Assembly (NCBI GenBank): GCA_017993775.1 | Contig: JAGOMA010000022.1 | Span: forward strand, 1 to 64,000 | From: Chloroflexota bacterium | Lineage (GTDB): Bacteria > Chloroflexota > Anaerolineae > Promineifilales > Promineifilaceae | DNA: 64,000 nucleotides | Direction of reading: 5' to 3' | Shown: piece after piece, positions 1 through 64,000 of the stretch | Position numbering within the stretch: position 1 is the stretch's first letter | Layout: each line of letters starts with the position of its first letter | Program-made: the position numbers and the translations under genes | Notes under the pieces: generated by a model | The model's database searches: none | Seen by the model: the letters and a program-made list of their open reading frames with translations, nothing else | Told to the model about the DNA's origin: nothing

Positions 1-4
1 CCCC

Positions 5-1513
5 CTACACCTTATACAACAAATCCAAATACCGCTTCAACATATCGCCGACCACGCCGCGGGCGGGCAGGCTCGCGGCCATGCCGTACACCGGCGCGAG
101 GCCGGATTCGGCTTGTGGATTGGCCTTCACAAAGGCCACCGCTTCGCGCAAATCAGCGATTAAGCGCTCCTTCACCCCGGGCTGCGTGTGCAAATTGGTC
201 ACCATGATGTGAATGCACGACGGTTTGTGCAGCCCGTTTAGACTCCATCCCCTCTGGCCCAATCGATCCATCACCCGATAAATGTCGAAGTTGTCCGAGG
301 TGAAGGCGATGATGAACAGCGGATCGCCCAGCACGCGCAGGTCGGGCAGGGCTTCGATTTCGCGGCGGATGAACTGCGCCGTCTCCAGAATGCGCCGCGT
401 CCGCTCCAGGTAGCCATCCTGGCCGATGCTGACCAGCGCCGCCCAGGTCGCGGCGGCGGCCGCGCCCGGCCGACTGCCGGCCATGCTGGGCGAAAAATAC
501 ATGCCGCCCGGCCAATCCGTCACCACAAAATATTGGTAGCGGCGCAGTTCCGGCGTGCGGTACAGCACCACCGACGAGCCTTTGGCCGCCAGCCCGTACT
601 TGTGCGTGTCGGCCGACATGGAGGTGACGCCGGGCAGGCGGAAATCGAAGGGCGGCAGGTGGTAGCCCAACTTTTCGGCCCACGGCAGCACAAAGCCGCC
701 GACGCAGGCATCGACATGGAAACCAATGCCCGCCTCCTGCGCCAGCGCCGACATTTCGCTGATGGGATCGATCATGCCGTGGGGGAAGGTGGGCGCGGAG
801 CCGACCATGGCGATGGTGTTTTTGTTGATGGCGTTTTTGGCGGCGATCCAATCGGCGCGGAAATGGTCGTCGACGGGGATGTGGACCAGCTTGAGGCCGA
901 AGTAGTGGGCGGCTTTGTCGAAGGCGGCGTGGGCGGTGACCGGGGCGATCACTTCTGGCTGGGTGATGCCTTTGGTCTCACGCGCCCAGTCGCGGTAGGT
1001 CTTCATGGCCATGAGGATGCTTTCCGTGCCGCCGGAGGTCAGCGTGCCGCAGATGTCGTCGGGGGTGTGGGCTGCGCCGAGCATGTCGGCGGTCATGGCG
1101 ACCACTTCGGCCTCGAATTTGCTGGCGCTGGGCCAGACGTGGGCGTGCAGGGCGTTGCTGGCGGCGGCCAGGTTGGCGGCCTGGTTGAGAAATTGGATGT
1201 GGTCGTCGTCGCCGTAGAAGACCGCGCCGGAGACGTAGCCCTCTTTCCAGCGCGCTTCTTCGCGGTGGGTCAGGGTGTGGATGTCGGCCAGGATGTCGGC
1301 GGGGGCACGGCCGTTTTCCGGCAGCCGCGCATAACTGGCAAATTCGCCCCGGTAGGGTTTCAGTTCATGCTCCAGGTCGGCCATGATGGCCGCGTACTCC
1401 TGCTCCAACCGCCGGTTGACGAAGGGGATGGCCTTCAGCGGCTTTTCCACTGCCCCGACAAGGCGGGGATTCAGGCGTTCAATTTGGCTGAGGATGATGT
1501 TTTTCAGGTTCAT
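5..1513 (-). CDS. Sphingosine-1-phosphate-lyase-like PLP-dependent decarboxylase/aldehyde-lyase
   Basis: A 502-residue group II PLP-dependent decarboxylase-fold enzyme. The cofactor lysine is in [17 protein letters not shown] (about residue 304), the signature that sets sphingosine-1-phosphate lyases apart from glutamate and tyrosine decarboxylases. Upstream [19 protein letters not shown] is the phosphate-binding turn and HVDACVGGF holds the ring-stacking Asp. Eukaryotic S1P lyase cleaves phosphosphingosine to a fatty aldehyde and phosphoethanolamine; the bacterial substrate cannot be read from sequence. There is no N-terminal membrane helix, so the protein is probably cytosolic. The ATG is preceded by a weak Shine-Dalgarno. 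It lies 87 bp downstream of pepC on the same strand. The stop codon falls at the extreme window edge. Family assignment is firm, substrate is inferred. Confidence 0.85.
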
Positions 1514-1523
1514 AGGTCACTCT

Positions 1524-1597
1524 TTCCCTCTCCCCGGCCCTCTCCCAGAGGGAGAGGGAGTTGGACTTCCCCTCCCAGAGGGAGGGGATTGAGGGGA
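1524..1597. repeat. Two G/C-polypurine hairpins between genes
   Basis: The short gap between pepC and the lyase gene holds two nested inverted repeats: CCCTCTCCC/GGGAGAGGG and CCCCTCCC/GGGAGGGG, each with a tiny loop. No T-run follows, so this is an intergenic hairpin element rather than a clear intrinsic terminator. Confidence 0.6.
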
Positions 1598-1600
1598 GGG

Positions 1601-2956
1601 CTAAGCCGCTGCCAGTGCGCCCATCGGGTCCCAGGGCGGCAGGCGGGTGGGTTTGGTTTCCAGGATGGGCAGGAGTTCGGCCGGGACGTACTGCTTATCG
1701 ACGGCGATTTCGTACATGTACTCGTCGAACCAGGCGTCGCTCATGACCATGTAGCCCTTCTCGCCGAAGGCATCGCCCCAACTGTTTTCCACGCGCCATT
1801 TAGTGGCACGGCCGTTCTCGTCCAAATCTACGCCGGTAAAGACCATCGCGTGGGTCATCACGCTGTGGCCGTAGAGCACGCGCTCCGTTTTGTCGGCGGT
1901 GAAGGGCGTGCCGTAGAGCAGTTCATAGTCGTAGGTGCGCGTGTCCATGATGCCCAGATCGCGCTCCAACATCTTGCCCACGTCGCAGCCAAACCAGACT
2001 GGCTTGCCCGCTTTGATCATCTCTACGGCCGCCTGCTTGAAGACTTCCATTTCCACGTTCAGGTAGCGGATGATGTCGCCTTCGACGACGTTGCCCAGGT
2101 AGTCGATGGTGTAGAGGGCGTTGAACGGCTTGTCGGGCGTGGGGCAGTGGATCAGGCAGGCCATGTCGTCGAGGTTGTAGGGGCTGTAGCGCTGGTAGAA
2201 TTCCTGGGGGGTCAGACGGCCGTCGCGGTGAAAGTTGCCATCCTTATCGCGCCACTGCCATTCAAACGACTGCGGCGGCTCGCCCAGGTGGATGGCCACC
2301 ATGCGGTAAATCACGGCCATCATTTCTACTTTGAGGGTGCGCAGCGCGGTTTCGGTAGCGCCATTGGCGTGCATCCGGCGCAGTTCGGCGGCAAATTCGC
2401 GCAGTTTGGCGGTGATCAGCCAGTTCATGTAGCGCGAATTGGTGCTGCTTTCGGCTTCCGGCATGACGGTTTTGGGCACGACGCCGTACTTTTTGATGAG
2501 GTTGACGAACATATCCCACTGGCCGCCGTCCTGGATGGGGTCTTTGAGCAGGTGGGTGAGCAAACGGCCGTCTACCGGCTCATCGGCCGTGCGGATAATG
2601 CTTTCCAGAAAGAAATTCGATTTTTCGATCTTGTCCCAGAACATGGCGTAGGTTTGCGACAGTTCAAACTTTTCTACGCCCAATTTTTCCATCGCCGTCA
2701 CGCGGAATAGATTCAGCCCGGCGAATACCCAGCAGCGGCCGCTGGCCTTTTGCGCGGTGATGTCGTTGCTGTGCAGGGTGTGGGAAAAGGTGTGGTCGGT
2801 GCCGGCGACGACGTCGCGGTTGGTGGCCACGGCGTGGATGTTGTTCTTGGTGACGGCGTTGCGGGCCACGCGGTTTTTGGGGTCGGCCTGGAAGTGATCG
2901 TGGAATTGTTGGGCGTGGGTGGGGGTGATAACGGCCGTTTGCGGGTAAGTGGTCAT
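1601..2956 (-). CDS. pepC: Aminopeptidase C (bleomycin hydrolase family, peptidase C1B)
   Basis: A 451-residue cytosolic cysteine aminopeptidase that trims N-terminal residues from peptides, normally as a barrel-shaped hexamer. The catalytic triad is visible: Cys in ASGRCWVFAGLN (about residue 73), His in MTHAMVFTGVD (about 368) and Asn in VENSWGDAFG (about 390). Length fits PepC/bleomycin hydrolase (440-460). In this family the last residues reach into the active site and set exopeptidase specificity; this one ends DPMGALAAA. Start chosen because AAGGAG lies 9 nt before the ATG. A 180-bp gap separates it from feoB. Confidence 0.93.
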   Translation of the reverse strand: MTTYPQTAVITPTHAQQFHDHFQADPKNRVARNAVTKNNIHAVATNRDVVAGTDHTFSHTLHSNDITAQKASGRCWVFAGLNLFRVTAMEKLGVEKFELSQTYAMFWDKIEKSNFFLESIIRTADEPVDGRLLTHLLKDPIQDGGQWDMFVNLIKKYGVVPKTVMPEAESSTNSRYMNWLITAKLREFAAELRRMHANGATETALRTLKVEMMAVIYRMVAIHLGEPPQSFEWQWRDKDGNFHRDGRLTPQEFYQRYSPYNLDDMACLIHCPTPDKPFNALYTIDYLGNVVEGDIIRYLNVEMEVFKQAAVEMIKAGKPVWFGCDVGKMLERDLGIMDTRTYDYELLYGTPFTADKTERVLYGHSVMTHAMVFTGVDLDENGRATKWRVENSWGDAFGEKGYMVMSDAWFDEYMYEIAVDKQYVPAELLPILETKPTRLPPWDPMGALAAA

Positions 2957-3058
2957 TGTGTTTGCTCCTTGATGGGTTTATCGGGCGGCCAGCTGCCGGC
3001 CAGCCGCCGATTCGTTTGGTGGATTTTAGCAATTCCTGGGGAAAAAGAAATCTATGGA

Positions 3059-3124
3059 TGCGTGATGCGTAATGCGTGAGGCGTGCGTTCTCTCTGGATC
3101 ACGCATCACGCATCACGCATCACG
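3059..3124. repeat. Octamer tandem arrays forming a long hairpin
   Basis: Three degenerate copies of GCGTGATG-like octamers (3059-3084) face an array of CATCACG copies (3100-3124) across a short spacer, giving a potential stem of about 20 bp. It sits in the gap between pepC and the membrane half of feoB and may end or stabilise the iron-operon transcript. There is no T-run. Confidence 0.6.
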
Positions 3125-3136
3125 GGTGTTTACCAC

Positions 3137-4564
3137 CTACCCGGCAAACAAGCGCCAAATCTGCGCCACGAAAAAGGTAATGATGAACCCCATCGCCAAC
3201 GGCATCAGGGCGGCCACGGCCGTCCACTTTTTGCTGCCCGTTTCCTTGTAGATGGTGTAGATGGTGGTCGAGCAGGGATTGTGGATGAGCGAGAAGAGCA
3301 TGAGGTTAACGGCCGTTAGCAGCGTCCAGCCGCCCGCCGTAAACAGCGACATATAATCCGATGTGGACTGCGCGTTGAACATCACGCCCGCGCCCGCGCC
3401 GCCGTTCACGCCGGTCATCAGCACCGTCAGCATCAGCACCGTCGGAATCACAATCTCATTGGCCGGGATCGCCACCACGTAAGCCAGCAAAATGACGCCG
3501 TTCAGGCCGATGAGAATGCCCAGCGGGTTCAGGAAGTTGATGAGGTATTCGGCCAGACTTGTGCCGCTGATGGTGATATTGGCGATCAGCCAGATGGCCG
3601 CGCCGGCCGGCAAAGCGAACACGATAGCCCGCCACAGCACGTAGATGGTGCGGTCGATTAACGACGTGTAGATGGTGCGCCACACCTGTGGCGGCCGGTA
3701 GGGCGGCAGTTCCAGGCTGAAGGTAGACACCTCGCCGCGCAGCACAGTGCGTGACAAACTCCAGGACACCACAAAGCTCAATACCACGCCCAGCATGGCA
3801 ATGCCCACCACCGCCAGCGCAGAAATAATGCCGGCCAGATAAGCCGGGACCAGTCCGCCAATGAACACCGTGGCGATGAGGATTTGGGTGGGCCAACGGC
3901 CGTTGCACAGCGCAAAATTGTTCGTGATGATCGCAATCAGCCGCTCGCGCGGGCTGTCAATGATCCGCGTCGCCACCACCCCGGCGGCGTTGCAGCCAAA
4001 GCCCATCATCATACTCAGGGCCTGTTTGCCATGCGCGCCAGATTTGTGGAAGATGTTGTCCAGATTAAAAGCCATGCGCGGCAGGTACCCAAAATCTTCC
4101 AGCAGCGTAAACAACGGGAAGAAAATAGCCATCGGCGGCAGCATTACACTGACCACCCAGGCCGTCGCCAGGTACATGCCGTCAATCAGCAGCCCAGAAA
4201 TCCACCAGGGCAGGCCAACAGCGTTGGCTACATTGTGCAAAAAGGGAACCATCGTATCGATCAGGATGGAAGCCAGAAATTGCGAGGGGTAGTTGGCCCC
4301 GGTGATGGTCAGCCAGAAAACCAGCGTAAACAGCAAAATCATCATGGGGAAACCCCACGTGCGGCTGGTGACCAGCCGGTCAATGGTCCGGTCCAGGTCA
4401 AAACGGGGCTTTTCATCCGGCCGGGTCACAGCCCGGTCGGCCAGGCGGGCGGCGTCGGTGTAAATATCTTCCATCAGCCGATCATGAAAGTCGCGGCCGA
4501 TTTGCCAGCGCAGGGATTCGGCCGTTTTTAAGATATCGGTACTCGTTAGATTATCAGTAGTCAT
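3137..4564 (-). CDS. feoB: Ferrous iron transport protein B, membrane (Gate/FeoB_C) subunit
   Basis: This is the transmembrane half of FeoB as a separate 475-residue protein. It begins with the cytosolic linker typical of FeoB just before the first helix ([20 protein letters not shown]) and continues with Gate and FeoB_C segments: [29 protein letters not shown] and the C-terminal [20 protein letters not shown] longer reading starts at 4582, but an ATG at 4564 has GGAAGGA 8 nt upstream and is the better start. The GTPase half lies immediately upstream, so the two are co-translated neighbours. Both halves are intact, so this is a natural split rather than a frameshift. Confidence 0.9.
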
Positions 4565-4583
4565 GGTTATTTTTCCTTCCATC

Positions 4584-5453
4584 TCAGGCCGGTTCCAGGT
4601 GAATCGTCAGGTCTTGCCTGGCTTCCGGTTCCTGGCGCTGCAGATCGCCTAATTCGCCGCTGCGGATGGCGTCGGCGATGCGCTGGTCGCCGTCCAGCAG
4701 GCGCAGGGCTACCCAGCGGGCGTTGGGCACGTTGGGGAAGGCGGTCTCTATTTGGGCCACCAGTGTTTCCAGAGCTGATTGGATGGTCGCTGATTCTGTT
4801 TTAACACGGTGCGGTTTGCAAACAGTTTGCCCCGTCGCCACTTCGCTGACGGCTTGCAGCAGCGCATCCAGTCCTTCGCCCTGGCGCGCGGCCGTGGGCA
4901 CTACCGGCACGCCCAAATCCCGCGCCAGCCGCCGGTCATCCACGGTGATGCCGTGACGGCGCGCCTCGTCGATCAGGTTCAGGCAGATGACGGCGCGGTC
5001 GGTAATTTCCAGCACTTGCAGCGCCAGATTCAGATTGCGCTCCAGCCGCGTGGCATCCACCACGATAATCGTCACGTCCGGCTGGCCGAAGAGGATGAAA
5101 TCGCGGGCTACCTCCTCGTCCAGGCTGGTGGAGAGCAGAGAGTACGTACCGGGCAAATCGACAATTTTGTAGCGTTTGTCGCCATAGCTGTAGCCGCCTT
5201 CGGCGCGGGTCACTGTTTTGCCCGGCCAGTTGCCGGTGTGCTGGCGCAGGCCGGTCAGGGCATTAAAGACGGTGCTTTTGCCGGTGTTCGGATTGCCGGC
5301 CAGGGCAATGACGTAATCCCAATCGGTCATATCGACGCCCAGCTTGAGCAGATTACCGGCGTTGTGCGCCGGGCAGGTGGCGCATCCGGCGGCAGCGGCG
5401 GCGGGAGATTGGAGATTGGAGATGGGAGATGGGAGATTTTTCTTGTCATTCAT
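4584..5453 (-). CDS. feoB: FeoB GTPase (G-domain plus GDI-like helical) subunit
   Basis: A 289-residue soluble GTPase half of FeoB. G1 is [15 protein letters not shown]3 is DLPGTYSL, G4 is [11 protein letters not shown] and G5-like is [11 protein letters not shown]; a helical region follows ([12 protein letters not shown]). It should associate with the membrane subunit encoded next and power or gate Fe(II) uptake. The N-terminus carries CATCPAHN, a paired-cysteine motif that could sense metal or redox state. The first 15 or so residues (SPISNLQSP) are encoded by a heptamer repeat that elsewhere is intergenic, so the native start may once have been further in. Confidence 0.92.
5404..5438. repeat. 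Five tandem GGAGATT/G heptamers inside the feoB GTPase 5' end
   Basis: Five contiguous copies of the heptamer GGAGATT or GGAGATG. Read on the minus strand they encode SPISNLQSP near the N-terminus of the FeoB GTPase. The same heptamer occurs at 36485-36512 and 47264-47278. Confidence 0.85.
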
Positions 5454-5470
5454 GTTGTTTGGTTCCTTGC

Positions 5471-6523
5471 TCAGCGTTGCCCTTCGGGCTGCGGTTTGCG
5501 GATGCGGATCAGGCTGGCCTGTTCGTGGCGCAGGGCGATGAGGGCATCGCGGATGATGTAGGCGGTGGGGTCGCCGCTGGGGCTGCGCATTTCGGCTTTG
5601 ATTTTGGTGCCGGGCAGGATGCCCAGGTCCATGAAGCGGCGGCGTTCAGCCCCGCGGCATTTGTTGGCGATGCCCACCACTTCGGCGTACGCGCCGATGG
5701 GCAGGCGGTTCAGGGTATCAGAGTCGGGCGACAGGGGGTCTTCGGTGTCCTGTTCTACCGTCACGGGTTCAGCCACCACGGAGATGTTGGCGGCCAGCAT
5801 GGGCGCCAGCAGGTGTTCATCGCCGTTGGCCCAAAAGCGCACCCGTTCGCTGCTAATTTCGATGATGCGTACCGGCATGCCCGGATACAGCCCTTCAGCG
5901 ACAAGTTGGGCGTAGACGATGGCCGGCTCGTCTTCTAAGTGGACGATGCGACCGGGCGTGCCCAGCGGCAGTTTGGTGAGCGGCTGCCCGCCGTGCGACA
6001 CGAGCTGGCCGCTGGCCGTGGGAATGGGGTCGCCGTGGGGATCGTAGATGGGGTTGCCCAATTGGGTGGCGAGTTCGTCTACCTGCTGGGGCGTGAGGGC
6101 GTGTTCCAGGCGTTCGGCACGGCCGTGCCATTCTGCTTCCTCAAAGCCGGTTTCTTCGGCCAGGTAATGTTCCCACAGCCGGTGGGCGCGGATGATGTGC
6201 AGGGCGGCTTCGCGCCCGGCGGGCGTCAGGTGAATGTCGCCATCCAGGGTGCTGACGAATTTGTTGGTTTCCATGGCGCTGAGTAGTTGGGCCGTGTTGT
6301 CGAGGCTGGCATGGATGACCCCGGCGATGCTTTCCAGGGTGGGGCGGCGGCCTTTCATCTCGCATTTGTAGATGTGTTTGAGGGCGTCTTCGCTTTGCAC
6401 GCGCTCGTTGAGGTGGCGGGCGTGCTGCCAGCGCGCCCAGAGACCGCGTTCAGGCCAGAAGAGTACGGCCGTTAACCCTAGCAATCCGGTGGCAGTGGAC
6501 AGGGCAATGAGTGGATCAGGCAT
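5471..6523 (-). CDS. Membrane-anchored DtxR-type metalloregulator fused to FeoA-like domains
   Basis: A 350-residue protein. Residues about 5-24 form a hydrophobic helix (LIALSTATGLLGLTAVLFW). A DtxR-like winged helix follows (ALKHIYKCEMKGRRPTLESIAGVI through HLTPAGREAALHIIRAHRLWEHYL), then the dimerisation segment and two FeoA/SH3-like modules near 190-240 and 270-345 (FMDLGILPGTKIKAEMRSP). It probably senses Fe(II) or Mn(II) and represses the downstream feoB genes, while the FeoA-like modules may contact the transporter. First gene of the iron unit, 17 bp before feoB. An N-terminal membrane helix on a DtxR protein is unusual; it could allow regulator and transporter to meet at the membrane. 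Confidence 0.85.
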   Translation of the reverse strand: MPDPLIALSTATGLLGLTAVLFWPERGLWARWQHARHLNERVQSEDALKHIYKCEMKGRRPTLESIAGVIHASLDNTAQLLSAMETNKFVSTLDGDIHLTPAGREAALHIIRAHRLWEHYLAEETGFEEAEWHGRAERLEHALTPQQVDELATQLGNPIYDPHGDPIPTASGQLVSHGGQPLTKLPLGTPGRIVHLEDEPAIVYAQLVAEGLYPGMPVRIIEISSERVRFWANGDEHLLAPMLAANISVVAEPVTVEQDTEDPLSPDSDTLNRLPIGAYAEVVGIANKCRGAERRRFMDLGILPGTKIKAEMRSPSGDPTAYIIRDALIALRHEQASLIRIRKPQPEGQR

Positions 6524-6546
6524 ATCAAGATTCCTTATGACGATAA

Positions 6547-6571
6547 TTTAGGTGCGTCTAAATAATTATTT
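6547..6571. promoter_or_regulatory. Candidate metal-regulator operator before the iron operon
   Basis: TTTAGGTGCGTCTAAA (6547-6562) is an imperfect palindrome with TTTAG/CTAAA arms, like MntR/IdeR-family boxes. It overlaps a perfect 12-bp palindrome AAATAATTATTT (6560-6571). Both lie just downstream of the predicted promoter and before the DtxR-like gene. Confidence 0.6.
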
Positions 6572-6582
6572 GCACGTTTAGA

Positions 6583-6610
6583 ATTTTAGTCGGAAAGTGG
6601 GGCTTGTCAA
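6583..6610 (-). promoter_or_regulatory. Promoter of the iron-uptake operon
   Basis: Reading the minus strand, a perfect TTGACA (6605-6610) is followed after 16 nt by TAAAAT (6583-6588). Transcription would begin near 6576, placing the palindromic operator within the first 30 transcribed bases. Confidence 0.6.
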
Positions 6611-6644
6611 GTGGGGGTGTGGGAGGAACGGCCGTTTGGCTTGA

Positions 6645-7256
6645 TTATTGGCGGTTGCGATAGAGGTTGGGGTCAACGGCCGTGGCCATGGCCCGGACAT
6701 CCAACTGGCCGCCTAAAAACTGATTTATTTTTTGGGCTTCGGCTTCCGGCGCGGCCAGAATATCGCTGTAATGGCAGTAGAGGACTGCCATGTTGGGTTG
6801 TGCGGCCAGCCAGGTTTCCACCTGCTGCAGGTGTTTCTCGAACAGCGCGCTCATTTGCGCGTCATCCATGGCGGCAGGGTCTTCGCCGCGATGGATGAGC
6901 ATTTTGCGCTGCGAGGCCAGGATTTCGGGCATGTTCCGTCGGATAAAGACAATGCGGTATTTGTAGTTGGGCGGCAGGTGTTTGAGCAAGGCGGAAATCA
7001 CTTTGATGCTTTTGCCAACAGCGTCGGAAACCCAGTCTGTGTCGCCTTTGTCGAGCTTTTTAATGCGCTCAAATTCGTAATATCCCTTGGGGTTATCTTT
7101 ATCGGCCGAGCGGATGTTATCGGTGAGTGGGGGGATGCCCCCGGCTTCAATCATTTTCATCATCATCGAGGTGCCGGACCGCGGCAGACCGGAGACGACG
7201 GTGATAATTTCGGCGTTTGCTGGGCGATTGCGGAAGATATTTTTGAAGAAACTCAT
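6645..7256 (-). CDS. Sulfotransferase-family P-loop protein
   Basis: A 203-residue protein with a 5'-phosphosulfate-binding-type loop VVSGLPRSGTSMMMKM at residues 20-35, the PAPS-binding signature of sulfotransferase-family proteins, followed by YRIVFIRRNMPEILASQRKML, which matches the 3'-phosphate-binding strand-helix. The C-terminal helix (EAEAQKINQFLGGQLD) is family-typical. It is shorter than most characterised enzymes and the acceptor cannot be predicted. AGGA lies 7-9 nt before the ATG. It is divergent from the response-regulator gene, with a large hairpin between them. Confidence 0.8.
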   Translation of the reverse strand: MSFFKNIFRNRPANAEIITVVSGLPRSGTSMMMKMIEAGGIPPLTDNIRSADKDNPKGYYEFERIKKLDKGDTDWVSDAVGKSIKVISALLKHLPPNYKYRIVFIRRNMPEILASQRKMLIHRGEDPAAMDDAQMSALFEKHLQQVETWLAAQPNMAVLYCHYSDILAAPEAEAQKINQFLGGQLDVRAMATAVDPNLYRNRQ

Positions 7257-7305
7257 GGGGTTTTCCTATCTCAGTTCTGTAAGCGGTTAAATTTTCGTTA
7301 CTATA

Positions 7306-7368
7306 AAGACCCCAAGGGGTTGGCTCCTGGGGATTTGGATTAGTTGGGTACCAAACCCTTGGGGTCTT
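7306..7368. repeat. Long intergenic hairpin, AAGACCCCAAGGG family
   Basis: Eighteen-base arms (7306-7323 and 7351-7368) pair with a single mismatch across a 27-nt loop. The arms relate to hairpins at 9343-9369 and 34157-34190. It lies in the 296-bp divergent gap before the response regulator; the rest of that gap is AT-rich and holds no gene I can see. Confidence 0.75.
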
Positions 7369-7552
7369 GCCAGAGAAACCTGAACAATTTTAATATTTTA
7401 ACGCAATTTTTACAGGCATGAATGGTAAAAGGCCTTTTAATTCAATGAATATTGGCTGATAGACAATCTTTTAGGACTTTTGGCAGGATTATCGAATTGC
7501 CAATTTAGTGCTACACTCTGTTTTGGAATCTTTTTGCTTAAGGAGTTGACTT

Positions 7553-7936
7553 GTGACCTGGTCTGTATTGGTAGTAGATGACGAACCCATGACGCGCACG
7601 CTGCTTCAGTTAATGTTGGCTCCTGCTGACTGTGAAGTTGTAGAAGCGGAAGATGGTTTGGATGCTCTGGAAAAAATTGAGCAGAATATGCCGGATGTGC
7701 TCGTTTTGGATGTGATGATGCCCAGAATGGACGGTATAACGCTGTGTCGGGTATTGCGGGAAGAATCGAGAACGGCCGTACTACCCATCATTCTCCTCAG
7801 CGCCAAAACAAACCCTGAATCTGTGCAAGAAGGCTTGTTGGCCGGGGCCAATAAGTATCTGACCAAGCCGGTAGCCCGGCACGACCTGGTAGCCAGTATT
7901 GAAGAAGTAATGGCCGCCACGGCCGTTCGTCGATAA
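7553..7936 (+). CDS. Single-domain response regulator (receiver domain only)
   Basis: A 127-residue CheY-like receiver with no output domain. Acidic pocket VDDEP, phospho-acceptor Asp in DVLVLDVMMPRMDG, switch Ser in ILLSAKT and Lys in YLTKPV are all present, so it should be phosphorylatable. The start is GTG with AAGGAG 7 nt upstream. No histidine kinase is adjacent, so the partner is elsewhere; such proteins commonly relay phosphate or bind a target protein. It converges on argH with an 8-bp gap. Confidence 0.93.
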   Translation: MTWSVLVVDDEPMTRTLLQLMLAPADCEVVEAEDGLDALEKIEQNMPDVLVLDVMMPRMDGITLCRVLREESRTAVLPIILLSAKTNPESVQEGLLAGANKYLTKPVARHDLVASIEEVMAATAVRR

Positions 7937-7944
7937 GCCGCTGG

Positions 7945-9321
7945 TTACTTCTCGAGCAGCGCCTGCCGGGCGGCTTTAAGCTGCGCCTCTAGCGCCTCCG
8001 GCGCTGTGCCGCCGATCATGCGCCGCGATGCCAGCGAGGCTGTAAAGTCAAAAACGGCCGTCACGCCATCCCCTAATTCCGCGCTTACCGTTTGGAAATC
8101 GGCCGTTGTCAGGTCGGTTAACAACACCCCCTTTTCTTCCGCCAACTGCACCACAGACCCAACGATGTGATGCGCCTGCCGGAACGGCATCCCCCGTTTT
8201 ACCAAATAATCAGCCAGATCAGTCGCCAGCAGCCCTGGTTCCAACTGCGCCGCCATGCGTTCCGGGCGAATTTTCAACGTCCGGATCAATCCCGTCATGA
8301 CCGGCAGGGCCAGCGCCAGGGTATCGAAGGCGTCAAAAACCGGCTCTTTGTCCTCTTGCAAATCCTTGTCGTAGGTTGATGGCAATCCTTTTAGCGTCGT
8401 CAACAAACCGACCAAGTTGCCAATCAACCGGCCGCTTTTACCGCGGGTTAGCTCCAGGGTGTCCGGGTTCTTTTTCTGGGGCATGATGCTGGAACCTGTC
8501 GCATAGGCGTCGTCTACGGCCACAAAGCCAAACTCGGCGCTGCTGAACAGGACCAATTGTTCCGACAAGCGACTCAGGTGCAAGCCGGTCAGGGCGGCGG
8601 CGTAGAGAAAATCGGCGGCAAAGTCGCGGTCGGAAACGGCGTCCAGGCTGTTGGGAGCCACGGCCGTAAACCCCAACGCCTGCGCCAGCGCCTGCCGGTC
8701 CACCGGGAAAGCGGTTCCGGCCAGCGCCGCCGAACCGAGGGGCAGAACGGCCGTGCGCGCCTGCGCCTGCGCCCATCGTTCCTGATCCCGCTGCAAAGGC
8801 CAGAAGTGAGACAGCGCCCAATGTCCCCAGGTGATGGGTTGGGCGTGCTGCAAGTGGGTGTAGCCAGGCATGGGCGTGGCCAAGTCGGCGGCGGCGCTGT
8901 CGGCCAGCGCCCGCTGTAGTTCGGCCAGATAAACGCGGAGTTGGTCGATGGCTCCCAGCGCCCACAGGCGGAAATCGGTGGCGATCTGGTCGTTGCGGCT
9001 GCGACCGGTGTGCAGTTTGCCACCTACCGCGCCCACAATTTCGGTCAGACGGCGTTCGACGGCCGTGTGAATGTCTTCATCTCCCGCCGCAAACGCAAAT
9101 GTGCCCCCGGCAAACTCAGCACGCACCTGTTCCAATCCGGCGATGATGGTTTTGGCTTCGGCCGGCGTCAGCACGCCCGCGCCAACCAATCCCTGCGCCC
9201 AGGCGATGCTGCCGGTGATGTCCTGGTCGTACAGCCGCCGGTCGAAGGGCAGGCTGTCGTGGTATTGGCGCACGAGTTCGGCCGTGGGTTTTTGGAAACG
9301 GCCACCCCATAATTTACTCAT
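7945..9321 (-). CDS. argH: Argininosuccinate lyase
   Basis: A 458-residue enzyme of the fumarase/aspartase superfamily that splits argininosuccinate into arginine and fumarate, the last step of arginine synthesis. N-terminal SKLWGGRF, HTGRSRNDQIATDFRLW and the signature loop GSSIMPQKKNPD identify it. Two ATGs are close together; the second (9321) is preferred because GGAG lies 8 nt before it and only 2 nt before the first. It is the last gene of the arginine run, after an ATPase gene. A T-hairpin terminator is not evident after it. Confidence 0.96.
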   Translation of the reverse strand: MSKLWGGRFQKPTAELVRQYHDSLPFDRRLYDQDITGSIAWAQGLVGAGVLTPAEAKTIIAGLEQVRAEFAGGTFAFAAGDEDIHTAVERRLTEIVGAVGGKLHTGRSRNDQIATDFRLWALGAIDQLRVYLAELQRALADSAAADLATPMPGYTHLQHAQPITWGHWALSHFWPLQRDQERWAQAQARTAVLPLGSAALAGTAFPVDRQALAQALGFTAVAPNSLDAVSDRDFAADFLYAAALTGLHLSRLSEQLVLFSSAEFGFVAVDDAYATGSSIMPQKKNPDTLELTRGKSGRLIGNLVGLLTTLKGLPSTYDKDLQEDKEPVFDAFDTLALALPVMTGLIRTLKIRPERMAAQLEPGLLATDLADYLVKRGMPFRQAHHIVGSVVQLAEEKGVLLTDLTTADFQTVSAELGDGVTAVFDFTASLASRRMIGGTAPEALEAQLKAARQALLEK

Positions 9322-9342
9322 TGTCATTCTCCAATTGCTTGA

Positions 9343-9369
9343 AGACCCTATCGGTTTCCCTTAGGGTCT
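9343..9369. repeat. Short intergenic hairpin AGACCCTA/TAGGGTCT
   Basis: Perfect 8-bp arms (9343-9350 and 9362-9369) with an 11-nt loop in the 51-bp gap upstream of argH. It matches the arms of the hairpins at 7306-7368 and 34157-34190. Confidence 0.65.
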
Positions 9370-9372
9370 GGA

Positions 9373-10179
9373 TTACAAATGTCTGAGATACGCTTCAGGG
9401 TTGTTTAGAAAATCTCTGGTGAGCCGGACATGTTCCAATTCGTCGTAGCTGGTTGGCTGAATCCGGGCGGTCTCGAAATGGAAAAGGGTCGCGTCTGGAA
9501 AAGCCATGATGATGGGCGAATGGGTGGCAATAATGAACTGCGCCTCTTGGGCCACCATCTGCTTGATGGCGGCGATCAGGGCTAGCTGCCGGATGGGCGA
9601 CAGCGGCGCTTCTGGTTCGTCTAGCAGATAGAGGCCGCCAGGGACAAAACGAGATTGGAATAGAGCCAGGAAACTTTCACCGTGCGAGTAGGCATCCAGA
9701 CCGCTGCCATACCGCCGTTTCATATCGTATAGTTCATTCATGTACGGCGTCTTGGCCAGATCGACGGCCAATTTTGACCGGCCTTCATATTCCTGGTCCA
9801 CAGAATTGAGGTCGTCTTCCAATTCCTGCTGCATTTGCGCCAGACGTTTGGCGTAGCCGAAGAAATCTTCGGCGCGCAGGAAGAAGCCTTTGTGCGTCCG
9901 TTTCCGCCAGGAGGGTTGTAGTTGGGCGGCGAATTTGCGCACGGCCGTTAACGATTTATCCGTTTTCACGCTTTCGCTGCCTACAGTGGTCGAGTCAACA
10001 GCGCAGGCAATGGCCTCCAACAAGGTGGATTTGCCTGAGCCATTTTCGCCAACAAAAAAAGTAACCGCAGATGAGAAAGTTAGCTCCGGTAAGGATTGTA
10101 AAATGGGTAGGTTGAAGGGGAAGGAACCATTGTCCTCGCTGCGCCACTTTCTCACGGTTATGGATTGCAAATGGATCAT
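9373..10179 (-). CDS. AAA/SMC-like (RecF-type) ATPase
   Basis: A 268-residue ABC/SMC-type ATPase. Walker A is FVGENGSGKSTLLEAI. The signature-like segment is YSHGESFLALFQSRF. Walker B with D-loop is GGLYLLDEPEAPLSPIRQLAL, and the H-loop is FIIATHSPIIM. This compact family of predicted ATPases occurs alone or next to nucleases; its role is unknown. The open frame extends upstream to 10452, but that part is a shadow of the MOSC gene: the start ATG at 10179 overlaps the MOSC stop as ATGA, so the two are translationally coupled. It lies inside the arginine run between argJ and argH. Confidence 0.85.
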   Translation of the reverse strand: MIHLQSITVRKWRSEDNGSFPFNLPILQSLPELTFSSAVTFFVGENGSGKSTLLEAIACAVDSTTVGSESVKTDKSLTAVRKFAAQLQPSWRKRTHKGFFLRAEDFFGYAKRLAQMQQELEDDLNSVDQEYEGRSKLAVDLAKTPYMNELYDMKRRYGSGLDAYSHGESFLALFQSRFVPGGLYLLDEPEAPLSPIRQLALIAAIKQMVAQEAQFIIATHSPIIMAFPDATLFHFETARIQPTSYDELEHVRLTRDFLNNPEAYLRHL

Positions 10180-10733
10180 TGTGCGGTAATTTTTTCCAGG
10201 GAGTCGCCGACGGCGATGGCGCCATCTTGCACCACGCGGGCATAAATGCCACGCAGGCGCAGCGGCCAGCCATCCTGGTTGACAAATTTGAGGGCGTCGC
10301 TGCCGAAGCGCTGGGCATATTTCCGGCAGCCGCGGTGTTCTTTGGCGGTGATTTGCAAAACGGCCGTGCCCACCTTCACCTGCTGCCCCGGCGGTAAATT
10401 CTCCGGGCTGAGGTCTAAATCGACATATAGTTGATCGCCGGCCAGCGGCCACCTGGTCTCATCGGGCGAGATAATTTGTAGAGCGCGGATGTTAACCAGG
10501 GTAATCTGCCGGTCCGGGTCGACGGAACCGTCGCCGGAATGTTTGCTTTCGCGCTGCCGCCAGGTGTCGCCTTCCAGCCCGTTGGCCTGAGAAAGAACGG
10601 CCGTAGCCAGCGACAGGCGTTCGTTTTCGGCTGGCCGGGTGATGATTATGGCGAGACGGCCGTTATCCACAGGGGCTTGCCGGACGTGGGGCAGCCCTGC
10701 CCGCAGTGCTGCCATTGCTTCGTGAGTTTCCAT
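10176..10733 (-). CDS. MOSC-domain protein
   Basis: A 185-residue MOSC (molybdenum-cofactor sulfurase C-terminal) domain protein. RQITLVNIRALQII, GDQLYVDLDLSPENLPPG and the cysteine-bearing HRGCRKYAQRFG are characteristic; that Cys is the presumed site of sulfur or metal ligation. Stand-alone MOSC proteins (YiiM/YuaD type) act in sulfur transfer or amidoxime reduction. Length is near the family norm. Start at 10733 is preferred since AAAGGA is about 8 nt upstream. It is coupled to the downstream ATPase by an ATGA overlap. Any link to arginine synthesis is only positional. Confidence 0.85.
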   Translation of the reverse strand: METHEAMAALRAGLPHVRQAPVDNGRLAIIITRPAENERLSLATAVLSQANGLEGDTWRQRESKHSGDGSVDPDRQITLVNIRALQIISPDETRWPLAGDQLYVDLDLSPENLPPGQQVKVGTAVLQITAKEHRGCRKYAQRFGSDALKFVNQDGWPLRLRGIYARVVQDGAIAVGDSLEKITAQ

Positions 10734-10869
10734 CATCAATTCCTTTCCGGCGCGACCAGGCGCGACCGGCAAATAACTGTTCGTGGCTCCTCTGCCCCAC
10801 GTTCATGGATTGTAACGATCCTCGCAGCCCCCATACCTGACAGGGTGACAATTTAAGTCCCCAATCCCC

Positions 10870-12111
10870 TCAGGTCCGATAATCTGCATTGATGGCTACG
10901 TAATCGTAGCTAAGGTCGCAGGTCCAGACCGTGTCGTGCGCGTCGCCGCGACCCAGGTCCAGCCGGATTTTGAATTCTGGTTGGTTAAAGATAGCTGCCG
11001 CCTTGCTTTCCTGGTAGTCGGTGGGCGTACCCTGGCGGACGAGCTGTAATTCGTCGGTTTGCTGCACGCCCACCCACAAATTGGTCTGGTACTGGTCGAA
11101 GGGCACGCCGGCGCGCCCGGCGGCGGCCAGAATGCGTCCCCAGTTGGCATCGCCGCCGGCGAAGGCGGTTTTGACCAGCGGCGAGGTGGCGATGGTGTTG
11201 GCGACGGTGTGGGCGTCGACGGCCGTTGCCGTGCCGCTCACCACAATCTCTACAAACCTGGTCGCCCCTTCGCCGTCCTTCACAATCATGCGCGCCAATT
11301 CGGCGCAGAGCATGGTCAGCGCCGCGCCAAACAGGACAGCGCTGTCGTGGTCTTCTATGGCCACGCCGCTGGCCCCGTTGGCCAGCAGCAGCACGGTGTC
11401 GTTGGTGCTGGTGTCGCCATCGACAGAGATGCGGTTGAAGGAGTGGGTGACGGCCGTTTTCAACATGCCGGCCAGCATATCCGGGGCAATTGCCGCATCG
11501 GTGGTGATGAGACTGAGCATGGTGGCCATGTTGGGATGAATCATGCCTGCGCCTTTGGCCATGCCGCCAATCGTGACCACGCCGCCGGGCAGGTCCACCT
11601 GCACCGCCAGATGTTTGGGGCGGGTGTCGGTGGTCATGATTGCCCGCGTGACAGCCAATCCGCCCGCGGCCGAATCCTCCGCGCTGCTCTGGCGAAGCGC
11701 CTGGCCGGCGGCGGTGATGCCGGCTTGCAGGCGGGCCATCGGCATTTGCACGCCGATGACGCCGGTGGACATCACCAGCACTTCGTCGGCGGCGCAGCCA
11801 ACCGCCGCAGCGACGACCGCCTGGGATTGGCGGGCGTTGTCCAGGCCGGGCTGGCCGGTGGAGGCGTTGGCGTTGCCGGAATTGATGAGCACGGCGCGGA
11901 TGTGGCTGTTGTTGGCCTTGAGCGTGGCGCGATCCACCACTACCGGCGCGGCGACGACCTGGTTTTTGGTGAAAACGGCCGTGGCGCTGCAATCCGCCTC
12001 GCTGACGATGAGGGCCAGATCGAGTCTGTCGGGATATTTGATTTGGGCGGCAACGGCCGTGGCCTGGAAGCCAGTTGGAGAAGTGACAGTACCGTTAACA
12101 AGATGTTGCAT
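10870..12111 (-). CDS. argJ: Bifunctional ornithine acetyltransferase/N-acetylglutamate synthase
   Basis: A 413-residue ArgJ of the Ntn fold. It moves the acetyl group from N-acetylornithine to glutamate, recycling it, and may also acetylate glutamate from acetyl-CoA. Self-cleavage makes two chains at the Thr of KGAGMIHPNMATML (about residue 190), which is intact; GDTSTNDTVLLLANG and the C-terminal CDLSYDYVAINADYRT are typical. AAAGGA stands 9-10 nt before the ATG. It follows the lipoprotein gene by 23 bp in the arginine run. With ArgJ present the GNAT domain on ArgG would only need to top up acetylglutamate. Confidence 0.96.
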   Translation of the reverse strand: MQHLVNGTVTSPTGFQATAVAAQIKYPDRLDLALIVSEADCSATAVFTKNQVVAAPVVVDRATLKANNSHIRAVLINSGNANASTGQPGLDNARQSQAVVAAAVGCAADEVLVMSTGVIGVQMPMARLQAGITAAGQALRQSSAEDSAAGGLAVTRAIMTTDTRPKHLAVQVDLPGGVVTIGGMAKGAGMIHPNMATMLSLITTDAAIAPDMLAGMLKTAVTHSFNRISVDGDTSTNDTVLLLANGASGVAIEDHDSAVLFGAALTMLCAELARMIVKDGEGATRFVEIVVSGTATAVDAHTVANTIATSPLVKTAFAGGDANWGRILAAAGRAGVPFDQYQTNLWVGVQQTDELQLVRQGTPTDYQESKAAAIFNQPEFKIRLDLGRGDAHDTVWTCDLSYDYVAINADYRT

Positions 12112-12134
12112 AAATGGTGTTCCTTTTTGCGAAT

Positions 12135-13469
12135 TTATGGGCAGAAATCAACGGCCGTCAGGCTGGGATTGCCATAACCCAGGTTTTCCAGAGGGCCGGT
12201 GGGGTTGTGAAACGTGGCCAGACCGGCCTCGACGGCCGTGCAAAGCTGCGGCGCATTGTCAGGCGTGGTCCAGCCGCTGATCAGTTGGGCTGCGCCAAAC
12301 GCGGCGGCTGTGCCGGGGTAGGTGTTGTTGAGCCAGTTTAGGCGGCTGGCAGCGCGAACTAAATCCCCTTTTTGCAGGTCAATGAGGATGAGCCGGAAGG
12401 CGGCGAACTGGTCGATGGCTGCTTTGGTTTGGGCGGCTGTTCCCAGGAAGTCAACTGTTTCTAGCGTGGGATTGTTAACAGCGTCTTCGTATAGGAACAG
12501 TGCGCCGTCGATGTCGCCGGCGGCCATTTTGTCGTTGGCTTCATAGAGGATGTGATGGCGGTAGGTGGTGGGATCGAGTAGGGTGTTGGCCAGGGTAACG
12601 GCCGTGCTATCCCAGCGCCACACTTCCGTATAGGCGCGCATCACGCCTGCGCCAGCCGAGCCGATTGTGCCGCCGTGGACGAGAAAGTCGAGACGGCCGT
12701 TGCCGTTTTCGTCCACCAACTGCGTTTCCGGAAACGTGATGGCGATCACGTCGCCGGGCGCACCCTCGTGCGGCTGCGGAGCGGCCACGATGTTGTCCAG
12801 TGGGCCGTGGGCTGCGCTGATGATTTTGAACGCGCCAGAGCAGGTATGGACGCCGCATTCTGTGATCATTGTGACAAGTTCTGGCCGCGCATCGCCGGTC
12901 ATATCGCCGCTGGCAGCGATGGTTGGGGCCAGTTGCAGCCCGCCAGTGGGCGAGACGCTTTCAGGGTAGGCGCGATATTGCAGTCCCGAGCCGTTGACAA
13001 TCCATAAATTGCCGGGAAATCCATAGGCGATTGCGGTTGGGTTTTGCGGATCGTGCAGGACCAATACCCATTCGTCACGCAGGTCGCCGTCAAAGTCTAA
13101 ACCGAGCCATTCTGCATCTTGCTGCTGCCAGCCGGCGGCTTGCAGGGCGGCGCGCACGGCGGCGGGGTTGGCGTTTTGCTGCCAGACGGCCGTTAACCAA
13201 CCCTCTAATTCTTCCCAGGTAGCCGGGGCGATGGTCTGGTCTACCGGCGCGGCTGGGGTGAGGGTGGCGCAGGTTGTGCCGCAGCCGCCGGGGCAGTCGC
13301 CGGGGCAAAAGTAGGTTTCGTTGGCGGCGCAGGCGGGCGGGGTACAAAGCGGGAAGGGGGTGTCGGTGGCGGGCGGTTGGGTGGGGGAAACGGCCGTGGG
13401 TGTGGCAGGCGGTTGGGTCTGGCAGGCGGCAATGGCCAGAAAGATCATGAGGATGGCGAACTGTTTCAT
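12135..13469 (-). CDS. Lipoprotein of unknown function
   Basis: A 444-residue protein with a clear lipoprotein signal (short hydrophobic stretch ending LAIAAC, lipidated Cys near residue 16), then a Pro/Thr-rich linker and a cysteine-rich patch (CPGDCPGGCGTTCATL). The main body contains repeat-like segments LGLDFDGDLRDEWVLVL, MTGDARPELVTM and ENGNGRLDFLVHGG. These resemble the D-G-D calcium loops of FG-GAP/VCBS propellers. It begins by an ATGA overlap with the death-like-domain gene upstream, so the two are co-translated. I do not recognise a specific family; an outer-face lectin or sensor role is speculation. Confidence 0.75.
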   Translation of the reverse strand: MKQFAILMIFLAIAACQTQPPATPTAVSPTQPPATDTPFPLCTPPACAANETYFCPGDCPGGCGTTCATLTPAAPVDQTIAPATWEELEGWLTAVWQQNANPAAVRAALQAAGWQQQDAEWLGLDFDGDLRDEWVLVLHDPQNPTAIAYGFPGNLWIVNGSGLQYRAYPESVSPTGGLQLAPTIAASGDMTGDARPELVTMITECGVHTCSGAFKIISAAHGPLDNIVAAPQPHEGAPGDVIAITFPETQLVDENGNGRLDFLVHGGTIGSAGAGVMRAYTEVWRWDSTAVTLANTLLDPTTYRHHILYEANDKMAAGDIDGALFLYEDAVNNPTLETVDFLGTAAQTKAAIDQFAAFRLILIDLQKGDLVRAASRLNWLNNTYPGTAAAFGAAQLISGWTTPDNAPQLCTAVEAGLATFHNPTGPLENLGYGNPSLTAVDFCP

Positions 13470-14647
13470 GCTGCGTTCTCCTGATTGAGGGGTCCAACGG
13501 CCGTAAATTCTTCAGGGTAGGTTGTTTCCAGTGCTGCCAAAAGCGGACCGAACTGCTTCTTGAACGTGCAGAATTCTAACAGCGCCTGCACTTTCTGCCG
13601 ATAAGACATCCCGGATCCGAATTCATAGACGGCTTCTGGCAGGTGCTGGCGGCAAAAAGCAGTCATTGCCTCGTCATCTGGGAAGACCTGGAAGATTAGG
13701 GCGCGGATGCGTTCGGTTTTGTAGGTTTCCTCGTCTTTTTTGTTGGCTAATAATTCCTGAAGCGCCAAATCTAAATTGGGCAACAAACTCCTTCTGTTCA
13801 AAGTGTTTATCAGCCCATTGACTTTATCCATATAGGTTGATCCGGAAATGTCCTCCAGGTCCAGATCGACTTGCCGGCAGATTAATTTTAATTCCGCGAG
13901 ATTTAAGGTGGCTAAAATCTGGCGGTAGTAATCAATGGTGTTTGCAGGTGTGTACTTTGCCTTTGATAGCGTGGCCTTGTAATGGGGTCTGTTTTGGGCA
14001 ATGTAGCCTGCCAGTTGGTCTCCTAGTCGACGTTTTTCCACGTAGTAAAGGAGAGAAACAATTTTTGCCGATTTGCCGTCCCCAGATAAATTTTCAAAAT
14101 CGATGCCTAAATCAAAAGCCAATGAGGCGAGTTCAGACAAGTTGAAGCCCTGGTGCAAAATATAGGACCAGTATTCCTCTTGGGGCGAATCTTGGGCATC
14201 CCATTTTGCAGACGATGACGATTTGTGTTTTTCCTTGGGTTGGTTGTAATTGTTGATTGCCAGCAGAATATCGGCCGTATGCCAATCTACTGCGGGCCAA
14301 CGGCTTGATAATGCCTCCAATAATTCTGGAATACGCCTTCGCCGCAGCATGTAGTAAACGAATTCCAGGCAAACGGTTTCATTCTTGGTGCCAGGAACAT
14401 CAGCGGGCGAAATGCCGAGATCGAGGATCAATTCTCTTAATTCGACGGGCTGAATCACTTCGGCCATCTGTGCCCATAACGCATTCATTTTTGCTTTTTG
14501 GATCCGATCAAGTTCCTGGAGTTGTATCCTTGTTTGGTAGGAAATGGGCTTTGTATATGTCATCTGAGGAACGGCCGTTTCCTTTTCCGGTTCTTTCACT
14601 TCTGGTTGTTGTGGCGGCTTGAGGGCGTCGATGAGTTTCTTAAACAT
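13466..14647 (-). CDS. Tandem death-like (effector-associated-type) domain protein
   Basis: A 393-residue cytosolic, entirely helical protein. I read four related modules. Module 1, about residues 62-118, contains LRELILDLGISPADVPG. Module 2, about 165-225, contains LASLAFDLGIDFENLSG. Module 3, about 240-300, contains LKLICRQVDLDLEDISG. Module 4, about 310-378, is divergent. The pattern of a helix, LGID-x-[ED]-[ND]-[LV]-x-G, then a basic helix (YYMLRRRR, YYVEKRR) matches death-like effector-associated domains of bacterial conflict and signalling systems, which recruit partners carrying like domains. No effector domain is attached. It looks less GC-rich than its neighbours and its central kilobase lacks ACGGCCGT, suggesting acquisition. 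Coupled to the downstream lipoprotein. Confidence 0.7.
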   Translation of the reverse strand: MFKKLIDALKPPQQPEVKEPEKETAVPQMTYTKPISYQTRIQLQELDRIQKAKMNALWAQMAEVIQPVELRELILDLGISPADVPGTKNETVCLEFVYYMLRRRRIPELLEALSSRWPAVDWHTADILLAINNYNQPKEKHKSSSSAKWDAQDSPQEEYWSYILHQGFNLSELASLAFDLGIDFENLSGDGKSAKIVSLLYYVEKRRLGDQLAGYIAQNRPHYKATLSKAKYTPANTIDYYRQILATLNLAELKLICRQVDLDLEDISGSTYMDKVNGLINTLNRRSLLPNLDLALQELLANKKDEETYKTERIRALIFQVFPDDEAMTAFCRQHLPEAVYEFGSGMSYRQKVQALLEFCTFKKQFGPLLAALETTYPEEFTAVGPLNQENAA

Positions 14648-14756
14648 GACGGCTACCTCCTTTGTGGTTGAGCGATAATCAAATTACCAGCAGCATACCA
14701 TGTTTTTGATGGTTCCGACGTGAAAAATGGTAGGGAAACGGCCGTTTCCCCCGCCC

Positions 14757-14800
14757 AGAGACTGGAGACCAATCAGTCTCCAGTCTCCAGTCTCTACTCC
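14757..14800. repeat. Heptamer tandem/inverted repeats (CAGTCTC type)
   Basis: Repeated CTCCAGT heptamers and their complement ACTGGAGA form a small hairpin just after argG. Same style as the heptamer gaps at 18391-18478 and 36485-36555. Confidence 0.6.
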
Positions 14801-16636
14801 CTAATCCCGCTTAAACTTGCTGTAATCCGGCGCAGAATAACGCGTCTTGCCGCCGTCGCTTACCTCCATCATCGCCTTGACCTTCATTTGCAGGCCAAAC
14901 AAGGTGATGAACCCGACCGCGTCCGATTGATCGTACACATCTTCCTTGCCGAAGGTGGCGAAATCTTCGCGGTACAGACTCATCGGGCTGGAACGGCCGA
15001 TGGTGATGACGTTGCCTTTGTACAATTTCACTTTCACCCAGCCGGTGACAGGCTCCTGCGTTTTATCAACGAAGACTTGCATCGCTTCGCGCAGCGAGGT
15101 GTACCATTTGCCATAGTAGACCAGCTCCGCATACCGCACGGCAACCTGTTCTTTGAAGTGCAGCGTGTCACGGTCCAGGCAGAGCGATTCCAAAGCCTGA
15201 TGCGCTTTGTACAGGATGGTGCCGCCGGGGGTTTCATAAACGCCGTGGGATTTCATGCCCACCAGCCGATTTTCCACCAGGTCCACCCGGCCCACGCCGT
15301 GTTTCGCGCCCAATTCGTTCAGCTTTTCGATGACGGCCGCCGGGGGGAGCTGCACATCGTTGACGGCTACCGGCAGCCCCTGCTCAAAGTCGATTTTCAC
15401 CACTTCCGCCTCATTGGGCGCGTCTTCCGGATCAACGGTGAACAGGAACATAGCCTTTTCCGGTTCCAACGAGGGGTCTTCCAAAATGCCGCCCTCGTGG
15501 GAGATGTGCCACAGGTTGGCGTCGCGGCTGTAAATGGATTTTTCTGTGTGGACGACGGGTACGTTGTGCTTTTTGGCGTATGCCAGGGCATCCTCGCGGG
15601 AGCGAATCTCCCATTCGCGCCAGGGAGCAATCACTTTGAGGGTGGGGTTGAGCGCCTTGAAGGTCAGTTCGAAGCGCACCTGATCGTTGCCTTTGCCGGT
15701 TGCGCCATGGGCTACGGCGTCCGCGCCTTCCGCTTCGGCGATGGCGACTTGCCATTTGGCGATGAGCGGGCGGGCGACCGACGTGCCCAGCAGGTATTCT
15801 TTCTCGTAAATCGCGCCGGATTGCAGCATGGGGAAAAGGAAGTCTTTGGCAAATTCGTGGCGTAAATCTTCGATGTAGACTTTGCTGGCGCCGCTGGCCA
15901 ACGCTTTCTCGCGCAGCCCTTTCAATTCAAAGTCTCCCTGGCCGATGTCGGCGCAGAAGCAGATGACTTCGCAGCCGTAATTTTCTTTGAGCCAGGGAAC
16001 AATGACGGATGTGTCCAGTCCGCCGGAATAGGCGAGGACAACCTTGTTAACTTTGGACTTGGATTTGGATGACATGGGTAATACTCCTTTTTGTGTATTT
16101 TGGGTCTCATCTTCGAATATGGCGTGAACAGACGCACCGCCTGTCACGGGGATAAACAGACTGGGTTGGATTTCGGCCGGACCGAGTTCCAGAACGACGG
16201 CCGTTTCGTCGCAGGCTTCTAGCAGGGGGCAGATGGAACAATCGCGGAACACTTTTTGCGGAAAGCGCTCTTTGACGGTGATTTTAAAGCCCACCTTTTG
16301 GAAAAAATCGACGGCGCGAGTCAGGGCAAATAGGGTGGGCACGTTGCGATGGCGCGCTTCGTTGATGGCTTCTTTCACAATCGTGCGGCCCCAGCCTTGC
16401 CCTTTCACGCGGTCGCTGACGGCCAGCGAGCGCACTTCGGCCAGATAGGGCGTGTAATAAAACAGCGAAACACAGGCGACGATGTCGCCATCAGGATAAA
16501 CGCCGACGAGCCAATCGTGCAGGGTGTCGCGGATGGAGAGGGCGCTGCGCGGCAGCAAATCACCGCGCCGGGCATGGTCGCTGACCAGGCGTAAAATGGC
16601 GGGTATGTCGGTTTCACGGGCAGGACGAATGTTCAT
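14801..16636 (-). CDS. argG: GNAT N-acetyltransferase (ArgA-like) fused in frame to argininosuccinate synthase
   Basis: One open frame of 611 codons. Residues 1-150 are a GNAT acetyltransferase (acetyl-CoA loop [15 protein letters not shown], then FFQKVGFK) of the type found as acetylglutamate synthase domains. Residues 188-611 are a complete argininosuccinate synthase, with ATP pyrophosphatase loop [28 protein letters not shown] and [16 protein letters not shown]. ArgG joins citrulline and aspartate using ATP. The ArgG start Met (16075) has its own AAGGAG at 8 nt, so the cell may make both a 611-residue fusion and a free 424-residue ArgG. Situated between argD and the death-like-domain gene. 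The ArgG identity is certain; the fusion needs protein evidence. Confidence 0.9.
16084..16089 (-). promoter_or_regulatory. Internal ribosome binding site for free ArgG
   Basis: AAGGAG 8 nt before the ATG at 16075, inside the longer GNAT-ArgG frame. Its presence favours separate initiation at the ArgG moiety (product 14801-16075, 424 residues). Confidence 0.6.
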
Positions 16637-16644
16637 AGGTAGGA

Positions 16645-16708
16645 TGGAGCTAGAGTTAGAGCTAGAGGGGCCGTGGTTTTCTTCCGGCTCTCGCTTTCGC
16701 TCTAGCTG
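16645..16708. repeat. GAGCTAGAGTTA-type short tandem repeats
   Basis: Hexamer-like AGAGCTAG/AGAGTTAG units followed by their complement CTCTCGCTTTCGCTCTAG fill the gap between argD and the GNAT-argG gene and run into the last codons of argD. Same character as 37047-37080. Confidence 0.55.
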
Positions 16709-17901
16709 GTTAAGCAGGTCTCCAGGATGTTTACGGCTTCGTCGATGTGGGCGCGGGTGACGATGAGCGGCGGGGCGAGGCGCAGGACGGTTTCGCCGGC
16801 GTTGATGACCATGAGGCCGTGGCTGCGGGCGGCGGCGATGAGGGGGGCAACGGCCGTTTTCATCTCCACGCCCACCAGTAAGCCCGCCCCGCGCACCGTC
16901 ACAATCTCGTCCGATTCCAGGGTTTCTAGCCGGTGGCGCAGGTAGGCGGCGTTCTCCTGGACTTGCTGCAAGAACCCGGGCTGGCTAACGCGGTCGAAAA
17001 CCACGTTGGCGGCCGTGCAGACCAGCGGCCCGGCGGCAAAGGTGCTGCCGTGGTCGCCGGGCTGAATGACGTCGGCCACCTTTTGCGTCACCAGGGCTGC
17101 GCCAATGGGCAGGCCGCCGGCCAGCGGCTTGGCCAGGGTCATGATGTCGGGCGACACGCCATACGTTTCATAGGCCCACAGGTGGCCGGTGCGCCCCAGG
17201 CCGCACTGCACCTCGTCGAAGATAAGCAGCGCGTCGTGGGCGTCGCACAAATCACGCAGCCCTTGCAAAAATTCGGGTGATGCCGGGTTGACACCGCCTT
17301 CGCCCTGGATGGGTTCGACGATGACGGCGCAGGTGTCGCCGGTGATGGCGTTCCGGGCGGCGGCCAAATCGTTGAAGGGCGCGAAGGTGACGCCGGGAAC
17401 CAGCGGCGCGAACGGTTCGCGGTACTGTGCTTTGTAGGTGACGGACAACGCGCCCATGGTACGGCCGTGAAACCCGCCGCTGAAGGCCACGATTTCGGAT
17501 TTTGAATGGGCGGTTTCGGAACCGGAAGTTTTGGCGTATTTGCGGGCGAATTTTAGGGCGGCTTCGTTGGCTTCTGCGCCGGAATTGCAGAAGTAGACTT
17601 TGTCGGCGAAGGAATGGGTGACGAGTTTTTGGGCCAGTTGGGCCTGGGGGGCGGTGTGGTAAAGGTTGCTGACGTGGACGAGTTGGGCGGCTTGTTGGGC
17701 AACGGCCGTTACCCATTCCTTATCGCTGTGCCCCAGCGCCGCCACGGCGATGCCCGACATGAAATCGAGGTATTGTTTGCCGTCGGTGTCGTACAAATAC
17801 ATGCCGTCGCCGTGGGTAAACACCACGTCCGGCCGGTTGTAGGTGTGCAGCACGTAATCGGCGTCTGTTTGAATGATGGTTTGGGAATCAATTGGGTTCA
17901 T
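16702..17901 (-). CDS. argD: Acetylornithine aminotransferase
   Basis: A 399-residue class III PLP aminotransferase converting N-acetylglutamate semialdehyde to N-acetylornithine, with glutamate as amino donor. [23 protein letters not shown] at the start, [17 protein letters not shown] (phosphate site), [12 protein letters not shown] (Asp for the ring nitrogen) and the Schiff-base Lys in [13 protein letters not shown] (about residue 253) are intact. The ATG has AGGA about 7 nt upstream. Gap to the upstream GNAT gene is 61 bp. This family often also serves as succinyldiaminopimelate aminotransferase in lysine synthesis. Confidence 0.95.
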
Positions 17902-17930
17902 ATGGTTATCCTGTGGTATTGGTTTGTTTT

Positions 17931-17964
17931 AGATTGGTCCAATCTTCTGAGATTGGTCCAATCT
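17931..17964. repeat. Two copies of the palindrome AGATTGGTCCAATCT
   Basis: Two identical 15-nt palindromes (17931-17945 and 17950-17964) separated by four bases in the argD upstream gap. The same palindrome with central A is at 34247-34261 and 47273-47287. Confidence 0.8.
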
Positions 17965-18379
17965 ACACTTTCTTCGACATGACGGCGATGTCTGTGCGGT
18001 ACTGCCAGCCCTCGGCTTGCCAGAAAGTGATGCCGGGTTCGTTTTCGGTAAAGATGAACAGGTGGCATTTTTGCAGGCCGATGGCGTGCAGGGCATCCAG
18101 GCAGCAGTTAACCAACTGCCCGCCGATTTTCTGCCGCCGGTATTCCGGGTGGACGGCCATGTGGTGGATGTATCCGCGACGGCCGTCGTGCCCACACAGC
18201 ACTGCGCCCACCACCCGGTCGCCATCCCAGGCCGCAAAACTCATGCCCGGATTGCGCTCCAAATAAAATTGGATGCTGTCCTGTTCATCGGCGTCGCTCA
18301 GACCCACGCCTGCACAAATTTGCCACAGGGCAATGACGGCGGCGTAGTCGTTAGGGGTGAAGGGGGTGATGGTTATCAT
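17963..18379 (-). CDS. GNAT-family N-acetyltransferase
   Basis: A 138-residue single-domain GNAT protein (YpeA/RimI-like). The acetyl-CoA site is IHHMAVHPEYRRQKIGGQLV and the C-terminal motif is GITFWQAEGW. It sits between argB and argD, so an amino-acid or glutamate acetyltransferase role in the pathway is plausible, but generic GNATs cannot be assigned from sequence. Two GNAT domains in one arginine operon (this and the one on ArgG) is noteworthy: one of them is probably the acetylglutamate synthase. Confidence 0.8.
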   Translation of the reverse strand: MITITPFTPNDYAAVIALWQICAGVGLSDADEQDSIQFYLERNPGMSFAAWDGDRVVGAVLCGHDGRRGYIHHMAVHPEYRRQKIGGQLVNCCLDALHAIGLQKCHLFIFTENEPGITFWQAEGWQYRTDIAVMSKKV

Positions 18380-18390
18380 GGTTGTTCGAT

Positions 18391-18478
18391 TTGCGATTTG
18401 GGATTTGGGATTTGCGATTTGCGATTTCCAATCTCTAATCTCTAATCTCTAATCTCTAGTCTCTAATCTCCGGTCTCT
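18391..18478. repeat. Heptamer arrays (GATTTGC/GGGATTT then TCTAATC)
   Basis: About six GATTTGC/GATTTGG-type heptamers followed by about eight TCTAATC-type heptamers fill the whole gap between argB and the GNAT gene. The two halves are partly complementary. No coding signal. Confidence 0.8.
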
Positions 18479-19231
18479 CTATTTTGTGAACACCGTCCCG
18501 CCGCCTTGCAGCAGGCCGGTCAGGTTGACAATGCGTGCCTGGGGCACGCCCTGGGCTACGGCCGTTAACGCGCCGCGCACTTTGGGGACCATGCCGCCGT
18601 TGATGGTGCCCTGGGTGATGAGTTGTTCGGTCTGCACGGCCGTTAACCGTGGCAGCACACGCCCATCTTGCAGCACACCTGGCACGTTGGAAATGAAATC
18701 CAGTTGGTCGGCTTGCAGGGCCAGGGCAACAGCACTGGCGGCGTCGTCGGCGTTGACGTTGTAAGTGCGGCCGTCGTAGCCCAGCGAGATAGGGGAGAGA
18801 ACGGCCGTGATGCCCAACCCGGCCAATTGGCGCAGCAATTCAGTCCGTACCGCCACAACCTCGCCCACCAGGCCTAAATCAACTGTCGGGTGCGCTTTCT
18901 TTTCGCAGCGCAGCAGGCCGCCGTCTACGCCGCTCAGACCCACGGCATCCACGCCGGCCGTGAGCAGTGTGGTTACAATTTGTTTGTTTGTGTGGCCAGA
19001 CAGCACCATCTGGGCTACGGTCAGTGAATCGGCGTCGGTGATGCGCAGGCCGTCTACCTTTTTAGGCTCCAATCCCAGCCGTGTCTGCATCATGGCGATG
19101 TCGTGACCGCCGCCATGCACAATGACAAACTGCTCGTGAAGGTGTACGGCCGTTTGGCTAATCCACTGCGCCAACAAGGGCAAAAACCCTGGATCATCTA
19201 GTTCGTTACCGCCAATTTTTATGACACGCAT
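18479..19231 (-). CDS. argB: Acetylglutamate kinase
   Basis: A 250-residue amino-acid kinase that phosphorylates N-acetylglutamate. Nucleotide and substrate loops are visible: VIKIGGNELDD at the start, VIVHGGGHDIA, VDGLRITDADSL, NVNADDAASAVA and the C-terminal GGMVPKVRGALTAV. The open frame runs upstream to 19309, but that extension reads through an intergenic repeat; the ATG at 19231 with GGGAGG just upstream puts the first beta-strand at residue 2, as expected. It therefore lacks the N-terminal helix of arginine-inhibited hexameric kinases, so feedback by arginine at this enzyme is less likely. Confidence 0.95.
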   Translation of the reverse strand: MRVIKIGGNELDDPGFLPLLAQWISQTAVHLHEQFVIVHGGGHDIAMMQTRLGLEPKKVDGLRITDADSLTVAQMVLSGHTNKQIVTTLLTAGVDAVGLSGVDGGLLRCEKKAHPTVDLGLVGEVVAVRTELLRQLAGLGITAVLSPISLGYDGRTYNVNADDAASAVALALQADQLDFISNVPGVLQDGRVLPRLTAVQTEQLITQGTINGGMVPKVRGALTAVAQGVPQARIVNLTGLLQGGGTVFTK

Positions 19232-19241
19232 CGTCCCTCCG

Positions 19242-19305
19242 GGAAAGTGCGGAGTGTGGAACGCGGAGTGCGGAATTTCACCACTCCGCGCTCCGCACTC
19301 GGCAC
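19242..19305. repeat. Inverted repeat of GTGCGGAGTG units
   Basis: Copies of GTGCGGAGTG/GCGGAGTGCGG are followed by ACTCCGCGCTCCGCACTC, able to form a strong stem in the argC-argB gap. The upstream part is translated only if argB used a far-upstream start. Confidence 0.65.
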
Positions 19306-20313
19306 TCAAATAAGTCCAGCCGTTTCTTCCAGGCCAAACATGACGTTCATATTCTGCACCGCCTGCCCCGACGCGCCTTTGATCAGATTGTCGGTGGCCG
19401 AGGTGAGGATGAGCATGGTTCCGGCCAGGGTCAGCGAGATAGCGCAGCGGTTGGTGTAGGTGACGTGGGCCAGGCTGGCTAATTCGCCTTTAGGCAGCAT
19501 CCGCACAAACGGCTCGCCCTGGTAGGTGTCCTGGTAAAGTTGGCGCAAATCTGCCTCGCTCCAGGCATCGGCTAGCTGCACGTACAGGTTGGCCAAAATG
19601 CCGCGTGGCACGGGCAGCAGGTGGGGCGAGAAGATGAGATTGGGCGCGGCCGGGTTCCATTCTTTGATGATGGCTTCCATTTCTGGCAGATGGCGGTGCG
19701 ACCGGCCGATTTTGTAAGGCGAAAAATTATCGGTCACAGCCATGAAATGGGTGTTGGCGGCCGGATTGCGCCCTGCGCCGGATACGCCCGACTTGGCGTC
19801 GATGATGATGTCTCCGGCCACTTTAACCCCGGCGGCCATGATCGGCTGTAAGGCCAGCAGGCTGGTGGTGGTGTAGCAGCCGGGATTGGCGACCAGCCGG
19901 GTTTGTTTCAGTGGTTCGCGGGCAAATTCGGTCAGGCCGTAGACGGCTTCAGGCAGCAGGTCGGGCGCAGGGTGGGTGACGCCGTACCATTTTTCGTAGA
20001 CAGCCACGTCTTTCAGGCGGAAATCGGCGCTGAGGTCGATGACTTTGCAGCCGGCGTTGAGGGCGGACACGGCCGTTGCCGCCGCCGCAGCATGTGGCAG
20101 GCACAAAAAAACCACATCCACCTGGTTTAGCGGCGCTTCCTCTCCGTCAATCAGCGGGAGGTGTGGCGCTTGCGGGTAAATCGCGTCCAAGGTTTGTCCG
20201 GCGTAAGACTGCGAGGTCGCAAACGCCACCTCAACACTCGGATGTCTATCCAATATTTGAACCAGCTCATAACCGGTGTAGCCGGTTGCGCCGAAAATGC
20301 CTGCTCGAATCAT
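19306..20313 (-). CDS. argC: N-acetyl-gamma-glutamyl-phosphate reductase
   Basis: A 335-residue NADPH-dependent reductase making N-acetylglutamate semialdehyde. Rossmann loop IFGATGYTGYELV at the N-terminus, catalytic Cys in VANPGCYTTTSLLALQP, and GVSGAGRNP plus FSPHLLPVPRGIL all match ArgC. Another in-frame ATG lies 12 nt upstream (20325); 20313 is chosen because GGAGATT stands 5-11 nt before it and the Rossmann strand begins immediately. It is the first structural gene after the attenuator region, so it heads the arginine operon. Confidence 0.95.
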   Translation of the reverse strand: MIRAGIFGATGYTGYELVQILDRHPSVEVAFATSQSYAGQTLDAIYPQAPHLPLIDGEEAPLNQVDVVFLCLPHAAAAATAVSALNAGCKVIDLSADFRLKDVAVYEKWYGVTHPAPDLLPEAVYGLTEFAREPLKQTRLVANPGCYTTTSLLALQPIMAAGVKVAGDIIIDAKSGVSGAGRNPAANTHFMAVTDNFSPYKIGRSHRHLPEMEAIIKEWNPAAPNLIFSPHLLPVPRGILANLYVQLADAWSEADLRQLYQDTYQGEPFVRMLPKGELASLAHVTYTNRCAISLTLAGTMLILTSATDNLIKGASGQAVQNMNVMFGLEETAGLI

Positions 20314-20346
20314 ACCAATCTCCACTACTGTGCTTTAATCTAGGGC

Positions 20347-20385
20347 AAAAAAAAACCGCCAGACCTTGTTGTGGCCTGGCGGTTT
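20347..20385 (-). terminator. Intrinsic terminator of the arginine leader (attenuator)
   Basis: On the minus strand CCGCCAGGCC (20373-20382) pairs with GGTCTGGCGG (20356-20365) around a 7-nt loop. The stem can be extended by three A-T pairs and is followed by nine T residues (20347-20355). It lies only about 35 nt before argC, with the leader peptide upstream. It could also serve as the ordinary terminator of the gene upstream at 20597-22543. Confidence 0.85.
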
Positions 20386-20444
20386 GGGTTTCTAATCTGT
20401 CTTGCGTGACTTACCCAACCGAAAAATCCAGACCTGGGGTCCGG
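20356..20444 (-). promoter_or_regulatory. Mutually exclusive hairpin segments of an arginine attenuator
   Basis: In transcript order: segment 1 CCGGACC (20438-20444), segment 2 GGTCTGG (20428-20434), segment 3 CCAGGCC (20373-20379), segment 4 GGTCTGG (20359-20365). 1 pairs with 2, 2 with 3, and 3 with 4, each over 7 bases (one G-U allowed). Segments 2 and 4 are identical. Segment 1 overlaps the last Arg codon of the leader peptide. Confidence 0.75.
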
Positions 20445-20488
20445 CTGCTACGGCGGCGGCGGGGAAAAAATGTCACATCATTTAACAT
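20411..20488 (-). CDS. Arginine-rich leader peptide of the arg operon
   Basis: A 25-codon ORF too short for routine gene calling: ATG at 20488, TAA at 20411-20413. The product contains FFPRRRRSSRTPG, five arginines in seven residues, with the run encoded by CGC CGC CGC CGT AGC AGC CGG. It lies between a promoter and a terminator just before argC. When charged tRNA-Arg is scarce, a ribosome stalled on the run would mask hairpin segment 1 and allow the antiterminator to form. There is no clear Shine-Dalgarno; the predicted transcription start is only a few bases before the ATG, so translation may be leaderless. Confidence 0.75.
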   Translation of the reverse strand: MLNDVTFFPRRRRSSRTPGLDFSVG

Positions 20489-20497
20489 CGTGCCAAA

Positions 20498-20525
20498 ATA
20501 GTAACAAATAATCAGATCGTGTCAA
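20498..20525 (-). promoter_or_regulatory. Promoter of the arginine operon
   Basis: Perfect TTGACA (20520-20525) and TACTAT (20498-20503) with a 16-nt spacer, reading toward the leader peptide whose ATG begins 9 nt after the -10 box. Confidence 0.65.
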
Positions 20526-20596
20526 CCAATCGGGGAAACTTCGTTTAAACGCGCTAAATTTGGGTCGGCCGTTTCCCTAGATCATACAAAAACCGA

Positions 20597-22543
20597 TTAT
20601 TGACCACCGTTTTCTATGGTGGCGGTGATGGGCAGGTGGTCGGAGGCGGGTTGGGTGGGTATGACAACGTTGACGGCCGTTAAATCCGGCGAAATCCAAA
20701 TGTAGTCGATGCGGCGATCGGGGGTGAGCGAGTCATAGGTAGCGTCCGGTGAAATCTGGCTGAGCGCAACCACATCTTGCCACCCGGCCTGGCTGAGAAG
20801 TTCAATTTCTGGCGCGGCTGGCTCGGCGTTCAGATCGCCCATGAAGAGGCTAAACGGCCGTTCCCCCCCCACATCGTTCACAGTCTGCGACTGAAGCAGC
20901 CGCACTGCGCTGCCATTCTCCGGGTGGTGGTAATGGGTGGCAAAAACGTTCAGGCTCTGGCCGTTCGCCAGCGCATATTGCGCGCCAATCACGCCGCGCT
21001 GCAGCAGCAGATCGTCTGGCGGCAAAGGGTGCAGCTGCACATCTTGCAGCGGCAGACGGCTTAAAATGGCATTGCCCCACAGCGGCCCGGTGGTTGGGCC
21101 GTACACGTATGGCATTTCTAACCGATTGGCCAGCCAGAGCAGCGTATCGGCCGAGCCGTTAATCACCCAGCCGCGAGACACCTCTTGCAGGGCGACTACA
21201 TCGGGCTGCTGGGCTTCGATAACCTGGGCGATGGCTTCCAGCCCGAGATTGCCCATTGGGTCGAAGCCGTTGTGGATGTTGTAGGTCATGGCGCGAATGG
21301 GCAAAGATTTTGGGGCAACGGCCGTCGGCTGCGGGGCCGTCCACCATTGGACCAGGGGCAGGGCCAGCAGCGCCAGCAGCAGCAGCGTTGGCTGCCAGGC
21401 AATGGCGATGGCCGGTTTTTGGTCTGAGCGAATGGCGCGGGCTGCGCCAAGGATCGCCAGGGTCAGCCCCAGGGCGGCGGCGGGCAGCAAAATGTCGTTG
21501 GCAAAGGGCAGGGCAATGTCGTAACCAGCGTAAAACAGGAAGGTGAGGATGGCCAGCAGCAGCCAACCCAGCCCATTGCCGATGGTGAGGTTGCGTAATC
21601 CGACACGGCCGTCGCTTAAGCCCAGGCTCTGTACCAAAATAATCAGCAGTACGGCCGTGCTGAGTGTTTGCAGCAGGCCCATCACGGCCGCCGTCCATCC
21701 AGTTTGAGGGCTGAAGGCCAGCAGCAAAACCAGCAGCGCGCCGCTGCCCAACGCCAGCAGGCTGTAAACCTGGCGCTTGGGTTTGCTGAGCAGCAGTTGG
21801 CCGACCAGCAAACCGGTCAGTTGGCTGCCTAATACCCAGGCGTAAACGGCCGTCTGGCTCCAGCCGATAAGCACCGTGAACCGGGCCACATTGCCCAGCA
21901 CAACCAGATACAAAAAGAGAAACGGGCCAATCGCCAGCCAGGCAATTGCCTGGCCAACGGGCAAATCCTGTGCCTGGTCGGGTAAGGATTGCCAGACCAG
22001 CCGCAGGCAAAACCATTGTCCGCCGACGAGCAAGAGCAGCAAAACGGCCGTGCCCCAATCTGTTTGCCACGCCATATCCAGTGTGTGGTAAGTGCCGTGC
22101 AAGGCTACATCAAAAGCCAGCCCGGCCAGCAACCCCAACCCCACGTCGCCGAAGAGACGGCCGTTGTATTGGTGCAGCAGCCCCAACAGCGCCGGCCAAA
22201 ACAAGGTGAACAGGAAAGTGATTGCAAAAGCCAGGGCCAAATCTACAACTGGATCGCCCGACCACCACTGCATGGCCAGCCTGAGCAGGCCAACGCCGCC
22301 GGCAGAAACGGCCAATAAGCGGCGCGCGCCCACCATTCGGCTGAGAATGGCCGCCAAAAAACTGAGGGCAAACAAGCCCAGGGCAATAACGCCGATCTGG
22401 ATGGCGTTGAAGGAAAAGCGGTCCCGCAGGACATAGATGAGCAGCGAAAGCAGGATGCGAATGGTTTCTATGCCGAATAAAGTGGTTAGGGTGATAAAAC
22501 CGATGAGGGGGTAACGGCCGTTTGAATTCGTGACTGGCTCCAT
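20597..22543 (-). CDS. Polytopic membrane protein fused to an endonuclease/exonuclease/phosphatase domain
   Basis: A 648-residue protein. Residues 1 to about 400 form roughly twelve hydrophobic helices of an MFS-like or unknown transporter fold. Residues about 415-648 are an EEP (DNase I-like) metal hydrolase with MTYNIHNGFDP, VVALQEVSRGW (Glu ligand), FATHYHH, MGDLNAEP and C-terminal ASDHLPI. EEP domains hydrolyse phosphodiesters in nucleic acids or lipids; a membrane attachment points to a lipid substrate, as in eukaryotic Cwh43, but that is analogy. The frame opens at 22624; the start at 22543 has AGGAGG 7 nt upstream. Confidence 0.8.
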   Translation of the reverse strand: MEPVTNSNGRYPLIGFITLTTLFGIETIRILLSLLIYVLRDRFSFNAIQIGVIALGLFALSFLAAILSRMVGARRLLAVSAGGVGLLRLAMQWWSGDPVVDLALAFAITFLFTLFWPALLGLLHQYNGRLFGDVGLGLLAGLAFDVALHGTYHTLDMAWQTDWGTAVLLLLLVGGQWFCLRLVWQSLPDQAQDLPVGQAIAWLAIGPFLFLYLVVLGNVARFTVLIGWSQTAVYAWVLGSQLTGLLVGQLLLSKPKRQVYSLLALGSGALLVLLLAFSPQTGWTAAVMGLLQTLSTAVLLIILVQSLGLSDGRVGLRNLTIGNGLGWLLLAILTFLFYAGYDIALPFANDILLPAAALGLTLAILGAARAIRSDQKPAIAIAWQPTLLLLALLALPLVQWWTAPQPTAVAPKSLPIRAMTYNIHNGFDPMGNLGLEAIAQVIEAQQPDVVALQEVSRGWVINGSADTLLWLANRLEMPYVYGPTTGPLWGNAILSRLPLQDVQLHPLPPDDLLLQRGVIGAQYALANGQSLNVFATHYHHPENGSAVRLLQSQTVNDVGGERPFSLFMGDLNAEPAAPEIELLSQAGWQDVVALSQISPDATYDSLTPDRRIDYIWISPDLTAVNVVIPTQPASDHLPITATIENGGQ

Positions 22544-22699
22544 CTTTGCTCCTCCTGGGAAACCCTGATAAAAAATCATTATAGCAGAATGTAGGGCGAA
22601 TCTGAGATACATGTAAGAAATCATCTGTTGCTACAAGCATCTGGCCTGCCTATGGTACAATGCCGGATTGGAAATCATAATCAAAAAAAAGGAGATTTT

Positions 22700-24037
22700 G
22701 TGAACAAGAAAAGATTTACTCTGATTGGGATCCTCGCCGTTTTGGCGCTGGTGTTTTTGATGGCTGCGTGTGGCCCGGCTGTGCCCGCTGAAGAGGTGGC
22801 ACAGGCAGACGCTACCAGCGAAACAGGCGAGGTCGCTGCGGCGCCAACTTTGGAAACGGCCGCTGTAGACTCGTCTTTGGACCCCTCCGTTTTACCGGCT
22901 GTGGAACAAAGACAACCAGAAGCTGTAGATGCCTACACAAATACCGACAGTGGTCTGGGTTATTACGACATGACCGTAGGTGATGGCGCTTCGCCGAAAG
23001 ATGGCGACATTGTCACAACCAGCTACGTGATGTGGTTAGCCGGCGCTACAGAGGCAGACGCGCCGCAGCTTATCGACGATTCTGAAGCCAGCGGACAGCC
23101 CCTGACCTTCGTTTTGGGCAGCGGTCAGGTTTTTCCCGGCTGGGAAGAAGGCGTTGCCACGATGCAAATAGGCGGGCGTCGCCAACTGCTGATCCCGCCG
23201 GACCTGGCTTTTGGCGCGGATGGCGGCGGCATTTTCCCGCCCGATTCCACCATTATTATGCAGGTAGAGTTGGTTACTGTGGAAGAGCCGCCTGCGCCAA
23301 CGGCCGTTGACGCCGCCGACTACACCACAACCGATACTGGTTTGCAATATATCGATCTGGAAACGGGCAGCGGCGATCTGACAGTTGAAGATGGCGATTC
23401 GGTTACGGTCGATTTCATTATCTGGTTGGCCGATGGGCCGCGTTACTTTACCGGTTCCTACCAACAAGGCGCGCCGTTCGACTTCCGCGTGGGCGCTGGA
23501 CAGGTTTTCCCAGGCTGGGAAGAAGGCATGGTCGGGATGCAGATCGGCGGCAAACGCCAACTATTGATCCCCTCGGCCTTAGGTCTGGGTGAAGAAGGCT
23601 TTGGCGATTCCATTCCCCCGAATTCTGATTTGTTGTTGGAAGTGGTCTTGAACGACATTCGCAAGCCCATTGCCCGCACCGAAGTAGATCCGGCCGATTT
23701 CACCACCACAGACAGCGGTCTGAAGTACTACGACATTGTTGTAGGTGATGGCGCGACGCCGCAGCCTGGGCAAACGGCCGTTGTCCATTACACCGGCTGG
23801 TTAGAAGACGGTACCCAGTTCGATAGTTCCGTAGAACGCGGTGCCCCCTTAGAATTCCAGGTGGGGCAAGGCGGCGTGATTCCTGGTTGGGATGAGGGCG
23901 TGGCTTCCATGCAGGTGGGCGGCAAGCGCCAGCTTGTTGTTCCGCCGGAATTGGCTTACGGCGCATCTGGCTCCGGCGCGACGATTCCCCCCAATGCGAC
24001 CCTCATTTTTGAGGTAGAGTTGTTGGAAGTGAAATAA
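22700..24037 (+). CDS. Lipoprotein with three FKBP-type peptidyl-prolyl isomerase domains
   Basis: A 445-residue lipoprotein (signal ending LMAACG). It contains three consecutive FKBP modules, each starting TTDSGLxYYD-like. Module 3 (about 335-445) keeps the canonical pocket: VVHYTGWLEDGTQFDSS, VIPGWDEGVASM, PPELAYGASGSGATIPPN. Modules 1 and 2 keep the fold (VFPGWEEG, GGRRQLLIPPDLAFG) but replace the TGWL-DGT-FDSS segment (SYVMWLAGATEAD, DFIIWLADGPRYF), so they probably bind without full isomerase activity. Likely an extracytoplasmic foldase. The start is GTG with AAGGAG 6 nt upstream; the open frame before it is not coding. A strong terminator follows. Confidence 0.92.
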   Translation: MNKKRFTLIGILAVLALVFLMAACGPAVPAEEVAQADATSETGEVAAAPTLETAAVDSSLDPSVLPAVEQRQPEAVDAYTNTDSGLGYYDMTVGDGASPKDGDIVTTSYVMWLAGATEADAPQLIDDSEASGQPLTFVLGSGQVFPGWEEGVATMQIGGRRQLLIPPDLAFGADGGGIFPPDSTIIMQVELVTVEEPPAPTAVDAADYTTTDTGLQYIDLETGSGDLTVEDGDSVTVDFIIWLADGPRYFTGSYQQGAPFDFRVGAGQVFPGWEEGMVGMQIGGKRQLLIPSALGLGEEGFGDSIPPNSDLLLEVVLNDIRKPIARTEVDPADFTTTDSGLKYYDIVVGDGATPQPGQTAVVHYTGWLEDGTQFDSSVERGAPLEFQVGQGGVIPGWDEGVASMQVGGKRQLVVPPELAYGASGSGATIPPNATLIFEVELLEVK

Positions 24038-24049
24038 GATTGGAAAACC

Positions 24050-24090
24050 AGGAGGGAGATTGGTTTAGGACTGATCTCCCTCCTTTTTTT
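24050..24090 (+). terminator. Intrinsic terminator after the FKBP lipoprotein
   Basis: AGGAGGGAGAT (24050-24060) pairs perfectly with ATCTCCCTCCT (24074-24084), 13-nt loop, followed by six T residues. Confidence 0.85.
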
Positions 24091-24111
24091 GTAAACGGCC
24101 GTTTTTCCTCA

Positions 24112-24140
24112 TTGAAACGCTCCCCGCCATGCCTTATAAT
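24112..24140 (+). promoter_or_regulatory. Promoter of the nuclease-like/hpt pair
   Basis: TTGAAA (24112-24117), 17-nt spacer, TATAAT (24135-24140). It lies right after the previous gene's terminator and about 40 nt before the TTG start at 24179. Confidence 0.65.
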
Positions 24141-24178
24141 AATTTATGGTAAAGTGAAGTGGACGGAGCAATCTATCT

Positions 24179-24562
24179 TTGAGCAATATAACGCCAACCC
24201 CCCAAAAATTTGTACACCGAATTGAAAAAGAGTTTGCCCGGATTCTCGATTATTACGGTATCCGCTGGCAGTATGAGCCAACGACTTTTGCGTTGGAATG
24301 GGACGAAAACGGGGACGTGACGGTCGCCTTTTCGCCCGACTTTTATTTGCCGGACGAAGACCGCTATGTAGAACTAACAACTGTGCGCCCCAAGCTGGTC
24401 ACCATCAAAAACCGTAAAATCCGCCGGATGCACGACCTTTACCCGGAAGTCAATATCACCCTGCTAAAGCGGAGCGACTTGCGCGACATGATGATCAAAT
24501 ACGGCCTCGACGACCACGCGGCCGATATAATGGGCACAGACGCTCAATCTTCCAGCTCATGA
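24179..24562 (+). CDS. Small PD-(D/E)XK nuclease-like protein
   Basis: A 127-residue protein starting at TTG, with GGAG about 11 nt upstream. The layout EKEFARILDYYGIRWQYEP, then FSPDFYLPDEDRYVELTT, places Glu, Pro-Asp and Glu-Leu-Thr as in restriction-endonuclease-like folds. The usual catalytic Lys after ExL is replaced by Thr, although lysines follow (RPKLVTIKNRK). Function is unknown; the family tends to stand before hypoxanthine phosphoribosyltransferase, and here it overlaps hpt as ATGA, indicating coupled translation. A role in nucleotide or nucleic acid turnover is inference. Confidence 0.7.
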   Translation: MSNITPTPQKFVHRIEKEFARILDYYGIRWQYEPTTFALEWDENGDVTVAFSPDFYLPDEDRYVELTTVRPKLVTIKNRKIRRMHDLYPEVNITLLKRSDLRDMMIKYGLDDHAADIMGTDAQSSSS

Positions 24563-25143
24563 CACAATTTTACCCCCCAGAAGCGTATGGCGAATTAAAT
24601 GAGGGCATTAGCCAGGTGTTGTTCACCGAAGACGAGATTCAGGCTCGCGTGCTGGCCCTCGGACAGGCAATCTCCCGGGATTATGAAGGCTGCCACCTGT
24701 TGATGGTGGGTGTCTTGAAAGGCGTTTTCCCATTTATGTCCGATTTACTGCGGGCGATTACCATTCCGGTGGAAGTGGATTTTATGGCGATTGCCAGTTA
24801 TTCCAGCCAGGCGCGGGACAAGGGGTACGTGCGGCTGCAAAAAGACTTGGATGAGTCGATTGCCGGGCGGCACGTTTTGTTCGTGGAGGATGTGGTGGAC
24901 ACGGGCCTCACGTTGAACTATTTGTTGGGCAATTTACGTGCCCGCCAACCGGCCAGTTTGAAGGTGTGCGCGTTGTTTAACAAGTCGCGCCGCCGATTAA
25001 TTTCGGTTCCCTTGCAGTATAAGGGTTTCGATTTGCCGGATAAATTTGTGGTTGGGTACGGGTTGGATTACCGGGAGTTGTATCGTAATCTGCCGTTTGT
25101 GGGGTTGTTGAAGCCGGCTGTTTTTGCGCCGAATGGATCGTAG
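24559..25143 (+). CDS. hpt: Hypoxanthine phosphoribosyltransferase
   Basis: A 194-residue purine salvage enzyme making IMP/GMP from hypoxanthine/guanine and PRPP. PRPP loop HVLFVEDVVDTGLTL, the earlier VGVLKGVFPFMSDLL and base-site DLPDKFVVGYGLDYRELYRNLPFVG are all canonical. Length fits (175-195). It begins within the stop of the nuclease-like gene (ATGA). Confidence 0.95.
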   Translation: MTQFYPPEAYGELNEGISQVLFTEDEIQARVLALGQAISRDYEGCHLLMVGVLKGVFPFMSDLLRAITIPVEVDFMAIASYSSQARDKGYVRLQKDLDESIAGRHVLFVEDVVDTGLTLNYLLGNLRARQPASLKVCALFNKSRRRLISVPLQYKGFDLPDKFVVGYGLDYRELYRNLPFVGLLKPAVFAPNGS

Positions 25144-25282
25144 GGGCAGGTGGCGGCAACGGCCGTTCTCCTCATCCCCGGCTCCCCTGTCAGCCATACC
25201 CATTTCCTGCTATACTCCCCCTCGTTAGCAACACTTATTAAATTCACCATGTCACAATTCATGGTTCATTGAGGAGTCTCCG

Positions 25283-26374
25283 ATGAAACTAGGCATTATT
25301 GGCTTGCCCAGTTCTGGCAAAACCACAATTTTTAACGCTCTGACCAAGGGCGACGCCCCCACCGGGCAAAGTATGGGCGGACGATTTGACGTGTTAACGG
25401 CCGTTGTCGATGTACTCGATCCCCGCGTCGATATTCTCACCGACATGTTCAAGCCGAAAAAGACAACCTATGCCCGCATCACCTATTCCGATGTGGCCGG
25501 CTTGCAAAAAGGCGGCGAAGAAGGTTCCGCTCTGGGCGGGGCGATTCTCAACCACCTTTCGGCGCTGGATGGGTTTGTCCATGTCGTGCGCGCCTTCGAG
25601 AGCGACCTGGTCCCGCACCCCGATGGCAGCGTGAACGCGGCGCGCGATTTGGAAGCGCTGGACACCGAATTTTTGCTCAGCGATTTAGCCACGGTGGAAA
25701 AGCGGCTGTTTAAACTGCATGAAGGGCTAACCAAAGGCGCTTTCAAAGAAAATAAGGCGGCGGCTCAGGTAGAAGCGGCCTTGTTTGAGCAGATGAATGA
25801 GGCGTTGGCGGCGGAACGGCCGTTACGCGACCTCAATCTCGACGAAGAACAGCTAAAATCACTGCGTGGGTATGGCCTGCTGACGCTCAAACCGACCTTG
25901 GTCGTGGTTAATATCGGCGACGACCAGGAAGAAATCGGCCTGGATTATGACCACCGCCATACCATCGTCACCCATTTGCGCGGCAAACTGGAGATGGAAC
26001 TGGCTCAATTGAGCGCCGAAGGAGACACGGAGTCGCTGGAAATGTTCATGGAGGAGTACAGCGTCACGGAACTCAGCCTGGACAAAATCATCCGGCTAAG
26101 CTATGACCTGATGGGGCTGCAATCCTTTTTTACGGTGGGTGAAGACGAGGTGCGGGCGTGGACGGTAGAGCGGGGGGCCACGGCCGTTGCCGCCGCCGGA
26201 ACCATCCATTCAGACCTGGCCAAAGGGTTTATCCGCGCCGAAACCATCCTGTACGACGATCTGATCGCTCTGGGAGGCATGGCTCAGGCCCGCTCTGCCG
26301 GAAAACTGCGACAAGAAGGCAAAACCTACGTAATGCAGGACGGCGACATCATCAACGTCAAATTCAACATTTAG
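25283..26374 (+). CDS. ychF: Redox-regulated ATPase/GTPase YchF (Obg family)
   Basis: A 363-residue Obg-like P-loop protein. G1 is GLPSSGKTTIFNAL, G3 is DVAGLQKGG, the G4 position reads VVNIGD rather than NKxD, the hallmark of YchF/OLA1 proteins that prefer ATP. The C-terminal half holds the helical region and a TGS domain (AWTVERGATAVAAAGTIHSDLAKGFIRAE, DGDIINVKFNI). Binds ribosomes and takes part in stress responses in other bacteria. GAGGAGT lies 6-8 nt before the ATG. In the 139-bp upstream gap ACCATG and CATGGT form an 8-nt-spaced inverted repeat (about 25245-25264). Confidence 0.93.
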   Translation: MKLGIIGLPSSGKTTIFNALTKGDAPTGQSMGGRFDVLTAVVDVLDPRVDILTDMFKPKKTTYARITYSDVAGLQKGGEEGSALGGAILNHLSALDGFVHVVRAFESDLVPHPDGSVNAARDLEALDTEFLLSDLATVEKRLFKLHEGLTKGAFKENKAAAQVEAALFEQMNEALAAERPLRDLNLDEEQLKSLRGYGLLTLKPTLVVVNIGDDQEEIGLDYDHRHTIVTHLRGKLEMELAQLSAEGDTESLEMFMEEYSVTELSLDKIIRLSYDLMGLQSFFTVGEDEVRAWTVERGATAVAAAGTIHSDLAKGFIRAETILYDDLIALGGMAQARSAGKLRQEGKTYVMQDGDIINVKFNI

Positions 26375-26410
26375 CCGCAGCGGAGATGGTTACGGCTTAC
26401 GAAAAACAAC

Positions 26411-28375
26411 ATGGATCACGCGCACCATCATCACGACAATCCTTTTTTTAACCGCCAGCGAATCACCGACCCAGCCTATTTTTGTGGCCGCGGACGAGAG
26501 GTCGAGGCGCTCTACAGCGCCATTGCCACGCGGCAAAGCCGATCGGTGGTTGGTGAGCGCAAGATGGGCAAAAGCTCCCTGCTGACCCATCTTTCTTGCC
26601 CGGACAGCCTGCGCGCGCATGGCTTCGATCCCCAGAAATTCGTCTTCATCTATGTCGATCTGGAAGGAATGGCCAATGTCGCCTACGACGAATTTTGGCC
26701 GGAAATTCTGGACCGGCTGGAAATGGCGCTGCCAGATGGGCAAGACGCCCTGCAAGAAATGGTCGCCGACCTGGCCGGACAGGCGGACGTGCGTTTTATG
26801 CAGGTGCGCCGCCTGCTGCGCCGCGTGGAACGCGCCGGACTAACCGTGGTGATGATGTTGGATGAATTTGAAAGCCTGGCGTCTAATCCCGCTTTTTCTG
26901 CCAGTTTTTACGGCGAACTGCGCAGCCTGGCCGGCGAATTGGGCATGGTGTATATCACTGCCTCCAAGCGCAGTCTGTACGATCTGACCTATCAACATGC
27001 CGATACGCTCTCATCGCCATTTTTTAACATTTTTTCGGAACAGCAGTTGGGGTTGCTGCCGGTGGCTGAAGCAGACGCTTTGCTGGCGCAGATGTCGGGA
27101 TTGGCCGGACAACGGCCGTTTCTCCCCGCCCAAATCGCTTCCCTGATCCAACTGGCCGGACCCCACCCCTTTTTTCTCAACCTCGCCGGCTCATACCTGT
27201 ACGATTTGCGCCGCGAACCGATTATCGATGACGTTCTCGTGGAAACCGTCGCTCGCCGTTTTAAGGCCGAGGCTGAAGATCATTTCCGTTACCTTTGGAA
27301 TCAGCTGGAGCAGCCGGAGCAAGCCGCTCTGCGCCTGACGGGGACAGCCACATCGGATATGGTGCAGCGCCTCAGCCGCAAAGCGCTGCTGCGCGAGAAC
27401 GCCGACGGCCGTTTCCAACCTTTCTCGCAAGCCTTCGCCGAATTTCTCGCCAGAGCGGAACCCACGGAACGGCCGTCTTCCAGCACCAACCCCCGCGCCG
27501 TTACCGATCTCACCGGCACGACGCTGGGCAACTACCGCGTCTTGTCGCCGGTAGGGCGCGGCGGCATGGCGGTGGTCTATCAGGGCTACCAATCCTCTCT
27601 GGATCGTTACGTGGCCATTAAAGTTATGTCCCATCAACTGGCCCACGACCAGACCTTTATCGATCGGTTCCAGCGCGAGGCGGCCGGCGTGGCCCAACTG
27701 CGCCATCAAAACATCGTCCAGATGGTCGATTTTGGCGTAAAACAAGACATCTCCTACATGGTGATGGAGTTTATAGACGGCGAAACGTTGAAAGAGCGGC
27801 TGGTTGGTTTGAACAATGGCAACGGCCGTATGCCTCTGGACGAAGTGGTGAGTACCGTGGTCGATATTGCCGCCGCCCTGGATTATGCCCACGCGCACGG
27901 CATTATTCACCGCGATGTGAAGCCGGCCAATATCTTGCTGCGCCGCGAAGAGCGCCTGGCGCGCCTGACGGGCGGACGGCCGTTTACGGCCGTACTCACC
28001 GATTTTGGCGTCGCGCGCATGTTGGAAGGCGTGCAGCTCACCGGAACCGGCGCCACCATCGGCACGCCCGATTACATGTCGCCAGAGCAGGCGCGCGGCC
28101 AGGCCGCCACGGCCGCGTCCGACGTTTATGCCCTGTCCATCGTCCTTTACGAAATGCTGACCGGCGAACTGCCCTTCACCGCCGACACGCCGGTGGCTAT
28201 GCTGCTCCAGCACATGCAGGCTGTTCCGCCCTCGGTGCTGCTCAAAGTCCCCGAATTACCGTCCAACCTGGAAATGGTGCTGCTCAGAGGGCTGGCCAAA
28301 AACCCGGTCGATCGCTTCCCCACGGCCGGACAACTGGCCGACAACCTGCGCGTCGCAGTGGGAGGGCGGCTGTGA
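26411..28375 (+). CDS. ATPase-Ser/Thr protein kinase fusion
   Basis: A 654-residue protein. Residues about 25-300 are an archaeal-type/Orc-like AAA (STAND-related) ATPase: GRGREVEALYSAI, Walker A GERKMGKSSLL (about 48-58), Walker B MMLDEFESL (about 148). A short linker follows. Residues about 370-654 are a complete Hanks-type kinase: Gly loop VGRGGMAVVY (about 380), VAIKVM lysine, HRDVKPANILL (about 499), DFGVARM (530), GTPDYMSPEQARG. No transmembrane helix is seen. Its stop overlaps the GTG of the next gene, which carries a second ATPase of the same family, so the two likely form a complex. The ATPase-kinase order is unusual. Confidence 0.88.
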   Translation: MDHAHHHHDNPFFNRQRITDPAYFCGRGREVEALYSAIATRQSRSVVGERKMGKSSLLTHLSCPDSLRAHGFDPQKFVFIYVDLEGMANVAYDEFWPEILDRLEMALPDGQDALQEMVADLAGQADVRFMQVRRLLRRVERAGLTVVMMLDEFESLASNPAFSASFYGELRSLAGELGMVYITASKRSLYDLTYQHADTLSSPFFNIFSEQQLGLLPVAEADALLAQMSGLAGQRPFLPAQIASLIQLAGPHPFFLNLAGSYLYDLRREPIIDDVLVETVARRFKAEAEDHFRYLWNQLEQPEQAALRLTGTATSDMVQRLSRKALLRENADGRFQPFSQAFAEFLARAEPTERPSSSTNPRAVTDLTGTTLGNYRVLSPVGRGGMAVVYQGYQSSLDRYVAIKVMSHQLAHDQTFIDRFQREAAGVAQLRHQNIVQMVDFGVKQDISYMVMEFIDGETLKERLVGLNNGNGRMPLDEVVSTVVDIAAALDYAHAHGIIHRDVKPANILLRREERLARLTGGRPFTAVLTDFGVARMLEGVQLTGTGATIGTPDYMSPEQARGQAATAASDVYALSIVLYEMLTGELPFTADTPVAMLLQHMQAVPPSVLLKVPELPSNLEMVLLRGLAKNPVDRFPTAGQLADNLRVAVGGRL

Positions 28376-31300
28376 TCCGGCGGGCGCTTGTCGTTGGCGC
28401 AGTGGCCGGAGTTCTTCTAAGCATCGCCGGTCTGTATCCGGTGGTCAGCCTGCTGGCGCCGCTAGTCTCGCCGATGTGGTCCCGCCCTATTGCCAATGAA
28501 TTGGTTCATGGCATGTTGCTCATGGGGTCGGCGGCTATTGGCGTCCCTGTTCTCCTGACGTTGGGCTTATTTGCCGCCAATCGGGGTGGAGCCTGCGGTT
28601 GGCTGGCGGGCGCAAAAGCCGGGGTGATCGCCGGTCTGGTGGCCAGCCTGATCGTGTATACAACCCTCGTGTCGCCCATCAACGCCCTGTTTGCCTATGG
28701 GCAGATTGTGGCTTTTATGATGAAGATGTCCGAAGCCCACGCGCTGCCGCCGCTGGTTTTAGGCCGGTACGTGACAATTTTTGAGAACGGCAATTATCTG
28801 ATCGAGATCACTTTTGCGATTGGTCTGGTTACGGCCGGGGTTCAGGGGGCGTGGATGGGTTGGCGGCGGCGGCACAGTGTGGAACCGACACGGCCGTCGC
28901 TCTATGCATTCACGACCGGCGGCAAGCACCCGCGCCGTTGGTTTAGCGGGGATGAAGCCTCCTCCAAAGCTGGCCTGATTGTCGGCTTTGCAGGCAGTCT
29001 GGTGGCTATGTTTGCCGCCTTTAGCTGGTTTTACGTGGGGTTTATAGAAGAATGGCCAGAGTTGGCGGCGGCCATGCAGCACAGCCATGTCGGCATTGTG
29101 GTCAGCGGTCCGGTGCGCCAGGCCGGGTCGGTATTATCCCCGTTTATCACCATTGCCAGCCTTTTTTATGGCGCACTGGTCGTCTGGTTGATCAAAGACC
29201 CGCCTAATTTGCTTCGTGCGCGAATTCGTGGGGTGCTGCTGGCCAGTTTGCTCATATTTGGTTCGGCGTTTGCGATTGGGCTGCGAGTGTTTTATTTTAA
29301 CATCGGCCTGCTGCCTTTTTGGATGGCCCGGTCTGTGCCTCAGGATCTATCGCTGATGACCGATACGGCCCAGACGTTTCAGGGGATGATGCAGTTGACG
29401 CAGCAGCCCTGGGTGTTGATTGCCCTGGTGTTGGCGACACCGTGGTTGTTTATGCTGCTGGCGGGGTTAACGGCCGTTGCCGTTGGCGTTCTGCAAGGTC
29501 TGGCGTACGGCCTGCTGCTGCCAGCTTTACACCCCAGGCCGGTCGATAAAGCGGCTCGTTGGTTCGGCCAACTACGCCGTGAGCCGCAAGATGTGCTGCG
29601 CCTGATTTATGCCTTGTTTAATGAAGAAAAGGAAGCGTATCAGGTGCTGCCGCACCTTTCAGTGGCTGCTTACCGGCGGCTGCCGGATGCATCGCGGCTG
29701 ACGGCCGCTTATTATACGTTGGGCACGGCCGTTACCGAAGCCGAACAGGTGGCCATGGTAGCCGCCATTCAGGAGATTTTAGCCAGCCAACCCGGATGGC
29801 GTTGGTCGGTCGATTTCCAGATGGTATTCGCCTCGTTGAACCAGGTGTTGATGGCGAAAAGCCTGGACGACATCCTGGAGATCCCCGCGCCCAAGGAGCA
29901 GCACACCACGACGCTGCCCCCGCTGGTGGTGCAAAGCGTGCATAAGATCAGCCGGATCGTTGAAGAACTGCATAAAGTTACATTGGTTGACGATTTGGCT
30001 ACGAAGCTCATATTTTTGGAGAATGCCCTGACGGTGATTCGGGAAGGGCAGCAATTTGTGCAGCAGCAGTTGAATGACCCGGAAACGGCCGTTTCTCCCG
30101 AATTCACCGCCCTCAACACCACCCTCGATCATTGGCAGGGCATCGTTTTGGCGGCTATCAAACGGCTCAAAGGGCGCGCCGACGTTAGCGCCGACCTGAA
30201 AACCCGCCAGAGTCCCATCGCCGCTCAGGTTCCGCTGCTTTATTGTCTGGCCAACGACGGTTTAAATGTCGCGCAGCAGGTTCGCCTGAAGCTGCTGCCC
30301 GGTGAAGATTATCACCTGGGGGATGAAACCGAGTGTTGGGTGGATATTTTGCCGCCGGGGGAAAAGCGGCAGGTGAATCTGACAGTTGTGCCGCAGAACG
30401 GCCGTCGCCGTTTGCGTGTCGCCTGGCAAGTAACTTACGACGATGCCATCGACGCTGAACGATCGTTGACCTTTGCCGATGTGGTGGAATTTTCCGAACC
30501 GGATAAACCGTTCCAGCGAATTTTCCCCATTCCCTACGTTACCGGCACGCCGCTGAAAACCGATAACGTGTTTGTAGGGCGTGAGGACGTGTTTGCCTTT
30601 ATCCGCGAAAATTTGTTAGGCAGGCATCAAAACAACGTCATTGTGCTGCACGGGCAGCGGCGCACCGGCAAAACGTCGGTGCTGTACCGGTTGGGTGAAA
30701 TGATGGCCGATACGCACTATGCTGTGCTGGTGGATATGCAGGGCAAGCCGGCGCGTGGCGAGGCCGATTTCCTATTTTCCATTGCCGACGATATTACGTT
30801 TGCCCTGGAAGACCGGGGCGTGATGATTGAGCCGCCGCGCCGCGAAGAATTTGCCGAGTCGCCGGAATTTTTCTTTGGTTCCCGCTTTTTGCGCCGACTG
30901 CGCGCCGACCTGGGCGAGAAGAATTTGCTGCTGATGTTTGACGAATTTGAGGAGCTGCAGCGGCGGGTGGAAGACGGCCGTCTCCAGCCAGAAATCTTCC
31001 AATTTTTACGCAACCTCATGCAGCACGAAGATCGCGTGGATTTTGTTTTCTCTGGCACGCACAAGCTGGAAGAATTGGGCGCGGAATACTGGTCGATTTT
31101 GTTCAATATCGCCAGTTATAAGCCCATCACCTTCCTTAGCGCCGCCGACATGCGCCGCCTCATCGAAGACCCGGTCGCGGCTTATAATCTGGAATACGAT
31201 CCGCTGGCCGCCGAGCGCATCATCAAAGTGACGGCCGGACATCCTTATTTTGCCCAATTGGTGCTGCATGAGATGGTGGTTTACCACAACGAAACGCAGC

Positions 31301-31641
31301 GCAATTACCTGACGGTGATGGACGTAGACCGCAGCCTGGAGCGCATCGTAGGGCGCGGCGAAGCGCACTTTAAGTTCATCTGGGCGGAATCGTCGCCGGA
31401 GGCGCGCATTGTGCTGCAGGCGATGGCCGAGCTGCTGGTAGGCCAGGAAACAGTGAACGTGACCGCTATGCGCGAATTTTTAGACCGGCATGGCTACCAA
31501 TCGGCCGACAACTGGCAGCAGGCGCTGACAGACCTGGAAGGGCGCGATATTCTGACGCGCCAATCGGCGAAAAGCCCGCTGTATCGGTTTAAAGTGGATT
31601 TGATTCGGTTGTGGATTGACCGGACACGGCCGTCTCTCTAA
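28372..31641 (+). CDS. Large membrane protein with C-terminal AAA ATPase
   Basis: A 1089-residue protein starting with GTG inside the stop of the ATPase-kinase gene (GTGA). Residues 1 to about 390 contain about eight hydrophobic helices in two groups. Residues about 400-610 are soluble and helical. About 620-715 is a beta-rich segment (QVRLKLLPGEDYHLG, KRQVNLTVVPQNGRRRLRVAWQVTYDD). About 731-1089 is an Orc/STAND-like ATPase: NVFVGREDVFAFI, Walker A HGQRRTGKTSVLYRL (about 759), Walker B LLMFDEFEEL (about 855), FSGTHKLEEL sensor-like, then a winged-helix-like tail. I know no characterised homologue; a membrane sensor that signals to the kinase partner is inference. Confidence 0.8.
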   Translation: MIRRALVVGAVAGVLLSIAGLYPVVSLLAPLVSPMWSRPIANELVHGMLLMGSAAIGVPVLLTLGLFAANRGGACGWLAGAKAGVIAGLVASLIVYTTLVSPINALFAYGQIVAFMMKMSEAHALPPLVLGRYVTIFENGNYLIEITFAIGLVTAGVQGAWMGWRRRHSVEPTRPSLYAFTTGGKHPRRWFSGDEASSKAGLIVGFAGSLVAMFAAFSWFYVGFIEEWPELAAAMQHSHVGIVVSGPVRQAGSVLSPFITIASLFYGALVVWLIKDPPNLLRARIRGVLLASLLIFGSAFAIGLRVFYFNIGLLPFWMARSVPQDLSLMTDTAQTFQGMMQLTQQPWVLIALVLATPWLFMLLAGLTAVAVGVLQGLAYGLLLPALHPRPVDKAARWFGQLRREPQDVLRLIYALFNEEKEAYQVLPHLSVAAYRRLPDASRLTAAYYTLGTAVTEAEQVAMVAAIQEILASQPGWRWSVDFQMVFASLNQVLMAKSLDDILEIPAPKEQHTTTLPPLVVQSVHKISRIVEELHKVTLVDDLATKLIFLENALTVIREGQQFVQQQLNDPETAVSPEFTALNTTLDHWQGIVLAAIKRLKGRADVSADLKTRQSPIAAQVPLLYCLANDGLNVAQQVRLKLLPGEDYHLGDETECWVDILPPGEKRQVNLTVVPQNGRRRLRVAWQVTYDDAIDAERSLTFADVVEFSEPDKPFQRIFPIPYVTGTPLKTDNVFVGREDVFAFIRENLLGRHQNNVIVLHGQRRTGKTSVLYRLGEMMADTHYAVLVDMQGKPARGEADFLFSIADDITFALEDRGVMIEPPRREEFAESPEFFFGSRFLRRLRADLGEKNLLLMFDEFEELQRRVEDGRLQPEIFQFLRNLMQHEDRVDFVFSGTHKLEELGAEYWSILFNIASYKPITFLSAADMRRLIEDPVAAYNLEYDPLAAERIIKVTAGHPYFAQLVLHEMVVYHNETQRNYLTVMDVDRSLERIVGRGEAHFKFIWAESSPEARIVLQAMAELLVGQETVNVTAMREFLDRHGYQSADNWQQALTDLEGRDILTRQSAKSPLYRFKVDLIRLWIDRTRPSL

Positions 31642-31667
31642 CGCCGCCGAGAATTTTCTTTCGGGGG

Positions 31668-32906
31668 TTATGGGTTGGCAACCAGGAGCCGGTCGGTGGG
31701 GAAGGGCGGCAGCGGGAGTTTCCACAGGGTTGTGAAACGGCCGTTATCCCCCCAAACAAGCCAGTTTTTCGCCGGCCAGTAAGCCAGAGTCAGGATGGGG
31801 CGGTCGGTTGTGTAAAGGATTTCCCAGGTTTCCAGATCGGTTGTGCGGGCTACTGAATACTTTTTGGCAGACGCTTCCGTTTCCAGCACGGTGTACAGGT
31901 AACGGCCGTCGGTTGTCAGGATGTTGTAGTTGGTGTAGCTGGGAATATCTTTGTAAGACACGCCGATTTTTGCGCCGGGCGGCAAGTTGTGCCTGGTAAT
32001 GGCTTCCGCAGCGTCGATGGCGTAGACGGCCGTGCGATCATAATTCACTCCCGCCAGCAGATCCCCAAAAACAATCAAATGCAGCCGCTGAAAATCTTCT
32101 ACCACCAGATCGTCCCATTGATAGCCGCCATTTTGGCTAACCGCCAGCGTATTTCGCTCACCGCGGTTGACGTTGGTGTATAAGACGTACAATTTGCCGT
32201 TGAAGCCCACAATATCATACGCGCGGTCTGTGCCGATATTGCTCAGGAATTCCCATGTTCGCCCCTGATCCTGGCTGCGCCAGACTTGCCCGTGCCAGAC
32301 AACCTGATATTCCTGCGCGCTGACGGCCGCATAAAGATTACCCGTTGTTTCTTCTACCCAAAGACCAAAGGTATGCACCACGTTTACCAGCCCGTGTACG
32401 GAATCGCGGTGTTTGTAGATGGGGCCAACGGCCGTGGCCAGATAATGGTTGCCCGCCGTCCAATCATCGGCGCAGCAGGGGTCTGTGCCGCCGATATGCA
32501 CAAATGGACCCTCGCGCCGCATTTCGTGGATGCCCTGTTCGGGAATCGCGCCCAGCGAATGCAGCGACAAACCATCGGTCACGCCGACCAGCGCGCCATC
32601 ACTTTCCGCCGGCCGCGCCGAACCCAGACCAATGAGCAAATCATCATTCATCGGCAGAAGAACGTAGGGGCCAAATAAAGCAGGACTGGGCGTAAACCCA
32701 GATTCCAACTGATACCAGATGTACCAGTTGACGTTCGGCAGCAGGGGCACGGGCGTCCACTCATACGGGCTGGTAATGAAACTGGCCCCCGCCGGATTTT
32801 CGGTCACTAACGGTAATGGGGCAATAGACGGCCGTTGGCTTGCTGTCAGCATAACGATCAAAAGCAGCATGGCCAACGCACCGTTTTGAACGATGCGTTT
32901 ATTCAT
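31668..32906 (-). CDS. Secreted propeller-like protein (BNR/Asp-box-type repeats)
   Basis: A 412-residue protein with an N-terminal signal sequence (ALAMLLLIVMLTAS) and repeated blade-like units: WRSQDQGRTWEFLSN and AVSQNGGYQWDDLVVE are Asp-box (S-x-D-x-G-x-T-W) motifs as in sialidase-type beta-propellers, and YSVARTTDLETWEILYT is a third variant. Catalytic arginines or Asp/Tyr residues of sialidases are not obvious, so binding rather than hydrolysis is likely. It sits 10 bp after the mannosyltransferase gene and probably shares its transcript. Confidence 0.75.
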   Translation of the reverse strand: MNKRIVQNGALAMLLLIVMLTASQRPSIAPLPLVTENPAGASFITSPYEWTPVPLLPNVNWYIWYQLESGFTPSPALFGPYVLLPMNDDLLIGLGSARPAESDGALVGVTDGLSLHSLGAIPEQGIHEMRREGPFVHIGGTDPCCADDWTAGNHYLATAVGPIYKHRDSVHGLVNVVHTFGLWVEETTGNLYAAVSAQEYQVVWHGQVWRSQDQGRTWEFLSNIGTDRAYDIVGFNGKLYVLYTNVNRGERNTLAVSQNGGYQWDDLVVEDFQRLHLIVFGDLLAGVNYDRTAVYAIDAAEAITRHNLPPGAKIGVSYKDIPSYTNYNILTTDGRYLYTVLETEASAKKYSVARTTDLETWEILYTTDRPILTLAYWPAKNWLVWGDNGRFTTLWKLPLPPFPTDRLLVANP

Positions 32907-32916
32907 GAATTGTGGA

Positions 32917-34155
32917 TCAGGCTACCCAGCCCCAAATAAAATATTGGCCGCTGAAGTACAGATAAAGGACAAACGATGGATAAAGTATCAGGCGGTGAAC
33001 CCACCCATTTTTTCCGGCTAACGCCAGCAGCATGAACAGCGGGAAAAAGGCCAGCGTATAACGCGAAAACGAATACAGCGGTTTCAGTTCAGACGCGGGC
33101 AGCAGCATAAAAAGCAGCAGCAGCGCCGAATACAGTCCATAAGTGATATTTAAACGCCGAAAAGCTGCAATTGCCGCGATGATAAGTAGTATGGCGCAGA
33201 AAAAGTCAAACCACAAGGTGAATTCACCGGCTCTAGCCGTTCCGCCCAGGAACATGGTTTGCAGAGCGCGCAATAAATCGGTCCCGGGCAGGCCGGTTAC
33301 CTGGAACCAGTACTGTTCATACATCTGGTTGATGGGCGGCAGCCCGGCCCACCAGCGCCAGAGCAGGAAAACGGCCGTGCCCGCCCCCGGCAGCAGTATC
33401 GCAAACAATTGAAGCAGCTTTTTTACACGCAAAGTCGCAGAGGGGAAAAGGGTGGGCCATTGGCGGTAGAGTTCATAGGCCAGGGGGACCACCAGTACCC
33501 AGCCCGTTAACCGCGTGAGCGAAGCGAAAAAGCCCAGAAAACCGGCCAGCAGGAAACGGCCGTGTCCCCGCGCCGCCCAAATCGACCCCAAGGCCAGCAA
33601 AATAAACAACGCCTCCGAATATGGCGCAAGCAAAAAGAAGCCGGTCGGGAAAAACGTCAGGTAGACCAGCGCGCGCGGCGCGAAACGCGACCCCACTTCG
33701 GCGGCCACCACACGATAAAACAAAACCAGCAGCCCCATAAACGCCGCGTTGCTGATCAGGGTGGCTGCCAGCAAATTGGCCGTTGGTCCGCCGCCAAAGA
33801 GCGCGCCCAGGCTGCGCGCCGCCAGCGGATACAGCGGCGGGAACACGGAATCCTCTTCGTGGGCGTAGCCATCCTGGGCGATGCGCAGGTAGCGTTGGGT
33901 GTCGAAGCGCTGCCAGGGACCTAGCAGCAGGCCGGATAGGCCGGAATCGAGGTAGGGTTGGTCGAGATACGGCCGTAACACCATTTCCGGCGCCAATGGT
34001 GCAGGAATCATCATTGGCACAAGCACGCCCCACACCGTCAAAATCACGCGGGCCGCCAGAAACGTCCAGAAGGCCTGCTTGAACGCGCGTATTATGGCCG
34101 ATTGGCCGCTGCCTGAACTCTCAGGCTGATGCAAGTGGTGTGCCATAGAACTCAC
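32917..34155 (-). CDS. PIG-V-like membrane mannosyltransferase (GT-C fold)
   Basis: A 412-residue polytopic protein with about ten hydrophobic helices. First-loop WQRFDTQRYLRIAQDGY with acidic residue, then SVFPPLYPLAARSLG, FFPTGFFLLAPYSEALFILL and LTRLTG, match the GPI mannosyltransferase 2 (PIG-V)/bacterial GT-C family using polyprenyl-phosphate sugars. Bacterial members probably decorate lipids or surface polymers. It is followed by the secreted propeller gene and preceded, across a hairpin-bearing gap, by the Clp paralogue. Acceptor and sugar are unknown. Confidence 0.8.
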   Translation of the reverse strand: MSSMAHHLHQPESSGSGQSAIIRAFKQAFWTFLAARVILTVWGVLVPMMIPAPLAPEMVLRPYLDQPYLDSGLSGLLLGPWQRFDTQRYLRIAQDGYAHEEDSVFPPLYPLAARSLGALFGGGPTANLLAATLISNAAFMGLLVLFYRVVAAEVGSRFAPRALVYLTFFPTGFFLLAPYSEALFILLALGSIWAARGHGRFLLAGFLGFFASLTRLTGWVLVVPLAYELYRQWPTLFPSATLRVKKLLQLFAILLPGAGTAVFLLWRWWAGLPPINQMYEQYWFQVTGLPGTDLLRALQTMFLGGTARAGEFTLWFDFFCAILLIIAAIAAFRRLNITYGLYSALLLLFMLLPASELKPLYSFSRYTLAFFPLFMLLALAGKNGWVHRLILYPSFVLYLYFSGQYFIWGWVA

Positions 34156-34156
34156 T

Positions 34157-34190
34157 AAACCCCTAGGGTCTTCTCCGACCCTAAGGGTTT
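34157..34190. repeat. Intergenic hairpin AAACCCCTAGGGTC/GACCCTAAGGGTTT
   Basis: Fourteen-base arms with one mismatch and a 6-nt loop in the gap between the Clp paralogue and the mannosyltransferase. Same family as 7306-7368 and 9343-9369. Confidence 0.8.
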
Positions 34191-34246
34191 ACTCTTCAAG
34201 CTCGTTTAATCGCTGTTTAGGCTCGTTTAGCGTTTGCTTGGAGCGC

Positions 34247-34261
34247 AGATTGGACCAATCT
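34247..34261. repeat. Palindrome AGATTGGACCAATCT
   Basis: Single copy directly after the Clp paralogue stop. Related copies at 17931-17964 (two) and 47273-47287. Confidence 0.75.
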
Positions 34262-34267
34262 TGATGC

Positions 34268-36478
34268 CTACATCTGAAAATCCAGCCCATCGGCGTTCGC
34301 GTCGATGGTGATAGTCGTCTGGCGACCCGCCTGGCGTTCGCCACCCTCGCGTAAGAGAAAATCGGCCAGGGGTTCGCGCAGGTGGCGGGCGATGATGCGG
34401 CGCAACGGCCGTGCGCCAAACTGCGGCTCATTGTTTTGGGCCAGCAGCCACGCCTTCGCCGCCGGGGTCAGGGTCAGGTTGATTTGCTGCCCTTCGGCCA
34501 GGCGCAGTTCCTTCTTCAACATCAGGTCTAAAATCACCGCCAACTGGTCGCCGGAAAGCTGGTGGAAGAGGATGATTTCGTCCAGGCGGTTCAAAAACTC
34601 GGGGCGGAAAAAGTGATGCACCTCATCCAGCACCAACTCGCGCTCATGCTCGCCGATGACCGGCACGAGCATATGCTGCGACCCCAGATTGCTGGTCATG
34701 ATGACCACCGTCTCGCTAAAGGTAGCCATCCGCCCCTGGCTGTCGGTCAGGCGGCCCTCTTCCAGCACTTGCAGCAGCACGTCGAAGACGCGCTGGTGGG
34801 CTTTTTCGACTTCATCAAACAAGACAACGGTGTACGGCCGTTCGCGCACAAAATTGGTCAACTGCCCGCCTTCCTCATGGCCCACATAGCCGGGCGGCGC
34901 GCCAATCAACCGGTTGACGCTGGCTTCCTCCTGGTACTCGCTCATATCCAGTACCAGCATGGCCTGCTCCGTGCCAAACATAAATTCGGCCAGCGCCTTG
35001 GCCAGTTCCGTCTTGCCCACGCCGCTGGGGCCGAGAAAGAGGAAGGAGCCAATCGGCCGTTTGGGGTCGCGCAGGCCGACGCGGGCGGTCTTAACGGCCC
35101 GGCTGACGGCCAAAATCGCCTCCTCCTGGCCGATGATGCGCTGGTGGAGGTGTTCGACCATGTTGGCGTATTTGCCGCGTTCGTCGGCGTTGAGCTTGGC
35201 GATGGGGATTTTGGTCATCTGGCTGGCAGCAACCATTACGTCATCGGGGCTGAGGGCGCCGTCGGCGGCTACCTGCGGCAAGTTGGCGACGTGCTCCTGA
35301 GTGACCATGCGCACCAGGGCGCAGGCGCGGTCGGCTAACTGCACGGCGGCGGCGGGCAGGGCGATGGTTTGGATGTATTGGCCGGCGAGGGTGACGGCCG
35401 TTTCCAACCCCTCCCGCGTCACCTCAATTTCATACTCTCGCTCCAACCGCTGCTGATGGAACAGCAGCATGGCCGTCGCCTCGGTTTTGCTGGCGGCGGG
35501 CACGTCCAGCCGCTGCGTGTTTTGGCGGATGATGGGGTCGGTGTTGAGGCGGTCGTACACGGCGGGAACGGCCGTGCCGATGACCACATGTTCGTTGCCC
35601 AGCATCGCTTTGTGCAGTTCGCGGGTCACGTTCTCCGGCAGCCGGGCGCGCAGCCGGTCGGCAAAAAAGCGCTCGATGCCCGGCACGAGCAGCACGCCGC
35701 CGCTGCTGCGCCGCAGCGCCACGCGCATCGTCGCCAGCGGATTTTCCAGCAGGGCCGGTTCGTTAATTTCCACCAGCGAGCGCAAATTGGCTGGACCTTT
35801 GCCTTCGGCCAGCAGTTGGGCCAGGCTGTAGACCAGCGTGCGCTTGCCCGCGCCCTCCGGCCCCACCAGAATAACGTGCCGCTGCCGCGACAGCGCCAGC
35901 AGGCCGATCAGTTCATTCAGCAGCGTCTCGCGCTGGTAGACGGCTTGCGCCTGCCCCCGTTTGGCTTCGTCGACGTAATCGAAAATGATGGGCATGCCCT
36001 CGGCCGTGCTTTCAGCCAGCAGTTCGATGACCGCTTCGGAAGTGACGCCAATGCGCTGCAAGACGGCGTAGGTGGTGACGTTTTTCTGGGCCATAGCCGC
36101 CAGGGCGTGGCCGCTGTTCACCTTCAGTTCTTCGCGCGATTGGGCGATGGTCAGCCCTTCGTCCAGCACGACCAGGGTTTCGTCGGCCAGGGTGGTGTCT
36201 TTGCCAAAGTCGTCGGTGAAGGCGAATTTGGCGTCGCGCCCCTTGCTGAGGTGGGTGACCTGCTCGACGCGCCGCACAAGGTCGTCCCAGTCGAAGCCGC
36301 GCTCTTTTTGCAGGCGGCGCAAAATCTGGTGGGCGACAGCGTCGTTGTCGTCTAAAAAGGTACGCAGCAAGAGTTGCGGGGTGAGGAAGGTGAGCTGGTA
36401 ATCCTTCATTTTGGTAACGGCCGTGGTCATCAGGCGGGAAAGTTCGGTGGAGGGGATGTTGGGGTTGAGTGTGTTCAT
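34268..36478 (-). CDS. Clp/Hsp100 paralogue with an inactive first ATPase domain
   Basis: A 736-residue class I Clp ATPase. An N-terminal Clp-N-like helical region covers about 1-150. D1 is degenerate: Walker A reads GPEGAGKRTL (Arg in place of the Thr/Ser after Lys), Walker B reads GGVLLVPGIERF (Asp-Glu lost) and the Arg-finger region RQNTQR lacks the usual ERRF. D2 is intact: GPSGVGKTELAKALAE, VVLFDEVEKAH, TSNLG, GARPLRR. The LGF-type ClpP-binding loop between TSNLG and the following helix is not evident, unlike ClpC at 41389. So it may remodel proteins without feeding ClpP. The start overlaps the folA stop (ATGA). It is the third gene of a thyA-folA-clp run. Confidence 0.85.
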   Translation of the reverse strand: MNTLNPNIPSTELSRLMTTAVTKMKDYQLTFLTPQLLLRTFLDDNDAVAHQILRRLQKERGFDWDDLVRRVEQVTHLSKGRDAKFAFTDDFGKDTTLADETLVVLDEGLTIAQSREELKVNSGHALAAMAQKNVTTYAVLQRIGVTSEAVIELLAESTAEGMPIIFDYVDEAKRGQAQAVYQRETLLNELIGLLALSRQRHVILVGPEGAGKRTLVYSLAQLLAEGKGPANLRSLVEINEPALLENPLATMRVALRRSSGGVLLVPGIERFFADRLRARLPENVTRELHKAMLGNEHVVIGTAVPAVYDRLNTDPIIRQNTQRLDVPAASKTEATAMLLFHQQRLEREYEIEVTREGLETAVTLAGQYIQTIALPAAAVQLADRACALVRMVTQEHVANLPQVAADGALSPDDVMVAASQMTKIPIAKLNADERGKYANMVEHLHQRIIGQEEAILAVSRAVKTARVGLRDPKRPIGSFLFLGPSGVGKTELAKALAEFMFGTEQAMLVLDMSEYQEEASVNRLIGAPPGYVGHEEGGQLTNFVRERPYTVVLFDEVEKAHQRVFDVLLQVLEEGRLTDSQGRMATFSETVVIMTSNLGSQHMLVPVIGEHERELVLDEVHHFFRPEFLNRLDEIILFHQLSGDQLAVILDLMLKKELRLAEGQQINLTLTPAAKAWLLAQNNEPQFGARPLRRIIARHLREPLADFLLREGGERQAGRQTTITIDANADGLDFQM

Positions 36479-37044
36479 GGTTTGGGAGATTGGAGACCGG
36501 AGATTGGAGATTGGGGTGTGGCGTGGTTGTTTAGTCTCTGGTCTCCAGTCTTCTGCTTATCAAGAGTGAGGAATTCGTAAGGATAAGGATTTTTTTCGTC
36601 TGGTTCGTGGGCTTCGCGGGCAGTGATGGTCCAGGCGGATTCGTCGTAGGGCGGGAAATAGGCGTCGCCGGGGAATTCGGCGTTGATGAGCGTGAGGTAG
36701 AGGCGGCTAGCGCGGGGCAGGAACTGTGCGTAAACGGCCGTGCCGCCAATCACCATCACCTCCGGCGCGTCACCGGCGGCGGCGAGCGCCTGCTCGATGG
36801 CATGGACGACAAAGCAGCCGGGCGCGCCGTAGTCAGCGCTGTGCGTGAGGATGATGTTGGTACGGCCGTGCAGCGGCCTGTACTTCGGCTGGATGGAATC
36901 ATACGTCTTGCGGCCCATGATAACCGGCTTGCCCAGGGTCAGGTCGACAAAGCGGTGCATATCGGCGGGCAAGCGCCAGGGGAGACGGCCGTTCTGCCCA
37001 ATCACGCGGTTTTTATCCATAGCAGCAATTAGCGAAATGATCAT
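36475..37044 (-). CDS. folA: Dihydrofolate reductase
   Basis: A 189-residue enzyme reducing dihydrofolate to tetrahydrofolate. MIISLIAAMDKNRVIGQNGRLPW at the start, PVIMGRKTYDSI, VMVIGGTAVYAQFL and LTLINAEFPGDAYFP are canonical. Natural end is expected near YEFLTLDK; the final 25-30 residues, including TPQSPISGLQSPKP, are encoded by a GGAGATT-type repeat that has been read into the gene. Together with thyA upstream it keeps the thymidylate cycle running, as ThyA produces dihydrofolate. It overlaps the Clp paralogue start. Confidence 0.95.
   Translation of the reverse strand: MIISLIAAMDKNRVIGQNGRLPWRLPADMHRFVDLTLGKPVIMGRKTYDSIQPKYRPLHGRTNIILTHSADYGAPGCFVVHAIEQALAAAGDAPEVMVIGGTAVYAQFLPRASRLYLTLINAEFPGDAYFPPYDESAWTITAREAHEPDEKNPYPYEFLTLDKQKTGDQRLNNHATPQSPISGLQSPKP
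36485..36512. repeat. Four GGAGATT-type heptamers in the 3' end of folA
   Basis: Four contiguous heptamers (GGAGATT, GGAGACC, GGAGATT, GGAGATT) translated on the minus strand as part of the DHFR C-terminal tail. A complementary TCTCTGGTCTCCAGTC stretch follows near 36534-36550. Confidence 0.8.
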
Positions 37045-37046
37045 AG

Positions 37047-37080
37047 GAGTTAGAGCGAGAGCGAGAGTGAGAGACTACTC
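37047..37080. repeat. GAGAGCGAGAGTGAGAG short repeat
   Basis: Hexamer-like GAGCGA/GAGTGA units fill the gap between thyA and folA, resembling 16645-16708. Confidence 0.55.
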
Positions 37081-37089
37081 TTGCTGTCG

Positions 37090-37884
37090 CTAAACAGCAA
37101 TCGGCGCTTTGATGGCCGGGTGGCTTTGATAATTTTGCAGTTCAAAATCTTCGTATTTAAAGTCGAAGATGGACATGACGTTAGGATTGAGCTGCATGTG
37201 GGGCAGCGGGTAGGGCGTGCGGGAAAGCTGGAGGCGGGCCTGGTCCAGGTGGTTGAGGTAGAGGTGGGCGTCGCCGAAGGTGTGGACAAAGTCGCCGGGC
37301 TGGTAGCCGCAAACCTGGGCGACCATGAGCATGAGCAGGGCGTAGGAGGCGATGTTGAAGGGCACGCCCAGGAAGACATCGGCGCTGCGCTGGTAAAGCT
37401 GGCAGGAGAGACGGCCGTTGGCCACGTAAAATTGAAACAGCGTATGACAGGGCGGCAAAGCCATCTGGTCCACGTCGGCCGGATTCCAGGCGCTGACGAT
37501 GTGGCGGCGGGAGTCCGGGTTGGTTTGCAGGCGATGGATAAGCTGGGTGATCTGGTCGATGGAACGGCCGTCGGACGCAGGCCAGTTGCGCCATTGATAG
37601 CCATACACCGGGCCGAGGTCGCCGTTCTCGTCGGCCCACTCGTCCCAGATGGTTACGCCGTGGTCGCGCAGGTATTGGATGTTGGTATCGCCCTGCAAAA
37701 ACCAGAGCAGTTCGTGGATGATGGAGCGCAGGTGGAGCTTTTTGGTGGTGACGGCCGGGAAGCCATCAGCCAGATTGAAGCGCATCTGGTAGCCAAAAAT
37801 GCTCAGCGTGCCGGTTCCGGTGCGATCTTCTTTGCGAACGCCGTTGTCTAGTATGGTCTGCATTAAATCCAGATATTGTCGCAT
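37090..37884 (-). CDS. thyA: Thymidylate synthase
   Basis: A 264-residue ThyA, the same length as the E. coli enzyme, methylating dUMP with methylene-tetrahydrofolate. [15 protein letters not shown] start, [12 protein letters not shown], catalytic Cys in [30 protein letters not shown] (phosphate Arg) and the C-terminal IKAPIAV are all present. The open frame continues far upstream to 38172 but that part is non-coding; the ATG at 37884 has AAGGGTGA about 6 nt before it. First gene of the thyA-folA-clp-glycosyltransferase-propeller run. The 220-bp region upstream (37885-38104) holds no gene I can recognise. Confidence 0.97.
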
Positions 37885-38104
37885 TAAGTCACCCTTGAGG
37901 AAGGTAGTCGAGACACTGCTTTCGCCGCAGGGGAGTATATCACAGGGGATACCGGCGGGAAACAGTGGGTGAGGTTGAGGCAGGGTAATTGCACACCCGC
38001 CAAAGATACCACTTTTGCCCCGTTTGTGGGGCGTCGTTTTGCAGTCTGGCGCTTCAGTGTCGGTCGAGGCGGGCCAAATATCCAAAATGTATTTGCTCTG
38101 GGCG

Positions 38105-40651
38105 TTATGGATTGCAGGGGAATTCGCTGATGAAGAGGGATTTTTCAACGATCTGACCATCGCCGGAAACAACTTTGCCCAGACCGATAATGCGTGGGCT
38201 GGCCTGGTTGTTGACCTCGAAACCGAAGCCGGTAGCCAGTGGCCCGGCCACCTTGGCGCCGTTCCAGTAATAGGTGTAACGGCCGTCGCCGCCCTGGCCG
38301 CGCATGTAGATGGTGCGGTAACGGATGTTGGCCTCGCAACGGCCGTTCAGCGGATACAAATCCAAGGTCAGAAGGGGACAGTCGCCGCCGGAACAATCGC
38401 CGCTTGTGGAAACAGGCGCCGATTCCTCGAAGGCGGCGGGCACCACTGGCAGCGTGGCAAAATCGCCAGACCAGAGAACACGATCGCCGTAAATAAAGCC
38501 GGTAACGGCTTCGCCGTTGAGGACGTATAGCCAGTTTCCTTGTGCGGAACGGCCTAAGATGGTGAGGGTATCGCCGGGGTCGGTGATGGCTCGTTCGACG
38601 GCCGTCGTATCCGGCGCGGCAAAGAGGCTGGAGGGAAGCAGGACGGTGGCTGGGTGGACGGCCGTTGGCTCTGGCGTGGCAGGGCTTTCTGTTGCTGTGG
38701 CCGTTGGGGAAGGTGGTGTGGTGGGGGTGGAAACGGCCGTTGCGGCCGCCAGTGCAGTTGGGGTTGCCAAAACCGGGGTGGGATTCACCGCCAGCGGACT
38801 GTCCGGCGTGTTTGTCGCCGTGGGCAGCATTACAAAAGTTGGCGCAGCGCGGTTGCCGCCGCTGGCCGCAGTGCTGCCCAACAAAACAATCAAAACAACG
38901 GCCAGACCTGCGCCCAGCCGCCATAGGGCGCTGGCAGTGACGCGCGTTTTTGCTGCACGGTTTGCAGCGGATTCCTGGGGCTGTCTTTTCGGCGCGATGG
39001 CTGGCGGTGTGGGTTGTTGGGCTGGCTGGGCGATGACAATTTCGCCCTGGTTCTCGTCGAACCATTTGCGGGGGAGTTGGGTATTGTCGGGTGTGTTGTG
39101 GTTGATTTTGGCGGCAACGGTCTCGTACAGACTGCCAATGGTGAGGGGCTGTCCTTTACGGCCGTTGCTCTGACTGCCTTCCAATGCCTGAATAAAGTAT
39201 TCGGTAAAACGGGATGGCTGGGGACTGCCGCTTCGTTCATGGCGCTGCCAGATGTAATGCGTTTCGTCGCTGGCTGTGATGACGATGCGGTCGTGTCCGT
39301 GGCGGGTGAAGGAAGAACCGGTGTCGACTGCCTTGCCGATGATGCCCGGCAGGTAACTGCCGGAGGGTTGGTCGGTGGGCAGCGCCCGGCTGAAGTAACA
39401 GTCTATGATGAGGATTTGCTGTCTGGCGCGGCAGGTATCCATTTCGTCGGCAATGAACGTGGCGGAAACGGCCGTGCCGCGCAGCAAATTGTGCTCTGTG
39501 TCGGGCGTGGTCAGGTGCAATTGGCCGGCGGCGTCCAAAGCGGCATGGCCAACAATGTACAGCAGCAGCAAATCGTCGGGTAATTTGTCGGCAAAGAAAT
39601 GGGCCAGGCTGCGGCGCACATCGTTTGATGGCTCATCTAGCAGGCAGATCACCTCATCAAAGCAGCCAATGTGGGGGTTTTCCAGGGCATTGGCCAGACG
39701 CCGGAGGTCGGCCGAAGGCTTGATGAGGGTGTTCAGAAGTGGGTCTTCATAGGCGCTGGCGCCAATGAGCAAAGCCAGACGCCGGCCAGAAACGGGCTCC
39801 GCTGGTGGGTTGGTCGACGGGTTGGTGACGGCCAACTGGCGGGCAACGGCCGATAAATCTTGGGTGAAGGCAACGGCCGTTTGGTATCTGTCTTCTCGTT
39901 TTTTGGCCATCACTTTAGCCACCACTGGCTGGCAGGCGGCGGGGACGCTGGGCTGCATGTCTTGCAAGCGGGGAACAGGCTCGAAAATATGTTTGACGGC
40001 CAAACCGATGGGCGTTTTTGTCTGGTATGGGTGTTTCCCGGTTAGCATTTCGAAGAGGATGATGCCCAGGGTGTAGATATCGGAACGGCCGTCTATTTCC
40101 ACTTCAGCCTGGATTTGTTCTGGACTCATATAGGCTGGCGTGCCGACTGCGCCGCCGGTTTCTGTTAGTTTGGTATGTTCAAACGTAAACTTCGCTGTGC
40201 CAAAATCAGAAATGAACGGCTCGTTGCGTTGGTCAAACAAAATGTTGCTGGGCTTGAGATCGCGGTGGACCACGCCACGTCGGTGGACTTCATCTAACGC
40301 CGGGGCCAGCCGGTTAAGAATGCGCGCCGTTTCGTGAATGGTTAATGACCCTTGCTTCAAGCGGTCGGTGAGCGAGCCGCCGGCCATGAACCGCATCACC
40401 AGGAAGGGCTGGGTGTCTTGTTCGCCAAAATCGTAGACCGGCACAATGGCCGGATGGTCCAGAGCGGCGACAATTTTGGCTTCACGATCGAAGCGACGGC
40501 GGAAAGTGGTGTGGTGGAGGAGTTCGTGTGGCAGTAGTTTTATAGCCACGTCGCGTTCAAAGTGTGGATCGTGCGCCAGATAGACGATGGACATACCGCC
40601 ACGGCCTAATTCTGCTTTTATTTCATAACGTCCGATCTTTTGTGGTAGCAT
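38105..40651 (-). CDS. Membrane receptor: Ser/Thr kinase, caspase-like domain, SH3b ectodomain
   Basis: An 848-residue single-pass protein. Residues 8-270 are a complete Hanks kinase ([43 protein letters not shown]). Residues about 290-530 are a caspase/metacaspase-like fold: [24 protein letters not shown] (His about 369) and [12 protein letters not shown] (about 415-422). In active relatives the nucleophile is the Cys just before [HYF]-S-G; here that position is Tyr with a Cys one residue earlier, so activity is doubtful. A membrane helix lies at about 575-597 ([15 protein letters not shown]). Outside are a Thr/Pro linker, an SH3b domain (about 670-735) and an unknown C-terminal module. The start may be ATG 40651 or TTG 40654; the promoter sits 7 nt before. 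Confidence 0.85.
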
Positions 40652-40658
40652 CAAATTG

Positions 40659-40686
40659 ATTATAAATAGGCCAAAAGTCCCTTCAA
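40659..40686 (-). promoter_or_regulatory. Promoter of the kinase-caspase gene (likely leaderless)
   Basis: TTGAAG (40681-40686), 16-nt spacer, TATAAT (40659-40664). The ATG begins 7 nt after the -10 box, coinciding with the expected transcription start. Confidence 0.6.
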
Positions 40687-40734
40687 GGCATTATTTGCGC
40701 CTTGTTCACGCTGACCGCCTAGTATTTAGTTCCT

Positions 40735-40751
40735 ATTTACACCGTGTAAAT
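40735..40751. promoter_or_regulatory. Perfect 17-bp palindrome in a divergent promoter region
   Basis: ATTTACACCGTGTAAAT, 8-base arms around a central C, between the divergent kinase-caspase and LysM lipoprotein genes (236-bp gap). A typical dimeric-regulator operator in form; the regulator is unknown. Confidence 0.6.
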
Positions 40752-40828
40752 CGGGTCAAAAACTTTCTTTTTGACTCACTTTATGTTACCTTGTGACTAC
40801 TAGGTCCCTTCAAAAGCATGTTTGGCTC

Positions 40829-40837
40829 TGCTATAAT
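40829..40837 (+). promoter_or_regulatory. Extended -10 promoter of the LysM lipoprotein gene
   Basis: TGCTATAAT, an extended -10 element, about 53 nt before the ATG at 40891, with no good -35. AGGAGG stands at 40881-40886. Confidence 0.55.
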
Positions 40838-40890
40838 AAAGTTGCCTTGCTGACCGGTGGGGATCGCACGTTCTGAATCTAGGAGGTTTT

Positions 40891-41304
40891 ATGCGCCGGT
40901 TATGGATTTTGCTTCTATTTGTCGTGATTTTAGCGGCCTGCAGTAATAATGGCGGGGCGGGGACGTTGCCTTCACCATTGCCTGATTCTTCGGGGACGGA
41001 GGGTGGGGTGATGGCTACGAATGAACCGCGTGTAGAAATTACCCCAACGCCGCCGCTGCCGCCTACGTTTACGCCTAATGCGATGGCTCATCAGGGGCAT
41101 TTGTATTTGCTTCCGGTTTCGGGCGCCGATGGGATGGTCCAATATGTGTACGTGGTACGTCCGGGCGACACATTGACGAGTTTGAGCAAGTTTTTTGGCG
41201 TGTTGGCGGATGATGTTGTGCGTGTGAATCAGATTCGTGATCAGAACCTGATTGAGGTGGGCCAGCGGTTGGTGATTCCGGTTACGGCCGTTTCCACTCC
41301 CTGA
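40891..41304 (+). CDS. LysM-domain lipoprotein
   Basis: A 137-residue lipoprotein (signal ending VILAAC, Cys at about residue 17), Pro/Thr-rich linker, then one LysM domain at about 88-134: YVVRPGDTLTSLSKFFGV through NLIEVGQRLVIPV. LysM binds the N-acetylglucosamine chain of peptidoglycan or related glycans, so it probably sits at the outer face of the membrane. AGGAGG precedes the ATG. It is monocistronic, closed by a strong terminator shared with clpC. Confidence 0.9.
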   Translation: MRRLWILLLFVVILAACSNNGGAGTLPSPLPDSSGTEGGVMATNEPRVEITPTPPLPPTFTPNAMAHQGHLYLLPVSGADGMVQYVYVVRPGDTLTSLSKFFGVLADDVVRVNQIRDQNLIEVGQRLVIPVTAVSTP

Positions 41305-41324
41305 TAGCGCTTTTGGCAATCCAC

Positions 41325-41357
41325 AAAAAAAGCCCGTCGAAAACGACGGGCTTTTTT
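41325..41357. terminator. Bidirectional terminator between LysM lipoprotein and clpC
   Basis: GCCCGTCG/CGACGGGC stem (41332-41339 and 41344-41351) with an AAAA loop, A-run on one side and T-run on the other, so it can end both converging transcripts. Confidence 0.9.
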
Positions 41358-41388
41358 ATTGATTTAGTTGCGACGGTGGGTAAATAGA

Positions 41389-43893
41389 TCAGACTGCCGG
41401 GAACGCTTCAGCGATCAATTCACCTTCGATCACATTATCTACATGGCGCAGGACAATTTTGTCCTCAACCACATCCACAACAACAACCTGCCCTTCTTTG
41501 AAATTGCCGGATAGAACGGCGTCGGATAGCAGGTCTTCAACTTCGGTTTGGATCAGGCGGCGTAACGGCCGTGCACCAAATTCGGCGTCGTAGCCATGTT
41601 TCCCCAGCCAGGCGCGCGCGCTTTCTGTCACATCAAGGGTCAGTTGATGGTCGGCCAGACGGTCGTTGACTTCCATCAGGATAATATCCACAATTTTGCG
41701 AATATCAGGCTGCGATAGTTGCCGGAAGACGATGATGCTGTCCACACGGTTGATGAATTCCGGGCGGAATTGTCGCTTTAGTTCGTCGGTAAGCGTTTTG
41801 CGCATTTCGGCGTACTGGGCTTTTTCCTCGGTGATTTCATCGCGTTGGAAGGCGAAACCCATATTGGGACCACGACGAATCGTGTCAGCGCCTACGTTGG
41901 AGGTCATGATGATGATTGTGTTGCGGAAGTTAACCCGTTGACCTTTGGCATCGGACAGGTGACCTTCTTCCATGATTTGTAGTAAGAGGTTGAAGGTTTC
42001 CGGGTGCGCTTTTTCGATTTCATCAAAGACGACGATGGAATACGGCCGTCTCCGCACAGCTTCTGTCAACTGACCGGCATCTTCATATCCCACATACCCG
42101 GGCGGCGATCCGACCAGACGAGCAACATTATGCCGCTCCATAAACTCAGACATATCGAGCTGGACCAGCGCGTCTTCACTGCCGAAAAGGAAAGTGGCCA
42201 GCGATTTGGTTAATTCAGTCTTGCCAACCCCGGTTGGCCCTAAGAAGATAAAAGAACCAATCGGCCTTTCCGGATCTTTCAAACCGGCACGCGCGCGGCG
42301 GACCGCTTTTGAAATGGCCTGAATGGCCTCCTCTTGGCCAACAATTCGATTACGCAATTCATCTTCCATGCGTAAAAGGCGCGCCGATTCTTGTTCTGTG
42401 AACTGGTAAACAGGAATGCCTGTCCACATCGCCAACACTTCGGCAATATCTTCGGCCGTTACGTTTACGCCTTCACCAGCGCTAGAAGTTGCCCTCATCT
42501 TATCCAAGCGTAACTGAACTTCACGTTCACGTTCAGACCATTCATCAATGTCTTCCTGGCGGCCTTCTTCCACAGCCAGTTCGCGCTCTTCCCGAATATC
42601 CCTTAGCTCTTCATAGGCGATTTGGATGTCGGCTGGTTGGGGCATGCGATACATGCGCACCCGCGATGCGCTTTCATCGATCAGGTCGATGGCTTTATCT
42701 GGTAAGAAGCGCTCAGTGACGTAGCGGGTGGATAAGTTAACGGCCGCTTCAATCGCTTCTTCCGTAATATACAAGTTGTGGTGCGATTCATACGCGCCCT
42801 TGATACCCCGCAGGATCTGAATTGTCTCCTCCGAGGAAGGTTCATCCACACGAATCGATTGGAAACGGCGTTCCAAAGCTGCATCACTCTCAATATATTT
42901 CCGGTACTCTTCGAGAGTAGTCGCCCCAATACATTGCAACTCGCCCCGCGCCAGCGCGGGCTTCAAGATATTGGCGGCATCTACCGAGCTCCCGGCCGAG
43001 CCTGCGCCCACCAGCATGTGGACTTCGTCGATGAATAAAATTGCGTCACTGGATTTCAATTCATCAATGACTCTTTTTAGGCGTTCTTCAAACTGCCCAC
43101 GGTACATCGTGCCAGCGACAAGGCTGCCAACATCTAGTTGTAAGACGCGTTTGTTGTGCAAAATCTCTGGCACACGCCCTTCGACGATGCGCTGAGCCAA
43201 GCCTTCAATAATTGCCGTTTTTCCAACGCCCGGTTCACCAATTAAGGCAGGGTTGTTTTTCGTGCGGCGGGCTAAAATCTGAATGACGCGTTCAATCTCA
43301 GTATTACGACCAATAACCGGGTCTAATTTTCCTTCTTCAGCCAGAATGGTCAGGTCAGTCGCCAGCTGATCAACCATCGGGGTCTTGCTCTTTTCTTTCT
43401 TTGCCCGTCGGGTTGAGGGCTGCGGTTCACCGGCGGCAACCGGGCTTTCCTTGAGCATTTGCTTGGTTTGGCGGCGGATTTGTTCCGCGCTGATACCAAA
43501 TTTGCGCAAGACGTCAATGGCTACACCTTCATTTTGCCGGGCCATGCCTAACAAAAGATGCTCGGTGCTGATGTAATGTTGTCCCATGCGCCGGGCTTCC
43601 TCTACAGCCAACTCAAGCAAGCGTTTGGTGCTGGGAGAAAGTTCAATTTTTGTAAAGGGGGCGCGTGTGCTTGGCCCACTGGATAAGCGTTCAACCATAG
43701 CCTGAACACGTACAATGTCCAGACCAAGCTCGCGTAAAACGCGGCCAGCTACGCCACCTTCCTCGCGTAAAAGACCAATCAGAACATGTTCACTGCCAAT
43801 ATAGCTGTGGTTTAATCGTTCTGCTTCTTCTTGGGCCAAACTTAGGACACGACGAGCACGTTGCGTAAATCGTTCCCAATTTTTCGAGTTCAC
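41389..43893 (-). CDS. clpC: ATP-dependent Clp protease ATP-binding subunit ClpC
   Basis: An 834-residue Hsp100. Two Clp-N repeats (RRVLSLAQEEAERLNHSYIGSEH and LLELAVEEARRMGQHYISTEH), D1 with GEPGVGKTAIIEGLA and AILFIDEVHML, a middle coiled segment (LRDIREERELAVEEGRQ), D2 with GPTGVGKTELTKSLA and IVVFDEIEKAH, and a loop around NMGFAF suited to ClpP docking. It unfolds substrates for ClpP. The start is GTG with AGGTGA 6-8 nt upstream, 42 bp after the S1-like gene, so the pair is likely co-transcribed. Almost free of ACGGCCGT (two copies) and visibly lower in GC. Confidence 0.95.
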   Translation of the reverse strand: MNSKNWERFTQRARRVLSLAQEEAERLNHSYIGSEHVLIGLLREEGGVAGRVLRELGLDIVRVQAMVERLSSGPSTRAPFTKIELSPSTKRLLELAVEEARRMGQHYISTEHLLLGMARQNEGVAIDVLRKFGISAEQIRRQTKQMLKESPVAAGEPQPSTRRAKKEKSKTPMVDQLATDLTILAEEGKLDPVIGRNTEIERVIQILARRTKNNPALIGEPGVGKTAIIEGLAQRIVEGRVPEILHNKRVLQLDVGSLVAGTMYRGQFEERLKRVIDELKSSDAILFIDEVHMLVGAGSAGSSVDAANILKPALARGELQCIGATTLEEYRKYIESDAALERRFQSIRVDEPSSEETIQILRGIKGAYESHHNLYITEEAIEAAVNLSTRYVTERFLPDKAIDLIDESASRVRMYRMPQPADIQIAYEELRDIREERELAVEEGRQEDIDEWSEREREVQLRLDKMRATSSAGEGVNVTAEDIAEVLAMWTGIPVYQFTEQESARLLRMEDELRNRIVGQEEAIQAISKAVRRARAGLKDPERPIGSFIFLGPTGVGKTELTKSLATFLFGSEDALVQLDMSEFMERHNVARLVGSPPGYVGYEDAGQLTEAVRRRPYSIVVFDEIEKAHPETFNLLLQIMEEGHLSDAKGQRVNFRNTIIIMTSNVGADTIRRGPNMGFAFQRDEITEEKAQYAEMRKTLTDELKRQFRPEFINRVDSIIVFRQLSQPDIRKIVDIILMEVNDRLADHQLTLDVTESARAWLGKHGYDAEFGARPLRRLIQTEVEDLLSDAVLSGNFKEGQVVVVDVVEDKIVLRHVDNVIEGELIAEAFPAV

Positions 43894-43935
43894 TGTTTTT
43901 CACCTCGAATCTGCTGAATGCGGAAACTGAATTGC

Positions 43936-45147
43936 TTAAGCAGAATTCAGCATCTCCAGATCTGTTTCCAGATATTCGGCGGATGCAACTTGTTTTAAGC
44001 TTAAACCCAGCTGTCGCTGTTCAGGATCAATGCGGATAATGCGAACAGTCACTTCCTGCGTTGGTTTCACAACTTCTCGCGGATGATTGATGTGTTCATC
44101 TGACAGTTCAGAAATATGGATGAGTCCTTCTAGTTCGTACTCATCATGTAAGCGAGCAAAGGCGCCAAATTTAGTTAGTTTTGTGATGGTAGCAGTGGTT
44201 AGTTGGCCATCTCTATAATTTTCTTTGATCAGGGTCCAGGGATCGGACTCTAATCGTTTGATGCTGAGGGCCAGACGCTGACGTTCCTGGTCTATTTTTA
44301 GGACGAAGACGTTTACGTTGTCTCCGACACTGAGTTTTTCTGAAGGGTTGTTGATGCGCTTCCAGCTTAATTCTGATAAGTGGACCAAACCTTCAATCCC
44401 GCCGATGTCGATAAAAGCGCCGAAATCAGCCAGGTTAACCACGCGCCCTTCCCGAATGTCTCCCTCTTGAATGGACTCGAGAAGTTCACCTCGCCGTGCG
44501 TCACGGATTTCTTGTGCGGCAACTTTCTCTGAGAGAATGAGGCGGTTTTTTTCGCGGTCAGCTTCGATAACTTTGAGGTATATTTTTTTGCCAACAAGTT
44601 TCTGAAAAGGTGATGGTTCTGATTCCTTTTCCCTATTGCTGATGACGGCCTGGCGGGATGGCTGCAATTGCGAATTTGGTACGAAACCACGCAGGTGGCC
44701 TACTTTAACAAGTACGCCGCCGCGATTGTAGCCGACAATCACTGTTTCGTAGACTTCCTGGGAATTCAGTAAGTCTTCCGTGATGAGCCAATCCTGTTCT
44801 GCGGCTGCTTTGACGTATGATAAAATTGTATTACCAGATTCGTCTTCTGGGTCGACTACATAAACAGGAATTTTCTTGCCGATTTCTAAACTTGCACGTG
44901 TTTTTTCGTCGAGACCTTCTACTTCTCGACTGGTTATCACGCCTTCTGATTTGGCGCCGATATCAACCAGTATTTCATTGTTTCGGAGCTCTACAACATG
45001 GCCGTACCGAATTTCTCCGGTGACTGGCATGCTGAAATCAGTTTGTAACAAAAAATCCATGGGGTGTTCAGAAACACCACTCCCCGTTCCAATTGAGTTG
45101 CTTGCCAAGATGTTTTGCCCTCTTTCGTACCAGTTTTTAGCTGGCAT
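43936..45147 (-). CDS. rpsA: S1 RNA-binding domain protein, ribosomal protein S1-like
   Basis: A 403-residue protein with four S1 modules: EIRYGHVVELRNNEILVDIGAKSEG, the second in the LLNSQEVYETVIVGYNRGGVLV region, GDIREGRVVNLADFGAFIDIGGIEGLVHLSELS and RDGQLTTATITKLTKFGAFARLH. This matches the shorter S1 of Gram-positive and Chloroflexota lineages, which helps mRNAs bind the 30S subunit. No ACGGCCGT site is present. The ATG at 45147 lies 9 nt after a TATAAT box, so the message may be leaderless; a later Met at residue 30 is an alternative. GGTGTT/AACACC forms a small hairpin near 45060-45077 within the N-terminal codons. Confidence 0.88.
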   Translation of the reverse strand: MPAKNWYERGQNILASNSIGTGSGVSEHPMDFLLQTDFSMPVTGEIRYGHVVELRNNEILVDIGAKSEGVITSREVEGLDEKTRASLEIGKKIPVYVVDPEDESGNTILSYVKAAAEQDWLITEDLLNSQEVYETVIVGYNRGGVLVKVGHLRGFVPNSQLQPSRQAVISNREKESEPSPFQKLVGKKIYLKVIEADREKNRLILSEKVAAQEIRDARRGELLESIQEGDIREGRVVNLADFGAFIDIGGIEGLVHLSELSWKRINNPSEKLSVGDNVNVFVLKIDQERQRLALSIKRLESDPWTLIKENYRDGQLTTATITKLTKFGAFARLHDEYELEGLIHISELSDEHINHPREVVKPTQEVTVRIIRIDPEQRQLGLSLKQVASAEYLETDLEMLNSA

Positions 45148-45156
45148 TTTTCTTTG

Positions 45157-45184
45157 ATTATACTGAGTTTGATAGTATTGGCAA
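45157..45184 (-). promoter_or_regulatory. Promoter of the rpsA-clpC pair
   Basis: TTGCCA (45179-45184), 16-nt spacer, perfect TATAAT (45157-45162). The ATG starts 9 nt after the -10 box. Confidence 0.65.
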
Positions 45185-45254
45185 TATGGGTACTCTGGTG
45201 TTAATCAAGCTCATATGTAGTCTTGGAAGGGGGTTTGGGCTATGATCTGTTGTT

Positions 45255-47252
45255 GTGGTCAAGGTGAAAACACTTTCATTTCGTGGTTCTCAGGGGCTGT
45301 TTGTCTTGGCGTGGGTCCTGTTGTTGTGGGGGATCCTTTGGCTGTATGCACCAGCTTTAAAGTTTGGTTTGATTTGGGATGATCCGGAGTGGTTTGGCCG
45401 GGTTGTGGGCATTGGCTGGGGGGAGTTGTTACGGCCGTTTCCCGATTACCAGTTTTATCGTCCTGGGACGATGCTGTATAACCGCCTGTTTTTGGGCGCC
45501 GATGGGCTGCTGCAAGTGTATGCGCTGCATTGGCTGCAAATTGCCTGGCATCTGCTCAATGTAGCTTTTTTGTTTGCCCTTAGCCGGCGAATGGGGTTCT
45601 CGCGCTGGGCGGCCATGACGGCCGTTGCCCTGTTTGGCGTCTATCCTCTGTCCCAGCAAGCCATTAGTTGGGCTGCGCCGCAGCAGCCTATGGTCTTAGC
45701 CCTGCAAAACGCGGCCTGGCTGCTCTATTTGGTGAGCCGTCGGCGCAGCGGGCACTGGCTCTGGCTGGCCAGCCTGTTCATCTTTATGGTTGGTTTGATG
45801 GTACAGGAAAGCACAGCCCCATTTGGTGTATTACCGCTGGCGTTTGAAGCCGTGCTGCGGGCGCAGAAAAGCAGCCTTCTGGCTGTTTTGTTGAGTTGGC
45901 GACATCCAATCCGCAATGCATGGTTACGGCCGTTATCCTATCTATTGGTCGCCATCCTGTTTTTAGCGATCTGGTGGTTTGTGCCGCGCGAGGCCGGTAT
46001 TACCCGCGCCGGTCTCGATTGGCGGGTAAGCGCTTTTTTCCTCCAGGGTTTCGTTTTTCCAATCGTCTGGCTGAAGGGCAGCAGTCAGTTAACGGCCGTA
46101 GCCTGGTTGGCCATTTTTTCCTGCGCGCTGATCGGTTTGTGGGTTGCCGGTGTGTGGCGTGGCCGTGGGCTGCTGGCCAGCGCCGGCCTCTTGTGGGGCC
46201 TGTTGGGCGCATCACCCGCCCTGATAGGCTTGCCTTTCAGCTATGTTCAATACAGCCAACGTTTGCTTTATTTTATTGCGCCTGGGGCAGCCTGGCTGCT
46301 GGTGTGCGCCTTTTGGCCAGCGGACAACGGCCGTCGTCGGGTCATCGATCTGGGCGGGCTGGCGGTTTTGGGCGTGATTTTTGGCGGCAGCATCTGGCAG
46401 TTGGCCGGTTTTCAGGCCATGTACCAGGTTGGTACTGACCACTTGCAAGAATTGGTTGCGGAAATTGGCGGGCAGGACGGCCGTTTTCTCTTCATCAATT
46501 TCCCCGACCGTTACAGTCCGCGGGTGGAGCCTTATCCGTTTGGTTACTGGGGCGTTACTTTGGCTCCGGTTGTGGTTGATTTGGGTGAGTTCCCGGCCAT
46601 GCAGGTGGGCGGCGCGCTGCAAACGTTGTCTAAGGCAGTTCCATCCATTGATGAAGTTGCGCGCGCGGAAGGGCCTTATCAGGTGGACATGCGCGGCGTG
46701 ATTGCCCAGCCGCAGGAGATTTATGCGTTGGCCAAAGAGTATGACGCCGTTTTTCTCACCCGCTATGACGAAGCGGGCCATTTAACCTTGCAACCTGTCG
46801 GGGGTCTGGAAAAACAGGAAGGCGCTCCGTGTGTTCTGGCTCAATTTGGCCAGGACGTATGCTTGCAAAGTGTGGAAATCACCGAGCATGACGACGCCTG
46901 GGAAGTCCGGTTAGCCTGGGCTATTCAGGCGGAGTTAACGCCGTTTGTGACGGTTTTTGCGCATATTGGCCAGGTGGGGCAGCCGCCGCTGGCGCAGGCG
47001 GATGGTAATGCCTGGCGCGGCATGTTGCCTCCGCGTTATTGGCAGCCGGGCGATCTCATCATCGACGTGCGCACGATTCCCAAACCGGAGCAGATGGACG
47101 GCGTTTCTCTGCAAATTGGATTGTATGACGGTTTGTCTGGCGAACGGTTCCCGGCGTGGACGGCCGGTGGACGGCCGTTACCCGATAACGCCTATTCTCA
47201 ACTTCTCGTCCCGTCCCCTTTGGAACCGGGACAAAATAACTTACGCAACTGA
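45255..47252 (+). CDS. Polytopic membrane protein, GT-C glycosyltransferase-like
   Basis: A 665-residue protein. Residues 1 to about 400 contain about ten hydrophobic helices; the first external loop has FGLIWDDPEWFGRVVG, an Asp-rich loop as in GT39/GT83-type glycosyltransferases, followed by YRPGTMLYNRLF. Residues about 400-665 form a soluble domain with HDDAWEVRLAWAIQAE and WQPGDLIIDVRTIPKP, a beta-sandwich-like pattern often found at the end of such proteins. GTG start without a clear Shine-Dalgarno. It stands alone, converging on the MFS gene; the tandem repeat lies between the 3' ends. Sugar donor and acceptor are unknown. Confidence 0.72.
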   Translation: MVKVKTLSFRGSQGLFVLAWVLLLWGILWLYAPALKFGLIWDDPEWFGRVVGIGWGELLRPFPDYQFYRPGTMLYNRLFLGADGLLQVYALHWLQIAWHLLNVAFLFALSRRMGFSRWAAMTAVALFGVYPLSQQAISWAAPQQPMVLALQNAAWLLYLVSRRRSGHWLWLASLFIFMVGLMVQESTAPFGVLPLAFEAVLRAQKSSLLAVLLSWRHPIRNAWLRPLSYLLVAILFLAIWWFVPREAGITRAGLDWRVSAFFLQGFVFPIVWLKGSSQLTAVAWLAIFSCALIGLWVAGVWRGRGLLASAGLLWGLLGASPALIGLPFSYVQYSQRLLYFIAPGAAWLLVCAFWPADNGRRRVIDLGGLAVLGVIFGGSIWQLAGFQAMYQVGTDHLQELVAEIGGQDGRFLFINFPDRYSPRVEPYPFGYWGVTLAPVVVDLGEFPAMQVGGALQTLSKAVPSIDEVARAEGPYQVDMRGVIAQPQEIYALAKEYDAVFLTRYDEAGHLTLQPVGGLEKQEGAPCVLAQFGQDVCLQSVEITEHDDAWEVRLAWAIQAELTPFVTVFAHIGQVGQPPLAQADGNAWRGMLPPRYWQPGDLIIDVRTIPKPEQMDGVSLQIGLYDGLSGERFPAWTAGGRPLPDNAYSQLLVPSPLEPGQNNLRN

Positions 47253-47263
47253 AATTCGTGATT

Positions 47264-47287
47264 GGAGATTGGAGATTGGACCAATCT
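47264..47287. repeat. GGAGATT heptamers joined to palindrome AGATTGGACCAATCT
   Basis: Two GGAGATT heptamers run directly into the 15-nt palindrome (47273-47287), linking two repeat families seen separately elsewhere in the window. Confidence 0.75.
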
Positions 47288-47310
47288 GTAAGCACCCAAA
47301 TGAGTCATCC

Positions 47311-47573
47311 TCCGGATAAATGGTTGCTTCACCGGGATAAGTCGTTCCGACACGGGAGAAATGGTTGCTTCGCCGGGAGAAATGGTTCCGACGCGGGAGA
47401 AATGGTTGCTTCACCGGGAGAAATGGTTGCTTCACCGGGAGAAATGGTTGCTTCACCGGGAGAAATGGTTGCTTCACCGGGAGAAATGGTTGCTTCGCCG
47501 GGAGAAATGGTTCCGACGCGGGAGAAATGGTTGCTTCACCGGGAGAAGTCGTTCCGACGCGGGATAACTGGTT
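47311..47573. repeat. Tandem repeat, 20-21 bp unit, about 13 copies
   Basis: Contiguous units of GGGAGAAATGGTTGCTTCACC (21 bp) with two recurrent variants: a CGCC ending and a 20-bp form GGGAGAAATGGTTCCGACGC. Units 5-8 are identical; the edge units are diverged (GGGATAAG, GGGATAACTGG). The array fills the gap between two converging genes and ends at the MFS stop codon. No spacers, so it is not CRISPR. Confidence 0.92.
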
Positions 47574-48766
47574 TAGCGCGGCGGTTGACGTCGCAGAACC
47601 GCGAGTAAAACGCCAAACACAACGGCCGTGCCCAAAACCCCCACGCCAATCGCCGCCATGGCCAGATAAGGCCCGGTAAGGTCGAATAACTGCCCTACCA
47701 ACCAGGGCAGCGTCATCCCGCCCAGGCTGGCGCCGGCAAAAAACCAACCGGTCGTTTTCCCGGTCACCGGCATATTGCGTTCCGCCATAGCCAGCGTCGT
47801 GGGGAAAATTGGGGCCATCGAAAAGCCCAGGCCAATTGTGCCCAGCCACATCGCCCAGGCGGCCGCCGGAAACAAAAGCAGTACGCCCACACTCAGCAAG
47901 CTCCCGACAATTCCCAGGGCGATGATTTTGCGCGGCCGCAGTCGATTCGCCAGCGGCACGGACAATAACCGCCCCACAGTGAGCGATCCCCAAAATGTTG
48001 ATGTGAGGTAAGCGGCCATGGTGATTGTGGCCAGGTTGGCTCTAACGGCGTAGGTGTAAATCCAACCGCCGAAACTGGTTTCTGCCCCGACGTAGAGGAA
48101 GAAGAATAGGGTGATCAGGCTGACTAGCAGATAGTTGGGCGGGGCTTCGCGGGTAACGGCCGTTTTAACCGCTGGTCGTGGGCTGCGCTGAGGCAAAATC
48201 CACACCGCCGCTGGGAGCATTATCAGCGCGAGCAGCCAGTAGGCATAGGTAATGTCGCCGCTGCGCAAAATGGCCTGGGCGACGACTATTGGAGAAAGAA
48301 GCGCGCCCAGTCCGAAGAAAAAATGCAGGCCATTCATGTACGGCGCTACGTTGGTGTGGTGCAGCCAGGGCAGCATGGTGTTCGTGCCGACATCCAGCAT
48401 CGATTCCGAGATGCCCAGCAACAGGATGACCAGCACCAGCAGCCACAGGAGCGAAATGGTTGGCGTGAGGGCAATGGTGAGTGCCATGCCCAGTAAGCCA
48501 GCCGCCAGCACCGGATGGCCGGGCAGCCGGTCGTAGATGCGCCCGCCGGCCAACGCGCCAATCAAAAAACCAACGGATCGGGCTGAAAAGAGAATGCTGA
48601 TCTGGCCGAGCTGGGTATTCGTGTTTTCGGCCAGGCCGGGGAGCGTAGGTCCAATCACCGAAGCTGCCAGACCGATACATAAAAAGCCGGCATAATAGCC
48701 GATGGTTTTTAGCAGTTTTTCGCGTTGTGTGGCTATGGGTGGCTGTGGAGTGGTAGATGCGGTCAT
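47573..48766 (-). CDS. MFS transporter (sugar/FucP-like)
   Basis: A 397-residue twelve-helix major facilitator. GFLIGALAGGRIYDRLPGHPVL is the loop 2-3 motif, and MLDVGTNTMLPWL with NGLHFFFGLGALLSP resembles the Glu/Asn-rich helices of FucP and the MFSD4 glucose transporter group; the substrate is therefore probably a sugar or small metabolite. The start overlaps the glutaminyl cyclase stop (ATGA). It is the last gene of the long surface operon. Confidence 0.85.
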   Translation of the reverse strand: MTASTTPQPPIATQREKLLKTIGYYAGFLCIGLAASVIGPTLPGLAENTNTQLGQISILFSARSVGFLIGALAGGRIYDRLPGHPVLAAGLLGMALTIALTPTISLLWLLVLVILLLGISESMLDVGTNTMLPWLHHTNVAPYMNGLHFFFGLGALLSPIVVAQAILRSGDITYAYWLLALIMLPAAVWILPQRSPRPAVKTAVTREAPPNYLLVSLITLFFFLYVGAETSFGGWIYTYAVRANLATITMAAYLTSTFWGSLTVGRLLSVPLANRLRPRKIIALGIVGSLLSVGVLLLFPAAAWAMWLGTIGLGFSMAPIFPTTLAMAERNMPVTGKTTGWFFAGASLGGMTLPWLVGQLFDLTGPYLAMAAIGVGVLGTAVVFGVLLAVLRRQPPR

Positions 48767-49683
48767 GAGGTGGGTTCCAGTATGAGTTTGATTTCAAATA
48801 ATTTGGGCCACCATTTGCCGGTGACAAAGAGGCGGTCCTGGGCGGCGTCGTAGGCGATGCCATTGAGGACGTCGGCGGGTTGGGTGAGGTCGGTGGGGTT
48901 GAGCAGGCCAGTCAGGTCAATCCAGCCGACGACTTGCCCGGTTTGCGGCGAGATACGGGCAATGGTGTTGGTTTGCCAGATGTTGGCCCAGATTTCGCCG
49001 TTGATATATTCCAATTCGTTTAGTTGGCCGACTGGGCCGTTTTGGTCGTGGACCTGGATACGGCCGTTTTCCGCCAAATTCTCCAGGTCCAGAAAACGTA
49101 TCACATCTGTGCCGTCACTCATGATCAACCGTTGGTCATCGTGGGTCAATCCCCAGCCTTCGCCGGGATATGAAAAACTACCCAGGGGCGCGAAGGTTGC
49201 CAGATCGTAGATAAAACCAACCCCAGATTGCCAGGTTAGCTGGATCAGGCGGTCTTGCCAGATGGTGATGCCCTCGCCAAAATATTCGGCGCCGAGGTCG
49301 CGCTGATGTATCACGCTGCCAGTTTCCAGATCGGTGAGGCGGATGGAAGAGTAGCCGTTGCGCCCTGTCCCTTCGTAAAGGACGCCGCGGTGAAAAACGA
49401 GTCCCTGGGTAAATGCGTTGGAATCGTGGGGATAGGCCTGGATGATTTGATAGGTGTAGGTAGGGGCCTGGGTGGACGAAACGGCCGTATTGGCGCCCTG
49501 GGTCGGAGTAACCGGCGGAAGCGCGGTGGCAGTTGGTAGGGGCGATGGACTGGCTACGGCCGTGGCTACGGCCGTAGGTGCGGCCGTGGGGAACGGTGCG
49601 GGAATGTGGGCGGTGGCGCACGCCGTAGAAAATCCAATCAAGAGCAGCCAGCAGGCCAGCAGCAAACGTTTAAAAGATGACAT
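48763..49683 (-). CDS. Glutaminyl-peptide cyclotransferase, lipoprotein
   Basis: A 306-residue lipoprotein (signal ending FSTAC), Thr/Pro-rich linker to about residue 70, then a five-bladed propeller of the plant-type glutamine cyclotransferase family: YPHDSNAFTQGLVFHRGVLYEGTG, YFGEGITIWQDRLIQLTW, PGEGWGLTHDD, LNELEYINGEIWANIWQT, VLNGIAYDAAQDRLFVTGKWWPKLFEI. It converts N-terminal Gln to pyroglutamate, capping and protecting secreted proteins. Fits the surrounding cluster of exported proteins and proteases. Coupled to the MFS gene. Confidence 0.93.
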   Translation of the reverse strand: MSSFKRLLLACWLLLIGFSTACATAHIPAPFPTAAPTAVATAVASPSPLPTATALPPVTPTQGANTAVSSTQAPTYTYQIIQAYPHDSNAFTQGLVFHRGVLYEGTGRNGYSSIRLTDLETGSVIHQRDLGAEYFGEGITIWQDRLIQLTWQSGVGFIYDLATFAPLGSFSYPGEGWGLTHDDQRLIMSDGTDVIRFLDLENLAENGRIQVHDQNGPVGQLNELEYINGEIWANIWQTNTIARISPQTGQVVGWIDLTGLLNPTDLTQPADVLNGIAYDAAQDRLFVTGKWWPKLFEIKLILEPTS

Positions 49684-49686
49684 AAG

Positions 49687-51093
49687 TCAGGTGGTACTCT
49701 CTTTTTGCACGGCCGTGGCGGCGCGTTCTTGCAGTGTTTGCCGCACGGCCTGAATATCAGCCGGTACACTTTTGCGGGCGCCATAGTAGCAGAGACCCGC
49801 AGGGATGGCGAGCAACTGAAAAATCGCCAAACCCAGCCCATAATTATTGGGCGGCGGAAAATGCTGCGTGAGCGCCGCCAAAACCAGCCCAGTTAACCCA
49901 ATGCTGACGGCTTCGCCGACGGCGCGTACAACGCGGGTAATGCCTAAAACCGTGCCCCGGTGTTCGGGTAAATTTACGTCGGTGATCAGGGCGGCCCAAT
50001 TTGGACCATCGACGGCCAGCAGGGCCATGGCGATAAAGGCGACCAAAAACAAGGCCAGGACGGAGGTATTGGTAAACAACAGCATCAGCACCGACCACGA
50101 CAACTGGACCACAGTGCCGTCTGGCGGCAGCGTTACGCCGCGAATAGGCATGAAGAAGGTGAGGATAAAAAAAGGCACTGAACCGATTATGCCGATCATG
50201 GCTAACTTGGTGCGGCCCTGAGGGTCATTCTTTTGCCAGCGGTCGCCCAGATAGCCGGCATAAATGCCAAACAAAATCCCCGTGCTGAACAAGATGACAA
50301 ACAAATTGCCCACTACAGTGGAAACTTCCAGAGAATAGCCCAGCGCCTGAACGCGCGCGATGGCCCATCGTGGAACCCAAATGGTTGAGCCAAAAGACAG
50401 CGTGGCAAACATGAGCTGAAGCGAAAGCCAAATGTTGGAGCGACGGGCAAAAATGTGCCGAATGTCGGCGCGGTTGATTTGGTAATCGTAGCTGCCGCCA
50501 GCGGCGAACAGGGGCTTGAGGTCTGGCTCGGACTGGCCGCGGCGCGGTTCGTCGGCGAAGAGGTAGAGAAACGCAAAGAGGAAGCCCAATCCGGCAATGA
50601 CCCAGAACGGCCGTCGCCAATCCCCAGCGCCTAATGTTCCGGCCAGGGCTGCGCCCAGCGCCGCCCCAAGTGATTGCGAGATGCCCCATACGCTGAGCGC
50701 TAAACCGCGCTGTCCAGCCGGGATGACATCGCTGATGACGCTAAAACCTACGGACGCAATCGAGCCAACGCCGACGGCCGTTACCATTTGGCTGGCGATA
50801 AATTGTGGAAATGTGCGCGCCAGACTGGTGACAATCATGGCCGCGCCCCAGAGCAGCGTGCCGCCCAAGAGCAGTTTGTGGCGGTTGCTGCGGTCCCCCC
50901 GATAGCCCCAATATGCAGCGGAAGCGGCGGCGATGAGCAGGTAAACGGCCGTCACTACCCCCAGGGCCGCTTCATTGGCCTGAAATTCACGGGCAATGAT
51001 GGCGTATAGCGGGGGCAGCACCCCGGCGGCGGCGTTATCCAACGAAGCCAGGCCAACAAACACCAGGAATGTAAATGTGGATGATGTACGCAA
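49687..51093 (-). CDS. MFS transporter (Spinster/drug-efflux-like)
   Basis: A 468-residue major facilitator with twelve helices. YWGYRGDRSNRHKLLLGGTLLWGAA is the loop 2-3 motif, and GVGSIASVGFSVISDVIPAGQRGLALSVWG is the helix 4-5 region of the Spinster-like subgroup. The start is TTG placed directly after the TAA of the preceding gene, so re-initiation is likely. Substrate unknown. Confidence 0.85.
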   Translation of the reverse strand: MRTSSTFTFLVFVGLASLDNAAAGVLPPLYAIIAREFQANEAALGVVTAVYLLIAAASAAYWGYRGDRSNRHKLLLGGTLLWGAAMIVTSLARTFPQFIASQMVTAVGVGSIASVGFSVISDVIPAGQRGLALSVWGISQSLGAALGAALAGTLGAGDWRRPFWVIAGLGFLFAFLYLFADEPRRGQSEPDLKPLFAAGGSYDYQINRADIRHIFARRSNIWLSLQLMFATLSFGSTIWVPRWAIARVQALGYSLEVSTVVGNLFVILFSTGILFGIYAGYLGDRWQKNDPQGRTKLAMIGIIGSVPFFILTFFMPIRGVTLPPDGTVVQLSWSVLMLLFTNTSVLALFLVAFIAMALLAVDGPNWAALITDVNLPEHRGTVLGITRVVRAVGEAVSIGLTGLVLAALTQHFPPPNNYGLGLAIFQLLAIPAGLCYYGARKSVPADIQAVRQTLQERAATAVQKESTT

Positions 51094-51990
51094 TTACCAG
51101 AATCGCCGACTGAGGAAAAAGGCGGCGACCGCCAGACCCATAGCCGCGCTGGCGCAGGGCAGCGCGGCCACACCGCTGGCGTTGTCGTCCAGGGGGACGG
51201 CCGTTGCTTCTGGCGTGGCTTCTTCAGTGGTATCAACCGATTCAGCCTCGGCAGCTGTGGGCACGACGGATGTTGCCGTGGCGGGTGGCAGAGCCGGCTT
51301 GGTTGTTGGGCTGGCGGTGGCTGTGGTTTGGGGTACGGCCGTTTGTGTGCTGGTTGGTCGTGGGGTGGCGGTTTGGGCTGGTGGGGTGGCGGTAGGCATA
51401 GAGGTTGGGCAGTTGGGAACGGCCGTAGGCTGCCACGGCGCGCCGGCGGTGGGCGTTTGCCCATTATTGGCCGGGGCGGCCACGATGGGCACATCGCCGG
51501 TGTAGCCATGCACCACGACAACTTCATTGGCTATCCAGCCGGTCTGGCCGTTGGCCAGCACAATCAACCACCAGGGAGCATCGCCGGCGCGCCCGGCGAT
51601 GGGCCGCACTTCCAAATAGACAAGTTGGTCAACTGATGGGTAGGTGGTTCCCGGACCAGATCGCACCAGTGTGTTGCCGCGTGTTTGCACGGTCGGCGGC
51701 GTGCCGCAAGCCGAAGCCGTCGGCAAGAAGCCGCCGACGGGCGTGGCTACCAGGGTGACCGGAATGGGGGTGTTGGTTGGGGGAAGCGTCGGCGCTTCTG
51801 TAGCCTGAGCCGTTGGCGGCGGGTTGTCTGGCGGCACGTCTGTGGGCGTTGGGGGGGCGGGGGTTGGCGTGCGGGTGATGCGTGTTTGGGCAAATGGGCT
51901 GGCGGCGTGGCTGATGTTCTGACGTGGAACGTAAACGATCAGCAGCGTGAGCGCAAACAAGGAAAGAAGAACAAATAATCGGCGTAACAT
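51094..51990 (-). CDS. Surface SH3b-domain protein with C-terminal anchor
   Basis: A 298-residue protein with signal peptide, Thr/Pro linker, one SH3b domain at about 97-160 (RGNTLVRSGPGTTYPSVDQLVYLEVRPIAGR, WWLIVLANGQTGWIANEVV), a second long Thr/Ala/Pro linker rich in TAV, and a C-terminal hydrophobic helix ending SRRFW (MGLAVAAFFLSRRFW), a positive-tailed anchor. SH3b domains bind peptidoglycan or protein targets. The stop abuts the TTG start of the MFS gene. Confidence 0.82.
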   Translation of the reverse strand: MLRRLFVLLSLFALTLLIVYVPRQNISHAASPFAQTRITRTPTPAPPTPTDVPPDNPPPTAQATEAPTLPPTNTPIPVTLVATPVGGFLPTASACGTPPTVQTRGNTLVRSGPGTTYPSVDQLVYLEVRPIAGRAGDAPWWLIVLANGQTGWIANEVVVVHGYTGDVPIVAAPANNGQTPTAGAPWQPTAVPNCPTSMPTATPPAQTATPRPTSTQTAVPQTTATASPTTKPALPPATATSVVPTAAEAESVDTTEEATPEATAVPLDDNASGVAALPCASAAMGLAVAAFFLSRRFW

Positions 51991-52067
51991 AGGTAATTAC
52001 CTTTGGAAATTGATGGTGTGTTTGTCCATGGAATGATGCGTATGGCCAGCAAGCTGGCGGCATCTGA

Positions 52068-54083
52068 TCATTGATACTTTACTGTAATGTGGTTATTGGT
52101 GTCTATATCTAATTTGAATTGCAGCGTACGGCCGTTAACGGCCGTGGGCGCTGGCGTCGCCGACAAGATCTGCGCCCCTTCCGGCAGGGTGATGGCGGCG
52201 TTGAACGGAAATGGGTGATTGCCGGCTTGTTGGATGATGTCGAGATGGTAGGTTTTACGGCCGTCCTCGTCGGTACTCACCACAGTTGGCAGCAAATACT
52301 CGTACTGGCTGTTCAAAGTCTGTCCCATCGGCAGGAGCAGGTAGTTGGCAAATGTGGTCAGCCCGGCCGTTTCAGAAAGCACCTGAGCCGGGCCTTGCCA
52401 CGTCTGGCCAAAGATGTGGGATTCGCCGGGTATGGTGTGGATGGTGGATGTAATGAGTTGGCTGCCTTCTGGCACATAAATCCGCAAATAATTCCAGTAG
52501 CAGGCGTCGGCCAGTGTCAGGTAATCGGGCAGATCGTTATAGACGTTAATGTTGAAATGGATGCACGGCTGGCCGTTATCTGGGCGGGTGTGGGTGTATT
52601 GCAGGGTGAGAACGGCATGTGGGCCTGTGGCATCCAGGGTTACGTTGTAGTCGGCTGTTTTTTCGACGTAGATGTTGGCTTTGGAGTAACCCACATTGGT
52701 ATCGACGATGGCCAGGAAATCGCTGTTGGGTGATGGCGCGAGACGGCCGTCCCAGCCCAATTCTTCCAGCACAGCCTGTTCCTGGGGATGGCGGGTATAA
52801 ATTTGCAGATGTTTGGTTTGTACGGCCGTGTTCATATTAGTCGCCAGCTTTTGCAAGTCAATCGAGCCAAAGTCGGTTTCCAGCTTGGTTTTGATGGCGG
52901 CGGCAAAAGGACCTAAGAAATCTTTGCGCGAGTTCACCCATTCGGCTGCGTTTTGGCCTTCCTTACTTCCCCATGCCTCCCGCAGCGCCTCAGTGAGATT
53001 GGTATTGTTAAGCACGATGGTGTCTTCTGGGCTGCTTTCCGTAATCGTAACCGGCCCGGTGGCATCAATGAGCAGTTGCAGGAAACGTTGGTCAATGGCC
53101 ACCGCGCCATCCAATGGCGGTAGGTCTTGACCGTAACTGAATAAATCCATCAACTTCTCAGCCGACGTGGGGAAATTGGGCCAAAAATTGGCGTCTAGGA
53201 ATAAAAATAGCTCCAGCCCCATAAATTTTTCCAACGGTTCAGGTGGGATGTCGTAAGGTTTTTCGAGGTAGTCGTCTACCTCGTAGGCGCTGGTGAAGCT
53301 GAAGTCCTGGATACGGCCGTTGGCCATCGCCACAATCCCCGCACCGGAAATAAAGCCGCCGGTCGGTCGGAGTTCATCTTCGTTTTGCGCAATAACCAAG
53401 TAGCTGCGCGGGCCATCCATGCCCATCATCGTGGGCGCAATCAGGGCAAATTTTAGGCCATCTTCAGCCAGCGGCAGCCATTCATCCGCCTTGGCGAACA
53501 AATCCTGCACCCTGCCGGGCAGGTCGCTGGTATCGCCGATGGCCGCGCGGGCGGCCATCACCTCGGCAAAAGAGTCATTGGCGGCGCGTAAATCCGGCTC
53601 CGCGTTGGCCAGGGTTTGCGCCAACACCGTTAAGGCGCTCTCCTCCTGGGAGTCGCTGCCCGGCTGCATGATGACCAGCGCTGGTTTAAGACCGCGGATG
53701 CTGTAAGCGGCCGTATCCAGCCCGGCTACGGCCATGTCCAATAATTGCGGGGCAATCACAAGCGTGGAGCCATATTTGGGAACCCAGCCCAGATATGGCA
53801 TGAGCGGCAAAAAAGGGGCGACTTCTTTTTGAAGGGTTAAAACATCGCGCCGCACGCCCATGACCAACGCTTCCGTTTTGTCCGGGTCTAATCCGGCCAG
53901 ACCATTTGCGGCCAAGGCTTCTGCTTCAGCCTGCCGGGCCAGGAGAGATTGGGTCGTCTGAGCAATGCGCCATGTCTTCAGCCCCAGCCAGCCGATCAGT
54001 AACACCGCCAACACGAGGATGGTTAGCCAGATGAATTTGCGTTTACGCGCTTGGGTTGGCGCGGATGGTTCAGCAGTCGTCAT
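52068..54083 (-). CDS. DUF4012-family membrane-anchored protein
   Basis: A 671-residue protein with one N-terminal membrane helix (IWLTILVLAVLLIGWLGL) and a large exterior domain. YLVIAQNEDELRPTGGFISGAGI is the DUF4012 hallmark, followed by a body with LDANFWPNFPTSAEKLMDLF. Related to the LytR/CpsA-like region in length but without its Arg triad; the family is common next to glycosyltransferases and exopolysaccharide genes. It precedes the SH3b gene and follows the GT2 gene by 13 bp, consistent with cell-envelope glycan assembly. The molecular function is unknown. Confidence 0.85.
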   Translation of the reverse strand: MTTAEPSAPTQARKRKFIWLTILVLAVLLIGWLGLKTWRIAQTTQSLLARQAEAEALAANGLAGLDPDKTEALVMGVRRDVLTLQKEVAPFLPLMPYLGWVPKYGSTLVIAPQLLDMAVAGLDTAAYSIRGLKPALVIMQPGSDSQEESALTVLAQTLANAEPDLRAANDSFAEVMAARAAIGDTSDLPGRVQDLFAKADEWLPLAEDGLKFALIAPTMMGMDGPRSYLVIAQNEDELRPTGGFISGAGIVAMANGRIQDFSFTSAYEVDDYLEKPYDIPPEPLEKFMGLELFLFLDANFWPNFPTSAEKLMDLFSYGQDLPPLDGAVAIDQRFLQLLIDATGPVTITESSPEDTIVLNNTNLTEALREAWGSKEGQNAAEWVNSRKDFLGPFAAAIKTKLETDFGSIDLQKLATNMNTAVQTKHLQIYTRHPQEQAVLEELGWDGRLAPSPNSDFLAIVDTNVGYSKANIYVEKTADYNVTLDATGPHAVLTLQYTHTRPDNGQPCIHFNINVYNDLPDYLTLADACYWNYLRIYVPEGSQLITSTIHTIPGESHIFGQTWQGPAQVLSETAGLTTFANYLLLPMGQTLNSQYEYLLPTVVSTDEDGRKTYHLDIIQQAGNHPFPFNAAITLPEGAQILSATPAPTAVNGRTLQFKLDIDTNNHITVKYQ

Positions 54084-54096
54084 GATTTTGGTTCCT

Positions 54097-55059
54097 TTAA
54101 TTTACCGGTCGGGCCAGCCCCCAGACATAACCCAGGCCCAGAGCAAAGCCGCGCAGCGCCAGAACAAACGGCGACACGATAGCGACGGTTTTGTCTTTCG
54201 GCCAGGCTTTTTGGGCAAAGGGCACTGTTGTCAGCAGGAAAACGGCCGTCAGCAGCCCCACAATCGGCAAGAAAACAGGTAAAAACAGGGCGATGGCCAG
54301 ACTGATGGTTAACAAACCCATCAACCCAATTTGGACTTTTTGTACTTGGGGTGTGTAGGTGTCTTCGATTGAGCGTTGGGGGAAATGCCTGACCGCCTGG
54401 GCTGTCCAAAATCCGTTGAGCACTTTCTTGCGAAAATAGCTGGTTACTGAGTTGGCATGATGGTGAGACACGATGGCCTGCGGTTGAAAAATCATCTGGT
54501 ATCCAAGGGCGGCAAGGCGATAGGACAATTCGCGGTCTTCGGAATTGGCCAGGGAGAAGCGTTCGTCGAAGCCATGGTGCTCCAGCAAGATCGCCCGGCG
54601 GTAAGCGGCGGAGTAAAAGTCCATGAAGGTGATGCGCGGATACTGGCGCAGGCGGTCGTACTTGTCTTCGTATTCGATTTGGACAAACCGGGCAGTCACT
54701 TCTTTTTGAGAGGTGGTGTAGGCGCCCTTGACGCCGGCGATTTCCGCTTCGGCCAGGAGCGGCGCGGTGATTTGGTGAATCCAGTCTGGTCGTGGGGCGC
54801 AGTCGGCATCGGTGAAGCAGGTTATTTCGCCGCTGGCGGCGCGAATGCCTGTGTTGCGCGCCGAGGCGGGGCCACGTTTTTCCTGGCGGATGACTTTTGC
54901 TCCCGCTTCTGAAGCTAGTTGGGCGGTTGCATCGGTGGAGCCATCGTCGATAACGATCACTTCGTATGGCGAGGGGACGTTATCCTGGTGCATGAGGGCG
55001 GATACGCAGGCAGTGATGGTTGTTTGGGCATTGTGAGCAGGGATTATGATTGAGATCAT
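54097..55059 (-). CDS. GT2 family glycosyltransferase
   Basis: A 320-residue GT-A fold enzyme: ISIIIPAHNAQTTITACVSAL, EVIVIDDGSTDATAQLA, GPASARNTGIRAASGEITCFTDADCAPRPDW (DxD-like) and the acceptor-side FDERFSLANSEDRELSYRLAALGY. Two or three hydrophobic helices at the C-terminus anchor it in the membrane. The frame extends upstream to 55143 but the ATG at 55059 begins the first beta-strand. Lies 24 bp after the flippase-like gene; together they suggest synthesis and transfer of a lipid-linked sugar. Confidence 0.9.
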   Translation of the reverse strand: MISIIIPAHNAQTTITACVSALMHQDNVPSPYEVIVIDDGSTDATAQLASEAGAKVIRQEKRGPASARNTGIRAASGEITCFTDADCAPRPDWIHQITAPLLAEAEIAGVKGAYTTSQKEVTARFVQIEYEDKYDRLRQYPRITFMDFYSAAYRRAILLEHHGFDERFSLANSEDRELSYRLAALGYQMIFQPQAIVSHHHANSVTSYFRKKVLNGFWTAQAVRHFPQRSIEDTYTPQVQKVQIGLMGLLTISLAIALFLPVFLPIVGLLTAVFLLTTVPFAQKAWPKDKTVAIVSPFVLALRGFALGLGYVWGLARPVN

Positions 55060-55082
55060 GGCGATAAGGTTTTTGGCGGCTC

Positions 55083-56159
55083 TTAAGGCGACGGTAATTG
55101 TGGCGCGCCGGTTGGGGAAACGGCCGTTTCCGTCCAGCGCCAATCGGTGTGCCAGGCGGCGATAATTCCCAGAATTATCTGGGGAGCAAGGATCAGAAGA
55201 TGAAAGACGAGCGCATAACTCAGGGCGGCGGCTTCGTCGGTGAAACCGAATTGTTTAATCATGAAGACGACGGCAAACTCAAACACGCCAATTTTGGCCG
55301 GCGTGGGCACAGGCAAAGAGGCGGCAACCGTGACGCCTAAATTGATCAACACCGCTTCGGTCAGGCCGAAGGGCAAATGAAAGGCCGGGAATAGGGCAAG
55401 CGGCATCAGAACGGATAAGATGACAATGGCGATGGAGCGGGCGAGCAGGCCAAGCATGGTTCGTTTGCTGCGCATGGCGGCCAATCCGGCCAGGCCGGAG
55501 GTGGTGAAGCGGAGCAGACGGCCGTTCAGTTTGGCGGGTAACGGCCGTAACAATCTCTCGGCCACACGAATGACCCAGGCTGTTTGGTAGGCAATCGCAT
55601 AGAGCACCAGGAAAGCGAGTATCGCCGCCAGACCGAGGACAACGCCTTGCTGGGTGATGAAAGATGGCACAACAACGAAGGGGAGGATGACGACAACGGT
55701 CAGCAGCAGCATGATTAAATCTAGCGTTTTTTCCAGGATCAGGGTTCCCAGGCTTTCCATTTTGCTGATGCCGGTTTGTTGGAACAGAGCATAGACGCGC
55801 GCCAGATCACCCAGACGCATGAAGGAAACGGCCGTGTTCACAAATTGTCCCAGCATCAGCGCCCAAAACGCGGCGCTAAAACCGGGCTGCGCCGTGGGCG
55901 GCGCAAACTGAAGCTGCCAGCGCCACGTTTTAGCCAGCAGCGTAAGTAAAAAAATCGCCAGGGCCGCCGCAATGAAAAATGGATTGGCCAGCGACAATGC
56001 CCGGCCGATTTCCGCCAGGGTAATGTGGCGCACAATATACCATCCACCCCAGACAAGCAGCGCCAGTCCAACCACAACATTGAGCCAGGAAAGCAGCTTT
56101 TTGGAGGCGGTGGGTTGGTGAGGCGGGCTGGAAACGCGTTTTTGGTCTTCGACGGTCAC
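55083..56159 (-). CDS. Flippase-like (lysylphosphatidylglycerol-synthase TM, UPF0104) protein
   Basis: A 358-residue integral membrane protein with about eight helices. Hallmarks are WRWQLQFAPP, FVNTAVSFMRLGDLARVYALFQQTG, LEKTLDLIMLLL and VTVAASLPVPTPAKIGVFEFAVVFMIKQFG. The family includes MprF transmembrane parts and stand-alone proteins next to glycosyltransferases; lipid flipping is presumed. GTG start. Placed between C25 lipoprotein and GT2. Confidence 0.88.
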   Translation of the reverse strand: MTVEDQKRVSSPPHQPTASKKLLSWLNVVVGLALLVWGGWYIVRHITLAEIGRALSLANPFFIAAALAIFLLTLLAKTWRWQLQFAPPTAQPGFSAAFWALMLGQFVNTAVSFMRLGDLARVYALFQQTGISKMESLGTLILEKTLDLIMLLLTVVVILPFVVVPSFITQQGVVLGLAAILAFLVLYAIAYQTAWVIRVAERLLRPLPAKLNGRLLRFTTSGLAGLAAMRSKRTMLGLLARSIAIVILSVLMPLALFPAFHLPFGLTEAVLINLGVTVAASLPVPTPAKIGVFEFAVVFMIKQFGFTDEAAALSYALVFHLLILAPQIILGIIAAWHTDWRWTETAVSPTGAPQLPSP

Positions 56160-56214
56160 GAATACCCTCGCATGGATAATTTGCAGTCGGTTCTACAGCG
56201 AGTTGGGCGCCCTG

Positions 56215-58383
56215 TCAAGGAGTTGGCGGCGTGGCGCTGCTGGCTGGCGGGCTGCTGTTTGGCCGGACGATGCGCGCGCTGGGATCGCCGAACAAGGTAA
56301 ATGTATCACTAATTTCGTGTAGATCGGCGCTGGGGTTGGCGGCGAGCGCCAGCTTGGCGTTTTGGAAGGCGTCGCCGATGCGGGCAACGGCCGTGTCTTG
56401 CAAATTGCTCAACAAGGCGGCGGCAAATGGCTCCTGGCTGGCCGATAACGTGAGGCTGGTGGCGGCCACCGTTAAAACTGGTCCCCCCTCATGGGCCAGC
56501 ATGATTTCGGTCAGCGATGTTTGGTCTGGCTGGGTAAACAGGCCGGTCAGGCAAGTAAGCTGGACGACGATGGGCGGCATGGCGGTTTGCAATTCTTTGA
56601 CGGCATCCAGGGTGAATATATTTTCTTTGCCCCACTGCGCCAGGCTGCCATGCCCAATGTAGGTGGCAAGCCATGTTCCGGCGTTCCAATCGCTTACTAC
56701 ATCGGCGGCGGATGGGCTGGTGAGCAAGCTGATTTGTGCCTCTGTGAAGCTGCTGCCTTCGCTGAGGCGTTGGGCCATGCTGGCAAAACTGCCGTCTGTG
56801 CCATCGGCGGCAAAGAGGGCCAGATCGACGGCCGTGCCGCTTTCATAGGCCAAGGTACGGGCGACAAGAGACTCGACGGCCGTTATCGAATCCACCGGCC
56901 AACGACCCACCGCCAGGTCTGGATAAGTGTCGCCATCAATATCGGCTAGACGCGCATCGCTCACCGTTTCACCGCTAAACGATACCGGCACCATCGGGGA
57001 AGGCACATTATTAGCCGGGGCCAATCCCAGGTAGTTCTGGTAATCGGAAGTGGCGTCGCCGACCAGAAACAGGTAGCGCGGCGATGGCGCTTGCCAATTT
57101 TTGGCGGCATAGGCCACGAAGGCGCTGATGCTGTCCGGCGAAGCTGCCCCACCGCCAAACTCGTCGTAGATTTCCGCCACCGGCACTACCGCCACCCGCA
57201 AACCTTCCGCTTGCCGCGCCGCGACCAGCGGTTCCAGAGCTGGAGCCAGCGTGTCCGTGGTTACAATCAGCAAATCGGCCCCGTTGTCCGCGCCGCGCAG
57301 GCTGCTGGCGCGCATGGGCAGTATTTCGGCGGATTGGTAGCCTTGCGGCCCGATGGCCGCGATGGTTTGCCCGGTTTGGACGGCCAGGGTGAACGGCTCG
57401 GCGGCCGATGATCCGGTAAGTTTTTGCGGGGCGTCCGGGTTGGTGATGTCAAAAAGGGCTGGGGCGGCGCTGAAATCAGCCAGGGTCAGCACGCCATTTT
57501 TCCCGCTGACGACGAGTTCGTCGTGGATGGCGCTGGGTGGGGCCGCGTAGTCCGCCGCAATCCAATTCAGGTTCATGATGTCTAAAAAGGTTGCGCCTTC
57601 TGGCTTGTTGTCGAGGACCAGGGTGTTGGTTCCGGTTTGCAGGACTCCGGCGGGTATATCAACCACGCCTGTGTAATAAATCTGGCCGTCGAAGCGAATG
57701 GTTCCTACGAGTTGCCCATTGACGATGAGGTCGAAATCATGGTCGTTTTCGACCTCCGGGTTGTAGGTTTCGCCTTTGAGCTGCACGCGAATTTGGCCGG
57801 AGCCGTCGGTCACGGCGGGGAGATCAAACTCGAAGGGCAGGCTGTTGCCCTGGCGTAGAGGCTGCCAGAACCAGAGGTCGGCGTTGGCGGGGGCGTTGGC
57901 CAGAAAATCGCGTGCTTCTGATTTGTAGATTAGGTTTTCTTCCAGAATGAGGGTGCGGGTAATGGCGTCGACGGCCGTTACTGAGTCTGGCGTGGACACG
58001 GCCGTTTCCACTATCTCCTCCCCGGCGGTTCCGCTGGTGAGTACGTAGGCGCGTTGGCTGGTGTAGCGGTCGGTCGGGGCCTGGCCGTAAAAAATCAGGG
58101 CATTCTGGTCGATGATGAAGGGGACGGCCGTTTCTCCCTGGCTGAGCTGCAAGTTGGCCGCATCAAAGGCGGCGATTTCCAGCCCGGCGGCAGCCAGATC
58201 GGCCTGTGCGACGCGCACAAAACCATCCTGGTTAACCATAAGTTTCACACGGTCGCTGGCGCTTGGAGCGGTGGGAGGAAGGGGGGCTGGGCGGCAGCTA
58301 ACGGCCGTTAACCAGAACAGGCTGCTCAGGACAAGCAGCCAGACTGGCCGGAAAGCGCAATGGGTTTGAGATGGACGATGCAT
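56215..58383 (-). CDS. C25 (gingipain-like) cysteine peptidase lipoprotein
   Basis: A 722-residue exported protein. The signal ends LFWLTAVSC, giving a lipidated Cys. Residues about 50-370 form a beta-sandwich domain (VRVAQADLAAAGLE, NDHDFDLIVNGQLVGTI). Residues about 380-700 are a C25 peptidase: PRYLFLVGDATSDYQNYL, DIDGDTYPDLAVGRWPV, catalytic His in YIGHGS (about 577) and Cys in VVQLTCLTGLF (about 610). Gingipain-like enzymes cleave surface proteins. The frame opens at 58476; the start at 58383 gives the correct signal peptide. It follows the FnIII-type gene by 8 bp. The Cys is followed by L-T-G rather than the usual small residues, so specificity may differ. Confidence 0.88.
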   Translation of the reverse strand: MHRPSQTHCAFRPVWLLVLSSLFWLTAVSCRPAPLPPTAPSASDRVKLMVNQDGFVRVAQADLAAAGLEIAAFDAANLQLSQGETAVPFIIDQNALIFYGQAPTDRYTSQRAYVLTSGTAGEEIVETAVSTPDSVTAVDAITRTLILEENLIYKSEARDFLANAPANADLWFWQPLRQGNSLPFEFDLPAVTDGSGQIRVQLKGETYNPEVENDHDFDLIVNGQLVGTIRFDGQIYYTGVVDIPAGVLQTGTNTLVLDNKPEGATFLDIMNLNWIAADYAAPPSAIHDELVVSGKNGVLTLADFSAAPALFDITNPDAPQKLTGSSAAEPFTLAVQTGQTIAAIGPQGYQSAEILPMRASSLRGADNGADLLIVTTDTLAPALEPLVAARQAEGLRVAVVPVAEIYDEFGGGAASPDSISAFVAYAAKNWQAPSPRYLFLVGDATSDYQNYLGLAPANNVPSPMVPVSFSGETVSDARLADIDGDTYPDLAVGRWPVDSITAVESLVARTLAYESGTAVDLALFAADGTDGSFASMAQRLSEGSSFTEAQISLLTSPSAADVVSDWNAGTWLATYIGHGSLAQWGKENIFTLDAVKELQTAMPPIVVQLTCLTGLFTQPDQTSLTEIMLAHEGGPVLTVAATSLTLSASQEPFAAALLSNLQDTAVARIGDAFQNAKLALAANPSADLHEISDTFTLFGDPSARIVRPNSSPPASSATPPTP

Positions 58384-58391
58384 GGCGCGGA

Positions 58392-59486
58392 TTATCCGGC
58401 TTTGCGTGTATAGAGCACGATAGACCCCACCACACCGGTAACAAAAATAAGCAGGGCCACGATGAACCCAATCCACAAGAACAAGGTGCCGCGGCCGTTG
58501 GCAGAATCCCGGTTCGCAGCGGTCTGCGAAGAAGAGCCATCGGCTGCGCTCTGGTAGCCTTGGGTGTTACCGATGACGTTGATGCGCGTGGGCTGCGGGC
58601 TGGCTGTGGGCGTGACTTGATCTAGAGGATAAGAAGCGGGTAATTCCGCCGTGGGGAAAACGGCATCGTTGCTGCCGGGGTAGCTGTCCTGGGCGGCGGG
58701 TACAGCGGGCAGCGGGGTAATGTCGGTCTGGGCCTGGACGCCAGCAGCAAAAACGGGGTTGCTGGTTGCTTCGGCGGCGCGCGTGGGCTGGGTATTGGTA
58801 GTTGTGTTGGTGTTGGTGTTGGCGGGAACGGCCGTGGCCGTGGCCGCCAGGTTTGGCTGTCCGGCGGACGGGGTAATGGTGGCGAAACGAACAGGAGTGG
58901 CGGTGGGTTGAATGACGGGGACGGCCGTGCTGCCACTGGCGGGCGGTTGGGTAGCCGATATCGTGACGGCCAGGGCGCGAGTAGCTGTCGGCGTGGGAGT
59001 GGATGAGCCGACGGCGGCTACGGGAATCGCTGTGTTGGTGGGCGGAATGCCAACCGTCACGGTGCGGCGCGCGTCTGGTGGTTCAGTCTCTGAGCCATCG
59101 TTTTCAACTTCCAAGAGGATGTAGGTGACGACCTGACCATTTGTGACGCTGGCGTCGGTGCGGATGTAGGTGGCACCGGTGGAGACGCCGCCCTGCGCGT
59201 AGATAATGCCCGATTCGTCGTCGCCCAGAGCATCCAGATATTCGGCTGTGGCGCTGCCGATGCTGCGTTTGAGGCGGAAGCCAACTGTATCTTCTGTTGC
59301 TGTGACCCAGACAAGGCGGACGGCGTTGTCCAGAGGCGTAGCGGTGAAGGAGACCAGTTCAACGGCCGTAGGGCCATCTGGCGTGGGGGTTGTGTTTGAG
59401 ACTTGGGCCTGGGCGCTTAAGCCTTGAAAAAGGATGAAGCCCAAGACCAGGAAAAGGAGTGCAAATCGGAATCTTTGTTTGTGCAT
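58392..59486 (-). CDS. Surface protein: FnIII-like module, Thr-rich stalk, C-terminal membrane anchor
   Basis: A 364-residue protein with signal peptide (LFLVLGFILFQGLSAQAQ), an FnIII-like module at about 40-145 (VELVSFTATPLDNAVRLVW, TYIRTDASVTNGQVVTYILLEVENDG), a Thr/Ala/Pro-rich stalk to about residue 325 and a C-terminal helix (LWIGFIVALLIFVTGVVGSIV) with basic tail YTRKAG. It resembles the protein cut by the right window edge. It lies between the two C25 peptidase genes, so it may be their substrate or anchor. Confidence 0.85.
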   Translation of the reverse strand: MHKQRFRFALLFLVLGFILFQGLSAQAQVSNTTPTPDGPTAVELVSFTATPLDNAVRLVWVTATEDTVGFRLKRSIGSATAEYLDALGDDESGIIYAQGGVSTGATYIRTDASVTNGQVVTYILLEVENDGSETEPPDARRTVTVGIPPTNTAIPVAAVGSSTPTPTATRALAVTISATQPPASGSTAVPVIQPTATPVRFATITPSAGQPNLAATATAVPANTNTNTTTNTQPTRAAEATSNPVFAAGVQAQTDITPLPAVPAAQDSYPGSNDAVFPTAELPASYPLDQVTPTASPQPTRINVIGNTQGYQSAADGSSSQTAANRDSANGRGTLFLWIGFIVALLIFVTGVVGSIVLYTRKAG

Positions 59487-59495
59487 GATTTAGCG

Positions 59496-62400
59496 TTACT
59501 CGATGATGGTTGGTAAATAGACCTTAAAAATTTTGCGATAAATGTTTATAGAAGCGCTGCTGGTATTATCGCTGGCGATTAAATCGCCGCCGTTATGGGT
59601 CATGACGGCGGTGTTGACTGCCGGTAATTGTTCGGCAACGGCCGTTGTCGTTACCGTAATCATAGCAGATTCGTCTGGGTTTAGATTGGTTTCGAGGTTA
59701 AAGACGACCTGATTGTTATGCTGCGTCACCGTGAACGGGAGGGTTGCGCTGGCGCCGACATAGGCGAGTCCCGCGGGCAGGGTGTCGGTGATGGTGGCCT
59801 GGGTGGCCTGGCTGTCGTCGTTGTAAATGGTCAGGAGGAAGGTGGCTGTTTCTCCTACTGTGACGGCCGTCTGGCTGGTGGTTTTGCTTAGGGACATATT
59901 GTGCAGGGTATCCTGGTAGATGTTAATGGAAGCGCTGCTTGAGTTGTCGTTCGGGTTCAAATCGCTGCCATCATGGCTCATGGTGGCGGTGTTGATGGCC
60001 GGAGATTGTTCGGCAACGGCCGTTGTCGTTACCGTAATCATAGCAGATTCGCCCAGATTTAGACCAGTTTCAAGGTGAAAGGTGACCTGATTACCCGTTT
60101 GTGACACCGTGAAGGGGACAGATCCGCTGGCGCTGGTGTAGGCAAGGCCGGTTGGCAAGGTGTCGGTGATGGTGGCTTTGGTGGGATAGATGCCATCGTT
60201 GCGGACGGCGATTTGGAAAACGGCCGTATCATCCACTTTCACAGAAGTCTGGTCGGTGGTTTTGCTCAATGACATATTCGGCCGGAACAACTGCATGGCC
60301 GGGTCGCCCTGTAAATTGAAAGTGTAATAAGCTGATGGTTCGGTGAAAGAGCTGTTGGCGTATGTGAGTTTGGCAAAATTGACGGCATCGCCGACGGCCG
60401 TTAACCCATGCTCAAACAAACCGGTGTAAAAGCCGTTTAGCAGCACGGTATGTTCTTCATCATAACCCAGGCCGGAAGAGGACCAATGGGCGGCCGTGCC
60501 GCGCTGCTGTACCTCGAAGGTGAGAAAGCGCTCGCTGAGAGCCGTCATGCCTGGCCAGGCAAAATGCCCATCCAGACAGTCCGCGCTGAGAAGGACCACC
60601 GGTTTGCTGGTGTTGAACCAGAAGTAAGCTGTGCGGTCGCCCTCATCCGGCGGGGTGATGACGCCATCTCCGTTGGGATTGTAGGTTGGGTCGACGGTAA
60701 AAATGAGCGGCGAGCCGCCCCAGGTTTGTATGCCGCCATGCCCGCGATAATTGAGAATGGACGCCCCGTTGGTCGTCGTGGTGGCGGTGATTTCTGCCAT
60801 AATTTGTTGGCGGAGGGTTTCGGCGGCCTCTGTAGTGGCTGCTTGCAGGCAGAAGTGCATTTTGTTGAAGCTGTCGGGGATGAGGGGGTCGGTTTGGGTC
60901 TGGTTGGCGGCGCAAAAGCTGCCACCGGCGTCATCGTCGTCGGCGACGAAGAGGATTTTGGCCTGCCAGGGGGCAGGGGTAAGTTGATTCTGTTCGTAGC
61001 GGATGATTTTGTCGACGACGGCCTGGGCCTGGATGGTGTCGTTAACCGGCAGGCGACCGATGGCCATATCGGGCAGGAGATCATTGCCGGTGAGGAGTAC
61101 GGCCGTTAGATCCGACGGCACCAGCCCTTGAAAGCGGTCCACAAAAGCCAGTTCGGTGGGAATGTAGCTGACGGCCGTGGTGTTCCAGGTTCCGCAATTG
61201 GCCGCACAGCTCATTTGGCGGGGAGAAATCAGGCCATCCCCAACCAAAACGACATACGCCGGGGCCTTTGGCCAGGTGTACAGGGCGTCCTTGAGGTAAT
61301 CGTGAACGGCCGTGGGCAGGGGCAGGCCGTAGGCATATTGGTTGATGACATCATTGATGTCGGCGACGAAAGTTGACAGGCCGCCATAAGCGCTGTTTTG
61401 CCGGTGATTGGCCAACTGCTGCGCTTGCGACAGGAAGTTGGCATGGCTGATAGCGATCCATTCAGCCCCGGTTGCGGGCGAAAGGTCCGCCGGGATGTAT
61501 TTGCTGTAGGTGATGACGCCGGTTCCGCTGAGGAGGTTCGTGGTTGTCGTGGCGATAAATTTGGCGCCGGCCGGCTGGTTGACGGCAAACTGGAAAGTGT
61601 AATTGCCGGGATTACCGCCAATGTCGCTGCTGTCCATTGCGACAGAAATCGGCTGGTGGGGCGTGGTTATATTCCACACAATCGCGTTGGCCGCATTGTT
61701 CTCGGTGAAACCGCTGACCCATAATTCTCGTCCGCCTGTCTCATCGGAAAATTGTAGTTGATTGTTTTTGGCAATCAGGCGGCGCATATAGTCCACCGTA
61801 ATTCGATTGAGGTAAATTTCCTCTGTTTCCCCAGGATTCAGCACGGTTCCCAGGACGATTTGCACATTGTTGAGGCCGTTGAGTAGGGTTGTGATCGGCA
61901 CGGTGTTGGTAATGTTGATGCTGCGGATGCGCAGGGGATCGCCAGGTTGGCCCCAGGTTACCTGGCCGCAGTCAGTGCTGCCATTCAAGCAACCGCGCAC
62001 ATTGTAGGTGATTGTTTTGGGGGTTTTCGAGCTTTCGCGGGTGAAAACCTCGATTGTGTAGCTGGCTTCCGGCTGGGCCGGGTCTAAGACAGGATCGGGT
62101 AAGGTGATTTGTTCTGTGCGTGTGTAGGGCACTGTCGTGCCGGCTGGTTTTCGGTAGTAATTCCAATACCAGGAGTCCGGTTCGTTGGGGAATTGATCCC
62201 ATTTGTTGGTCCAGGTGCTGAAGAAGTATTTTTCATCTTCGCGGGTGATGCTGGCCAGATAGCTGGTTTTGGTGATTTGTCCGGTTCCGGCTAGATTGGT
62301 TGTGGTTATCATGGGGGTTGGCGCGCCGCCATCCCACAGCCAGAAAACGTTGTTGATGGCTAATTGTTTGTCATAGCGGGATTCGTTGACGGCCCAGCCA

Positions 62401-63383
62401 TAAAAGCGGATGGTTTCGCCGGCGTCTAAAGTGGTGTTCGCGTCGCCGATGAATTGATAAGCGACGGATTCGCCGCGATTCATCATGACGAGGGTGTTGG
62501 GGTTAAGGGGCAGCATCCCGGCTTGCAGGAGATCGTCGTAGCGAATTTCGTAGATGCCATCACGGGAGACTTCGATTTTGAGGGTGGGTTGGCCAACGGG
62601 GAGGTTTACGGCCGTTTCCCGATTGTTGGTTTCCGCCGGCAGGCTGCGCCACAAAACAGCCTGATCCGGATTGAGCAAACTACCGGTGAGGGCTTTTGGG
62701 TAGGCATCGTTGGGAGTGGGCGACGGCCGTAGATTCGCTAAATTTCCACCGCTAAAGGAAATGGTGACTTGCAATTGGGTTGCCTGGTTGATTTGCTGCT
62801 GCTCCGGGTTATAGCGCACCGGGTACAATTTCAGCTGGACCAGTCGCACATCACGGTAATACATGGGGTCGGAAAGTTCATAGACGGCCGTTGGGTAAAG
62901 CGCATCCTGGCCGTAAATGGCTGGGTCGGGCACGGCAGTGGGCGGGGTGGAATCTGTCGAAGCGGCGGGAAACAGCCCGTTTTCATCGGCATTGTCGAAG
63001 ACCAGGGACAGATCAGGAGCGGCCGCCAGCGCGGGCACGGCCCGGGTTGTGGCTTGCAAAGCCTGCACCTGCACCGAAACTTCCGCTTCAGGCGGCACGG
63101 CGATGAAGGCGCTGTAATAGGGCAGCATGGGCGCGCCGGGGGTTTGTACTACCTGGGTCAGGCCGTCTACTGCGACGACTCCGTTGGCGGCGGATTGCAG
63201 AACGGCCGTGTTTAACACAAAAGTGAGGCCATTGTCTGATTGGTTCAGCTTATCGATCAGGGGGAACGAAGGAGATGTATTAACGGCCGTTTGCCAGGCG
63301 TGTGATTGCAGGAATATGGCTGCGAGCAGAGCAGTTGGAATTGACACAGCGAGAAAGAACCGAAGGATTCGCTTGATTCTCAT
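59496..63383 (-). CDS. Large C25 (gingipain-like) peptidase with two DUF11 repeats
   Basis: A 1295-residue secreted protein. Signal peptide RFFLAVSIPTALLAAIFL; a propeptide/beta region to about 620; a C25 catalytic domain at about 640-1000 with YVVLVGDGLI (711), NYRGHGGIQTW (His about 879), VVLLSADCLDGHFAWPG (Cys about 934). Two DUF11 repeats (about 1034-1150 and 1161-1284, starting MSLSKTT) form a surface stalk; the chain ends FKVYLPTIIE, a short Y/F-L-P tail recalled from other secreted Chloroflexota proteins. The start at 63383 has AAGGAAG about 9 nt upstream. The last gene boundary is 10 bp before the FnIII gene. Confidence 0.9.
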   Translation of the reverse strand: MRIKRILRFFLAVSIPTALLAAIFLQSHAWQTAVNTSPSFPLIDKLNQSDNGLTFVLNTAVLQSAANGVVAVDGLTQVVQTPGAPMLPYYSAFIAVPPEAEVSVQVQALQATTRAVPALAAAPDLSLVFDNADENGLFPAASTDSTPPTAVPDPAIYGQDALYPTAVYELSDPMYYRDVRLVQLKLYPVRYNPEQQQINQATQLQVTISFSGGNLANLRPSPTPNDAYPKALTGSLLNPDQAVLWRSLPAETNNRETAVNLPVGQPTLKIEVSRDGIYEIRYDDLLQAGMLPLNPNTLVMMNRGESVAYQFIGDANTTLDAGETIRFYGWAVNESRYDKQLAINNVFWLWDGGAPTPMITTTNLAGTGQITKTSYLASITREDEKYFFSTWTNKWDQFPNEPDSWYWNYYRKPAGTTVPYTRTEQITLPDPVLDPAQPEASYTIEVFTRESSKTPKTITYNVRGCLNGSTDCGQVTWGQPGDPLRIRSINITNTVPITTLLNGLNNVQIVLGTVLNPGETEEIYLNRITVDYMRRLIAKNNQLQFSDETGGRELWVSGFTENNAANAIVWNITTPHQPISVAMDSSDIGGNPGNYTFQFAVNQPAGAKFIATTTTNLLSGTGVITYSKYIPADLSPATGAEWIAISHANFLSQAQQLANHRQNSAYGGLSTFVADINDVINQYAYGLPLPTAVHDYLKDALYTWPKAPAYVVLVGDGLISPRQMSCAANCGTWNTTAVSYIPTELAFVDRFQGLVPSDLTAVLLTGNDLLPDMAIGRLPVNDTIQAQAVVDKIIRYEQNQLTPAPWQAKILFVADDDDAGGSFCAANQTQTDPLIPDSFNKMHFCLQAATTEAAETLRQQIMAEITATTTTNGASILNYRGHGGIQTWGGSPLIFTVDPTYNPNGDGVITPPDEGDRTAYFWFNTSKPVVLLSADCLDGHFAWPGMTALSERFLTFEVQQRGTAAHWSSSGLGYDEEHTVLLNGFYTGLFEHGLTAVGDAVNFAKLTYANSSFTEPSAYYTFNLQGDPAMQLFRPNMSLSKTTDQTSVKVDDTAVFQIAVRNDGIYPTKATITDTLPTGLAYTSASGSVPFTVSQTGNQVTFHLETGLNLGESAMITVTTTAVAEQSPAINTATMSHDGSDLNPNDNSSSASINIYQDTLHNMSLSKTTSQTAVTVGETATFLLTIYNDDSQATQATITDTLPAGLAYVGASATLPFTVTQHNNQVVFNLETNLNPDESAMITVTTTAVAEQLPAVNTAVMTHNGGDLIASDNTSSASINIYRKIFKVYLPTIIE

Positions 63384-63449
63384 AAAATTATCTTCCTTAT
63401 CGCCATTACTTTGGATAAAGGGGTACAAAAAACAGGACTGGAACGGCCG

Positions 63450-63737
63450 TCAGGATGAAGATTCCCAGAATATCAGGTTTCTTTGGCTCAGGTCGGTAAT
63501 AAATGCCTGGAGATCGTGGGCTGCTCGTTCAGGCGAGATGGCATACTTGGAAACGAGGGCGGTTTGGATTTCGGCGGCATTATGATCTTGGACGAGCATT
63601 TGCCAGATAAAGGTGCCCACTTGATTGAGGACGCGGATTTTTCCAGTTTTGGGCGATACAATAACGGCGTCGCCATCGAGAATTTGCCAGGAGACGGACC
63701 GATCAACAACGAGACGATTTTGATTACTTGCGGTCAT
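63450..63737 (-). CDS. PqqD-family (RiPP-recognition-like) protein
   Basis: A 95-residue winged-helix protein of the PqqD family: DRSVSWQILDGDAVIVSPKTGKI, VLNQVGTFIWQMLVQDHNAAEI and a C-terminal helix. PqqD-like domains bind leader peptides of substrate proteins for modifying enzymes. The frame starts earlier at 63821 but the true ATG (63737) overlaps the stop of the upstream gene as TAATG. No radical-SAM or cyclase gene is in the window; the next genes are the C25 peptidases. So it may present an exported protein for processing rather than make a peptide cofactor. Confidence 0.85.
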   Translation of the reverse strand: MTASNQNRLVVDRSVSWQILDGDAVIVSPKTGKIRVLNQVGTFIWQMLVQDHNAAEIQTALVSKYAISPERAAHDLQAFITDLSQRNLIFWESSS

Positions 63738-64000
63738 TAGACACCACCTTCCCGCAGCCCGGAAACCAGCAGCCCCAGCCCAACGAAGGCGGTAACGGCC
63801 GTTAACACCACCGCCCACCATGTCACTCTGGGTACTGTATAGGAAAACATATCTTCTTCGTACCGGTTCACCGACGCGTTTGTTTGCACTTCCTCCAAAA
63901 CATAAAAATAGGTATTGCCTGGCTCTACATCACGATCCACATAAGAATACGACGCGCCAGAGACGGCGCTGCCCTGGCTGTCGATCATCGTATCGTTAAT
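63737..64000 (-). CDS. FnIII-type membrane-anchored surface protein, partial (5' end outside window)
   Basis: The last 87 codons of a gene whose start lies beyond the window; the frame stays open to the edge. SGASYSYVDRDVEPGNTYFYVLEEV is the end of an FnIII-like module, and WWAVVLTAVTAFVGLGLLVSGL is a C-terminal membrane helix. The arrangement matches the protein at 58392-59486. Its TAA overlaps the PqqD start by one base. Confidence 0.75.
   Translation of the reverse strand: MNDTMIDSQGSAVSGASYSYVDRDVEPGNTYFYVLEEVQTNASVNRYEEDMFSYTVPRVTWWAVVLTAVTAFVGLGLLVSGLREGGV

Follow-up and report, generated by a model that had tools for sequence, protein, structure and literature searches.

The arginine biosynthesis operon of this Chloroflexota bacterium is very probably controlled by a ribosome-mediated transcription attenuator that lies before argC and senses charged Arg-tRNA, as judged from the sequence and its relatives. 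The window, by which we mean the whole stretch of 64,000 nt that was analysed, carries the leader at positions 20347 to 20525, and all features described below lie on its minus strand. We observed the parts of an attenuator, their conservation, covariation of the pairings, selection on in-frame arginine codons and a match between the codon run and the downstream gene. The mechanism of attenuation is the classical one, as in the trp, his and ilv attenuators.

The leader begins with a sigma-70-type promoter, TTGACA-16-TACTAT (20498-20525), which has 10 of 12 consensus matches and a TG before the -10 box; its -35 box TTGACA (20525-20520) and -10 box TACTAT (20503-20498) are separated by a 16-nt spacer. 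It is followed by a leader ORF of 25 codons, MLNDVTFFPRRRRSSRTPGLDFSVG (20411-20488), that runs from the ATG at 20488 to the TAA at 20411 and has arginine at codons 10-13 and 16. The control codons are Arg10-Arg13 (20450-20461), and Arg13 (20452-20450) is the counterpart of a position that is arginine in 39 of 39 relatives. Segment 1, CCGGACC (20438-20444), pairs with segment 2, GGTCTGG (20428-20434). Segment 2 also supplies the first half of the antiterminator 5' side; the second half is CGGTTGGGT (20413-20421), predicted to be covered by a ribosome at the stop codon. Segment 3 (core CCAGGCC, 20379-20373; in full AACCGCCAGGCC, 20373-20384) is common to the antiterminator and the terminator. 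Together with segment 4, GGTCTGG (20365-20359), it forms an intrinsic terminator stem-loop of 13 bp with a 7-nt loop (20353-20385, -22.9 kcal/mol), and the U-tract has nine T (20347-20355).

A first-pass annotation of this DNA had proposed the promoter, the arginine-rich ORF and the terminator with its nine Ts, and all three are present where it had placed them. The four segments and their mutually exclusive pairings were likewise found at their positions, but the antiterminator extends beyond the 7 bp that had been described. Before segment 4 is made, segment 2 and CGGTTGGGT pair with ACCCAAACCGCCAGGCC, enclosing a small hairpin (GTC..GAC), with an energy of -22.2 kcal/mol, close to that of the terminator; the protector hairpin 1:2 has -10.6 kcal/mol. 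From these energies and the two-part pairing we therefore conclude that the antiterminator is bipartite and equal in strength to the terminator. Folding of the leader RNA, also proposed earlier as a check, gave a structure that beats 200 of 200 dinucleotide shuffles (z -3.5). Because the fold beats all shuffles and the whole arrangement is kept in relatives, the arrangement is above chance. The earlier annotation missed the probable leaderless start and the membership of this switch in a wider set, both described below.

Downstream of the leader, the gene order is argC, argB, a GNAT protein, argD, a GNAT-ArgG fusion, two ORFs and argJ. The first structural gene, argC (19306-20325; TIGR01850, 385 bits), probably starts at the ATG at 20313, as suggested by the sequence, which has GGAG just upstream, and by relatives. 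The genes argB (18479-19309; TIGR00761), argD (16702-17901; TIGR00707) and argJ (10870-12111; TIGR00120) were assigned by their profiles. Between argD and argJ, one frame of 611 aa (14801-16636) fuses a GNAT acetyltransferase domain (NAGS-like, about residues 1-153) to argininosuccinate synthase (ArgG). The two ORFs between argG and argJ (12135-14647) are unexpected inside an arginine operon and neither is assigned by NCBIfam; one has four matches to the effector-associated domain EAD7 (PF19960), and the other has no Pfam or NCBIfam match.

We infer that the leader is translated, that ribosomes stall on it and that the operon responds in the following way. RNA polymerase would start 0-4 nt ahead of the leader ATG, and a ribosome would load at or near the 5' end of the transcript. 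When arginyl-tRNA is scarce, the ribosome would stall on Arg10-13 and cover segment 1, so that segment 2 and the following CGGTT would pair with segment 3, the terminator would be blocked and argCB-D-G-J would be transcribed. When arginine is plentiful, the ribosome would proceed to the stop and cover segment 2 and CGGTT, upon which 3:4 would form and transcription would end at the U-tract. If the leader is not translated at all, 1:2 and 3:4 would both form and transcription would end as well.

The geometry of the leader is compatible with these steps, taking the generally known size of the ribosome footprint. The leader stop (20413-20411) lies about 15 nt past segment 2 and overlaps CGGTTGGGT; a ribosome positioned there would cover CGGTTGGGT together with part of segment 2, and a ribosome with Arg10-13 in its A site would hide segment 1 and leave segment 2 free. 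The proposal that stalling on arginine codons frees segment 2, made in the first-pass annotation, fits a stall at Arg10-13 but not one at Arg16, which would extend into segment 2; masking of segment 1 would need the stall at Arg10-13.

To follow the leader through relatives, ArgC was traced in 148 relatives, mostly draft MAGs, and the upstream DNA was read at about 90 loci of the class. The same architecture was found in nearly all members of the family and order with upstream sequence and in most members of the class; the leader ORF, the Arg run and the pairings 1:2, 2:3 and 3:4 are kept across the class, with covariation. A lack of conservation of the ORF or the segments in relatives, which the first-pass annotation had named as a refutation, was thus not what we saw. 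We took 41 leaders from the home family and its sister family of the order. Among these, the leader stop lies 20-52 nt ahead of the terminator. A -35 box TTGAC with a matching -10 box is present in 38, of which 37 have the 16-nt spacer, and the leader ATG lies 6-10 nt past the -10 box in 37 of the 38 leaders with a recognisable box. No Shine-Dalgarno sequence was found in any of the 41 leaders. As far as can be told from promoter spacing only, the leader ORF in the home family is probably translated from a leaderless or near-leaderless transcript.

Arginine triplets make up 18.7% of the codons in the leader frame of the 41 leaders, compared to 7.9% and 5.2% in the shifted frames. When the leaders are aligned on segment 2, codon -6 is arginine in 39 of 39 (CGT 18, CGC 20, CGA 1). 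Since the residue is invariant and the codon changes synonymously, selection is for the amino acid itself, kept at a constant distance from segment 2 as stalling of a ribosome requires. In several families, AGG codons replace CGN, for example in PRSPRR. Outside the home family, a frame-independent test for arginine enrichment against dinucleotide shuffles was uninformative, because DNA rich in arginine codons (CG, AGG) stays so when shuffled and because frames with a stop before segment 2 were dropped; it was replaced by the frame-bias, codon-column and residue-run tests.

Three observations on individual leaders can be added. At five loci of distant families, and at similar ones, CCTAGGAGCCCTAGGAGG (PRSPRR) contains AGG codons that double as a strong internal Shine-Dalgarno-like sequence, a stretch that might add to ribosome pausing. 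In one relative (G023, a genome in three contigs), an in-frame TAG lies ahead of the Arg codons while the RNA structures are intact, which could reflect decay, a sequence error or reinitiation. Lastly, the own genome has a further, near-identical argC leader at the extreme end of a different contig (C92, 25268-25403), and alaS is also found twice (C15 and C21), probably as a result of strain mixture or assembly redundancy.

The alternative pairings are also kept by compensating changes. In an alignment of 37 sequences from the home family and order, 98.4% of the cells of terminator 3:4 are paired, and 9 of its 12 pairs show changes on both sides. For helix 2:3, 99.2% are paired, and the outer pair shows a coordinated change from GC to AU in six sequences from more than one genus; furthermore, the GGTT of CGGTTGGGT stays paired with AACC in 83% of the cells in the family. 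The case for helix 1:2, with 95.4% of the cells paired in the family and few two-sided changes, is one of conservation more than covariation, as these changes are too few to serve as proof by covariation alone. As relatives share changes, the covariation of 2:3 within the home family is only partly independent. Relatedness inflates such counts, and the stronger test therefore used one locus per genus. In 31 genera outside the two nearest families, where segment boundaries come from duplex prediction, the own 2:3 pairing has a mean of -17.15 kcal/mol compared to -14.10 (sd 0.45) for swapped arms, and no permutation out of 20,000 equalled the own pairing. The sequences involved differ widely (GGUCUGG, GGGCCCGG, GUGUGUGCCGGG, GAGGUCAG, GGUUCAGAGGG), and each fits its own terminator.

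We compared the class to other genomes with a fixed detector, defined by an intrinsic terminator within about 620 nt, a short ORF that ends 10-60 nt before it and a residue that occurs three times within a few codons. An Arg run was called at 66 of the 88 argC loci of the class and the next best residue at 13, in counts that include related and hence non-independent genomes. The remaining 22 loci gave no call; at several of them the upstream sequence is short, Arg codons are few or a terminator is lacking. In other parts of the phylum there were three calls at 40 loci, of which two belong to a single family (f68), whose leaders read LRLRRPRT, and the third is weak. Outside Chloroflexota, two of 46 argC loci were called. 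Both calls look like chance; one of the ORFs ends in RRRKQFSKR and presumably resembles the C-terminus of a ribosomal protein. The contrast between the class and the genomes outside it is large despite the non-independent genomes.

A covariance model of the argC leader, searched in relatives and in the own genome, gave strong further matches, for which the downstream genes were read and confirmed at representative loci. In the home family, and only there, the same scaffold lies before alaS (twelve loci; in the own genome on contigs C15 and C21), where it carries alanine runs such as MKRLNQHPTTISAAAAASQTSGLDCCAA and codon -6 is alanine in 11 of 11 placeable leaders. The Ala run has decayed in two genomes in which other DNA parts the leader from alaS. 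An Arg leader of this scaffold also precedes a gene that reads as ArgD in genome G012 (by eye, not by profile), and genome G074 has an Arg-run leader before argG. An exact-pattern scan (GTCTGG..CGCCAG..TGGCGGTTTTTT) matched only 12 sites in 10 of the 40 genomes scanned, most of them leaders of argC or alaS, and contributed little.

Leaders for other amino acids were detected as well. The gene lysX of the LysW lysine pathway is preceded by a Lys leader, and most home-family genomes examined, including the own genome, have two in tandem (twelve loci, among them positions 173000-175300 of own contig C18). These are KKxKK ORFs, each with its own terminator, an arrangement that reads as a double attenuator. 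At eight loci, ilvB is preceded by a leader rich in Ile/Leu/Val and a terminator (MKRTLSFVLISLISLVLIIVVEDPMPVG in the own genome, contig C54 near 1070-1210), and proS in genome G063 (contig C7, 480-660) has a Pro-rich leader and a terminator upstream, with the motif CAGACC/GGTCTGG. We found no Trp-run leader in the upstream regions of trpE, so codon-run leaders do not serve all amino acids.

In each case, the run fits the downstream gene. No other finding speaks as strongly for ribosome-mediated attenuation, or as strongly against an effect of nascent-chain charge, a riboswitch or a simple terminator. Polybasic and polyproline stretches slow ribosomes, and runs such as FPRRPRPPR in genus g3 would be candidates for such an effect. 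Thus, the leader could be translated and stall through its polybasic (RRRR) or proline-rich nascent chain, or act as a general sensor of translation stress or antibiotics, instead of responding to scarce Arg-tRNA. We consider this highly unlikely: the identical scaffold at alaS has neutral alanine in the same register, lysX has lysine and ilvB has Ile/Leu/Val, so that the common rule is the match to the downstream gene and not charge. Moreover, the Arg codons change synonymously.

In other organisms, arginine genes are mostly controlled by ArgR or T-boxes. T-box regulation of arginine genes is named for other species (PMC1262725), and the terminator could be used by ArgR, by another DNA- or RNA-binding factor or by a T-box or riboswitch, with the Arg-rich ORF being incidental. 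There is very little room for this explanation. The ArgR DNA-binding domain PF01316 was absent from the own genome and from 148 of 148 relatives, whereas the positive-control genomes matched. An Rfam search of the leader in the window gave sub-threshold chance matches only, without a T-box match, and 20 loci had no match at gathering level. Furthermore, there is in-frame selection for arginine, and the run differs according to the gene that follows. A third alternative, a constitutive terminator behind a short, unrelated transcript in which GC-rich palindromes (CCGCCGCCG) yield the Arg run as a by-product, has next to no chance of being right. CGCCGC repeats are common in GC-rich DNA, but the frame bias, the arginine at codon -6 in 39 of 39, the AGG codons used instead in several families and the covarying, mutually exclusive pairings contradict it. 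The earlier reading of the leader as a ribosome-mediated attenuator before an arginine operon is thus supported by covariation, in-frame Arg selection, the codon swap and the absence of ArgR.

The argC leader shares with the classical attenuators of Proteobacteria (trp, his, leu, ilv, thr, phe) a run of the regulated residue in the leader peptide, the 1:2, 2:3 and 3:4 alternatives, an intrinsic terminator before the first biosynthetic gene and a stop placed such that a terminating ribosome blocks the antiterminator. It differs in its arginine specificity and its Chloroflexota host, and leaders of the home family and order lack a Shine-Dalgarno sequence and are near-leaderless, with the ATG 6-10 nt past the -10 box. 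The same mechanism is found outside Proteobacteria in leader-peptide attenuators of Actinobacteria (PMC1262725; ilvB1 of Mycobacterium tuberculosis, PMC13236596); for the arginine operons of Actinobacteria, neither conserved upstream RNA structures nor an arginine attenuator was reported (PMC1262725). Short poly-Cys ORFs of mycobacteria also start leaderless but, unlike the argC leader, are described as translation attenuators, according to the citation of Canestrari 2020 in PMC13236596. The leader orf34 of Salmonella speF also senses arginine by consecutive Arg codons and alters mRNA folding, but its target is ornithine decarboxylase, it acts via Rho, RNase G and translation, and it lacks an intrinsic terminator attenuator and is unrelated in sequence (PMC6386406). 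For carA of Pseudomonas aeruginosa, a leader peptide before an arginine/pyrimidine gene and attenuation have been proposed, in work as cited in PMC4997734; there, attenuation is assigned to pyrimidine control and arginine acts at the transcriptional level, and gene and phylum differ. Arginine T-boxes of Firmicutes also sense tRNA-Arg charging to control a terminator, but they bind tRNA directly and have no leader ORF. In the literature searched, which gives partial coverage, we found no paper on leader-peptide attenuation of arginine biosynthesis by arginine and none on leader peptides in Chloroflexota. The arginine specificity, the phylum and the retargetable scaffold therefore appear to be undescribed in that literature. 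What is new about the argC leader is probably its specificity and phylum and, in the home family, also the leaderless start indicated by promoter spacing.

We consider it likely that in Chloroflexota of the class Anaerolineae codon-run attenuators, and not repressors, govern much of the amino-acid supply. One RNA scaffold would have been retargeted in nature by a swap of the control codons only, with the register fixed (Arg for argC and argD, Ala for alaS), beside separate leaders for Lys (two in tandem, lysX), Ile/Leu/Val (ilvB) and Pro (proS), and leaders of the home family would be read from leaderless transcripts. A survey from 2010, which knew leader peptide systems in Proteobacteria and Actinobacteria and added Firmicutes (PMC2965389), covers these three phyla only; leader-peptide attenuation is here extended to Chloroflexota. 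The swap from Arg to Ala codons within one scaffold is a natural experiment in which the signal is set by the codon run, and such a swappable scaffold is a ready-made modular design for amino-acid sensors. For the organisms themselves, the attenuator offers a possible answer to how a whole bacterial class without ArgR could control arginine synthesis.
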